From: a bacterium
GTDB taxonomy: Bacteria; Bacteroidota; Ignavibacteria; Kapaibacteriales; UBA2268
NCBI GenBank assembly: GCA_030431515.1
Contig: JAUIIX010000028.1
Span: 1-38,038, forward strand
DNA: 38,038 nucleotides
Reading direction: 5' to 3'
Below are positions 1-38,038 of this stretch, piece by piece. Position numbers and translations under genes: made by a program. The notes below the pieces were generated by a model. That model had not been told where the DNA came from, made no database searches, and was given only the letters and a program-made list of their open reading frames with translations. How positions within the stretch are numbered: the first letter of the stretch is position 1; each line of letters starts with the position of its first letter.

Positions 1-278
1 ATCTATATACATTCCCACCATTTCCACAACCAACAAAACAAGAGGTAAAAATAAGCACTTATTGGGATAGTGCATTGCCTTTTACTGCTGATGATGTAGA
101 AATTTATAATTTAGCTGGTATTAAAATCAATACTGAAAATAAATTAAGTATCAACAAAGAAACGAACTATAAGGGACATATTATCTGGGATACAAGTGGC
201 GAACAAGCAGGTATTTATATAGTTAATATAAAACACGGAACAGAAACAAGAACGCAGAAAGTAATGGTAGAAAAGTAA
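1..278 (+). CDS. Partial secreted protein, T9SS C-terminal sorting domain (5' end outside window)
   Basis: The frame is open from the first bases (reading from position 3) to the TAA at 276-278, so this is the C-terminal ~91 residues of a gene that starts upstream. The residues match the last part of the protein at 1510-3744: a proline-rich FPPFPQPT segment, then VEIYNLAG, a GHIIWDTSGEQAGIY strand and a final basic KVMVEK. This layout fits a type IX secretion (Por) C-terminal domain, which directs export across the outer membrane and is then cleaved. The usual YPNP opening is replaced by FPQP. The DNA is about 94% identical to 3467-3777, continuing past the stop. The passenger domain is not visible, so its function is unknown. 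An internal TTG at 75 is in frame but there is no reason to start there. Confidence 0.8.
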   Translation, partial: LYTFPPFPQPTKQEVKISTYWDSALPFTADDVEIYNLAGIKINTENKLSINKETNYKGHIIWDTSGEQAGIYIVNIKHGTETRTQKVMVEK

Positions 279-311
279 ATTAAATGTAGTGAACACAAAT
301 TTGCGTTCACT
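1..311 (+). repeat. T9SS-domain-plus-terminator cassette, copy 1
   Basis: Aligns without gaps to 3467-3777 (offset 3466) with about 17 mismatches counted by eye; only three fall between 126 and 311. The match covers the sorting-domain codons, the stop and most of the terminator hairpin, then stops abruptly. Confidence 0.9.
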
Positions 312-318
312 ACATTTT
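284..318 (+). terminator. Intrinsic terminator of the partial T9SS gene
   Basis: Perfect inverted repeat ATGTAGTGAAC (284-294) / GTTCACTACAT (305-315) with a nearly self-complementary 10-base centre, followed by a short T run. It begins 6 bases after the stop codon. Confidence 0.75.
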
Positions 319-408
319 CATCGTTACGTCGTATTGAGCGTAGCGAAATATCTCGTTAAAATTACCAACATATTAATCCGTGCAATCCATAAAATCCGTG
401 ATTCTGAG

Positions 409-438
409 AAAATATTCCACCCCAAAATGTAACAAAAT
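409..438 (+). repeat. 30-base dispersed repeat, copy 1
   Basis: Exact reverse complement of 18760-18789, centred on TTCCACCCCAAAATG. Here only one half of the hairpin seen in the other copy is present. Confidence 0.8.
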
Positions 439-511
439 CGCCTCTATTTTATTTATAGAGTATATTCAAATTACAAATTTTAAAAAATGTTTTTTAGTTG
501 GAAATATTGTT

Positions 512-519
512 TATTTTTG
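512..519 (+). promoter_or_regulatory. Candidate -7 element TATTTTTG
   Basis: Matches the Bacteroidota TAnnTTTG -7 consensus and is followed by TAG, as in the miaB element at 18853. No good -33 TTTG at the expected distance. It could serve the short frame at 542 or, with a ~300-base leader, the gene at 824. Confidence 0.35.
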
Positions 520-541
520 TAGAAAGTAAAAGAGCAAATTT

Positions 542-760
542 ATGATTTATATATTTTCATATATTGACCTAAATAACCCTATATATATATATAGGTATGT
601 ATATATGGCTCTTGCTTTGCCTTTCATTTTTGTACTCCAATCGCCTAATTATATCAAAAACAAGAAGAAATATCGAGATATTTTATTCAAAATATTTTCA
701 AAAATCAACTTTGAAATCGACATTTTTTACAATTTGTCAAAACAAAGATTTCGGTGTTAA
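542..760 (+). CDS. Doubtful small ORF, 72 residues
   Basis: A short frame beginning ATG about 22 bases after a TATTTTTG box, with only a weak AAAGAG upstream. The product would hold one hydrophobic stretch (residues about 21-33) and a lysine-rich C-terminal half. The composition is dominated by Ile, Tyr and Phe, as expected from random AT-rich DNA, and no family is recognised. Leader length matches other genes here, which is the only point in its favour. Confidence 0.15.
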   Translation: MIYIFSYIDLNNPIYIYRYVYMALALPFIFVLQSPNYIKNKKKYRDILFKIFSKINFEIDIFYNLSKQRFRC

Positions 761-823
761 TTATTATTTCTAAACAGTTTCTATGTTTTATAAATTTTAA
801 ATTAACAATAAAAGGTTTTAAAT

Positions 824-1453
824 ATGAAAAAAATAATATTTTCATTAATTATTACTTTCACATTATTGATTTTATCAAATGTTGAAAGTAATGGGCAGTG
901 TGCAAGTGGATATTCTTCTAAAACAATTACACTTACTTTAGGAAATTGTGATTATGTTATTGATGTATGCTATAAATGTGAAGTTACTAATCCAGGGTCA
1001 GTTTATATCCGTCAAATAACTGAAGTAGATAGTAGCTGTAATAATGCGTTACCAATAGACCAAATAATCGCTCAAGCTTATGCTGAAATTAGTACAGGAG
1101 CTTTTATATATTCTAATTTATGTATTGATTCTTGGTACGATGCTCCTCCTTGTAATGGTGGAACAGCATATAAAGAATTTGAGATAATTTTTAATTATTG
1201 CTGGCAAATTAGACTAAGAGACAATGGATATCAACATGTATTTGAGTTTATTCCATGTGAAGATAATGCTACTTGTATAGAGACATTAAGATATTGTTTT
1301 GCTAATCCAGGATACACTAAATTAACGAGTAGTTATTCAAGTGCACAATCTCCACCATGTGAATTACAATTAAATGAAATTACTCTTCCTACAATTTCAA
1401 ATCCACTTTCAGAATGTTTTATATTAAATTCAGTTCCTTGTGGAATTGAATAA
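824..1453 (+). CDS. Cysteine-rich secreted protein of unknown function
   Basis: 209 residues. Residues 1-24 form a classical signal peptide (MKK, hydrophobic core, cleavage near SNGQ-C). I count 14 cysteines in the mature part, an even number compatible with seven disulfides in the periplasm or outside the cell; two sit as a CYKC pair (mature CxxC). There is no lipobox and no T9SS or CTERM domain, so it probably stays periplasmic or leaves by another route. The start is supported by AAAGG about 8-9 bases upstream of ATG. A 9-bp hairpin follows 12 bases after the stop. The neighbour downstream is a T9SS protein but the hairpin separates them. I do not recognise the family. Confidence 0.75.
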   Translation: MKKIIFSLIITFTLLILSNVESNGQCASGYSSKTITLTLGNCDYVIDVCYKCEVTNPGSVYIRQITEVDSSCNNALPIDQIIAQAYAEISTGAFIYSNLCIDSWYDAPPCNGGTAYKEFEIIFNYCWQIRLRDNGYQHVFEFIPCEDNATCIETLRYCFANPGYTKLTSSYSSAQSPPCELQLNEITLPTISNPLSECFILNSVPCGIE

Positions 1454-1465
1454 ATCAAATATGTA

Positions 1466-1489
1466 CCCTTATCATAAATTTGATAAGGG
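1466..1489 (+). terminator. Hairpin between the Cys-rich gene and the next T9SS gene
   Basis: Perfect 9-bp stem CCCTTATCA / TGATAAGGG with loop TAAATT, then AACTTTT. The T run is short and the next start codon lies only 20 bases further, so it may be a weak terminator or an attenuator. Confidence 0.55.
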
Positions 1490-1509
1490 AACTTTTATGG
1501 AGCAAATGA

Positions 1510-3744
1510 ATGAAAATTTTTTTTATTTTCTTAATTACGATAAGTCCACTCTTATCCCAATGGAAGGAACAAGAAAGACCAATATCTTTATATAGATTGA
1601 ATAATATTGCCTCTGGTAGTGACTTTCTTGTTGGAAGTCTTGATGATCCCTATTTCAGTTTTGATAATGGCGAAACTTGGGAAAAAAGGACAAATGGATT
1701 ACCAGAGAAAAGAGGTATTATTGAAAAAATTATTGTAGATAATGACTTTATATATATAAAGTCAATGTCAACAATTATTAATCCAATTGAATTCTTTTAT
1801 TATACTAAAGATAAGGGTTTAAATTGGTTAAAAGTTGGAGAATATCAAGATTACTCAAATTCTAAAATTTTAAGAGACATAAAAGTTAAAAATAATATTA
1901 TTTATGTACTACCTTTTAGTTACAGATCTGTAATAAAAAGCATTGATTTTGGCGAAACTTGGGATACTTTAGGATTGTGGGATAAAAATATCAACTATAT
2001 GAATTATTTAGATGTTAGAAATGATACAATAGTTGTTGCAGATGCTGGTGCATTTGGTTCTGCTGGACCCGTAAATAGTGGAGTTATTGTTTCTATTGAT
2101 GGAGGTAAAACTTGGGAAAAAAGAAATAATGGATTAGGTTTAGGGAATATTACTTGTTTAAAAATTTATAAAAATAATATTTTTGTTGGAAATAAAGATG
2201 GGTTTTACTTTTCAGAAAATTTTGGAGAATCTTATAAAAGAGCTGGAAGTATTATTTATAATACTTATCTAAACGATATTGAAATAATAGACGATACTGT
2301 ATATATAGCTACTGAAACTGGTCTTTATAAAGCAATTGATTTATGGAAAGAATGGGTAGAAATCCCTCAATTCAAATTACAAAGAGTATTTGAAATTCAT
2401 TATGGACTAAATAAACTATTTGTTTCTGCTTCTCATAGGAATTACTCAAATTCTAAATCATACTATTCTAAAAACTTAGAACTTTTTGATGTATTAAGAT
2501 TTAAAAAAGAATCTGACTTAAATACTTTTGAATTTAATTTTCCTAATTTATATTTTAGTACAGAAAATTTTACAGGAAATAGCATATATAAAATTGATGG
2601 TTTTAATTCTGAAAATATAGAAATTACAACAGATTACTATGGGGAGTCACTTTGGAATATTAGTACTTATGAAGAAATAATTGCTTGTAAATTAAGACCT
2701 TATACAAATAAAGAACCTAAGAATAGGATATTATTATCAAATGATTTAGGTAACACTTGGGAAATAAAAGAAATCCTTAATGAACAATTAGATATAAGAG
2801 AGATTTTTGTATTAAACCAGGATTCATTATTGCTAGGAACTAAAAATGGATTATATTTTTCATCAGATTTAGGAACTAACTGGGATTTATTTTTAACAAA
2901 AGATAGTATTGTAAATGAAAATTTATCAAAAATTTTGAATATTAAAAAAATTAATAATAAAATTTATTTATACGGAGATGGTAGGATATTAGAAACAGAT
3001 AAAAATTTAACTTATTGGAAACAGATTCTAACAGAAAAAAGCAACGATTTTTATAATGAGATATTTGATGTATCTAAGTTTAAAAATAATGTTTTTATTG
3101 TTAGTTTTAAAGGGCAATTTATTGAGCCCTCAACAATTGATTTTACTCGTTCCACAGATGAAGGTAAAACATGGGAAAATATTGAAAATAGGTTTAATGA
3201 TTATAACGACATTAGATTTTTAAATGTATATAATATTGAAGATTATGTTTTTGTAGGCACTACTTCAGGTGTATTTTATTCTAAAGATAATGGTGATTCT
3301 TTTGAAGAAATTAACGATGGTTTATCGAATAGTGCTATGAGTAATGGAAAAGAATTTTATATATACGATGATAAATTAGTTTATTGCAGTGGTGGAGGTA
3401 TATTCCATAGAAATTTAGAAGAACTTGGTATTACATTATTAGTAGAAAAAACAGAAGAACGAAACTATCTATATACATTTCCACCATTTCCACAACCCAC
3501 TAAGCAAGAAGTAAAGATAAGTACTTACTGGGATAGTGCTTTGCCTTTTACTATTGATGATGTAGAGATTTATAACTTAGCAGGTATTAAAATCAATACT
3601 GAAAATAAATTAAGTATCAACAAAGAAACGAACTACAACGGACATATTATCTGGGATACAAGTGGCGAACAAGCAGGTATTTATATAGTTAATATAAAAC
3701 ACGGAACTGAAACAAGAACGCAGAAAGTAATGGTAGAAAAGTAA
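1510..3744 (+). CDS. T9SS-secreted protein with sialidase-like Asp-box repeats
   Basis: 744 residues. An N-terminal signal peptide (about 1-16, ending LLSQ-W) is followed by a ~620-residue region with repeated Asp-box-like motifs: DNGETWEK, DFGETWD, DGGKTWEK, DLGNTWE, DLGTNWD, DEGKTWE and DNGDSFE. These mark blades of a beta-propeller of the sialidase/sortilin/Ycf48 type. The last ~85 residues are a T9SS type A-like sorting domain with FPQP in place of YPNP and a VEIYNLAG strand. The catalytic arginines of true sialidases are not evident, so a structural or binding role is more likely than an enzyme. GGAG (1499-1502) lies 7 bases before the ATG at 1510; an out-of-frame ATG at 1506 is ignored. 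The 3' end is nearly identical to the partial gene at 1-278. Confidence 0.85.
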   Translation: MKIFFIFLITISPLLSQWKEQERPISLYRLNNIASGSDFLVGSLDDPYFSFDNGETWEKRTNGLPEKRGIIEKIIVDNDFIYIKSMSTIINPIEFFYYTKDKGLNWLKVGEYQDYSNSKILRDIKVKNNIIYVLPFSYRSVIKSIDFGETWDTLGLWDKNINYMNYLDVRNDTIVVADAGAFGSAGPVNSGVIVSIDGGKTWEKRNNGLGLGNITCLKIYKNNIFVGNKDGFYFSENFGESYKRAGSIIYNTYLNDIEIIDDTVYIATETGLYKAIDLWKEWVEIPQFKLQRVFEIHYGLNKLFVSASHRNYSNSKSYYSKNLELFDVLRFKKESDLNTFEFNFPNLYFSTENFTGNSIYKIDGFNSENIEITTDYYGESLWNISTYEEIIACKLRPYTNKEPKNRILLSNDLGNTWEIKEILNEQLDIREIFVLNQDSLLLGTKNGLYFSSDLGTNWDLFLTKDSIVNENLSKILNIKKINNKIYLYGDGRILETDKNLTYWKQILTEKSNDFYNEIFDVSKFKNNVFIVSFKGQFIEPSTIDFTRSTDEGKTWENIENRFNDYNDIRFLNVYNIEDYVFVGTTSGVFYSKDNGDSFEEINDGLSNSAMSNGKEFYIYDDKLVYCSGGGIFHRNLEELGITLLVEKTEERNYLYTFPPFPQPTKQEVKISTYWDSALPFTIDDVEIYNLAGIKINTENKLSINKETNYNGHIIWDTSGEQAGIYIVNIKHGTETRTQKVMVEK

Positions 3745-3777
3745 ATTAAATGTAGTGAACACAAATTTGCGTTCACT
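3467..3777 (+). repeat. T9SS-domain-plus-terminator cassette, copy 2
   Basis: Pairs with 1-311 without gaps. Identity ends inside the 3' arm of the hairpin, at GTTCACT (3771-3777). Confidence 0.9.
3751..3777 (+). terminator. Terminator hairpin, damaged copy
   Basis: AGTGAAC / GTTCACT stem, 7 bp, shorter than copy 1 at 284-315 because the 3' arm diverges after 3777; the T tail is lost. A stronger hairpin follows at 3793. Confidence 0.5.
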
Positions 3778-3792
3778 GCTATTATTTAAGAT

Positions 3793-3827
3793 GCTTAAAT
3801 AGTAAAATGAATTTACTATGTTTAAGC
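3793..3827. terminator. Bidirectional hairpin between convergent genes
   Basis: Arms GCTTAAATAGTAAA (3793-3806) and TTTACTATGTTTAAGC (3812-3827) pair over 14 bp with a 2-base bulge and an ATGAA loop. The right arm includes the yjdM stop codon. There is no long T run on either side, so efficiency is uncertain. Confidence 0.5.
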
Positions 3828-4163
3828 TTTCTTGACAAATTCAGATTTTAAAGACATAGAGCCAAAGCCATCTATTTTGCAATCTATATTATGGTCGCCA
3901 TCAGTTAGTCGAATATTTTTTACTTTAGTTCCAGCTTTAATTGGTTTCGGTGCACCTTTCACAGGTAAATCCTTTATAACAACAACACTATCTCCATTGC
4001 TTAATTCATTGCCATTTGAGTCAAGTATTTTAGTAGTGTCTTCTCCGACATTTTCATTAGGATTCCATTCATTTGCACACTCAGGGCATACATATAAAGT
4101 GCTACTCATTGAATATCCGTAAGGTGAATTACATTTTGGGCAAGTTTTTAATTCTTCTGACAT
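3822..4163 (-). CDS. yjdM: YjdM/PhnA family zinc-ribbon protein
   Basis: 113 residues, close to the ~110 of E. coli YjdM (formerly PhnA). An N-terminal zinc ribbon with CPKC at residues 8-11 and CPEC at 27-30 is followed by the characteristic acidic [16 protein letters not shown] segment and a C-terminal domain with [14 protein letters not shown] and a LKSEFVKK ending. The family is widespread and, despite the old name, is not a phosphonoacetate hydrolase; its role is poorly defined. The start ATG is preceded by TGGAAAT. Convergent with the T9SS gene, with a shared hairpin at the 3' ends. A reading frame on the opposite strand is only its shadow. Confidence 0.92.
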
Positions 4164-4495
4164 ATTTCCATTTTTTTATGACCGCAAATGTTTTTGCTTT
4201 TAAGTTAGTACTTTAGTTATCTTTTCAATGTTATATTCAAAGTGCATTTACTTACTCAAAACTTATTTATGCAGTGATTATATTCTTATTGTCTTATATT
4301 TAAAGTTTAAAAAGGTAGATTATAGTTTTGAATATTATTAATTAACTAAATCTACCAAAATAAGTAATCAAGCTTTGTTTTACTTACTTAGATGACAATA
4401 ATTAAAACACAAATTTAATGAAATTAAACAAATAAAAAAAATCGATTGTTAGTAATGTATATTAAAAAGTATAAATAAGGATGTAAATTTTTGAC
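4164..4495. other. Intergenic region upstream of yjdM
   Basis: AT-rich non-coding region. It holds two adjacent dyads (4314-4356 and 4361-4386) and a plus-strand TAGTTTTG box at 4323-4330 lying inside the first dyad. No open frame is convincing and no clear minus-strand -7 box for yjdM was found. Confidence 0.5.
4314..4386. repeat. Two adjacent inverted repeats
   Basis: First dyad: GGTAGATT (4314-4321) plus AGTT (4324-4327) pairs with AACT (4344-4347) plus AATCTACC (4349-4356), giving about 12 bp with a bulge. Second dyad: TAAGTAA (4361-4367) with TTACTTA (4380-4386). Could be an operator, a structured RNA or chance in AT-rich DNA. Confidence 0.5.
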
Positions 4496-4538
4496 AAAAA
4501 AAATGCCTTACTATCGGGGGGACGTGACAGTAAGGCAT
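4496..4538 (-). terminator. Intrinsic terminator of tRNA-Gly
   Basis: Read on the minus strand: ATGCCTTACT stem (4529-4538) pairing with AGTAAGGCAT (4503-4512), followed by eight T (4496-4503). A textbook intrinsic terminator about 35 bases after the tRNA. Confidence 0.85.
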
Positions 4539-4572
4539 GCAGCATAAAGAGGAAGAACGACTCTCGTCGTAG

Positions 4573-4644
4573 AGCGAAAGACGGGATTTGAACCCGCGAC
4601 CCCAACCTTGGCAAGGTTGTGCTCTACCACTGAGCTACTTTCGC
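4573..4644 (-). tRNA. tRNA-Gly (anticodon GCC)
   Basis: 72 bases. The acceptor GCGAAAG (5') pairs with CTTTCGC; the D arm is GCTC-AGTGGTA-GAGC; the anticodon arm is CAACC-TTGCCAA-GGTTG, giving anticodon GCC; the T arm is GCGGG-TTCGAAT-CCCGT. The discriminator base is U, as is usual for bacterial tRNA-Gly. CCA is not encoded and must be added after transcription. It has its own promoter box (4668-4699) and a strong terminator, so it is a single-gene unit downstream of lipB. Confidence 0.97.
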
Positions 4645-4667
4645 TTGTTTTTCTGAAAATCAGAACA

Positions 4668-4699
4668 CAAAATTATCAACATTTTGTGTCATTTCCAAA
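4668..4699 (-). promoter_or_regulatory. Promoter of tRNA-Gly, TTTG-N20-TAATTTTG
   Basis: On the minus strand a TTTG at 4699-4696 and a TAATTTTG at 4675-4668 are separated by 20 bases, matching the Bacteroidota -33/-7 layout. The tRNA 5' end lies 23 bases downstream of the -7 box. Confidence 0.6.
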
Positions 4700-4710
4700 T
4701 TAAATTTTCA

Positions 4711-5343
4711 TTAATTGCTAAATTTATTAATAAATGAACTTTTTAGAAATGATTTCACTTCTTCTATATCAATATATGTGCCAAGTTCGGACTGAATTGA
4801 TGTTACTTTCTTTTCTTTTATACCGCAAGGAATTATATAGTCAAACTCACTTATATCATTTGCTACATTCAATGCTAATCCGTGTGATGTTACCCATCGA
4901 GAGCAATGCAGACCCATTGCACAGATTTTACGTTGTTGCTCAAGCCAGACACCTGTATAGCCCTCAAATCTATCTCCTTCTAATCCATATTCAGCAATGG
5001 TATCAATTACACAATCTTCTAATTTACGCAAAAACCAATGTAAGTCTTGTTTGAAATCTGCTAAATTGAATATTGGGTATGCTACCAGTTGTTTTGGATT
5101 GTGCATTGTTACATCACCTCCTCGATTTATCCAAATTACTTCTATATTATTCTCTTTATAGAATTCTTCGGACTTAGTAAGGTTGTCAGCAGATCCATTT
5201 TTTCCAACAGTTATTACAGTTGGGTGTTCGCAAAATACTAATGTACTTTTACCACCTTGTTGAACTTCTTTTACTAATTCTTTTTGTTTATCCCAGGCAG
5301 TTTGAAAGTCTATCAAACCCCAATCCACAAAATCAAATTTCAT
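4711..5343 (-). CDS. lipB: Octanoyl-[ACP]:protein N-octanoyltransferase LipB
   Basis: 210 residues, the usual length. LipB moves octanoate from acyl carrier protein to lipoyl domains of 2-oxoacid dehydrogenases and the glycine cleavage H protein, the first step of lipoate synthesis in the cytoplasm. Visible signatures are RGGDVTMHNPKQ (74-85), the lysine of RKICAMG (K139), HGLALNV (154-160) and the catalytic cysteine of IIPCGI (C173); Cys173 and Lys139 form the expected dyad. The canonical PGQ of the RGG motif reads PKQ. The Shine-Dalgarno AGGTGA overlaps the stop codon of the upstream barrel gene with only 3 bases between genes, so lipB is the last gene of that operon. LipA is not in the window. 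Confidence 0.95.
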   Translation of the reverse strand: MKFDFVDWGLIDFQTAWDKQKELVKEVQQGGKSTLVFCEHPTVITVGKNGSADNLTKSEEFYKENNIEVIWINRGGDVTMHNPKQLVAYPIFNLADFKQDLHWFLRKLEDCVIDTIAEYGLEGDRFEGYTGVWLEQQRKICAMGLHCSRWVTSHGLALNVANDISEFDYIIPCGIKEKKVTSIQSELGTYIDIEEVKSFLKSSFINKFSN

Positions 5344-5346
5344 TTA

Positions 5347-7254
5347 TCACCTAAAGTTATAATCTAATTGTAAATACAGAGTATTTCGCAAATTACCTTC
5401 TATTTTATCTAAGCCAGAGCCAAGCGATGAAACTGATGGTCTGTAATCAAACGTATAAGCGAAACTTATCAAATAATTTTCAAAAATAGCAATATTTGAC
5501 CTTATAAGTATTTTGTATCCTTCACCATATAAAGGTGGAGCAAGTAAATAACCCCTTAGTAAATATTCATAATGCCAAATAGCTTCCTCGAAGGAATCTG
5601 TATTATAGTATGTAAGACGAATAGAGTTAGTATTACTTTTAAATAAAGATTGTGAATATTCGGAAAAAAATAAATATCCAATGCCAGCATAAGAAGATTC
5701 TAAATGAGAAGTGAAATTTATATCTGCTCTAAATCGTAGTGAATAATCTTTTTGAATTTTATATTCTTGTCTTAAATCTAAGCGATTATTATCATAATAA
5801 TTTGGTGTGTCTGATTTATTTATTTCTTTTTGAGATTTGTATCTTAGTCTGGTAAGAAGTGATTGCGAATTATTTATTTTATAATTAAATTCATCAAACA
5901 TTTCTATTCCAGATTGGACAATACCTTGAAAATAATCTATTTTTGGACGTGAGTAAAAATCTAAATAAATTGTATTTTTGATTTTACCTTCATAAAATGT
6001 AAAGTAGGTCATTAACCCAGTTTCATTTGAATTAGTTGAATAATTAGATAATATATTATTAAATTGTAAACGAGAATTTGGATTTAAATATCTAAAAGAA
6101 ATACCATATTCTTGATTAGTATATTTATAAGAATAAACCGAAAACAATGATAAATTGTCCTTATTATCTGCTGCAATTTCACTTATAATAATATGGTTAT
6201 TGTTTATATAAGATGTATATATTGATAAATTATTTCCATGTTTGCCTTGATAATAATTCTGAGATGAGGAATTTATATTTTTATTATAATTATAATTCAA
6301 ATAATTAAAACCAAGAGTAAACTTACTATAATTTAACTCAATATTTGAAGCTAATAATTGTTCATTAATTGTATTTTTCTTTTTAATCTCTGTGTCTGTT
6401 CTAAATAAATTATTCAAATAAAATGAAGAGATATTATTATCGTCAACTAAAGTAGCTGAACGATTAATATTTGAATAAAATAAATTAGTTTTTACTCGTA
6501 GTTTGTTTATCAAATATTCAGATTTATAAGCGATACCTCTTAGGTGTCCTAATGCTTGTAAATTACGAGATGGTGAAATACCCTCTCCAAAGTTTAGTAA
6601 GGCATCACCTGGGTTTGAAGATTTACGAATTGGAAAACCAGTATTCATAAGAAGACCTAAACCGCTGTGGAATCTGAAGTCGCCAAGTGTGAAGTTATGA
6701 TTGTCTAAAGTATAGTTTATATTAGCCGAGTAATCATCAAGATAAGATATTTCGCCTTCATCTTTATTTGTGATAATATTAAATTTTAATTTATCATAAT
6801 CTACTGATAATCGATTGTATAAATCTACTTTATTTCCATGAAATTTATTATCAATTATTGCATTTTTATTTTCAACATTATGTTTTATTCTCGACCGATA
6901 ATCGACAGTTAATTCTTTATCTTTTTTAATAATATTGGTGCAGTTTTCTAAAATATAAATCTGAAAATTGGATAAATTGTTTTTAAGAGTTATTTCTTTC
7001 CAAGTAATATTATTTTGATAATCATCAAGAATATTTTGTGATAATGTAAATGAAATGTCTGGTAATCGTGATAATGAATAGGGATTAGTATTAGATAAAT
7101 TAATTGGAAAATCTCTATAATATTCAAATATTTCAATTAAGTTGTTATCAGGTTCATCTAAATTTAGTTCAAATAAATATTGTTCAAAATCATTACTATG
7201 TAATTGATAGTAAGTAAAGAAAATAAATATTATAATTAAATATTTAATAATCAT
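5347..7254 (-). CDS. Outer-membrane barrel protein with N-terminal ComEA-like helix-hairpin-helix region
   Basis: 635 residues. A signal peptide (about 1-19) is followed by a helix-hairpin-helix-like stretch at residues 51-80 (INLSNTNPYSLSRLPDISF pattern, as in ComEA INLNTA..L..LPGIG). A weaker second unit lies at 84-105. From about 115 to the end the sequence alternates polar and hydrophobic residues, is rich in Asn, Tyr and Ser, and ends in an aromatic YNFR, typical of an outer-membrane beta-barrel. HhH units normally contact DNA backbones or act as protein-binding modules. Large barrels fused to HhH regions are known in Bacteroidota, usually annotated as HhH-containing proteins without defined function. 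It overlaps the upstream PorV-like gene by 11 bases and precedes lipB by 3. A role in DNA uptake is only a guess. Confidence 0.75.
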   Translation of the reverse strand: MIIKYLIIIFIFFTYYQLHSNDFEQYLFELNLDEPDNNLIEIFEYYRDFPINLSNTNPYSLSRLPDISFTLSQNILDDYQNNITWKEITLKNNLSNFQIYILENCTNIIKKDKELTVDYRSRIKHNVENKNAIIDNKFHGNKVDLYNRLSVDYDKLKFNIITNKDEGEISYLDDYSANINYTLDNHNFTLGDFRFHSGLGLLMNTGFPIRKSSNPGDALLNFGEGISPSRNLQALGHLRGIAYKSEYLINKLRVKTNLFYSNINRSATLVDDNNISSFYLNNLFRTDTEIKKKNTINEQLLASNIELNYSKFTLGFNYLNYNYNKNINSSSQNYYQGKHGNNLSIYTSYINNNHIIISEIAADNKDNLSLFSVYSYKYTNQEYGISFRYLNPNSRLQFNNILSNYSTNSNETGLMTYFTFYEGKIKNTIYLDFYSRPKIDYFQGIVQSGIEMFDEFNYKINNSQSLLTRLRYKSQKEINKSDTPNYYDNNRLDLRQEYKIQKDYSLRFRADINFTSHLESSYAGIGYLFFSEYSQSLFKSNTNSIRLTYYNTDSFEEAIWHYEYLLRGYLLAPPLYGEGYKILIRSNIAIFENYLISFAYTFDYRPSVSSLGSGLDKIEGNLRNTLYLQLDYNFR

Positions 7255-7978
7255 AATTTAACTGATAATTTTGTGAATACCCCAATGAATTATGATGTGA
7301 TAAAAATAAATTAATATAAATATTATTATATCTTAAAGATAGTGAAGTGTTTATAGAGTTAATTAATGATGAATAATCTACTCTTAGAGCTAAATATTTA
7401 TTAAAATCATATTTTACTCCAGATACTATACCTGAATTAATATTAAATAAAATTTCTGCCCCAATAAATACTGAAAACTTATCTTTAGAATAAGAGATTG
7501 CTGTTTTGAAATAATCATTATTATCATAGATTGAACTATTTAAAGGAATATTATTATAATATGCACCAACACTAAAAATAGAATCAAAATAAAATATTGC
7601 TCCTAAATTAATCGAAAAAGAATTTTCATTTATATAGTTTTTAATTATATAATTATTATAATTGAAGTTTATTCCAATATTAAATAATTCATTATATTTA
7701 TAAATAGTACCTAGTGAAAAATTTGTATTATTATTCAAGTCATTATTTAAAGAGTTAATTCTTGCACTAAGATAAATCTCATTTATTTTATAATTTGTAG
7801 CAAGATATATTTCATTTAATTCTGATAAATTAAATTTATTTGGAATATAACCAAAAGATAAATTATTATTAATCGTCGCAGGGTTATTATTAATAAAATA
7901 CAAATCTTTATCCGACCTGCCAGTTGGGTCAGAATTAAATGAAAGTAAAAGGGATTGTATGAATAATAATAGTAGCAA
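7244..7978 (-). CDS. PorV/PorQ-like outer-membrane barrel protein
   Basis: 244 residues, starting at TTG (7978) because an in-frame TAA lies just upstream; a TATTTTTG box ends about 21 bases before the start. A short hydrophobic leader (1-14) is followed by FINNNPATI (28-36), the NPA signature near the N-terminus of PorV/UPF0164-type barrels. Alternating beta-strand pattern continues to the end. Asn, Ile and Tyr are very abundant. PorV proteins shuttle T9SS cargo and PorQ-like ones act nearby, but this copy is shorter than typical PorV (~390) and the resemblance is weak. Overlaps the HhH-barrel gene by 11 bases, so the two are co-translated and possibly act together. Confidence 0.6.
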   Translation of the reverse strand: MLLLLFIQSLLLSFNSDPTGRSDKDLYFINNNPATINNNLSFGYIPNKFNLSELNEIYLATNYKINEIYLSARINSLNNDLNNNTNFSLGTIYKYNELFNIGINFNYNNYIIKNYINENSFSINLGAIFYFDSIFSVGAYYNNIPLNSSIYDNNDYFKTAISYSKDKFSVFIGAEILFNINSGIVSGVKYDFNKYLALRVDYSSLINSINTSLSLRYNNIYINLFLSHHNSLGYSQNYQLNYDY

Positions 7979-7999
7979 GTATTTTTACTTTAAATAAAG

Positions 8000-8007
8000 C
8001 AAAAATA
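8000..8007 (-). promoter_or_regulatory. -7 element TATTTTTG upstream of the PorV-like gene
   Basis: Read on the minus strand; fits TAnnTTTG and ends about 21 bases before the TTG start. No -33 TTTG at the expected spacing. Confidence 0.45.
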
Positions 8008-8034
8008 CTAAATAAAATTAATAATTAATAACTA

Positions 8035-9150
8035 TTAATGACTTTGCATTGAGTGCGACTTAGATAGTTTATAATTTACACTAAAAATAATTAAATAATC
8101 TGCAAAAGCAGCATCCCCTTGTGTATAAATTCCAGTTGTTTGTGTTTTAAGCTTATCTTCGTAACTTTGAATTCTATTTCTATATAATGCAATAGGTAAA
8201 TTCAAATTAAGATTGACTTTCGCAAAACTATATGAAATACCAGGTTCAAATGAGATGACATAACCTGGTCTTCGATAACCCTCAGAACTTCCTATTAGGT
8301 CTGTGGCAGTAACACCCTCTGCTCTTGCTCCAAGAAATAGACTAAGACCCGAAATCGGAGTGGAATAAAATACTCCAGTACTTAATGCAAATTGGTCAGG
8401 ACAAGAGAACTCGCTTCTTCCATTTCTAGTTTTTATACCATTAGTAGCTTGAGGATTAATTAAATAACTCGCATTAGAACTTAATGAGAATAAAGAAGAT
8501 AATGAATGGAAACCGATTAGTTCTACATTTACGGCATATCCACCATCTCCAAGTTGTATTGATTGGTCAACCACAGTGTTTATTGTTTGGTCTTTATCAG
8601 CACCTTGATTATAAAAATCATCTTTATAATCATAATTTCCAGTAGGTAGTTTAAGAGAAATTCCTAATGAATAGTTATAATCTTTTAGTGATGCTGGATC
8701 TAATAACCAATATGATATTCCTAATCTAATATCAGATATTCCAACAGAACTTGTAATGTGTCTATCACCTAAACCATTAGGAGGGTTGCCACCATGTTCA
8801 TACATCGATGAGCGAGTATTATTAGCAAATGGTAAACTTATATTAGCAGAAAGGCGATTTGTTATTCCATAATTTAAAGTGATGTCACTTAAAAATGTAT
8901 TGTTAATTACTTGAGTGCCTTCAGCAATTCGATTTGTTTCTTCATGGTCTCCTCTGAAATGTCTAAATGATTCGAAATACCTACTATTTGATGCTAATAA
9001 AAATTCACCTTGACCTAAATAATTTGAATTTAATGAGTTGCCAGAGCAAGAGGAAAATCCACGTATTGCTACACAACCCTGTGCATTCAAATATATATTA
9101 AATATAGAAAATAGAAAAATACACAATAAACTCTTAGTAAAAAATTTCAT
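8035..9150 (-). CDS. Outer-membrane beta-barrel protein, MetA-like transporter type
   Basis: 371 residues. A signal peptide (about 1-23, ending LNAQ-G) leads to a short Cys-containing segment (GCVAIRGFSSCSG). A barrel pattern follows, with conserved pieces such as LNYGITNRLSANISLPF, DIRLGISYWLLDP and LGISLKLPTGNYDYKD. This resembles the large family of outer-membrane proteins annotated as transporters or MetA-pathway-like (Phenol_MetA_deg type); the substrate is unknown. The start is supported by AAAAGGGG about 7 bases upstream and by a TTTG-N20-TATTTTTG promoter ending 30 bases before the ATG. It is followed on the same strand by the PorV-like gene, which has its own -7 box. Confidence 0.7.
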   Translation of the reverse strand: MKFFTKSLLCIFLFSIFNIYLNAQGCVAIRGFSSCSGNSLNSNYLGQGEFLLASNSRYFESFRHFRGDHEETNRIAEGTQVINNTFLSDITLNYGITNRLSANISLPFANNTRSSMYEHGGNPPNGLGDRHITSSVGISDIRLGISYWLLDPASLKDYNYSLGISLKLPTGNYDYKDDFYNQGADKDQTINTVVDQSIQLGDGGYAVNVELIGFHSLSSLFSLSSNASYLINPQATNGIKTRNGRSEFSCPDQFALSTGVFYSTPISGLSLFLGARAEGVTATDLIGSSEGYRRPGYVISFEPGISYSFAKVNLNLNLPIALYRNRIQSYEDKLKTQTTGIYTQGDAAFADYLIIFSVNYKLSKSHSMQSH

Positions 9151-9179
9151 ATAAAACCCCTTTTAATGAAAATCAAACA

Positions 9180-9211
9180 CAAAAATAAAAAGTTTTCTTA
9201 ATTTAACCAAA
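9180..9211 (-). promoter_or_regulatory. Promoter TTTG-N20-TATTTTTG
   Basis: Minus strand TTTG (9211-9208) and TATTTTTG (9187-9180) separated by 20 bases, the same spacing as at the tRNA-Gly promoter. Confidence 0.55.
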
Positions 9212-9246
9212 AAATATAAAACTATAACAATGATTTATAAAATATG

Positions 9247-10071
9247 TTACAAATGTTTGCTTATTAGGTCATTAGTCCATTCCCATAGTTCTTTTTGTAA
9301 TTCCTTTTTACTTGCAATTGGATTCATTTTACCTATTTTTAATTTATTATAGTATAGTCCTGTTTTATTATTTAATTCATCACTTGTTGATAGATAGATG
9401 TTAGATTCTGCTCCTTTTTCTGGAGAAGTTAATACCCATGAGAAAATTGTCTTGACTATTTCTGGGGTATCTCTAAATATATTAGTAGCGATTACTCCAG
9501 GATGATTACAAAAAACGGAGATATTTGGATTCAATTCTGCTAAATATAATGAAAACATTAGTAGATATAATTTTGAGTTTGCATAAGCTTTATTTATTGC
9601 ATTTTTATTTTCAGAATTATAATTCTTATAATCAAAATATCCATTTTTATGAAGTGCAGATGAAACATTTACAATACGTGGATTTTCAGAATTCGATAAT
9701 AGTTCGATTAATTGTGTCGTGAAATAGTAAGGTGCAAGATAATTTACCATAAATGTCACCTCAATTCCATCTTTAGAGAGTTCTCTTTTAGATTTATAAA
9801 CTCCTGCATTGTTCAATATTACATCTATTGACTGATATTTTTCTTTTATCAAAACAATTGTTCTTTTAATTGATTCGAAAGAAGATAAATCTGTAGGAAT
9901 ATAATCTATATTTACTTCCCAATTATATGCTGAAATCTCTGTGTAGGCATCTTTTGAGGTCGATGAATCTCTCATTATTAATATTAGATTGTTTCCTTTC
10001 TTAGCAAGTTCTATCGCCGTTATTTTGCCAATTCCAGAGTTTGCACCTGTTATTATTATTGTTTTACCCAT
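9247..10071 (-). CDS. Short-chain dehydrogenase/reductase, retinol-dehydrogenase-like
   Basis: 274 residues from the ATG at 10071; a TTG at 10083 in frame would add four residues but has no better Shine-Dalgarno. A Rossmann fold is marked by TGANSGIG near the N-terminus (nucleotide binding), NNAGVYKS (about 87-94), the serine of VNVSSALH and the catalytic YANSK motif (Y..xK). The spacing and the C-terminal CNHPGVIATNIFRDTP resemble retinol dehydrogenase/WW-oxidoreductase-like SDRs that usually prefer NADP(H). The substrate cannot be predicted. Divergent from moxR across 145 bases that contain a TAAATTTG box for this gene. Confidence 0.85.
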   Translation of the reverse strand: MGKTIIITGANSGIGKITAIELAKKGNNLILIMRDSSTSKDAYTEISAYNWEVNIDYIPTDLSSFESIKRTIVLIKEKYQSIDVILNNAGVYKSKRELSKDGIEVTFMVNYLAPYYFTTQLIELLSNSENPRIVNVSSALHKNGYFDYKNYNSENKNAINKAYANSKLYLLMFSLYLAELNPNISVFCNHPGVIATNIFRDTPEIVKTIFSWVLTSPEKGAESNIYLSTSDELNNKTGLYYNKLKIGKMNPIASKKELQKELWEWTNDLISKHL

Positions 10072-10100
10072 TTTCTCACTCAAATGTTATTTAACTTCTA

Positions 10101-10108
10101 CAAATTTA
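10101..10108 (-). promoter_or_regulatory. -7 element TAAATTTG for the SDR gene
   Basis: Minus-strand match to TAnnTTTG, about 30 bases upstream of the ATG at 10071. No -33 TTTG at N20. Confidence 0.4.
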
Positions 10109-10155
10109 ACAAATATTAATAAAATAATAATTTTTTTATACTAAACTCTTATTCC

Positions 10156-10187
10156 TTTCGTTCGTATTAAGATTTATGTTAATTTTG
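10156..10187 (+). promoter_or_regulatory. Promoter TTTC-N20-TAATTTTG for moxR
   Basis: -7 box TAATTTTG at 10180-10187 with TTTC (one mismatch to TTTG) 20 bases upstream; start codon 30 bases downstream. Confidence 0.5.
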
Positions 10188-10216
10188 AATTATATAAAAT
10201 CGAAAATAGGAAATTT

Positions 10217-11194
10217 ATGAGTGAAGTTAAAGATAGCGAGTTATTATTAAGTTTTTCTGCTAAAATTAAAGAGATAAGAAAAGAAATATCAAAGGTTATT
10301 GTTGGTCAAGATGATGTAGTTGAAGAATTGCTAATTAGTTTGTTTGCAAAGGGTAATTGTTTATTAATCGGTGTGCCTGGTCTTGCCAAAACACTATTGA
10401 TTAAAACTTTATCAGATGTATTGGATTTACAATTCTCAAGAATTCAGTTTACTCCTGACTTGATGCCAGGTGATATTTCTGGTTCGGAAGTAATCGAAGA
10501 TGATATGAGTACTGGGAAAAAAGTATTCAGATTTGTAAAAGGTCCAATATTTTCTAATATCGTTTTAGCAGATGAGATTAATAGAACTCCTCCTAAAACT
10601 CAAGCAGCTTTACTTGAGGCAATGCAAGAACATGAAGTAACTGCAGCAGGTCAAAATTATAAATTGAGTGAACCCTTCTTTGTATTAGCAACTCAAAATC
10701 CAATTGAACAAGAAGGAACTTACCCTTTACCAGAAGCACAGTTAGACCGTTTTATGTTTAATATTTGGTTAGAATATCCAAGTGCAAAAGAAGAAGTTGA
10801 AATTGTAAGAAATACTACTTTAGAAACTTATAACAAAGTTAATAAAATAATGGCTGGTGAAGAAATTATCAAATTTCAAAATTTAGTACGTAGAGTTCCA
10901 GTTTCTGATAATGTTTTAAATTATGCAGTGAATTTAGTTAGAATTACTCGTCCTGAAAATTCTGATGATGAATTTGTAAAAAAATATATTGATTATGGTG
11001 CAGGTCCAAGAGCTTCTCAATATTTAATTCTTGGTGCAAAATCTCGTGCAGCATTATTTGGTAGATTCACTCCAGATATTGATGATGTTAAAGCAGTTGC
11101 AGTATCTGTACTAAGACATAGAATTGTAAGTAATTTCTCAGCAGAAGCAGAAGGAATTTCTACTAAAGATATTATTAATAAACTACTTAAATAA
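10217..11194 (+). CDS. MoxR-family AAA+ ATPase
   Basis: 325 residues, the normal length. MoxR ATPases act as cytoplasmic chaperones that help assemble or activate vWA-domain partners. Walker A GVPGLAKT is at 52-59, Walker B IVLADE at 115-120 followed by the family signature INRTPPKTQAALLEAMQE, sensor 1 ATQN at 159-162, and a C-terminal GPRASQ sensor-2 region. AGGAAATTT precedes the ATG. The stop TAA shares a base with the ATG of the next gene. The usual neighbours (DUF58, BatA-type vWA genes) are absent here; a vWA membrane protein lies 22 kb away at 33625-35784. Confidence 0.95.
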   Translation: MSEVKDSELLLSFSAKIKEIRKEISKVIVGQDDVVEELLISLFAKGNCLLIGVPGLAKTLLIKTLSDVLDLQFSRIQFTPDLMPGDISGSEVIEDDMSTGKKVFRFVKGPIFSNIVLADEINRTPPKTQAALLEAMQEHEVTAAGQNYKLSEPFFVLATQNPIEQEGTYPLPEAQLDRFMFNIWLEYPSAKEEVEIVRNTTLETYNKVNKIMAGEEIIKFQNLVRRVPVSDNVLNYAVNLVRITRPENSDDEFVKKYIDYGAGPRASQYLILGAKSRAALFGRFTPDIDDVKAVAVSVLRHRIVSNFSAEAEGISTKDIINKLLK

Positions 11195-11946
11195 TGACAG
11201 ACTTTACTAATAAAAATATTGTAGTCACAGGAACATCTTCGGGTATTGGCGAAGCACTTGCTAAGTATTTTGTTAATGCTGGTGCAAATGTGATTGGAAT
11301 TGCTCGAAGACAAGATAAATTAGAAATTCTAAAAAGTGAACTCGGTGATAAATTTAATTTTATTTGTAAAGATTTGGGTGAGGATTTAGATAATCATCCT
11401 AAAATTATTGATGAAATATATTCTAAATTCGGTGCTATTTCTGGGTTAGTTTTAAATGCAGGTATTCAAGAAACTAAACCACTCGCTGTTGTTAAATATG
11501 AAAGTTCTGTAAATTTATTTAATATTAATTATTTTGCTAATATTCTTCTAATTAAAGGGTTAAAGAAAAAGTATGTGGCAGAAAATGGAACGTCTATTGT
11601 AGCCATATCATCTATAACTTCAAAATTAGGAATTGCTGGGCTTACTAATTATAGTGCAAGCAAAGCAGCTCTCGAGTCTGCTGTAAGAACATTAGCTATT
11701 GAACTTGAAAAATATAATATTCGTGTAAATGGAATTTCTTTAGGTCATGTTAATACTGGGATTTTGCAAGATACGAATCTTGGGAGTGGCTATTTAGAAA
11801 AACTTAATAATATTTATAAACAAGGACTTATAGAAATAGAAGATGTTAATGAATTAGTTAGTTTTTTGATTTCAAATAATTCTAAAAAAATAAATGGCAC
11901 TATTGTTAAATTAGATTCCGGTGTTTCTAATAAATTTGGGCTTTAA
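11194..11946 (+). CDS. SDR-family oxidoreductase, FabG-like
   Basis: 250 residues, classical SDR size. TGTSSGIG at 12-19 binds the cofactor, LNAG at 87-90 stabilises the fold, and Ser139/140, Tyr153 and Lys157 (YSASK) form the active site. The VNGISLGHVNTGI segment and the C-terminal INGTIVKLDSG match 3-oxoacyl-ACP reductase-like SDRs, but many sugar and secondary-metabolite reductases look the same. The ATG overlaps the moxR stop by one base, and the AAC(3)-like gene follows after 5 bases, so the three are translated as one unit. The pairing with an acyltransferase suggests joint modification of a sugar or an acyl intermediate; this is inference. Confidence 0.85.
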   Translation: MTDFTNKNIVVTGTSSGIGEALAKYFVNAGANVIGIARRQDKLEILKSELGDKFNFICKDLGEDLDNHPKIIDEIYSKFGAISGLVLNAGIQETKPLAVVKYESSVNLFNINYFANILLIKGLKKKYVAENGTSIVAISSITSKLGIAGLTNYSASKAALESAVRTLAIELEKYNIRVNGISLGHVNTGILQDTNLGSGYLEKLNNIYKQGLIEIEDVNELVSFLISNNSKKINGTIVKLDSGVSNKFGL

Positions 11947-11951
11947 TTATA

Positions 11952-12815
11952 ATGATTGAATTTATTAAAAAAATAGTTCCCGATAGTGTAAAAAAACAAG
12001 TTAATCACTATAAAAAAGAACAATTAAAGAAAGAAATAAATAAACTACCGAAATTAAGTAAAGATGGTTTATCTACAATAATTACTGATAAATTAAAAGT
12101 TAATTCTGGCGATGTTTGTTTTGTTCATAGTAGTTTAGATAGATTGAACTTAGACTTTTCTTCTTTTCAGGTTTTAGATATTTTACTTGAAATAGTTGGC
12201 TCAGAAGGCACTCTTATTTTCCCAACTTACCCTAAATTAACTTCTTATAAATTCTTAAAAGCAGGTGAAGTATTTGATATTAAAAGAACTCCATCTTATA
12301 TGGGAATATTATCTGAACTTGCCAGAAGACACTCTAAAGCAAAACGTTCATTGCACCCAACAAAATCTGTTGCGGCAATAGGAAAATATGCTGAGGAAAT
12401 TACAAACTCCCATCAAAATTCGATTTATCCTTACGACAAAGAAAGTCCATACTACAAGGCATATCAATTAAATGCTAAGGCAATAGGAATTGGTATTAAA
12501 ACAACATTTTTCTCGGCAGTACATATTGTTGATGATTTGAATTTAGTTAAATTGCCATTCAATCCATATAAGCAGGAACTTTTTGAGGCAGTATGTAAAA
12601 ATCTAAATAAAGAAGAGATTATTGTCAAATCCTATGCTCACGATATGGATAAAATGCACTTCAATTTGGTAAAATTCTTTGAAAGTCAGATAGATAATTC
12701 AATTTGTGAAGATATTGATATACAAGGTATGAAATTCTTTAGGGCAGATTTGAAAAAAACAATTGATGAGATGACAAAATTATTAGATAAAGGTATATCA
12801 ATTTATAGGTTTTAA
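11952..12815 (+). CDS. AAC(3)-family N-acetyltransferase-like protein
   Basis: 287 residues. The fold of the aminoglycoside 3-N-acetyltransferase family is shown by VHSSL (58-62), GTLIFPTYP (86-94), TPSYMGILSELARR (113-126), RSLHPTKSVAAIG (132-144), SPYYKAY (165-171) and the conserved histidine of SAVHIVDD (H191). Members use acetyl-CoA to acetylate amines. Chromosomal members in environmental bacteria often sit with sugar-modifying genes rather than acting in drug resistance. An extra lysine-rich helix (1-30) precedes the catalytic domain. The gene follows an SDR after 5 bases and precedes a membrane protein by 2. Resistance should not be assumed. Confidence 0.8.
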   Translation: MIEFIKKIVPDSVKKQVNHYKKEQLKKEINKLPKLSKDGLSTIITDKLKVNSGDVCFVHSSLDRLNLDFSSFQVLDILLEIVGSEGTLIFPTYPKLTSYKFLKAGEVFDIKRTPSYMGILSELARRHSKAKRSLHPTKSVAAIGKYAEEITNSHQNSIYPYDKESPYYKAYQLNAKAIGIGIKTTFFSAVHIVDDLNLVKLPFNPYKQELFEAVCKNLNKEEIIVKSYAHDMDKMHFNLVKFFESQIDNSICEDIDIQGMKFFRADLKKTIDEMTKLLDKGISIYRF

Positions 12816-12817
12816 AA

Positions 12818-13309
12818 ATGGGTATTATAGAAAAATTAATTGGTAGATTATTTTTATCATTCTTCGGATTATTCTATATTTCTATGTTCTTTTTCAGAAT
12901 ACTTTTTGGTGAAGGTATTGATTATAGCGAGATGCTAATTAATTCTATTTATGTTGCTTTATTAGTTTCAGCAGTGTTTTTCTTTTACGCAAATAAGAAA
13001 ATTAAATTGACTGAAAATAATGAAATTGATGCAAATGCTAGTGAAAGAATAAGAACGAATATTACTAAAGAAATATTAATTAGTAAATTAAACGAAGCAA
13101 ATAAATCAAAATATATTGTTGAAAATAAAGATAATTATATTAAAATATATACTTACTTTACACTCAAATCTTTCGGCGAATTAATTTTCATAACATTTGA
13201 AAAAGATGGATTATTAGTAACATCTCGACAGTTATTCCCTACAATAATGGAATATGGAAAGAACGAAGAAAATATCAAATTTATTGAAAATTTAGTTAAA
13301 AAAACTTGA
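12818..13309 (+). CDS. Hypothetical membrane protein, two N-terminal helices
   Basis: 163 residues. Two transmembrane helices (about 9-29 and 39-59) are followed by a soluble ~100-residue domain with several Lys and Asn residues, probably cytoplasmic. No family is recognised. It follows the AAC(3)-like gene by 2 bases, so it is probably the last gene of the moxR run. Its last 18 bases overlap the 3' end of the convergent DUF3667 gene. Confidence 0.65.
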   Translation: MGIIEKLIGRLFLSFFGLFYISMFFFRILFGEGIDYSEMLINSIYVALLVSAVFFFYANKKIKLTENNEIDANASERIRTNITKEILISKLNEANKSKYIVENKDNYIKIYTYFTLKSFGELIFITFEKDGLLVTSRQLFPTIMEYGKNEENIKFIENLVKKT

Positions 13310-14038
13310 TAAAAATGTTGAGTTATCTAAAATAGAAGTAATTTTATCAAATCCAATTATAAAGAGCAAACCAATTGCAATTCCTTTTGCAAACTGAATA
13401 ATCTTTTTGTCATTATTCCAAAATGTAAATATAGTTAAATATGGGATTATGAGAGAAATTACAATTTTATGTATTTTAAAAAATAAACTTATATCAAATA
13501 AACTATCTAAATATTTAGCCAATATAAATTGAATAAATACAATCATTAAAATAGATATTGAATAAATTGAAATAATAAAATAGTTTAATAATTCTTTATA
13601 TCTTTTTGGATAAAATGCTTTTATAAGTATGAAATGTAGAAGAATGTAAGGAGTGAAATAAGCATATAGTGTTAAGTTGGAATCAAATCCATCACCTCCT
13701 AATACAAATTTGAAATGTAAATGTAACAATATGGCAATAAAAGCCATTATTGTTATCATAAACAATATTGGATTCGTGTAAGGTTTAGTTTTTCCTGATA
13801 AATATTCATCAAAAAATATCTTTGGCTTACATAAAACAGTAAGCAAAGTTAAAATAAAACCTAATTCTAATTCAAAAATCTCAAAGACTTTGCTAAAGAG
13901 AGATTTGAATGTAATTTTCTCAATATATTTTTGACCACAATTATAACAATACTTGCCTGTAAAAGACCTATTGCAGTTTTTACAGGTAAGAATTGATTTT
14001 GACTCTTTGTCAATCATATTCATCAAGATAGATGTCAT
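13292..14038 (-). CDS. DUF3667 membrane protein with zinc ribbon
   Basis: 248 residues. The N-terminal CKNC (19-22) and CYNCGQK (31-37) form a zinc ribbon. LSGKTKPYTNPILFMI leads into about five or six transmembrane helices reaching the C-terminus. This architecture is DUF3667, common in Bacteroidota and of unknown function. Starts at residues 1, 6 or 8 are possible; the first overlaps the upstream Rof-like gene by 29 bases, and later ones overlap it less. The gene converges with and overlaps 12818-13309. Confidence 0.85.
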   Translation of the reverse strand: MTSILMNMIDKESKSILTCKNCNRSFTGKYCYNCGQKYIEKITFKSLFSKVFEIFELELGFILTLLTVLCKPKIFFDEYLSGKTKPYTNPILFMITIMAFIAILLHLHFKFVLGGDGFDSNLTLYAYFTPYILLHFILIKAFYPKRYKELLNYFIISIYSISILMIVFIQFILAKYLDSLFDISLFFKIHKIVISLIIPYLTIFTFWNNDKKIIQFAKGIAIGLLFIIGFDKITSILDNSTFLSSFFN

Positions 14039-14255
14039 CTATAGAGATGATGCTATCTAATCTTATCTCATTTGGATAATTTTTTAATTTCATAAACTCT
14101 TCCTTTGTATGACTGGTATAAGTCTCCAAAATCTGAGTTTGATAGTAAACTTCTACTTCACTTTCTATAAAAGTGATAGTTACTGGTTTTTTTAATGTTA
14201 TGAAATGCTCAATATGATCGTGAAAAGTACAACTTATAGGAGTATAAACATCCAT
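14010..14255 (-). CDS. Rof/YaeO-like Rho-binding antiterminator
   Basis: 81 residues, the size of E. coli YaeO (Rof). The N-terminal YTPISCTFHDHIEHF matches the family opening Y-x-P-I-x-C-x(2)-D/H-x-x-E. The middle is a small strand-rich core and the end NEIRLDSIISIDDIYL matches the RLDxI-S pattern. Rof binds Rho and inhibits Rho-dependent termination. A GAGG four bases or so before the ATG lies in the last codons of the RCC1 gene, only one base separates the two genes, and the 3' end overlaps the DUF3667 gene. The assignment rests on pattern memory of a short, divergent family; an unrelated small Sm-like protein is possible. Confidence 0.6.
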   Translation of the reverse strand: MDVYTPISCTFHDHIEHFITLKKPVTITFIESEVEVYYQTQILETYTSHTKEEFMKLKNYPNEIRLDSIISIDDIYLDEYD

Positions 14256-14256
14256 T

Positions 14257-15642
14257 CTACCTCGAAATTATTAATTTATTAAAAAATATTGTTTCATTAG
14301 ATTCTAATTCAACAAAATAAATGCCAGAATTTAAACTATTTATATCTAATTTGAAATTCTCGTTTTCATAAAGTCGATTTAGTTTTATTTTTATTATTTC
14401 CTTTCCGAATAAATCTTTGATTTTTATCAAATCTCCAAAATTAGCACTTATCTTTAAATTAATTGAATTTGAAGCAGGGTTAGGGTAAATGCTTAAATAT
14501 TCTGTATTTAATTTCCTCTCTACACTATAAATATAATCGGTATTTAAAGCGAAAGAACTTTCAAACCCACAATTAATATATTTCCAATTCTTTTTTTCAC
14601 TAATTGATTCTGGATAACGTGCATCTACAAATGTTCTATTTCCTACTTGCCCACTGCTATTCAAACCCCAAGCCCATAATGAACCATCTTGCTTCAAAGC
14701 CATAGTATGCCTACCTCCACATGATACTTCCTTCCAAGTAGAATCTTTTCCTACTTGAGTAGGTCTGAATTTGGAAGCAATTGAACCAACACCAAGCTGT
14801 CCATAACCATTAAAGCCCCAAGACCACATAGTACCATCAGACTTAATTGCAACAGAATGACTACCTCCAGCAGCGATTTTTAACCATTTGTCATTGCCAA
14901 TTTGAGTAGGTGTGTGAAATTCGTTAAAGGAAATATCTCCTACTTGACCTGAATAACTATCTCCCCAAGCCCATAATGTTCCATTTCTTTTTAATGCTAA
15001 GCAATGACCAGTTCCAGCAGAAATTTGTAGCCAATCATTATCTTCTCCAACTTGGACTGGTGAATTCTGAGTAAATGTGGAGCCAATCCCTAATTGCCCA
15101 AATTCATTATTGCCCCATGACCAAAGAGTTCCGTCTTTTTTCAATGCAGTAGTAAACTCACCACCAGATGAAACTTCAACCCAATCATTCCCTTCTATTT
15201 CAACTAAAGAATTTTTATCATCATAAGTTCCATCACCTAATTGCCCAAAGTTATTTCTTCCCCAAGCCATTATTCTCCCATCGTAAACAATTCCAACTGT
15301 ATGTCTTAATCCTGAAGAAACTGTAATCCAAGTATTTTCTGCATCAATAATGACTGGGTGATTTTTATCAACGAATGTCCCATTTCCTAATTGACCATAA
15401 CCATTATGTCCCCAAGTCCAGAGACTTCTATCCGATTTGATGCCAGATGTATGAGCTAAACCAGATGAAACACTGTTCCATTCACCCTCATAGCTAACTA
15501 CAGAATGTTTGCTTTTATTGCTAAAACTACCGACACCTAATTGTCCATTTTGATTATTTCCAACCGCATATAAAAAATAATTCTGAGAATAAGATTCGGA
15601 AGTAAATAAGAGAATAATCACAATAAGTACAATTTTTTTCAT
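14257..15642 (-). CDS. T9SS-secreted RCC1-repeat propeller protein
   Basis: 461 residues. A signal peptide (about 1-19) precedes seven RCC1-type repeats of about 50 residues (about 25-370), each with a LWxWGxNxxGQLGxGT core and an SSGxxHTxALK turn; these build a seven-bladed beta-propeller. From about 380 a T9SS type A domain follows, with YPNPASNSINLKI, IKDLFGKE and a terminal FFNKLIISR. RCC1-like propellers in bacteria are extracellular binding or scaffold proteins; the eukaryotic Ran exchange role does not apply. AAAGGTAAAAAT precedes the ATG. The stop is one base from the Rof-like gene. Confidence 0.9.
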   Translation of the reverse strand: MKKIVLIVIILLFTSESYSQNYFLYAVGNNQNGQLGVGSFSNKSKHSVVSYEGEWNSVSSGLAHTSGIKSDRSLWTWGHNGYGQLGNGTFVDKNHPVIIDAENTWITVSSGLRHTVGIVYDGRIMAWGRNNFGQLGDGTYDDKNSLVEIEGNDWVEVSSGGEFTTALKKDGTLWSWGNNEFGQLGIGSTFTQNSPVQVGEDNDWLQISAGTGHCLALKRNGTLWAWGDSYSGQVGDISFNEFHTPTQIGNDKWLKIAAGGSHSVAIKSDGTMWSWGFNGYGQLGVGSIASKFRPTQVGKDSTWKEVSCGGRHTMALKQDGSLWAWGLNSSGQVGNRTFVDARYPESISEKKNWKYINCGFESSFALNTDYIYSVERKLNTEYLSIYPNPASNSINLKISANFGDLIKIKDLFGKEIIKIKLNRLYENENFKLDINSLNSGIYFVELESNETIFFNKLIISR

Positions 15643-16473
15643 ATTTTTACCTTTTATTTAATTAATAATCATTAAGGCGTTTAATAAATTGTATTATTTT
15701 GTTTAATATTTTTTCAAAAATGCTTAGAGAAATAACTCTATTTAACTAAAAATTAGATAGTTAGTGAGAATCAAACTAAAAAGAGGTAAAAATAAATATT
15801 AAAAAGTTTATTATTTCTCTAAAAATAGTGTCAGAGTGTCAATTAATGTGTTTAAGTTAATACACAATTATTATATAAAAACTCAGGATTCTTATTTTTT
15901 TATCATTTTTACTATTACAAATTAATAAAAATACTTTTCAAAATAAATATAAAAAAAAAGGAGCCGAAGTACTTGCTTAGCTTTAAAGTTTAATCGAAAA
16001 AAAAAATTAAATTTTAATTTAGTTGAAAGCACCAGTTATTCAGAATGAAGCGTGGAATCTATTCCTCATAAAATCCATTGTATTGTAGGGAACGGTTTAA
16101 CCTTAAACTTATAACATACTGTATGTTATAATAATAATTAAATTGTAAAGTAGAAATAAAACTTAACAAAACCGTTCCTTCTTTCTCGTCATTCCATAAC
16201 ACTCGTTCATCATATAGAGCGAAGCGAAATATCCAGTTAAAAATATGCCTCTAATTGCTCCTTTAGGTGCGAAATATTAAAATTCATAACATTTTAAATC
16301 ATTATATTCAGAAAACATCATTACAAATGGAATTGTTTTTTTATAAGTTAATTTAGTTGCTTTAATAAACATAGTATCAGTAAGTTATATATTAACTTCA
16401 GAAGTATCAACAACAGTCCAATAATAAATTCTTCATTTTATTTCTCATTCAATTTGTGAAAAATTATTTATTT
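15643..16473. other. Long intergenic region with inverted repeats
   Basis: No supported gene in over 800 bases. Holds a degenerate copy of the terminator seen at 16474 (15951-15976), dispersed-repeat pieces (about 16040-16090 and 16180-16240, including GAGCGAAGCGAAATATC), and a nested inverted repeat at 16088-16178. The 16260-16440 part is plain AT-rich DNA. Confidence 0.6.
16088..16178. repeat. Nested inverted repeat
   Basis: Outer arms GGAACGGTTT (16089-16098) and AAACCGTTCC (16169-16178) enclose a perfect inner palindrome, TTATAACATAC-T-GTATGTTATAA (16109-16131). Could be an operator, a remnant mobile element or a structured RNA. Confidence 0.7.
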
Positions 16474-16495
16474 AAAAAAGGATCCGAAGCTCCTT
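16474..16495 (-). terminator. Terminator of the 715-residue T9SS gene
   Basis: On the minus strand AAGGAGC-TTCG-GATCCTT, a 7-bp stem with one mismatch and a stable UUCG loop, followed by TTTT. Starts a few bases after the stop codon at 16499. Confidence 0.7.
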
Positions 16496-16498
16496 GAT

Positions 16499-18646
16499 TT
16501 ATTTGTTTATCAATATTTTTTCAAATTTGATTTCGCTATTGCTCTCAATCTTTAATATATAAATACCTGCATGTAAATTGCTTGTATTTATAGTGCTATT
16601 ACCTTGTATTTCTGATTGAATTAACAACTGCCCTAAACTATTATATACCTCTACTTTACCGAAATCAATTCCTGATATTGTAACAGTTTCACTTGCAGGA
16701 TTAGGATAAATAAAAGGTGTATTATCCTTAGTTTCTACTGATGTTATTGGACTTAACTCGAAGTCAATGTTCACATATCCATCTGGGTAATCATCTCTAA
16801 ATAAATTATATGTTTCAGGAGTAGGTCTGTATTTTTCATAATCAAACTCTGATAGATTAACTTCTAATGGTCCATAACTCATAAAATTTGAAATATAATA
16901 GCCATTTTCATCAGTTACTGCTTCACTAAATTGAAAGTCCGTCATTACTAAAGATAAAACTTCAACATCTGGAACACCTTCACCTTCTAATGTTACTTTT
17001 CCGCTTACTCTTCTACAAGTTTCTTTATCTCTATCTACAATTTCAAAATCAATCCCTGTTGTATCACTTTTTAAATTAAATTCATGCATAAAGGGTTGAT
17101 AATACCAAAAATTACTATTTCCAGCCGAACCATTTATCATTCTTATTTCATCTGATGGCACATCTTCAAATCTAAAATTTCCAAAATCATCTGTTATACT
17201 TGATTTACCCCCATAACTCGATTGTAATTCTACAGGAACTCTCTTTACACCTTCCCCATCTTCAATTATTTTTCCAGAAACATCATAAAATTCTTCAGCA
17301 GTTGTTTGAACAAAATTTATAATAGTGTCTTTAGACAAAGGATAATAAACTGTTCTAGGACTGTATTTTTTGTCAAATAAAACAGGTTTCATTGTCAATT
17401 CTACGTTTGCATTAGTAGGCAAATTATCTATTTCATAATAGCCCTCGGTATTCGTTACAACCTTTAAATAAGTGGTACTTTTTTTATTATTTCTATATTC
17501 AACTTCAACACCTTCTACTGGTTCACCTTCTTCTGTTGTAACTTGCCCTGTAATTTTGTATTGCTCTTCTGAGTCAAATTTAAAGAAATCGCCTTCGTAA
17601 TAAAATAAACCTCCTTTATATGCTCCTATAATTGGAGTTCTTCCTGCCCATTCTATTTTCATTTTAGGACTATCTTCCATTGAAGCTGTGATGTCATTAT
17701 AAACCCAAGTTTCACCACCATCATTTGTAAGCAAAATTGAACCTCTAGCTCCTACAGCTATACCATTATTTTTATTATAAAATGATACTTTTTGTAAACC
17801 ACCTGCATATCCAATTGGTAAACCTTCTAATTGTTCATGTTTTTTAATCCATGATTTCCCATTATTTGTACTTTTATAAATTAAATTATATGAATTTTGA
17901 CCAAACGTTGATGATCTACTACCAACTGCAATTAAAGTATTTAAATCTATAAAACAAAAATCTTGAATATATGAAACCCTTTCATAATTGGTTGTATCAA
18001 TTATATGATGTGAACTTTCTTTGGTTTTCAATGAGTAAATACTAAAAATACTGGAACTTTTCCCTTGCGATGTAAGTATAAATAATGTATCTTCATTTTT
18101 TAGAAGTGGAGATCTTGCTTCAAATATCTTATTATTTTGATCTTCTATTTTAAACAAATCATCTCTTTTTTCCCAAGTTTCCCATCCATCATAAGTAATA
18201 TAATTATTAATAGGTGTAAAAGCCATACCTATTTTATCATCATACATATCCATCCATAATACTTCCCTTGGTGTTTCAAGGTCAACTATTCTAAATGTTT
18301 TTGCACTATCGTTGCTTACTTTTAATGTTCCTCTTTCAAAGTAAGAAATAAAATAATCATTTCCATTAGGTACAGATGCACACCAAGGTGAAAATAAAAA
18401 CTTTGGAATATCAACTAAAGGATTATATCTATATATTTCTTTCCAATCTCTACCTTGATTATACGATTTATATATTAGAGTTTCTTCATTATCTTTTGCA
18501 CTTATAGAATTTAATAAAGCATAACAATTATTTGAATCTACACAATCAATTGAAATTGGAACATAACTTTGTTTAAAAAAAGCTTCTTTCCATTCTGCTT
18601 GTAAATAAAGCGATAGAAGAGTAAATAATAGTATAATTTTTATCAT
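16499..18646 (-). CDS. T9SS-secreted protein: beta-propeller plus three carboxypeptidase-regulatory-like domains
   Basis: 715 residues. Signal peptide at about 1-17. Residues about 20-355 hold Ycf48/Asp-box-like motifs (DGWETWEK, NNGKSWIKK, NDGGETWVYND) of a beta-propeller. Three Ig-like CarboxypepD_reg-type domains follow, opening with ITGQVTTEEGEPV (about 365), VSGKIIEDGEGV (about 457) and VSGKVTLEGEGV (about 548), each with a G-x-Y/F strand (TEGYYEI, DFGNFRF, ENGYYIS). The last ~70 residues are a canonical T9SS type A domain: IYPNPASETVTISG, VEVYNSLGQ, IYILKIES, KILINK. The product is probably a surface or adhesive protein. Start supported by AGGTAAGAAT. It ends in its own terminator, so it is monocistronic. 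Confidence 0.88.
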   Translation of the reverse strand: MIKIILLFTLLSLYLQAEWKEAFFKQSYVPISIDCVDSNNCYALLNSISAKDNEETLIYKSYNQGRDWKEIYRYNPLVDIPKFLFSPWCASVPNGNDYFISYFERGTLKVSNDSAKTFRIVDLETPREVLWMDMYDDKIGMAFTPINNYITYDGWETWEKRDDLFKIEDQNNKIFEARSPLLKNEDTLFILTSQGKSSSIFSIYSLKTKESSHHIIDTTNYERVSYIQDFCFIDLNTLIAVGSRSSTFGQNSYNLIYKSTNNGKSWIKKHEQLEGLPIGYAGGLQKVSFYNKNNGIAVGARGSILLTNDGGETWVYNDITASMEDSPKMKIEWAGRTPIIGAYKGGLFYYEGDFFKFDSEEQYKITGQVTTEEGEPVEGVEVEYRNNKKSTTYLKVVTNTEGYYEIDNLPTNANVELTMKPVLFDKKYSPRTVYYPLSKDTIINFVQTTAEEFYDVSGKIIEDGEGVKRVPVELQSSYGGKSSITDDFGNFRFEDVPSDEIRMINGSAGNSNFWYYQPFMHEFNLKSDTTGIDFEIVDRDKETCRRVSGKVTLEGEGVPDVEVLSLVMTDFQFSEAVTDENGYYISNFMSYGPLEVNLSEFDYEKYRPTPETYNLFRDDYPDGYVNIDFELSPITSVETKDNTPFIYPNPASETVTISGIDFGKVEVYNSLGQLLIQSEIQGNSTINTSNLHAGIYILKIESNSEIKFEKILINK

Positions 18647-18759
18647 ATTCTTACCTAATGATTTTTGTTAAAAATTGATACATTTTATAATAATTAAATT
18701 TAATTTGAATTATCAATTCTGTAAATTAAAAAATATATAGAAATAATCAAAATAAATAA

Positions 18760-18802
18760 ATTTTGTTACATTTTGGGGTGGAATATTTTATGGATTCCAC
18801 CC
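18760..18802 (+). repeat. Palindromic repeat with the 30-base motif, copy 2
   Basis: 18760-18789 is the exact reverse complement of 409-438. It is part of a perfect 9-bp hairpin GGGTGGAAT (18776-18784) / ATTCCACCC (18794-18802). Lies in the divergent region upstream of miaB. Confidence 0.75.
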
Positions 18803-18852
18803 TTCGCTCTATTCCTTAATTCTACTATTTTTTATTTTAAAAAAATATTCCG

Positions 18853-18860
18853 TATTTTTG
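18853..18860 (+). promoter_or_regulatory. -7 element TATTTTTG for miaB
   Basis: Fits TAnnTTTG, 40 bases before the miaB ATG. The -33 position has TTTT rather than TTTG at N20. Confidence 0.5.
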
Positions 18861-18900
18861 TAGTTACTTAAAATCAAAAAATTGAAAAGAAAGGGCCTTT

Positions 18901-20274
18901 ATGTATATTGATTTAATTGCACCTAAGACAAGCAACACAAGTGTTCCAAAAAGCAAAGACGCTAAAGCCGTTTATATTGAAACTTATGGCTGCCAAATGA
19001 ACGTCGCAGATTCTGAAATTGTGGCTTCTATTATGTCGAGTGCTGGATTTTTTATGACAGAAAACATTGATGAATCTAATGTTATTTTGTTAAACACTTG
19101 CTCGGTTAGGGATAATGCAGAAAAGAAAATATTTAATCGATTAAAGCAATTACGTGGCTTAAAAAGAAGAAAAAATAAAAAGTTAGTGGTTGGTATTTTG
19201 GGCTGTATGGCTGAAAGACTAAAAGGTAACTTAATTGGCGAAAGAGATTTAGTTAGCATTGTAGTAGGTCCTGATGAATATAGAAATATTCCTGCTTTAG
19301 TTAACGAAGCATTTGCTGGCGAACAAGGTATCGCAGTTAAACTAAGTAAAGTAGAAACTTACGAAGATATAGTTCCACTTAGAACTCAAGGTATTTCTGC
19401 TTGGCTTTCTATTATGAGAGGATGCAATAATTTCTGTGCTTTCTGTGTAGTGCCTTATACTCGTGGTAGAGAAAGGTCAAGAACTCTTAATTCAGTTGTA
19501 GATGAAGTAAAACACTTATATGATAGTGGAATTAAAGAAGTAACACTTTTAGGACAAAATGTTAATTCCTACTTTGACAAAGAGTATAAGCATGATTTTC
19601 CTAAGTTACTTGCAGAATGTGCTAAAGCAGTTCCAAATATGAGAATTAGATATACAACTTCTCACCCTCACGATATGAGTGACGGGCTAATCGAAGCACA
19701 CGCTACTTATAAAAATATATGTGATTATATTCACTTACCAGTACAATCTGGTTCATCAGATGTATTGAAAAAAATGAGACGTGATTACGATAGAGAAAAA
19801 TATTTAAGAAGAATTGAAGCAATTAGAAAGCAAGTTCCTGATGTAGCATTATCGACTGATATTATTTCTGGTTTCTGCTACGAAACAGAGGAAGACCACA
19901 GAGAAACATTGTCTTTAATGGCAGAAGTTCGTTATGATGGTGCTTATATGTTTAAATATTCTGAAAGAGATAACACGCTTGCAGTTAAATACGAAGATAC
20001 TGTATCTGAAGAAGATAAAACTCGTAGATTACAAGAAATTATTGACCAACAACATAAAATTTCTGCTGAAATTAACTTTACAGAACACGGAAGAGTTCAC
20101 GAAGTTTTAGTTGAAGGTGTTAGCAAGAAAAATGAAAATGAGTGGCAAGGTAGAACTGACACTAACAAAGTAGCAATTTTTACACATACAGACGATATTA
20201 AAGTTGGTGATTTGATTAATGTAAAAGTTACAGGATCTACTTCAGCAACATTATTTACTGATGTAATTAGATAA
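18901..20274 (+). CDS. miaB: tRNA-2-methylthio-N6-dimethylallyladenosine synthase MiaB
   Basis: 457 residues. MiaB is a radical-SAM methylthiotransferase that adds the 2-methylthio group to i6A37 of tRNAs reading UNN codons. The N-terminal MTTase domain carries the auxiliary cluster cysteines C31 (YGCQMN), C67 (NTCSVRDNAEKK) and C102 (GCMAER). The radical-SAM motif RGCNNFCAFC gives C175, C179 and C182, followed by VVPYTRGRERSR, which is typical of MiaB rather than MtaB or RimO. A TRAM domain occupies about 395-457. It is followed after 16 bases by lysC, with no terminator between, so miaB probably leads the run. The leader has AAAGGG about 8 bases before the ATG. Confidence 0.95.
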   Translation: MYIDLIAPKTSNTSVPKSKDAKAVYIETYGCQMNVADSEIVASIMSSAGFFMTENIDESNVILLNTCSVRDNAEKKIFNRLKQLRGLKRRKNKKLVVGILGCMAERLKGNLIGERDLVSIVVGPDEYRNIPALVNEAFAGEQGIAVKLSKVETYEDIVPLRTQGISAWLSIMRGCNNFCAFCVVPYTRGRERSRTLNSVVDEVKHLYDSGIKEVTLLGQNVNSYFDKEYKHDFPKLLAECAKAVPNMRIRYTTSHPHDMSDGLIEAHATYKNICDYIHLPVQSGSSDVLKKMRRDYDREKYLRRIEAIRKQVPDVALSTDIISGFCYETEEDHRETLSLMAEVRYDGAYMFKYSERDNTLAVKYEDTVSEEDKTRRLQEIIDQQHKISAEINFTEHGRVHEVLVEGVSKKNENEWQGRTDTNKVAIFTHTDDIKVGDLINVKVTGSTSATLFTDVIR

Positions 20275-20290
20275 TTTAAAAATAAAAAAA

Positions 20291-21655
20291 ATGACAGTCA
20301 GAAAATTCGGTGGATCATCTGTTAATGGTTCAATTCAATTTAAATGTTTAGCTAAAATCATTGAATCATTTAAAGAAGATAAGTCAATTATTGTTGTTTC
20401 CGCAATGGGAAAAACAACAAATAAATTAGTATCTTTCAATGAAAATTTAAGTCACAATGATTTAATTTTTGCTGAACAAGATATTAAAGTGATAGAAGAG
20501 AATCACTTAAATTTAATAACAGAACTCGATTTAGGTAAAGAAGCAAAGTCAATATTATCAAAACATTTATCTTTATTAAGAACTATAAAAGATAGTGTTG
20601 CCATTAATTTAGATATAACTGAAAGCCAAAAAGATGCAGTATTAGCAGTTGGAGAGTTATTATCTTCTAACTTATTAGCACTTTATTTCCAAAAAATCGG
20701 ATATAAAGCAGTATTTTTAGATTCAAGGTATGTTGTAAAATCAAATTCAGACTTTTCTAATGCAGAAGTTGATTTACCAATTACATTTCATAATATTAAA
20801 GATTCAGTTCAAAAATTACATACTGATAATAATATAATTATTATGGGTGGTTTTATTGCTTCTGATTCTAAAAATAGAACAACAACAATCGGCAGAGGTG
20901 GCTCAGATTATACCGCTGCAATTGCTGCTAATGCAATTGATGCAAAACTACTCGAAATTTGGACAGATGTTGATGGAATAATGACCATTGACCCCAAATT
21001 CAGCTCTGATGCAAGAAGAATATTACACTTAAGTTATGATGAAGCTGCAGAACTTGCCTACTTCGGTGCTAAAGTATTACATCCTAAGACAATAGGGCCT
21101 GCAATTAAAAAGAATATCCCGATTTTAGTTAAAAATACATTTAAACCCGAAATTCAAGGAACTTTAATTGCTAATTCTGAAAATAATCCTAAGATGCTCA
21201 AAGCTTTGTCTTACTGGGATAATATTACAGTAATTAACGTTAAGTCTAACCGAATGTTAGGTGCTTATGGATTCTTGAGTAAAGTATTTGAAATATTTAA
21301 AAATTATCAAACATCTGTTGATTTGATTGCCACTTCTGAAGTTAGCATTTCATTAACAATTGATAACCCAAAGAATCTACCTCATTTATTAAATGAATTA
21401 CAAGAGTTCTCAAATGTAACTGTTACATCTAACCAAGCAATTATTTCTGCTATAGGTGATGGAGTAAAACAAACATCTGGCTTAGCATCTCGATATTTTG
21501 GAATATTAGACAAAATCAATATCCAAATGGTAAGTATTGGTGCATCAGAAGTAAATATATCTGTTGTAATAAATTCAGCCGATTTAGAAACATCTCTTAA
21601 ATTATTGCACAATGAATTTTTTAAAAATGTCAACGAACCTGACGTTTTCGAATAA
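20291..21655 (+). CDS. lysC: Aspartate kinase
   Basis: 454 residues, a monofunctional aspartokinase. It phosphorylates aspartate, the first step to lysine, threonine, methionine and diaminopimelate. KFGGSS (5-10) is the nucleotide-binding lysine loop, TTTIGRGGSDYTAA lies at about 200-213, and EIWTDVDGIMTIDP is the substrate-binding stretch, followed by AELAYFGAKVLHP. Two ACT domains occupy about 310-454 and probably mediate feedback inhibition by lysine or threonine. No homoserine dehydrogenase domain is fused. No clear Shine-Dalgarno is present. Its stop overlaps the Shine-Dalgarno region of lysA, 8 bases upstream of that start. Confidence 0.95.
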   Translation: MTVRKFGGSSVNGSIQFKCLAKIIESFKEDKSIIVVSAMGKTTNKLVSFNENLSHNDLIFAEQDIKVIEENHLNLITELDLGKEAKSILSKHLSLLRTIKDSVAINLDITESQKDAVLAVGELLSSNLLALYFQKIGYKAVFLDSRYVVKSNSDFSNAEVDLPITFHNIKDSVQKLHTDNNIIIMGGFIASDSKNRTTTIGRGGSDYTAAIAANAIDAKLLEIWTDVDGIMTIDPKFSSDARRILHLSYDEAAELAYFGAKVLHPKTIGPAIKKNIPILVKNTFKPEIQGTLIANSENNPKMLKALSYWDNITVINVKSNRMLGAYGFLSKVFEIFKNYQTSVDLIATSEVSISLTIDNPKNLPHLLNELQEFSNVTVTSNQAIISAIGDGVKQTSGLASRYFGILDKINIQMVSIGASEVNISVVINSADLETSLKLLHNEFFKNVNEPDVFE

Positions 21656-21663
21656 AGGATAAA

Positions 21664-22914
21664 ATGAATAAAATAGCAAATGTAGATATTAAAGAACTTG
21701 CAAATGAATTTGGTAGCCCAGTTTATGTTTATGATGCAGAGCAATTTAGAATTAATTATAATAAATTAAAAGGTGCTTTAGATAAATATTATCCCAAAAA
21801 CCATATTCATTTTTCGGTAAAAGCAAATTCTAATATTCAAATATTAAAATTATTTAAAGACTTAGGTGCAGGTGCAGATTGCTCTTCTCCCAATGAATTA
21901 AAATTAGCTCGTATAGTAGGATTTGATAAAAATGATACTTTATATACTGGCAATTACGAAAGTTACGAAGATTTGAATTATGTCGCAGAATATGATGTAA
22001 AATTAAATTTAGATGATTTAGATTCATTCAAGCGATTGATAAAAATCAAAGTTCCAGAAAGAATTTCATTTAGAATCAACCCAGGTATAGGTAAAGGTGG
22101 TTTTGAAGGAATTACCACAGCTGGTTCTGATGCAAAGTTTGGAATACCTTACGAAAAAGCAGCAGAAGCATATAAATTTGCTTTAGATGCAGGTGTAAAA
22201 AGATTTGGAATTCACATGATGACTGGTTCAAATAATCTTGAGCCATATTACTTTGCAGAAGTGGTTGATAAATTGATGAGTATAGCAGGACATATTTTTC
22301 CAGAATTAGGAATAATACCCGAATATTTTGATATTGGTGGTGGGCAAGGCGTACCCTACTATGATGATGAAAAAGAACTTAATGTTGATTTGATGGCAGA
22401 ATTAGTAGCAGAAGTATTCAAAGAAAAATGTGAAAAATTTGGTTTTGGTGAACCAGAATTAGTTTTAGAACCAGGTAGATATTTAGCTGCAAACGCTGGA
22501 TATTTAATCACAAAAGTAACAGGAATAAAAGAAGGTTATAAAAAATTCATTGGCTTAGATGCTGGAATGGGAACATTAGCAAGACCAAGTATGTATGGAG
22601 CATATCACCGCTCTTATGTTTATGGTAAAGAAGGTTTTGAAAAAGAGAAAGTAAACTTATGCGGTCAAATTTGTGAAAATTCAGACATCTTTGCAAAAAA
22701 CCAAATGCTACCAAAAATTGAAATCGACGACTTGTTAATTTTCAGAGAAGCAGGGGCTTACGGATACACAATGTCTTCAGTTTACAATAACAGAACAAGA
22801 CCACCAGAAGTCATAATTGATGCAGGCAAAACAAAACTAATTCGAAAGCGAGAAAAATTTGAAGATGTATTAGATTTATATCCCGACGAACTAAGAAAAG
22901 AATTTTCAATATAA
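21664..22914 (+). CDS. lysA: Diaminopimelate decarboxylase
   Basis: 416 residues. LysA decarboxylates meso-diaminopimelate to lysine using PLP. It is a fold-type III enzyme: the PLP lysine is K53 in HFSVKANSN, the glycine-rich phosphate loop is FDIGGGQGVP, the substrate-binding arginine lies in LEPGRYLAANAG, and CENSDIF provides the active-site cysteine from the partner subunit. HMMTGSN replaces the common HIGSQ, a variant known in some lineages. AAAGGATAAA is an excellent Shine-Dalgarno. Together with lysC it forms a lysine/cell-wall pair, and a strong terminator ends the run 12 bases later. Confidence 0.93.
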   Translation: MNKIANVDIKELANEFGSPVYVYDAEQFRINYNKLKGALDKYYPKNHIHFSVKANSNIQILKLFKDLGAGADCSSPNELKLARIVGFDKNDTLYTGNYESYEDLNYVAEYDVKLNLDDLDSFKRLIKIKVPERISFRINPGIGKGGFEGITTAGSDAKFGIPYEKAAEAYKFALDAGVKRFGIHMMTGSNNLEPYYFAEVVDKLMSIAGHIFPELGIIPEYFDIGGGQGVPYYDDEKELNVDLMAELVAEVFKEKCEKFGFGEPELVLEPGRYLAANAGYLITKVTGIKEGYKKFIGLDAGMGTLARPSMYGAYHRSYVYGKEGFEKEKVNLCGQICENSDIFAKNQMLPKIEIDDLLIFREAGAYGYTMSSVYNNRTRPPEVIIDAGKTKLIRKREKFEDVLDLYPDELRKEFSI

Positions 22915-22925
22915 AATATCAAAGC

Positions 22926-22953
22926 AAAGCCACTAAATCAGTGGCTTTTTTTT
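22926..22953 (+). terminator. Terminator of the miaB-lysC-lysA run
   Basis: AAAGCCACT (22926-22934) / AGTGGCTTT (22940-22948) with loop AAATC and a continuing T run. A classic intrinsic terminator. Confidence 0.9.
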
Positions 22954-23395
22954 ATTTGTCATTCTAAACTTGTTTCAGAATTAAAAATATATTCGTGAAC
23001 TTAATTTTGTGTTTTGTTAAAATTACTAATTTTTTTATTTTTTGGTTTTTGCACTTTTCTTGTAAATAGTTATTATAGCAATGTGTTACAAGGGAGAAAA
23101 AAATTGGGTCAAAAAAAATTAGTGATTTTTTGTTTGGTTTTCATAGTTGTGATTGTTTAGTTGCTGTTAGTTTGTGTCGTATATTTTATTATTTTGTTCT
23201 TCGTTTGTCTTTTTGGTTGTTTTTGTTGCTTTGATTTTGCATTTTTTGTATTGTTTTTTGTCTTTTTTTGTTTTGGGTTTATCCTGAGAAAGCCACGTTA
23301 TGTGGCTTGTATATTGATTATTACTCTATTTTTTTACATTTCGACTACGCTCAATGACCGAGGGAAATTTTGAGAGAATTGCACTCAATGAAATG
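22954..23395. other. Intergenic, strongly T/G-skewed region
   Basis: About 22990-23280 is dominated by T with G as the next base on the plus strand. It gives artificial Phe/Val/Cys/Leu-rich frames, none convincing. A hairpin AAGCCAC-GTTAT-GTGGCTT (23290-23308) shares its stem with the lysA terminator but has no T tail. A dispersed-repeat piece TTTCGACTACGCTCAATGA lies at about 23339-23357. A fragment of the TCATTCTnAACTTGTTTCAG repeat is at 22960-22980. Confidence 0.55.
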
Positions 23396-24067
23396 TTATT
23401 TTATTTCGATTTTGTCTATTTCTTTGATTTGGTCCTCGATGTCGAGTTGCTCGTTGGCGGCGAGCTGCCTTTCGAGTTCCTCTAATTGTGCCTTGTATTT
23501 ATCTGTGTTTAATAAGTTGAAATCGCTTTTATCTACTGCATTTGGTGCGTAGTTTTCGATGTTTTTAAATTGTTTATCTATGTTAGTTGTTAGCCGTACG
23601 TAACATTCAAAAAATCGCATTACCATGTACATTGTTTGGATTTCTTGTTTTTCGTGTTGTCTTTTGTTTTTTATTTTATCGTGGTCTATTGGATTGGTAT
23701 CCCATTTATATAATGTTCTGTGAACTTTATCGCTTGATAGGTTTGCTCTTTCTTGTATGGCTACGAATTGTTGCAATGCATCCATTTTTTCTTCTTGAAA
23801 TTGCATTAGTAATCTGCTTTTCATTGTTTCAAATTCATTTCTGTCATAATCTATTGATCTTTCTTGCCATCTGAATTTTTTTGCATAAGCATAGAGTGTG
23901 TATGGTTTGCATTTATATCTTGATGCTAAGTGGGATATTTTTCTTGACAAACCCATTTTTAGATAATCCAGAAGCATGTAATATTGTTCTGTTGTTTCGT
24001 TTTCTTGTTTTGGTGGGTGGTTTATTAATTTTTCTACTATGTGTCTATCGTCAAATCTTACGGACAT
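23396..24067 (-). CDS. Orphan HTH protein resembling phage terminase small subunits
   Basis: 223 residues. Residues about 36-75 (MGLSRKISHLASRYKCKPYTLYAYAKKFRWQER-x-DYD) follow the pattern of helix-turn-helix modules in phage terminase small subunits and related proteins, where a recognition helix is followed by W-x-x-R-x-x-x-Y-D. The rest is charged and helical, rich in Gln, Glu and Lys, and ends in a probable coiled coil (about 190-220). AAGGCG precedes the ATG. No other phage gene is nearby. Codons more often end in C than in neighbouring genes, and the stretch coding for the C-terminal ELERQLAANEQLDIED is about 60% GC, far above the surroundings. Transfer or a chimeric 3' end is possible. 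Function is unknown; DNA binding is inferred. Confidence 0.55.
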   Translation of the reverse strand: MSVRFDDRHIVEKLINHPPKQENETTEQYYMLLDYLKMGLSRKISHLASRYKCKPYTLYAYAKKFRWQERSIDYDRNEFETMKSRLLMQFQEEKMDALQQFVAIQERANLSSDKVHRTLYKWDTNPIDHDKIKNKRQHEKQEIQTMYMVMRFFECYVRLTTNIDKQFKNIENYAPNAVDKSDFNLLNTDKYKAQLEELERQLAANEQLDIEDQIKEIDKIEIK

Positions 24068-24211
24068 TTTAATCGCCTTATTGTTTTTTGAATTTTGGCG
24101 AATTTATGGTGTTTCTATTATTTATAAAGTTATATATTGTGAATATATTTTTGTTTTGTTTTTCTTTATTTTTAAAGATACGGGGTTTTTAATTGGTTAA
24201 TGGGTATTTTT

Positions 24212-24916
24212 TTAGACAGCACCGATTAGTTCAAAAGCACTACAAAATTTTTCTAACTCTAAAATATTTTTTATGTTTAATTTTTTATAAATATTCTCCC
24301 TATGTTTCCTAATTGTACTTTCTTTAATTCCATAATTAAAACCAATTTCTTGATTTGAATTACCTGCTGCTAATTTTTTCATAATCTCTTTTTCTCTTTT
24401 GGAAAGTAATTTGAATTTTTCCCATGATTCGCAATCTGAAAATGTATAGTTTAATATATTCTTTATTTTACTTGAACCAACTAATAAATTATCGATATTT
24501 ATTGTAATATTAAAGTATTTATCATCATCTATTAATATCTTTGAATTAAAATACCAATGTGTTATTTTATCAAATTCAAACTTCATATAATATCTGCAAA
24601 TAGAAGATTTATCATTCATTTTGTGGAATTTATTAATAATATTTTTATTATAATTCCAAAACATTTTATCTGAATATAATTTTAATTCTATTCCTTTTGG
24701 TAATTCATTTTTAAAATAATAATGAGAATTATCAGTTAAATCTCTATTCTTCCAATTCCAATTCAAGGTTTTAACATCTTCTATATATATAATATATGAC
24801 ATGTTTTCGGATAAATAATTAAACTTAGTTTTATCAATATTATAAAGTTTAAAAATTTTAAAGGCATCAAAAGTAATAGAATTACCTAATCTACTTTTTG
24901 ACAATATATTATTCAT
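24212..24916 (-). CDS. LuxR-type transcriptional regulator
   Basis: 234 residues. The C-terminal third is a clear GerE/LuxR helix-turn-helix: LSKREKEIMKKLAAG (171-185), NSNQEIG, then the recognition helix region KESTIRKHRENIYKKLNIKN (198-217). The N-terminal ~160 residues resemble the PAS-like sensor halves of Bacteroidota LuxR proteins but no specific ligand motif is seen. There is no receiver-domain Asp, so it is not a standard response regulator. A TAATTTTG -7 box lies at 24946-24953. The gene diverges from the two IPTL-CTERM FG-GAP genes, and the region between holds two TACG/CGTA dyads typical in form of LuxR-family sites. It probably controls that pair and itself; this is inference. Confidence 0.85.
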   Translation of the reverse strand: MNNILSKSRLGNSITFDAFKIFKLYNIDKTKFNYLSENMSYIIYIEDVKTLNWNWKNRDLTDNSHYYFKNELPKGIELKLYSDKMFWNYNKNIINKFHKMNDKSSICRYYMKFEFDKITHWYFNSKILIDDDKYFNITINIDNLLVGSSKIKNILNYTFSDCESWEKFKLLSKREKEIMKKLAAGNSNQEIGFNYGIKESTIRKHRENIYKKLNIKNILELEKFCSAFELIGAV

Positions 24917-24945
24917 AATTCATAACTTTATCTGAAATAATGTAT

Positions 24946-24953
24946 CAAAATTA
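24946..24953 (-). promoter_or_regulatory. -7 element TAATTTTG for the LuxR-type gene
   Basis: Minus-strand match to TAnnTTTG, 29 bases upstream of the ATG at 24916. No -33 TTTG found at N20, which would fit an activated promoter. Confidence 0.45.
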
Positions 24954-24991
24954 ATAAAATTTTTAATAAATTTTTAATAAATTCAGAAAAA

Positions 24992-25048
24992 TACGAAATT
25001 TACCGTAGAAATATTACTAAAAAATTTAAAAATACGACTTATATCGTA
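24992..25048. promoter_or_regulatory. Two candidate operator dyads for the LuxR-type regulator
   Basis: TACGAAATTTACCGTA (24992-25007) and TACGACTTATATCGTA (25033-25048). Both are 16 bases with TACG...CGTA arms, both are followed by GAA(A)TAT, and their centres are 41 bp apart, close to four helical turns. They lie between the divergent LuxR gene and the FG-GAP genes. A near-match -7 TAACTTTA at 25065-25072 would place the second dyad over the -33 region. Confidence 0.6.
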
Positions 25049-25148
25049 GAATATATTTAAATGATAACTTTAAATTGCTTAATTATTTTTAAAATAAATT
25101 CAAATTAGTAAAATATTATAATAAATCATAGGTTTAAGGGGTTATTTA

Positions 25149-25196
25149 ATGAAATTATTCATATACATATTTTTGCTTTTAAGCATAAATTCAGCT
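25149..25196 (+). repeat. 48-base identical signal-peptide repeat, copy 1
   Basis: Identical, codon for codon, to 27269-27316. The leaders just upstream are also similar (GGTTATTTAATG against GGTTATTTTATG). Confidence 0.9.
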
Positions 25197-27224
25197 TTAC
25201 TTGCTGATGTCTCAGTTAATTTAATTAATAAATTAGTTGCTTCAGATAGAGATGAAAGTTATAAGTTTGGTTGGAGTGTCGATATTGATGGTGATTATGC
25301 AATAGTTGGTTCTATATGGGAAGATCCAAATGAAATAGGAGCTGCGTATATTTTTGAAAAAGATGGAAATGGGGATTGGGTGCAAGTCCAAAAAATTGTT
25401 GCATCAGATAGAAGAAATAATGATGAATTTGGAAGATCTGTTTCAATAAGCGGTAATTATGCAATAGTTGGTGCCGCTTATAATGATTATGATGAAAATG
25501 ATGCTAATTTTCTAGTTAATAATCCTGGAGCCGCATATATATTTGAACGAGTAAGTGGAACTTGGACTCAAGTTCAAAAAATAGTAGCTAGTGACAGAGC
25601 AATAGGAGATTATTTTGGATGGAACGTTTCTATTAGTGGTGATTATTTAATTGTTGGTTCTTATTGGAATGATTTGGATGAAAATGGGGGTGACTATGTA
25701 AATAGAGCTGGAGCCGCATATATATTTGAACGAGATGGAAATGGAGATTGGAACCAAGTTAATAAAATAGTAAATTCTGATAGAGAAGAAGATGATAGTT
25801 TTGGCTGGAGTGTAGCGATTAGTGGTGATTATGCTGTAGTTGGAGCTCCTAATGAAAGCCATGATAAAGTTGGGAATAATTATGTTGAAATTTCGGGTTC
25901 TGCTTATGTTTTTGAACGAGATGGAAATGGAGATTGGAGTGAGGTAGATAAAATCGTAGCTTCTGATAGACGAACTTTAGATGAATTTGGATGGAGTGTG
26001 GATATAGATGGTGATTATATTGTTGTTGGTGCTTATAAAAATGATTATGATGAAAATGATGAAAATTATATAAATGGTAATACTGGATCTGCTTATATTT
26101 TTAAAAGAGAAAGTGGAACTTGGACTCAAACTCAAAAAATCGTTGCATCTGATAGAGGAGATTCTGATTTTTTTAGTGAAAGTGTTATGATAAATGGAGA
26201 TTATATAATTGTAGGAGCTTTCAAAGAAAGTCATGATGAAAATGGATTAAATACTTTATCAAATGCAGGATCTTCTTATTTATTTATTAAAGATGAAAAT
26301 GGAGATTGGAACGAATCAAATAAATTTGTTGCTAATGACAGAAAAGTATCTGCATTTTTTGGTAATAGTGTAGCTGTAAGCAATGATTTTGTTATAATAG
26401 GTGCGTATGGTGAAGATTATGACAATAATAATTCTAATTTTATTGATCTTGCAGGAGCTGCATACATATTTGAAATAAATAACCCTTCTGCTCCTTCCAT
26501 TACAAGCTTAAGTTTAGTAGATGTTTATAATAATTCGGCTACTTTAACAAGTACAATAGACATAAATCAGTCAACTGCGACTTATACTTATGAATATGGT
26601 ACTTCTACTGGTAATTATTCTGCAACTACATCTGCTCAAGAAATTACAGCAAATGGAAGTGCTACGGTTGTATTAAGTGGATTAGATGCTGATGATGAAT
26701 ATTTTGTTAGAGTTAGAGCAGAAAATTCTATTGGAGTATCTTATTCAAGTGAATATAGTTTTGTAAATACAAATGAACCTCAAAATCATACATCTACTTT
26801 TACATTAGCTCGAAATGAAATAACTCAATTAGTATTTAATATAGAAGCTGCTGAAGATATTAGTGCAGATGGATATATTATATTATATAAACAGGGTACA
26901 ACTTTTACAGGCGAACCAGAGAATGGCGAAAATTATTCAGTTGGTGGAACAATTGGCGATGCAACAATAGGTGCTATAATTACAGATGCTACTGCTTTAA
27001 ACGCAACAGTAGCTAATTTGACAAAACAAACAGAATATCATTTTAAAATATATCCTTTTAATTGGAATGGAAGCGATATAACATCTGCCGTTTATAAAAC
27101 TGACGGTACTGTACCTTCTTTAACAGTAGTTACTGTACCTACTCTTGGCGAATGGGGAATGATTGCTTTTGTTGGGCTTATGGCAATTGGTGGTGTCTTT
27201 TATATTAGGAAAAGGATAGTGTAA
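25149..27224 (+). CDS. FG-GAP repeat surface protein with IPTLxxWG-CTERM signal (copy A)
   Basis: 691 residues. A signal peptide (1-20) is followed by seven FG-GAP-type repeats of about 60 residues (about 25-440), each reading K-hVASDR-xx-D-xFGxSVxIxGDYxIVGA-...-GxAYIFER, which should form a beta-propeller. A fibronectin-III-like domain (about 445-540, YEYGTSTGNYSATT, YFVRVRAENS) and a second beta domain (about 545-655) follow. The C-terminus (663-691) has VPTLGEWG, a hydrophobic helix and RKRIV, the IPTLxxWG-CTERM layout recognised by an exosortase (XrtH type). No exosortase gene is in the window. AAGGGG precedes the ATG by 7 bases. It is followed by a paralogue after 44 bases without a terminator. 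Probably a surface or matrix protein. Confidence 0.87.
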   Translation: MKLFIYIFLLLSINSALLADVSVNLINKLVASDRDESYKFGWSVDIDGDYAIVGSIWEDPNEIGAAYIFEKDGNGDWVQVQKIVASDRRNNDEFGRSVSISGNYAIVGAAYNDYDENDANFLVNNPGAAYIFERVSGTWTQVQKIVASDRAIGDYFGWNVSISGDYLIVGSYWNDLDENGGDYVNRAGAAYIFERDGNGDWNQVNKIVNSDREEDDSFGWSVAISGDYAVVGAPNESHDKVGNNYVEISGSAYVFERDGNGDWSEVDKIVASDRRTLDEFGWSVDIDGDYIVVGAYKNDYDENDENYINGNTGSAYIFKRESGTWTQTQKIVASDRGDSDFFSESVMINGDYIIVGAFKESHDENGLNTLSNAGSSYLFIKDENGDWNESNKFVANDRKVSAFFGNSVAVSNDFVIIGAYGEDYDNNNSNFIDLAGAAYIFEINNPSAPSITSLSLVDVYNNSATLTSTIDINQSTATYTYEYGTSTGNYSATTSAQEITANGSATVVLSGLDADDEYFVRVRAENSIGVSYSSEYSFVNTNEPQNHTSTFTLARNEITQLVFNIEAAEDISADGYIILYKQGTTFTGEPENGENYSVGGTIGDATIGAIITDATALNATVANLTKQTEYHFKIYPFNWNGSDITSAVYKTDGTVPSLTVVTVPTLGEWGMIAFVGLMAIGGVFYIRKRIV

Positions 27225-27268
27225 AATATAAAAATTTATAATAAAATTAAGGTTAAAGTGGTTATTTT

Positions 27269-27316
27269 ATGAAATTATTCATATACATATTTTTGCTTTT
27301 AAGCATAAATTCAGCT
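27269..27316 (+). repeat. 48-base identical signal-peptide repeat, copy 2
   Basis: Pairs with 25149-25196; similarity falls off sharply after the signal peptide codons. Confidence 0.9.
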
Positions 27317-29170
27317 GCATTCGCTGAAGTAACAGTAGAACAATTACAAAAATTAGTTGCTTCTGATAGAGAAGGGTCTGATAATTTTGGATGGTCTGTT
27401 GCGATAAGTGGTGATTATGCTATAGTTGGTGCTCAATCTGAAGAACATGATGAAGAAGGAAATAATGAATTATCAAACTCAGGCTCAGCTTATATTTTTG
27501 AGAATATCAGTGGAACTTGGACTCAAGTCAAAAAATTAGTCGCTTCAGATAGAGGAGCAAGTGATCATTTTGGATGGTCCGTTGCAATAAGTGGTGATTA
27601 TGCTATAGTTGGTGCTAATTCTGAAAAACATGACGCAGAAGGAAATAATGAATTATTCAATTCAGGTTCAGCATATATATTTGAAAGAGTAAGTGGAACT
27701 TGGACACAAGTTCAAAAAATAGTAGCTTCTGATAGAGAAGCACAAGATGAGTTTGGATATTCTGTTTCTATTAATGGAAATAACGCTATAGTAGGATCAA
27801 GAATTGAAGATGAGGATCCAGATGGGAATAATACATTAACAAACTCAGGCTCAGCATATATATTTGAAAGAGTAAGTGGAACTTGGACACAAGTTCAAAA
27901 AATAGTAGCTTCTGACAGAGAATTAGGTGATTACTTTGGATGGGCGGTCTCTATAAATGGTGATTACGTAGTAGTAGGTGCAAGAAATGAAAAACATGAT
28001 GTAGAAGGAAATAACGAGCTGAATGTTGCTGGCTCAGCATATATATTTGAAAGAGTAAGTGGAACATGGACACAAGTTCAAAAAATAGTAGCTTCCGATA
28101 GAGATGCTGCTGTAGAATATGGTTCATCAGTTAGTATAAGTGGTAATTACATTGTTGTAGGTGCATTGGCAGAAGATTTTGATGAATTTGGTGGGAATGA
28201 ATTAACAAATGCTGGCGCAACTTATCTCTATAAAAAAAATGAGTTAGATGAATGGATAGAGATAAAAAAGATAGTTTCAAATAATCGATATTCTAATGAT
28301 TGGTTTGGCTATTCTGTATCAATTGATGGAAATAATATATTTGTCGGGATACCTCGAAATAGTTATGATATAAATGAGGATAATAACCTAGGTTTTGCTG
28401 GCTCTGCAAAAATTTATAATATTATACCAGAAACTTCTCCAACTGCAAACACTCCTACTTTCTCAAATATTACAACATCATCGGCATCTTATTCTGTAGA
28501 GGTAGCTGATGGTGGTGCTAGCACTACTGTTACATTTGAATATGGTACTGCTACTGGAGATTATTCTGCAACAACGACAAGTCAAACAATTACAGGTGCA
28601 AGTACAACTTCTACTATTAATTTTAATGTTACTGGTCTTGATGCAAATGAGCAATATTTTGTTAGAGCTCGAGCTGAAAATAGTGTAAGTTTTTCTTACT
28701 CAATAGAAGCATCATTTTGGACATTAACTGACGAGCCAACGACACATACGAATTCATTTGCACAAGTTGGTGAATCAAATAATTCTATTTCTTTTAGTTT
28801 TCAATCATTGAATGCAATCTCAGCTGACGGATATATATTATTGAGATCATCTGGTAATATTGAAAACCCTGTTGATGGAACTACTTATTCAGTTGACGAC
28901 AATATTGGCTCTACTGTAGTTGTTGGTAAAATAACTGATGCAAACACAACAGAGTTTGTATTAAATAACCAACAATTTCAAAAATCTTATACTTTCAAAT
29001 TAGTACCTTTCAATGAAGGTGATGACCCTGCAACAACTAATTATTTCATCACAGATGCTCCAACAATAAATGCTTATACTATTCCTACATTAGGCGAATG
29101 GGGAATGATGGCTTTTGTTGGATTGATGGCATTTGCTGGTGTCTTTTATGTTAGGAAAAGGATAGTGTAA
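27269..29170 (+). CDS. FG-GAP repeat surface protein with IPTLxxWG-CTERM signal (copy B)
   Basis: 633 residues, paralogue of the preceding gene with one fewer FG-GAP repeat (six, about 25-390), then the same fibronectin-III-like and beta domains and a C-terminus IPTLGEWGMMAFVG...RKRIV (605-633). The first 48 bases are identical to copy A. Three consecutive repeats share a nearly identical ~70-base block at a period of 183 bases (61 codons), so this gene may expand or contract by recombination. The AAAGTGG leader is a weaker ribosome site than in copy A. A strong terminator follows at 29201, so A and B are likely one transcript. Confidence 0.87.
   Translation: MKLFIYIFLLLSINSAAFAEVTVEQLQKLVASDREGSDNFGWSVAISGDYAIVGAQSEEHDEEGNNELSNSGSAYIFENISGTWTQVKKLVASDRGASDHFGWSVAISGDYAIVGANSEKHDAEGNNELFNSGSAYIFERVSGTWTQVQKIVASDREAQDEFGYSVSINGNNAIVGSRIEDEDPDGNNTLTNSGSAYIFERVSGTWTQVQKIVASDRELGDYFGWAVSINGDYVVVGARNEKHDVEGNNELNVAGSAYIFERVSGTWTQVQKIVASDRDAAVEYGSSVSISGNYIVVGALAEDFDEFGGNELTNAGATYLYKKNELDEWIEIKKIVSNNRYSNDWFGYSVSIDGNNIFVGIPRNSYDINEDNNLGFAGSAKIYNIIPETSPTANTPTFSNITTSSASYSVEVADGGASTTVTFEYGTATGDYSATTTSQTITGASTTSTINFNVTGLDANEQYFVRARAENSVSFSYSIEASFWTLTDEPTTHTNSFAQVGESNNSISFSFQSLNAISADGYILLRSSGNIENPVDGTTYSVDDNIGSTVVVGKITDANTTEFVLNNQQFQKSYTFKLVPFNEGDDPATTNYFITDAPTINAYTIPTLGEWGMMAFVGLMAFAGVFYVRKRIV
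27668..28110 (+). repeat. In-frame 183-base tandem repeat units
   Basis: A near-identical block beginning TCAGCATATATATTTGAAAG starts at 27668, 27851 and 28034, spacing 183 bases exactly each time. A related block is in copy A near 25530. These are coding repeats (61 residues), not a CRISPR array. Confidence 0.85.
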
Positions 29171-29200
29171 AAGTAATATTAATTCTAATCGATTTAAAAT

Positions 29201-29229
29201 AAAGCAAGGTTTAAGCACCTTGCTTTTTT
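29201..29229 (+). terminator. Terminator of the FG-GAP gene pair
   Basis: Perfect 10-bp stem AAAGCAAGGT (29201-29210) / ACCTTGCTTT (29217-29226), loop TTAAGC, followed by T. Confidence 0.88.
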
Positions 29230-29545
29230 ATTAATAATTCCACATTTATATTTGGATGATGGATTCTGAGCTTTGCTCTGAATGACGAGGGAATTTCTCG
29301 ACTACGCTCGAAAATGACAATGCTAAGATCTGAATTACGGAAAACAATAAAAACACCGATTTTACTGCAAATCACTCGCTTATTGAGCGAATTAGTAATA
29401 ACAATATTCTCTTATTCCCTTAAAATCTATAATCCTGAAATATTACTTGCTATTATCACATTTACCAGAAAATATTTAAAACTAATGACCAAGCAAATCA
29501 CATATTTCAGATAAAATTTCATACTTTGATATTTATAACGTAATT
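29230..29545. other. Intergenic with dispersed-repeat fragments
   Basis: Holds GGATTCTGAGCTTTGCTCTG (about 29263), CTCGACTACGCTCGAAAATGA (about 29297) and a 23-base segment at 29349-29371 also found at 37961-37983. A 66-residue frame across it is rejected because it is built from these repeats. A -7 box for the next gene lies at 29541-29548. Confidence 0.6.
29349..29371 (+). repeat. 23-base dispersed repeat, copy 1
   Basis: Core ACACCGATTTTACTGCAAA, identical to 37961-37983. Confidence 0.8.
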
Positions 29546-29548
29546 TTG
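29517..29548 (+). promoter_or_regulatory. Promoter TTTC-N20-TAATTTTG for the MmcQ run
   Basis: -7 box TAATTTTG at 29541-29548 with TTTC 20 bases upstream, the same layout as the moxR promoter. Transcription would begin just before or within ATGGAGG at 29553-29560. Confidence 0.45.
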
Positions 29549-29932
29549 AAAATATGGAGGCGCAAAATCTTAGATTTAAGCAAAATAATTGAATACGCAC
29601 ATTCTAAAAATGCCGTAACTGAAAGTACACCTTTTGGTGATAATGTTTTAGTTTACAAAGTTGGAAATAAAATGTTTCTACTTTTATCCTTAGCTTCTGT
29701 CCCTAATAGAGTTAGTGTCAAATGCGACCCTGAATATGCTGTAGAATTACGAGAAAAATTCAACTATGTAATTGCTGGTTATCATCTTAATAAAACACAT
29801 TGGAATACAATAATTTTAGAAAATGAAGTAAATTTTGAATTTATTAAAGAACAAATAGACAATTCTTACTACTTAATCGTCAATTCACTTTCCAAAAAAT
29901 TAAGATCGGAGATTTTAAAATTAACGCAATGA
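29546..29932 (+). CDS. MmcQ/YjbR family protein
   Basis: Up to 128 residues. The family signature is clear: TPFGDNVLVYKVGNKMFLLLSL, VSVKCDPEYAVELREKF, VIAGYHLNKTHWNTI and LIVNSLSKKLR. This is the CyaY-like MmcQ/YjbR fold, often annotated as DNA-binding but of unproven function. The start is unclear. The coordinates take the TTG at 29546, but that codon lies inside the -7 box. A perfect GGAGG sits at 29556-29560 with no ATG, GTG or TTG in frame after it until residue 43. Homologues usually begin just before the DLSKIIEYA helix, so an ATC at 29567 or a sequence error is possible. The stop overlaps the MerC-like start as ATGA. Confidence 0.85.
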   Translation: MKIWRRKILDLSKIIEYAHSKNAVTESTPFGDNVLVYKVGNKMFLLLSLASVPNRVSVKCDPEYAVELREKFNYVIAGYHLNKTHWNTIILENEVNFEFIKEQIDNSYYLIVNSLSKKLRSEILKLTQ

Positions 29933-30306
29933 CAAAAAAAATAAATTCAGATTTTTTAGGAATGTTATCTTCATCATTATGCTTAATACACTGTTTAGCA
30001 TTGCCAATTATTATTGTATTTTTTGGTGAAGCTCTTCATAGTTTAGAGCATTTAGAGTTTTTGGATTGGATTTTTGCGATTATTTCCTTGTATGCCGCTG
30101 TCGATTCAGTTAGAAAAACACATTCAAAACTACTGAGAATTACATTTATTACTGGTTGGACTTTCTTTGTAGTTGGAGTATTCGCTCACGAGCATGTTTA
30201 CTTGTCATATTCATTACATATTGGTAGTGTTATACTTATCATATCTCATGTTAGAAATTATATAATTAATAGAAGATTTACTTGTGAGATACACCATGAA
30301 AAATAA
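29929..30306 (+). CDS. MerC-domain membrane protein
   Basis: 125 residues with four predicted helices (about 10-30, 42-58, 68-85, 92-110). SLCLIHCLALP with Cys18, His21 and Cys22 in the first helix is the MerC signature. MerC carries Hg(II) inward in mercury operons, but stand-alone MerC-like proteins are common in Bacteroidota and may handle other metals or be uncharacterised. No merR, merT, merP or merA is present, so mercury resistance is not supported. The ATG overlaps the mmcQ stop (ATGA), implying coupling. Histidines cluster at the C-terminus (EIHHEK). Confidence 0.8.
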   Translation: MTKKINSDFLGMLSSSLCLIHCLALPIIIVFFGEALHSLEHLEFLDWIFAIISLYAAVDSVRKTHSKLLRITFITGWTFFVVGVFAHEHVYLSYSLHIGSVILIISHVRNYIINRRFTCEIHHEK

Positions 30307-30688
30307 AAGCTTTTTATCTGCATCAATGTTGATTTTCGGAATAATTACAATTTTAGCTTCTATCTATATTTATTATGATAAATCTAAGCAATTTGCAGAA
30401 TATGATGGAGAAACTAAAGGACAAATAGTAGAGTATATTGGTTCGATAAGTAATAAAATTCCTGTTATTTCTTATAAAGTATCATCTGAATCTTATATTC
30501 TTATTGATTCTTCAAAAGCAATTAATAGTATGCAAAATAAAGAGATTACAGTACTATATAAAAGTGATAACGTTACTGATGCAAGGATATATGATAATTA
30601 TCAAGTGTGGGGAGTAGCATTATCAATTTTTATAATTGGAGTATTTTGTGCTATTTTCGGATTTATTATTTTTAAAGTAGGTTTTTAA
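30296..30688 (+). CDS. DUF3592-like membrane protein
   Basis: 130 residues from the ATG at 30296; a GTG at 30284 in frame would add four. Two transmembrane helices (about 7-27 and 103-125) flank a ~70-residue beta-rich domain with GQIVEYIGSISNKIPVISYKV and EITVLYKSDN, the arrangement of DUF3592 proteins. Function unknown. Overlaps the 3' end of the MerC-like gene and is one base from rfbC, within the same run. Confidence 0.6.
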   Translation: MKNKSFLSASMLIFGIITILASIYIYYDKSKQFAEYDGETKGQIVEYIGSISNKIPVISYKVSSESYILIDSSKAINSMQNKEITVLYKSDNVTDARIYDNYQVWGVALSIFIIGVFCAIFGFIIFKVGF

Positions 30689-30689
30689 A

Positions 30690-31256
30690 ATGGGATACGA
30701 AGTATTAAGTGAAGATTTGAATGGATTAAAATTAATAAAAGCACCTGTTTATGGTGATGATAGAGGTTTTTTCTATGAATCATATAAGCAAAGTGAATTT
30801 GAAAAAATAGGCATTAAAGAGCAATTTGTTCAAGATAATCATTCAAAATCTAGTAAAAATGTACTTAGAGGTATGCACTTTCAATGGGATAAACCGCAAG
30901 GTAAATTATTAAGAGTTGTTCGTGGATCTTGTATTTTTGTTGAATTAGATATACGTAAAAATTCTCCGACATTAGGTCAGCATAAAAAATATGAACTCAA
31001 CGAAGATAACAAGCATTTACTTTGGGTACCCGCAGGATTTGCTAACTCTTTTTTAACTTTAGAAGATAACACAGAAGTACTTTACAAATGTACTGCCGAA
31101 TGGAACCCTAAAGCAGAATCAGGAATTAGGTGGAATGACCCAAAATTAAACATAGATTGGGGCATTTCTAAACCAGAATTATCTGAAAAAGATGCTAAAG
31201 CCCAAAGTTTAGATGAGTGGTTGAGTAAGGAAGAGTCAAATAATTTTTTAATTTAG
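30690..31256 (+). CDS. rfbC: dTDP-4-dehydrorhamnose 3,5-epimerase
   Basis: 188 residues, normal for RmlC. It epimerises dTDP-4-keto-6-deoxyglucose at C3 and C5, third step of dTDP-L-rhamnose synthesis. The cupin motifs are DDRGFFYESY (23-32), VLRGMHFQ with the catalytic His63, KLLRVVRGSCIFVELDIR (72-89), LWVPAGFANSF (111-121) and the tyrosine of VLYKCT (Y132). The usual FAHGF is FANSF and the usual tyrosine in the EY(Y)P segment is Trp (EWNP), so two positions near the active site differ from the standard. rmlA, rmlB and rmlD are not nearby. A related 3- or 5-epimerase activity is possible. Confidence 0.88.
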   Translation: MGYEVLSEDLNGLKLIKAPVYGDDRGFFYESYKQSEFEKIGIKEQFVQDNHSKSSKNVLRGMHFQWDKPQGKLLRVVRGSCIFVELDIRKNSPTLGQHKKYELNEDNKHLLWVPAGFANSFLTLEDNTEVLYKCTAEWNPKAESGIRWNDPKLNIDWGISKPELSEKDAKAQSLDEWLSKEESNNFLI

Positions 31257-31261
31257 TAGAT

Positions 31262-31873
31262 ATGAAAAAAATAATTTTAATAATATTACCATTAATATTT
31301 CTATCTTCTTGTCTTGTAGTCAAATATGACAAAAAAGAACTTGAAGCCCCAAAAAAGATAGAATTAAGCCCAAAACCTCAAATTACTATGAGCGACCAGG
31401 TAATTCGGTCTGATTTTGGTGATATGATTGCATTTTTACCAGAAGATTGGTTTTTTGTTAATCTTGAAGATTCAAGAGAAAATGTTTTTTCAACTGGAGT
31501 TAACCCTGATTATTCATTGAGTTTAGTATTTGATGAATTAACAAAAACTGATGACTTAAAGCGAGTTATAAAGAATAAGAATTATACAGAACTTGGAAAA
31601 ATTAGCTTAGACGACCAAAAAAATAGGTCAAAAGCAAAATTAGAATTGGTAAATATATTCAAAGAAATCAATATAGGTGAATTATCATTTATGACCTATT
31701 ACACAACAACTACATCAGGTGCTTTGATTTCGAGATCTGCAGTATTTATAACAGACTTTGGAAATTGCTACCGAGTATCATTAATCCCAATGGATATTTT
31801 AGGGAAACCAATACCGAGCAATGACCAATTAGATATTATTTTTGAATCAATACTAACAACAGTAAAGTACTAA
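31262..31873 (+). CDS. Predicted lipoprotein, unknown function
   Basis: 203 residues. Residues 1-17 form a lipoprotein signal with lipobox LSSC, so Cys17 is the likely lipidation site. The mature part has a proline/lysine linker (30-45), then a mixed alpha/beta domain (MIAFLPEDWFFVNLED... to the end) with a pattern reminiscent of PsbP/DUF-type lipoproteins, though I do not assign a family. It follows rfbC by 5 bases and its stop shares one base with the next ATG. Confidence 0.7.
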   Translation: MKKIILIILPLIFLSSCLVVKYDKKELEAPKKIELSPKPQITMSDQVIRSDFGDMIAFLPEDWFFVNLEDSRENVFSTGVNPDYSLSLVFDELTKTDDLKRVIKNKNYTELGKISLDDQKNRSKAKLELVNIFKEINIGELSFMTYYTTTTSGALISRSAVFITDFGNCYRVSLIPMDILGKPIPSNDQLDIIFESILTTVKY

Positions 31874-32298
31874 TGAAAATATCAGACGATACACTTGGCT
31901 TCATAAATTTAATAGAAGAATACGCTAAGGGCGAATTAAGAAAGAAAAATGATTTAGAAATTTGTATCGAAATAGCAGCAAGTTATAGCGGACAAGACGA
32001 AATTAATAAATTAATTTTTGAAGGTAAAGTCCTTTGGAATTTATTTTCAAAATTAAAAACAGTATCAAAAGAAGAAAAAGGAGTTGAATTAATTCAAAAA
32101 GAATTTGAAGATTCCTTAGTCCGATTCAAAGATTATTTATCAATATTTTATGATAAATTAGAAGAAACAGACAAAAGTCGCTTTGATGATATTTACTTCC
32201 AAATGACCCGTGGTTGCGTATTAAACTTAACTGATTTGGCGCACGATTTAGCAAAAGTCAAAGACCTAATGATACTTCAGAAAAATAAGAATAAATAA
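31873..32298 (+). CDS. Hypothetical helical cytoplasmic protein
   Basis: 141 residues, no signal or membrane segment. Mostly charged helices; a C-terminal helix ends in KNKNK. The ATG shares one base with the stop of the lipoprotein gene (TAATG), so the two are translationally coupled. No family is recognised. Confidence 0.65.
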   Translation: MKISDDTLGFINLIEEYAKGELRKKNDLEICIEIAASYSGQDEINKLIFEGKVLWNLFSKLKTVSKEEKGVELIQKEFEDSLVRFKDYLSIFYDKLEETDKSRFDDIYFQMTRGCVLNLTDLAHDLAKVKDLMILQKNKNK

Positions 32299-32361
32299 TT
32301 TATTTTTTATTTTTAAATATATTTCCATATTTTCGAAGTATAATATTTTAGGAAATATATT

Positions 32362-32826
32362 ATGTCAGAACAAATTAGATATGCAATAATTATATCTGCT
32401 CTTTTTGTAATTGCAGTATCTGTATCTCGCTTATCTCATTCCAATAATGCTTGTACAAATTGTACTAATATCTCTTATGAATATAATGATGAATTAGATA
32501 AGCAAAATCGACTATTTAATCGTTATCTAAACTTTACATTAAAAAAAGTATCAGAAAGAAATCACACTTATGTTCTTGTAAATTCAGAAAGAATAAATCT
32601 GAATGATTTTATATCTATAAATAAAGGAAATAAAGAAAGTACATTAATTATTACTGGAAAAAATAATAATATTGATCTTTCACATTTAACATACAAAGAA
32701 GTATTATTGGACCCAGAGCAAGTATTTTTCAGATATAATTTGCCAAGTAAGAATATTAATTACCTAACAATAGAAGATAGTAAAATCAAAGATTTTCGAA
32801 GTTCATCTGAATTAGTTTTGAATTAA
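32362..32826 (+). CDS. Hypothetical membrane-anchored protein
   Basis: 154 residues. An N-terminal helix (about 7-23) acts as an anchor or uncleaved signal, followed by ACTNC and a ~120-residue domain of strand-rich, polar sequence, presumably periplasmic. AGGAAATATATT precedes the ATG. The stop overlaps the convergent GyrI-like gene by 4 bases. No family recognised. Confidence 0.6.
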   Translation: MSEQIRYAIIISALFVIAVSVSRLSHSNNACTNCTNISYEYNDELDKQNRLFNRYLNFTLKKVSERNHTYVLVNSERINLNDFISINKGNKESTLIITGKNNNIDLSHLTYKEVLLDPEQVFFRYNLPSKNINYLTIEDSKIKDFRSSSELVLN

Positions 32827-33269
32827 AAGCCAAGGTATATATCAACTTCAGCGTTTCCCCAATTTTGACTTTTTTCGCTATAGACTTCAAAGTCATATAA
32901 ATATGCTCTTGCTTCGTCTTTTTCCCAGATTTTACGCCAAGCATCTGCAATACAATCAGGCATTTGCCCTTTTGCTATTTCAATTTTATAATTTTGTTCT
33001 GGTATATCAATTATATCAAATTCATTAGATTGTGCATCATCAGCAACTTTACAACCAATGAAATAAGAATACTCACCAGTTTGGTCAGTATCATAGTCAT
33101 AATAAACAGCGTAAATTTCTTCACCAATTTTATTTGGTATTTTGCTATACAATAATTCACTTTCAAACTTTAGCCACAAAGTGCCACAATCAACATTTGC
33201 TCTGCCATCGGCATTACTTGTCCTATGGGGCAATTTTATCCCCATTAATCTAAATTTTTCTAACATCAT
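32823..33269 (-). CDS. GyrI-like small-molecule-binding (effector-binding) protein
   Basis: 148 residues. The pattern matches the GyrI/AraC effector-binding fold of the Cass2 type: LWLKFESEL, IYAVYYDYDTDQTGEYSYFIG, a YKIEIAKG turn, AWRKIWE, and the acidic ending YLYDFEVYSEKSQNWGNAEVDIYLGF. The fold binds small or cationic molecules in a central pocket lined by a conserved glutamate (here in DFEVY). No DNA-binding domain is attached, so it may act as a binding protein or hydrolase. The next minus-strand gene upstream is a small membrane protein 9 bases away. Confidence 0.8.
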   Translation of the reverse strand: MMLEKFRLMGIKLPHRTSNADGRANVDCGTLWLKFESELLYSKIPNKIGEEIYAVYYDYDTDQTGEYSYFIGCKVADDAQSNEFDIIDIPEQNYKIEIAKGQMPDCIADAWRKIWEKDEARAYLYDFEVYSEKSQNWGNAEVDIYLGF

Positions 33270-33278
33270 ATTGTATCC

Positions 33279-33551
33279 TTAATAAGTATTACCACCTTCT
33301 AATCCGGCCATGAATGCAGCAGCAAATACTACAAATATAAGTATATAAAATACAATACCAACTAACATCAAAATTAACCCAGCTTTCGCAAAATTTGATT
33401 TAGTTTTATTTGCTCCATCTCCAAAAGCCCATACTAATAGCATTATAAATCCTACAACTGGAATTGCTGTTAAAAACAAGGTTATTAACCAGTCCTTTAC
33501 AGACATTGCTTCTTGATTAGTTTGATTATAATTTTCCAAAACATACCTCAA
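33279..33551 (-). CDS. Small two-helix membrane protein
   Basis: 90 residues. MSVKDWLITLFLTAIPVVGF starts the first helix (about 20-43), a loop GDGANKTKSNFAKAG follows, and a second helix runs about 56-82. This is a widely seen small membrane protein type in Bacteroidota and Firmicutes without known function. A TAACTTTG -7 box lies at 33572-33579, 20 bases before the ATG. Only 9 bases separate it from the GyrI-like gene, so they are likely one transcript. Confidence 0.7.
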   Translation of the reverse strand: MRYVLENYNQTNQEAMSVKDWLITLFLTAIPVVGFIMLLVWAFGDGANKTKSNFAKAGLILMLVGIVFYILIFVVFAAAFMAGLEGGNTY

Positions 33552-33571
33552 TATTTATAAAAATTAATTCT

Positions 33572-33579
33572 CAAAGTTA
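33572..33579 (-). promoter_or_regulatory. -7 element TAACTTTG
   Basis: Minus-strand match to TAnnTTTG ahead of the small membrane protein gene. No -33 TTTG at N20. Confidence 0.4.
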
Positions 33580-33624
33580 AGAAAATAATTCAAATAAATA
33601 GTATTTATTATTTTTGAAAAAAAA

Positions 33625-35784
33625 TTATAATAATCCGGATCTCTTTCTAATAAACCATTCGATTGAAAAGAGTAATATTGGAATTAATAATATCCATAGT
33701 TTTTCACGAAATGTAATATCTTGTTTTGTAAATGAAGGAATTGATTTTAACTCAACTTTTTCTTTTATTTTATCTTTGATATTATCTATTTCAGAAATAT
33801 GATAGTATGCACCACCTGTTTTCTCTGCAAGTTGCTTAAGCAGACTAAGATTCATATTTGTTCTTAAAAACTCAAGAGGGGTCTCTCCGACGTTAAAAAT
33901 GCCATTTTCATAAGCTATTACTTTGTTTTTATATTTAGCATTAGCTTTATAGTTGTAAGTCCCTTTTGATAAGCCAGTAATTGAACTTTTGTATTTTCCA
34001 TTGCCTATAGAAGTAAGAATTATCTCTCTTGTTTCTCCATTTTCGTCAAATGATAAATTTACTTCACCTTCATCAATTGGATTGTAACTATCGTCATAAA
34101 GTTGAGCATTAAATTCAATTTGCTCGCCACTCGAATATTCTTTTTTGTTAGTATTGATTACAAACTGTTGTTCTTTATCTTTGATAGATAACCATTTAAG
34201 AATATTATCAAAAAATGCTTTATAAATATCAATTTCAGGTTCATTATTATTTGCTGATTTTTTTGCATAATCTAATAATTTCCATCTGTATAATCCATAA
34301 GTCAATATTGCTATTGATTTTCTATTATTTACATTTGAAGAGATTAACATAGATTCATTCAGAATATTATTATTCATTCTAAGATTTAGTAGCATCTTAG
34401 AAGATGATTTTAATTTTACGAAAGTCTCTGTTTTAAATAATGTAGGTAAATCTTCCCAGATTGAGTCATCTACATTATCAAATCTAAGTATAGATTCTCC
34501 AACAGATTCTGCTGTTAAATTAGCTTGAACTTGGAACTCTTTTTGATTATGAGATATTACTTCAAATGGTAAATAATCTTTAAATAAACTTAATTTATTA
34601 ATATCAATATCAGGTCCAAACATAAATAATAAAGGTTTCCCTTTTTGTAATTCTTTGATTAATCTTTGAATTAAATCATTTGAAGTTGACCTAATTGGAA
34701 AATTATTAAATATCAATAATTGGCTTTCGATAATCTCTTTTTCATTCGGACTATAATAAAATTCATTTTGTTTCTTTTGGAAAAACTTAGAAATTGAAAT
34801 ATTATCTTTTGTTTCTAACTCTCGAATTAAAAAAGATAAATCACTATTCAATGCACCAGAAAAAACAGCAATATTTCTTTTATCATCAAGTACTTTCACA
34901 TATTCAGAAATTGAATTATTTTTAATATTTTCTTCTTTAAAATTAGCAATTGCTTTAGCTGTAATTCTTTTTTCACCAGATGTTTTAGGTATATATTCAA
35001 AGACAATATTATAATTAGTTTGGTTTTTAACTGCTGTAAAATCAATAGTATCTAATGGAGTAGAGTTTTCGTAAAGTATTACATTTACTTTACCTGTATC
35101 AACTGAATTTAATTCTAAACTGACATCAACAGGAATTGCTGAATTAATATATGCAATTCGATTAGTAAGAATATTATAAACAGCTAAATCTTGTATTTTT
35201 GTAGTATCTCCAACTCCAATTACAAATATCGGAGTATCAATATATTCTGCATCTATTAATGGATTTCTACCATCATTAAAATTACCATCGCTTATCAAAA
35301 CAGAAGCAAGATTATTATCTTTGTAGTTGTAAGAAGAAATCTTTGAAAATACTTTACTTATATTAGTTTTGCTTCCTTGGTAATCTATAGAATCATATTC
35401 TGATGAATTTACTTTTAAGACTTCATTATCAAATTTATAAAAATCTGCATTGTTATCGAGTTCGAAAACAGTCTTTTTTAATTTATTAATAGATTCAATA
35501 TTTTCATTATTCAAACCAGCAATAGACTGTGAATTATCAATAAAATACGAAATTTTGGCTTCAATATCTTGTGAAGTTAGAATATTCAATATTGGATTAA
35601 AAATAACAAAAAGAATAATGGATAAGCCAATGATTCTAAGAGTCATTAGGAAGTATTTTTTACTATTGCTAATAGCAGGAATATTTCTTCTATATGAGAA
35701 ATAAGTAATACCTACGATTGACAAAAATAAAATAATTAGAAGTAAATATGATCCAACAATTGTAAAAGAATAAGAATTCATCAA
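33625..35784 (-). CDS. vWA-domain membrane protein (BatA/glutamine-amidotransferase-like class)
   Basis: 719 residues. Two N-terminal helices (about 8-27 and 45-65) are followed by a vWA domain with an intact MIDAS: DNSQS (83-87), Thr140 in GSKTNIS, and ISDG (164-167). A long periplasmic part follows, with Ig-like segments (NTNKKEYSSGEQIEFNAQLYDD) and a glutamine-amidotransferase-like stretch (KPLLFMFGPDID). A C-terminal helix ends in IRKRSGLL. This is the usual Bacteroidota vWA membrane architecture, often encoded with MoxR ATPases and DUF58 proteins. The only MoxR gene here is 22 kb away at 10217. The next gene upstream on the same strand (WG-repeat) ends 4 bases before this start, so they are cotranscribed. 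Confidence 0.8.
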   Translation of the reverse strand: MMNSYSFTIVGSYLLLIILFLSIVGITYFSYRRNIPAISNSKKYFLMTLRIIGLSIILFVIFNPILNILTSQDIEAKISYFIDNSQSIAGLNNENIESINKLKKTVFELDNNADFYKFDNEVLKVNSSEYDSIDYQGSKTNISKVFSKISSYNYKDNNLASVLISDGNFNDGRNPLIDAEYIDTPIFVIGVGDTTKIQDLAVYNILTNRIAYINSAIPVDVSLELNSVDTGKVNVILYENSTPLDTIDFTAVKNQTNYNIVFEYIPKTSGEKRITAKAIANFKEENIKNNSISEYVKVLDDKRNIAVFSGALNSDLSFLIRELETKDNISISKFFQKKQNEFYYSPNEKEIIESQLLIFNNFPIRSTSNDLIQRLIKELQKGKPLLFMFGPDIDINKLSLFKDYLPFEVISHNQKEFQVQANLTAESVGESILRFDNVDDSIWEDLPTLFKTETFVKLKSSSKMLLNLRMNNNILNESMLISSNVNNRKSIAILTYGLYRWKLLDYAKKSANNNEPEIDIYKAFFDNILKWLSIKDKEQQFVINTNKKEYSSGEQIEFNAQLYDDSYNPIDEGEVNLSFDENGETREIILTSIGNGKYKSSITGLSKGTYNYKANAKYKNKVIAYENGIFNVGETPLEFLRTNMNLSLLKQLAEKTGGAYYHISEIDNIKDKIKEKVELKSIPSFTKQDITFREKLWILLIPILLFSIEWFIRKRSGLL

Positions 35785-35788
35785 TGCC

Positions 35789-36979
35789 TTAATTAAGTCT
35801 ATCTATTAAATTAGCGATTTTCTTTTCGTAGCCCCTTTTGTCTATGGCTTCGAACACTACTTTTGATTCTACGTTTATATAGAATATTTGTTTTTCTCTC
35901 CACGCCAAAGCCAGTCCGTCTTTGAAGTTATATATTGCGTCAAACTCTTCAAATAATAACTTATCAGTTTTAATATTATAAAGTCGCCATTTATCTCCAG
36001 CTAAAACAGGAACAACTCCATTATAAACATCGCCAAATTTATTATAATCTTTTAGTACTATATTTCCTTTCTTATCAATTAGATAATACTTACTATCTAT
36101 CTTAACTTTAGCATAATTATTAACAAAAGGGTAAGCAAAATCAAATGTATTTTCAGAGATAATATTCCCTTTATTATCTATAAGATGGAATTTTCCATTC
36201 TTTTTAATAAAAGCTCTTTGATTATTAAAAGAAGTAGCATTTTCAATATTAGTCAGATTTGGAAATTGTCTTTTGCCATTTAAATCAATAAAATATAAAT
36301 CATTTTCTTCTTTCACAAGTGCAAGAGAATCAGAAAAATCGTCAACATAAAATGCATTTGACAACTCAATAACTCTTTTACCTTCGGTATTTAAAAAATA
36401 TATATCTGTTATATCTTTTGCGATATATTCATAAATTAATATTCTATCATTAACTACATCACCAACATAAATATACTTAGCATATTGCAATTCATTTTTA
36501 ATTTCACTTGCTTCTGCTATTTCAATTTCTCTAAATCTATAAAACTTTAAAATTCTATCCAAATTCATTATCCCAGTATTATGGTCATAATTATTTGGCA
36601 TTCTGGTATCATTAAAATCAAATCTAATATGCTTATTCACAATCGGATAGAGCTTTTTTACATCATCAAATATCACAGCATTTGCATTTGTATCAATCAG
36701 ACCTATTTCAGTTTTATAAGGAAATAAAATCCAAAACCATTTATCTCGCTTAAAAACAGCATGAGAATCATTAAAGTAACAATAATCAGGAAAAGTCAAA
36801 CCTAATAAATAGTCATACTTCCCAATTTTACTTAGAAAATACTCGGCTTTAGTATCCAATTTAGCTTCAATTTTTATATTTCCATCTATATCAATATATC
36901 CCATTTTTCCGTCATTAATAAATGGAAAATACTGAGCCGATAATGAATTAACAAAAATAAGTAAAATAATGAATAACAC
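35789..36979 (-). CDS. WG-repeat protein, exported
   Basis: 396 residues from a GTG start at 36979 that shares a base with the stop of the SRPBCC gene (TAGTG). A signal peptide (1-15, ending SLSAQ) precedes repeats of the WG/KWG type: DGKMGYIDIDGNIKIEA, NDLYFIDLNGKRQFP, NGKFHLIDNKGNIISE, DSKYYLIDKKGNIVLKD, GDKWRLYNIKTDKLLFE. Such repeats form beta-rich surface or periplasmic modules of unknown binding role. It lies in the operon SRPBCC - WG - vWA protein. Confidence 0.85.
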   Translation of the reverse strand: MLFIILLIFVNSLSAQYFPFINDGKMGYIDIDGNIKIEAKLDTKAEYFLSKIGKYDYLLGLTFPDYCYFNDSHAVFKRDKWFWILFPYKTEIGLIDTNANAVIFDDVKKLYPIVNKHIRFDFNDTRMPNNYDHNTGIMNLDRILKFYRFREIEIAEASEIKNELQYAKYIYVGDVVNDRILIYEYIAKDITDIYFLNTEGKRVIELSNAFYVDDFSDSLALVKEENDLYFIDLNGKRQFPNLTNIENATSFNNQRAFIKKNGKFHLIDNKGNIISENTFDFAYPFVNNYAKVKIDSKYYLIDKKGNIVLKDYNKFGDVYNGVVPVLAGDKWRLYNIKTDKLLFEEFDAIYNFKDGLALAWREKQIFYINVESKVVFEAIDKRGYEKKIANLIDRLN

Positions 36980-37443
36980 TAATCAATTTCTCCGAACATT
37001 TCTTTCAATACTTTTTTTCTGAATGCAAAAATACCATTTAATTGTCTTCTAACAAAAAGTCTATGTGCAATACGTCCGAAAATACCAAAAGGTATTACAT
37101 AATGGATAATATCTTTCATTAAAACACCACCATCGATTTCCTCGAAAAAGTGTTGGTGATGCCACATTGAATAAGGCCCAAATCTTTGATTATCAATAAA
37201 ATGATGTGGTTCATTGACTTGAGTAATTTCAGTTACCCAAGTAACTTTGAATGGCTTTATAGGACTTAATTTATAAGTAATTAACATACCAGCATACATC
37301 TTATCTGGTAATTCATTTGTAATATGAAAACCAAGATGCTCTGGAGTTATTTTCTTAAGATTATTGGGATTAGAGAAAAATTCCCACGCTTCGGATATGC
37401 TTAATTTAATTTTCTGTTCTGCTTTTAAACTATATACTTTCAT
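36979..37443 (-). CDS. SRPBCC (START-like) family protein
   Basis: 154 residues from the ATG at 37443, which has AGG five bases upstream; an ATG at 37455 would add MIGI. The START-like fold is shown by EQKIKLSISEAWEFFSNPNNLKKITPEHLGF at the start, ITYKLSPIKPFKVTWVTEIT, FIDNQRFGPYSMWHHQHFFEE, and a C-terminal helix RRQLNGIFAFRKKVLKEMF. The family binds hydrophobic ligands; this subgroup (polyketide-cyclase/SulA-like) is often next to NAD-dependent epimerases, but here it precedes a WG-repeat gene that overlaps by one base. Ligand unknown. Confidence 0.85.
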   Translation of the reverse strand: MKVYSLKAEQKIKLSISEAWEFFSNPNNLKKITPEHLGFHITNELPDKMYAGMLITYKLSPIKPFKVTWVTEITQVNEPHHFIDNQRFGPYSMWHHQHFFEEIDGGVLMKDIIHYVIPFGIFGRIAHRLFVRRQLNGIFAFRKKVLKEMFGEID

Positions 37444-37751
37444 AATACCTATCATTTATTTTTTGTAATAGACGATAGTATATAGATTAAATTTAGAATA
37501 AGAATATTATTAATAAATTATTTTTCAGAGCGAAGCATGGAAACCATTGTATTCTATTCTCCATGAGGGTGATTTCTTAAATCTGTGAAATCCGTGTACT
37601 ACTTAAAGTCAGTGATTCTGAATTTCAAACCGTCACATTAATCGAAGCAAAATATTTCGTTGACATTAGCAACAACGTATCTTTAAAAATAAATTAAAAT
37701 TATTCTAAAATAAAAAACTTGATAAATACTATTATTTTATTAATTTCGCCT

Positions 37752-37790
37752 TTGTCATTCAGAACTTGTTTCAGAATCTTTTCGTCATTC
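37752..37790 (+). repeat. 39-base dispersed repeat, copy 1
   Basis: Identical to 38000-38038, containing CATTCAGAACTTGTTTCAG and ending CGTCATTC. A partial, diverged copy is at 22960-22980. Confidence 0.88.
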
Positions 37791-37960
37791 AAAGCGAAGC
37801 GAAGAATCCAGTGTATTCGGAAGGGAAATTCACGAAAATTTTATTCAATAATAAATTTAAAATTTCAGCGAAGCTAATTTCCCGATGTCATTCTGAACGA
37901 AGTGAAGAATCTCCTATACATTACTTACGTAATTCTTAACACAGTTCTTTGAAAAAATAA

Positions 37961-37983
37961 AAAAACACCGATTTTACTGCAAA
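37961..37983 (+). repeat. 23-base dispersed repeat, copy 2
   Basis: Identical to 29349-29371. Confidence 0.8.
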
Positions 37984-37999
37984 AACTGCAAAAATTCTC

Positions 38000-38038
38000 T
38001 TGTCATTCAGAACTTGTTTCAGAATCTTTTCGTCATTC
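38000..38038 (+). repeat. 39-base dispersed repeat, copy 2 (runs off the window)
   Basis: Identical to 37752-37790 over all 39 bases up to the window end; it may continue further. Confidence 0.85.

Follow-up and report, generated by a model that had tools for sequence, protein, structure and literature searches.

Among the described systems closest to the locus considered here are the 7-2-7 operators of NarL in E. coli (TACCCCTAAAGGGGTA), which lie at -40 to -49 at napF and at -38 to -47 at yeaR (PMC4549865). A second point of reference is provided by the plant-associated LuxR solos PipR, OryR and XccR, which are encoded with adjacent pip genes (PMC10134790), and a third by AidH, an AHL lactonase of Ochrobactrum in which Tyr160 holds the lactone and matters for AHL turnover (PMC3532132). 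The primary promoter type of the phylum Bacteroidota has a TAnnTTTG-type box, with the -7 element at positions -12 to -5, and the SM5 motif (TAnnTTGY) has been described in F. psychrophilum (PMC9723704).

The window, that is, the whole stretch of 38,038 nt that was analysed, comes from a Bacteroidota genome of 3.55 Mb in 160 contigs. In it, the gene for a LuxR-type regulator diverges from a tandem pair of surface protein genes, with two short dyads lying between them. It is probable that these dyads are NarL 7-2-7-type operators of the adjacent PAS-LuxR regulator, activating the FG-GAP/IPTL-CTERM operon within a multi-locus regulon of envelope and surface genes. In the open-access literature searched, which is weak evidence, no description was found of an operator for the many receiver-less LuxR-type proteins of Bacteroidota, or of the pairing of a LuxR-type regulator with an AidH-like hydrolase in this phylum. 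Surface-protein regulation in Bacteroidota is, to our knowledge, poorly mapped. The features of the locus are as follows.

24212-24916, minus strand: PAS-LuxR regulator, 234 aa, with a PAS-like sensor (residues about 28-141) and a GerE helix-turn-helix (170-221)
24946-24953, minus strand: candidate regulator -7 box, TAATTTTG, an exact TAnnTTTG at dyad 1 +39
24992-25007, plus strand: dyad 1, TACGAAATTTACCGTA, with a left A-tract AAAAA at 24987-24991; predicted upstream operator
25033-25048, plus strand: dyad 2, TACGACTTATATCGTA, with a left A-tract AAAAA at 25028-25032; predicted promoter-proximal operator
25071-25078, plus strand: candidate cargo -7 box, TAAATTGC, an exact TAnnTTGY (SM5 type) at dyad 2 +23
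25149-27224, plus strand: FG-GAP repeat/fn3-like/IPTL-CTERM surface protein, 691 aa (FG-GAP_2, E=4.1e-104; fn3, 1.2e-6)
27269-29170, plus strand: second FG-GAP repeat/IPTL-CTERM protein, 633 aa, a tandem paralog of the first
29201-29226, plus strand: intrinsic terminator with a 10-bp stem, a 6-nt loop and a T tail

The regulator, its putative operon and the intervening dyads

Pfam finds the GerE domain alone in the regulator (E=1e-16). An AlphaFold model made with 20 homologs (pLDDT 78, pTM 0.71) contains a PAS fold at residues about 28-141, which matches chain 8px4 with a Z of 10.6 and an rmsd of 2.4 over 107 residues. The best whole-chain matches of the model in Foldseek are EL222 and VqmA, and PAS_3 scored in three of the 20 homologs. 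The assertion in a preliminary description of this DNA that the regulator has no receiver domain is thus borne out. Two identities were rejected: that of a NarL/FixJ two-component response regulator, which would have an N-terminal receiver where the model has a PAS fold, and that of an AHL-type LuxR receptor, ruled out by the absence of the autoinducer-binding domain PF03472 from all 20 members at E <= 0.01. Judged by its model, the protein is a PAS-LuxR protein, which would act in the manner of LuxR regulators gated by a ligand or signal. No direct orthologs were found in 59 relatives. Its N-terminal family is rare: in the taxonomic family two genomes out of 54 have it, and in the phylum 14 out of 395, some of these being weak matches inside long proteins.

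The two genes on the other side of the dyads have the domains and coordinates of a tandem pair of IPTL-CTERM FG-GAP genes, as had been proposed. Their products are 49% identical and contain seven and six FG-GAP_2 repeats, respectively, and the coding sequences are identical over the first 48 nt. The IPTL-CTERM tail (IPTL-x-EW, a transmembrane segment and a basic end) exceeds the TIGR04174 cut-off in both proteins, the second being slightly below the Pfam cut-off and above that of NCBIfam. The pair is closed by the single strong terminator listed above, with none between the two genes. An exosortase-family gene (PF09721 match, L050:13927-14424) is located on another contig, C121, beside four more IPTL-CTERM genes. 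The host genome also has T9SS tails.

The dyads lie 41 bp apart, about four helical turns, between the LuxR-type gene and the FG-GAP genes, exactly where they had been placed. Both are 16-bp TAC-N10-GTA elements with the geometry of NarL 7-2-7 sites, in which inverted heptamers with TAC outermost are separated by a 2-bp gap. The window contains two copies of TACG-N8-CGTA where 0.11 would be expected, and two copies were seen in none of 100 dinucleotide shuffles; with AAAA on the left, the count is two against 0.00 expected. The dyads had been described as sharing both their arms and their right flank. The TACG/CGTA arms are indeed common to the two, whereas the right flanks are only loosely alike (GAAATAT and GAATATA); the closest agreement is in the left flank, which reads AAAAATACG at each dyad.

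Recurrence of the dyad and its composite form

The pattern initially proposed for these sites, TACGNNNTNTANCGTA, has six matches in the genome, three of them on contig C19. It was dropped, as its one other match (C42:71650) is inside a gene and the T-N-TA core is lost when the A-tract is used to orient the sites; the central T-N-TA is no part of the motif, A-tract-oriented C19 sites being without it on that strand. The working motif that replaced it is AAAATACG-N8-CGTA. Pattern searches with this motif, oriented by the A-tract, return exactly six sites in the genome, two in the window, three on C19 and one on C51, and the strand of all six faces the probable cargo. Elsewhere in the taxonomic family, the number of such sites per genome ranges from zero to two.

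The three C19 dyads adjoin paralogous regulators, the contig encoding three full-length paralogs of the window regulator with 34, 32 and 29% identity, and envelope proteins are encoded near these regulators. The C51 dyad is upstream of envelope genes and has no regulator next to it. It had been anticipated that the idea would fail if the pattern were frequent at random intergenic positions; this is not the case, there being only six A-tract-oriented sites in 3.5 Mb, three of which stand beside full-length regulator paralogs. C19 also contains an IPTL-CTERM gene remnant with near identity to the 3' end of the second FG-GAP gene. The four IPTL-CTERM genes on C121 have no dyad at one mismatch or fewer, so that the dyad is not a mark of IPTL-CTERM genes in general. 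Its placement marks out envelope or surface genes, for the most part near PAS-LuxR regulators. The view of the locus as a self-contained circuit is wrong, and that of a dedicated one is unsupported, since the same dyad is found upstream of genes elsewhere (three times on C19 and once on C51), four paralogous regulators are encoded in the genome and the gene for the exosortase presumed to act on IPTL-CTERM proteins is on another contig. The window circuit is instead one arm of a dispersed regulon. No orthologs of the window gene pair were found in the 59 relatives, and conservation was therefore assessed through paralogs and distant homologs.

TTG comes immediately after the dyad at C51 and at two of the C19 sites, and a TAnnTTTG-like box stands 20 bases beyond it; C19a and C19b represent one promoter in duplicate and are thus not independent. 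AAAATACG-N8-CGTA-TTG was matched 34 times, in 29 of the 391 genomes of the class that were searched, and the reversed control gave about four matches (an excess of about eight-fold). Neither the -7 offset nor the GerE neighbourhood was used in picking these composite sites. A -7-like octamer stands at dyad +24 in 14 of the 31 sites read, with any other offset represented at most twice. Given that the -7 box occupies -12 to -5, this offset puts the centre of the composite-class dyad at about -43.5. A GerE gene is present in the 3-kb locus at 12 of the 29 composite sites outside the host genome, often within 50 bp, where 0.65% per locus would be expected from 7.6 GerE genes per genome (binomial 2.6e-19); after collapsing close relatives the figure is 8 of 24 (2e-12). 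Many of the GerE neighbours are receiver-type response regulators, and the link is thus one to GerE proteins in general. Class-wide matches that fall inside ORFs or in GC-rich loci are probably due to chance.

In genome G070, AAAAATACGTTGAATAACGTA-TTG lies between the regulator homolog and a divergent gene, and in Winogradskyella AAAAAAATACGCTTATAAGCGTA-TTG lies between the regulator and a secreted-protein gene. No TACG-N8-CGTA was found near the regulator homologs of family f35 and of G016. Two further types of site were set aside: TACGTA-N4-TACGTA, found 12-60 bp past the stop codons of Flavobacterium response regulators, was left uncounted as a possible terminator, and TACCCTCTAAAGGGTA, after the Lacinutrix regulator, is NarL-like and ambiguous on account of the T run that comes next. 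The rarity of the dyads, their co-location with paralogs and the class-wide linkage to GerE genes uphold the earlier suggestion that TAC...GTA dyads of this kind are sites for proteins of the GerE/LuxR fold, and the window dyads are very likely GerE/NarL-fold operators.

Direction of control, the binding protein and a possible ligand

One alternative is that the dyads serve mainly in autoregulation of the regulator, negative or positive, with control of the cargo being incidental or exerted from another promoter. The predicted promoters of the window bear on this. On the cargo side, transcription would start at about 25083, placing the centre of dyad 2 at about -42.5 and that of dyad 1 at -83.5, and the promoter is weaker than those of the composite class, as dyad 2 is followed by no -33 TTG and there is no TAnnTTTG at +24. 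The clearest -7 box of the window faces the regulator, for which a start near 24941, a 5' UTR of about 25 nt and a dyad 1 centre at about -58.5 are predicted; it stands at the same +39 offset as an exact regulator-side TAnnTTTG at the paralogous locus C19a. The C19a box, however, would yield a nearly leaderless mRNA, and the +39 box was downgraded as support for this reason. At C19, at C51, in G070 and in the class-wide set, the cargo is the side indicated by the direction of the A-tract and by the -43.5 architecture, and at C51, where no regulator is adjacent, other genes must be regulated. Autoregulation as the main role of the dyads is accordingly judged unlikely. A sigma-70 promoter scan gave background levels, as expected for this bacterial group.

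There is a similarly small chance that the protein bound at the window dyads is not the adjacent one but one of the three C19 paralogs or a receiver-type response regulator of the genome. The genome encodes about ten GerE proteins, the outer motif is the same at C19, at C51 and in the window, and the T-x-x-KHREN residues of the recognition region are similar in the window protein and in proteins A and B. Set against this, the inner bases are not the same in the window dyads as in those of C19 and C51, so that specificities may differ, and cognate pairs are commonly recognised by just such a divergent arrangement with the adjacent gene. That the dyads are chance palindromes in A+T-rich intergenic DNA, or have another role as a hairpin or a nucleoid-protein site, is very improbable: the arms are of four bases, the flanks are A+T-rich and some class-wide matches are clearly fortuitous, but the shuffle result, the genome-wide rarity, the co-location with regulators and the fixed promoter spacing all speak against it, and dyads upstream of both divergent genes are no terminators.

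Computation shows the sites and how rare they are, their association with GerE genes, the constant distance to the promoter in the composite class and the domain composition of the proteins. For operators of the adjacent PAS-LuxR regulator, the following sequence of events can be proposed. The PAS domain would sense a small ligand or other signal, and, by means of its GerE domain, the regulator would form dimers on dyad 2, at about -42.5, and on dyad 1, 41 bp upstream. The bound protein would then recruit RNA polymerase and activate the FG-GAP/IPTL-CTERM operon, while the same dyads probably tune the divergent regulator promoter. The pairing of this regulator with these sites, activation in preference to repression, and a ligand are what we infer. 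The window would be one arm of a regulon run by four paralogous regulators, its own and the three at C19.

A candidate for a ligand-processing enzyme is found at the related loci. At C19 and in G070, Lacinutrix and Winogradskyella, the regulator has an alpha/beta-hydrolase gene as its neighbour, usually with surface or secreted products encoded close by; the window has neither an alpha/beta-hydrolase nor a proline iminopeptidase gene. A profile of these four hydrolase sequences, run against 391 genomes of the class, picks up strong relatives (E <= 1e-25) in no more than four; two of these, the host and G070, had supplied sequences to the profile. In each of the four, a GerE-domain gene lies next to the hydrolase gene. 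Near regulator-family genes in the f35 genomes and in G106, G016 and G143, there are genes for large proteins, secreted or surface-located, that have T9SS tails. The conservation of this neighbourhood is suggestive of a novel form of LuxR-solo signalling in Bacteroidota, in which the hydrolase at C19-type loci may remove or mature the ligand. It is possible, although doubtful, that these loci belong to a signalling system of Bacteroidota based on lactones or esters. In it, surface and secreted proteins (cargo of T9SS or of an exosortase) would be switched by PAS-LuxR receptors through TACG-N8-CGTA operators, the ligand would be destroyed or matured by an AidH-like hydrolase encoded next to the receptor, and the window would be a satellite arm with its own paralogous receptor and cargo. 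A rare hydrolase that, where found, is always beside a LuxR-type gene makes the ligand hypothesis directly testable, and the rule AAAATACG-N8-CGTA-TTG-N20-TAnnTTTG lets regulons be read from sequence.

Comparison with known systems

A number of parallels can be drawn with described systems, each accompanied by a difference. As in IPTL-CTERM/exosortase sorting, both cargo proteins have the tail and the genome has an exosortase-family gene, but the latter lies outside the window and T9SS tails occur in the same genome. The closest solved relatives of the C19-type hydrolase are the AidH structures (4g5x, E=5e-28), with which it shares the Ser-His-acid triad and the HGN motif; the acid is Asp in place of Glu219, and Tyr160 is not kept (A/L/A/A at the aligned position), so AHL activity is not to be assumed.

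The pip product has an alpha/beta-hydrolase fold. The C19 and homologous loci thus resemble those of PipR, OryR and XccR in having a putatively unpaired LuxR regulator adjoining a gene for a protein of this fold. By contrast, the sensor here is a PAS domain without PF03472, the hydrolase is AidH-like and not a proline iminopeptidase, the cargo consists of surface proteins, and the window itself is without a hydrolase gene. With EL222 and with VqmA, the DPO quorum receptor, the regulator has in common a PAS-fold sensor joined to GerE; sequence identity is low (12-16%) and the gene context is different.

The NarL/FixJ operators differ from those described here in several respects: the half-site in the present case is TACG with an outer A-tract, the promoter is of the Bacteroidota -33/-7 type, and the regulator has a PAS sensor in place of a phosphorylated receiver. 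Despite this, the 16-bp TAC-N10-GTA element and the GerE DNA-binding domain are common to both, and the composite-class sites, at about -43.5, are centred similarly to those of the NarL class II promoters napF and yeaR.

Possible exchange and loss among IPTL-CTERM genes

The two FG-GAP genes of the window are identical over the 48 nt at their 5' start (25149-25196 versus 27269-27316) despite the encoded proteins being 49% identical to each other, suggesting gene conversion or that the signal-peptide region was recently exchanged. On C19, a second contig of this genome, an open 43-aa remnant of an IPTL-CTERM gene (C19:129644-129715; L049:11645-11716) matches the 3' end of the window gene at 27269-29170 almost exactly. 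Dyad C19c lies directly downstream of the remnant, suggesting that cargo at this regulator locus may have been deleted or recombined.

Sorting systems within one genome

The window encodes a protein with a T9SS type A tail (16499-18646) alongside its IPTL-CTERM proteins: one genome has both sorting systems. On contig C121 a row of four IPTL-CTERM genes is followed by an exosortase-family gene (L050:4545-14424); the dyad is absent there. Two C19 proteins (L049:13624-16792) have a C-terminus made up of NIPIWDWW followed by a hydrophobic segment and a basic tail, which looks like a further C-terminal sorting signal.

Regulators and related sites in other genomes

Genomes of family f35 carry two or three PAS-LuxR paralogs in tandem arrays, flanked in L185 and L186 by giant proteins with T9SS tails.

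Tandem PAS-LuxR arrays, family f35
L185:4669-6788
L186:4254-5712
L187:3641-5792
L189:4221-5654

The Winogradskyella regulator (L155:7642-8405) spans two reading frames, presumably through a frameshift or sequencing error; beside it, a hydrolase and a composite dyad are both intact. Two PAS-LuxR family regulators occur on PBYL01000466.1 (L082; 33% GC), labelled as the alphaproteobacterium Thalassovita. The family seen on this contig is otherwise Bacteroidota, and the contig is probably mis-binned.

Genome G328 has three composite dyad-TTG sites within 9 kb (C6:134581, 137628 and 143793), and no GerE gene was found in the 3-kb locus read there (L202). In Flavobacterium, receiver-type LuxR genes (L097, L111, L113, L129, L151, L153, L160) are followed, 12-60 bp beyond their stop codons, by near-perfect TACGTATAAATACGTA palindromes, each a candidate operator or terminator.
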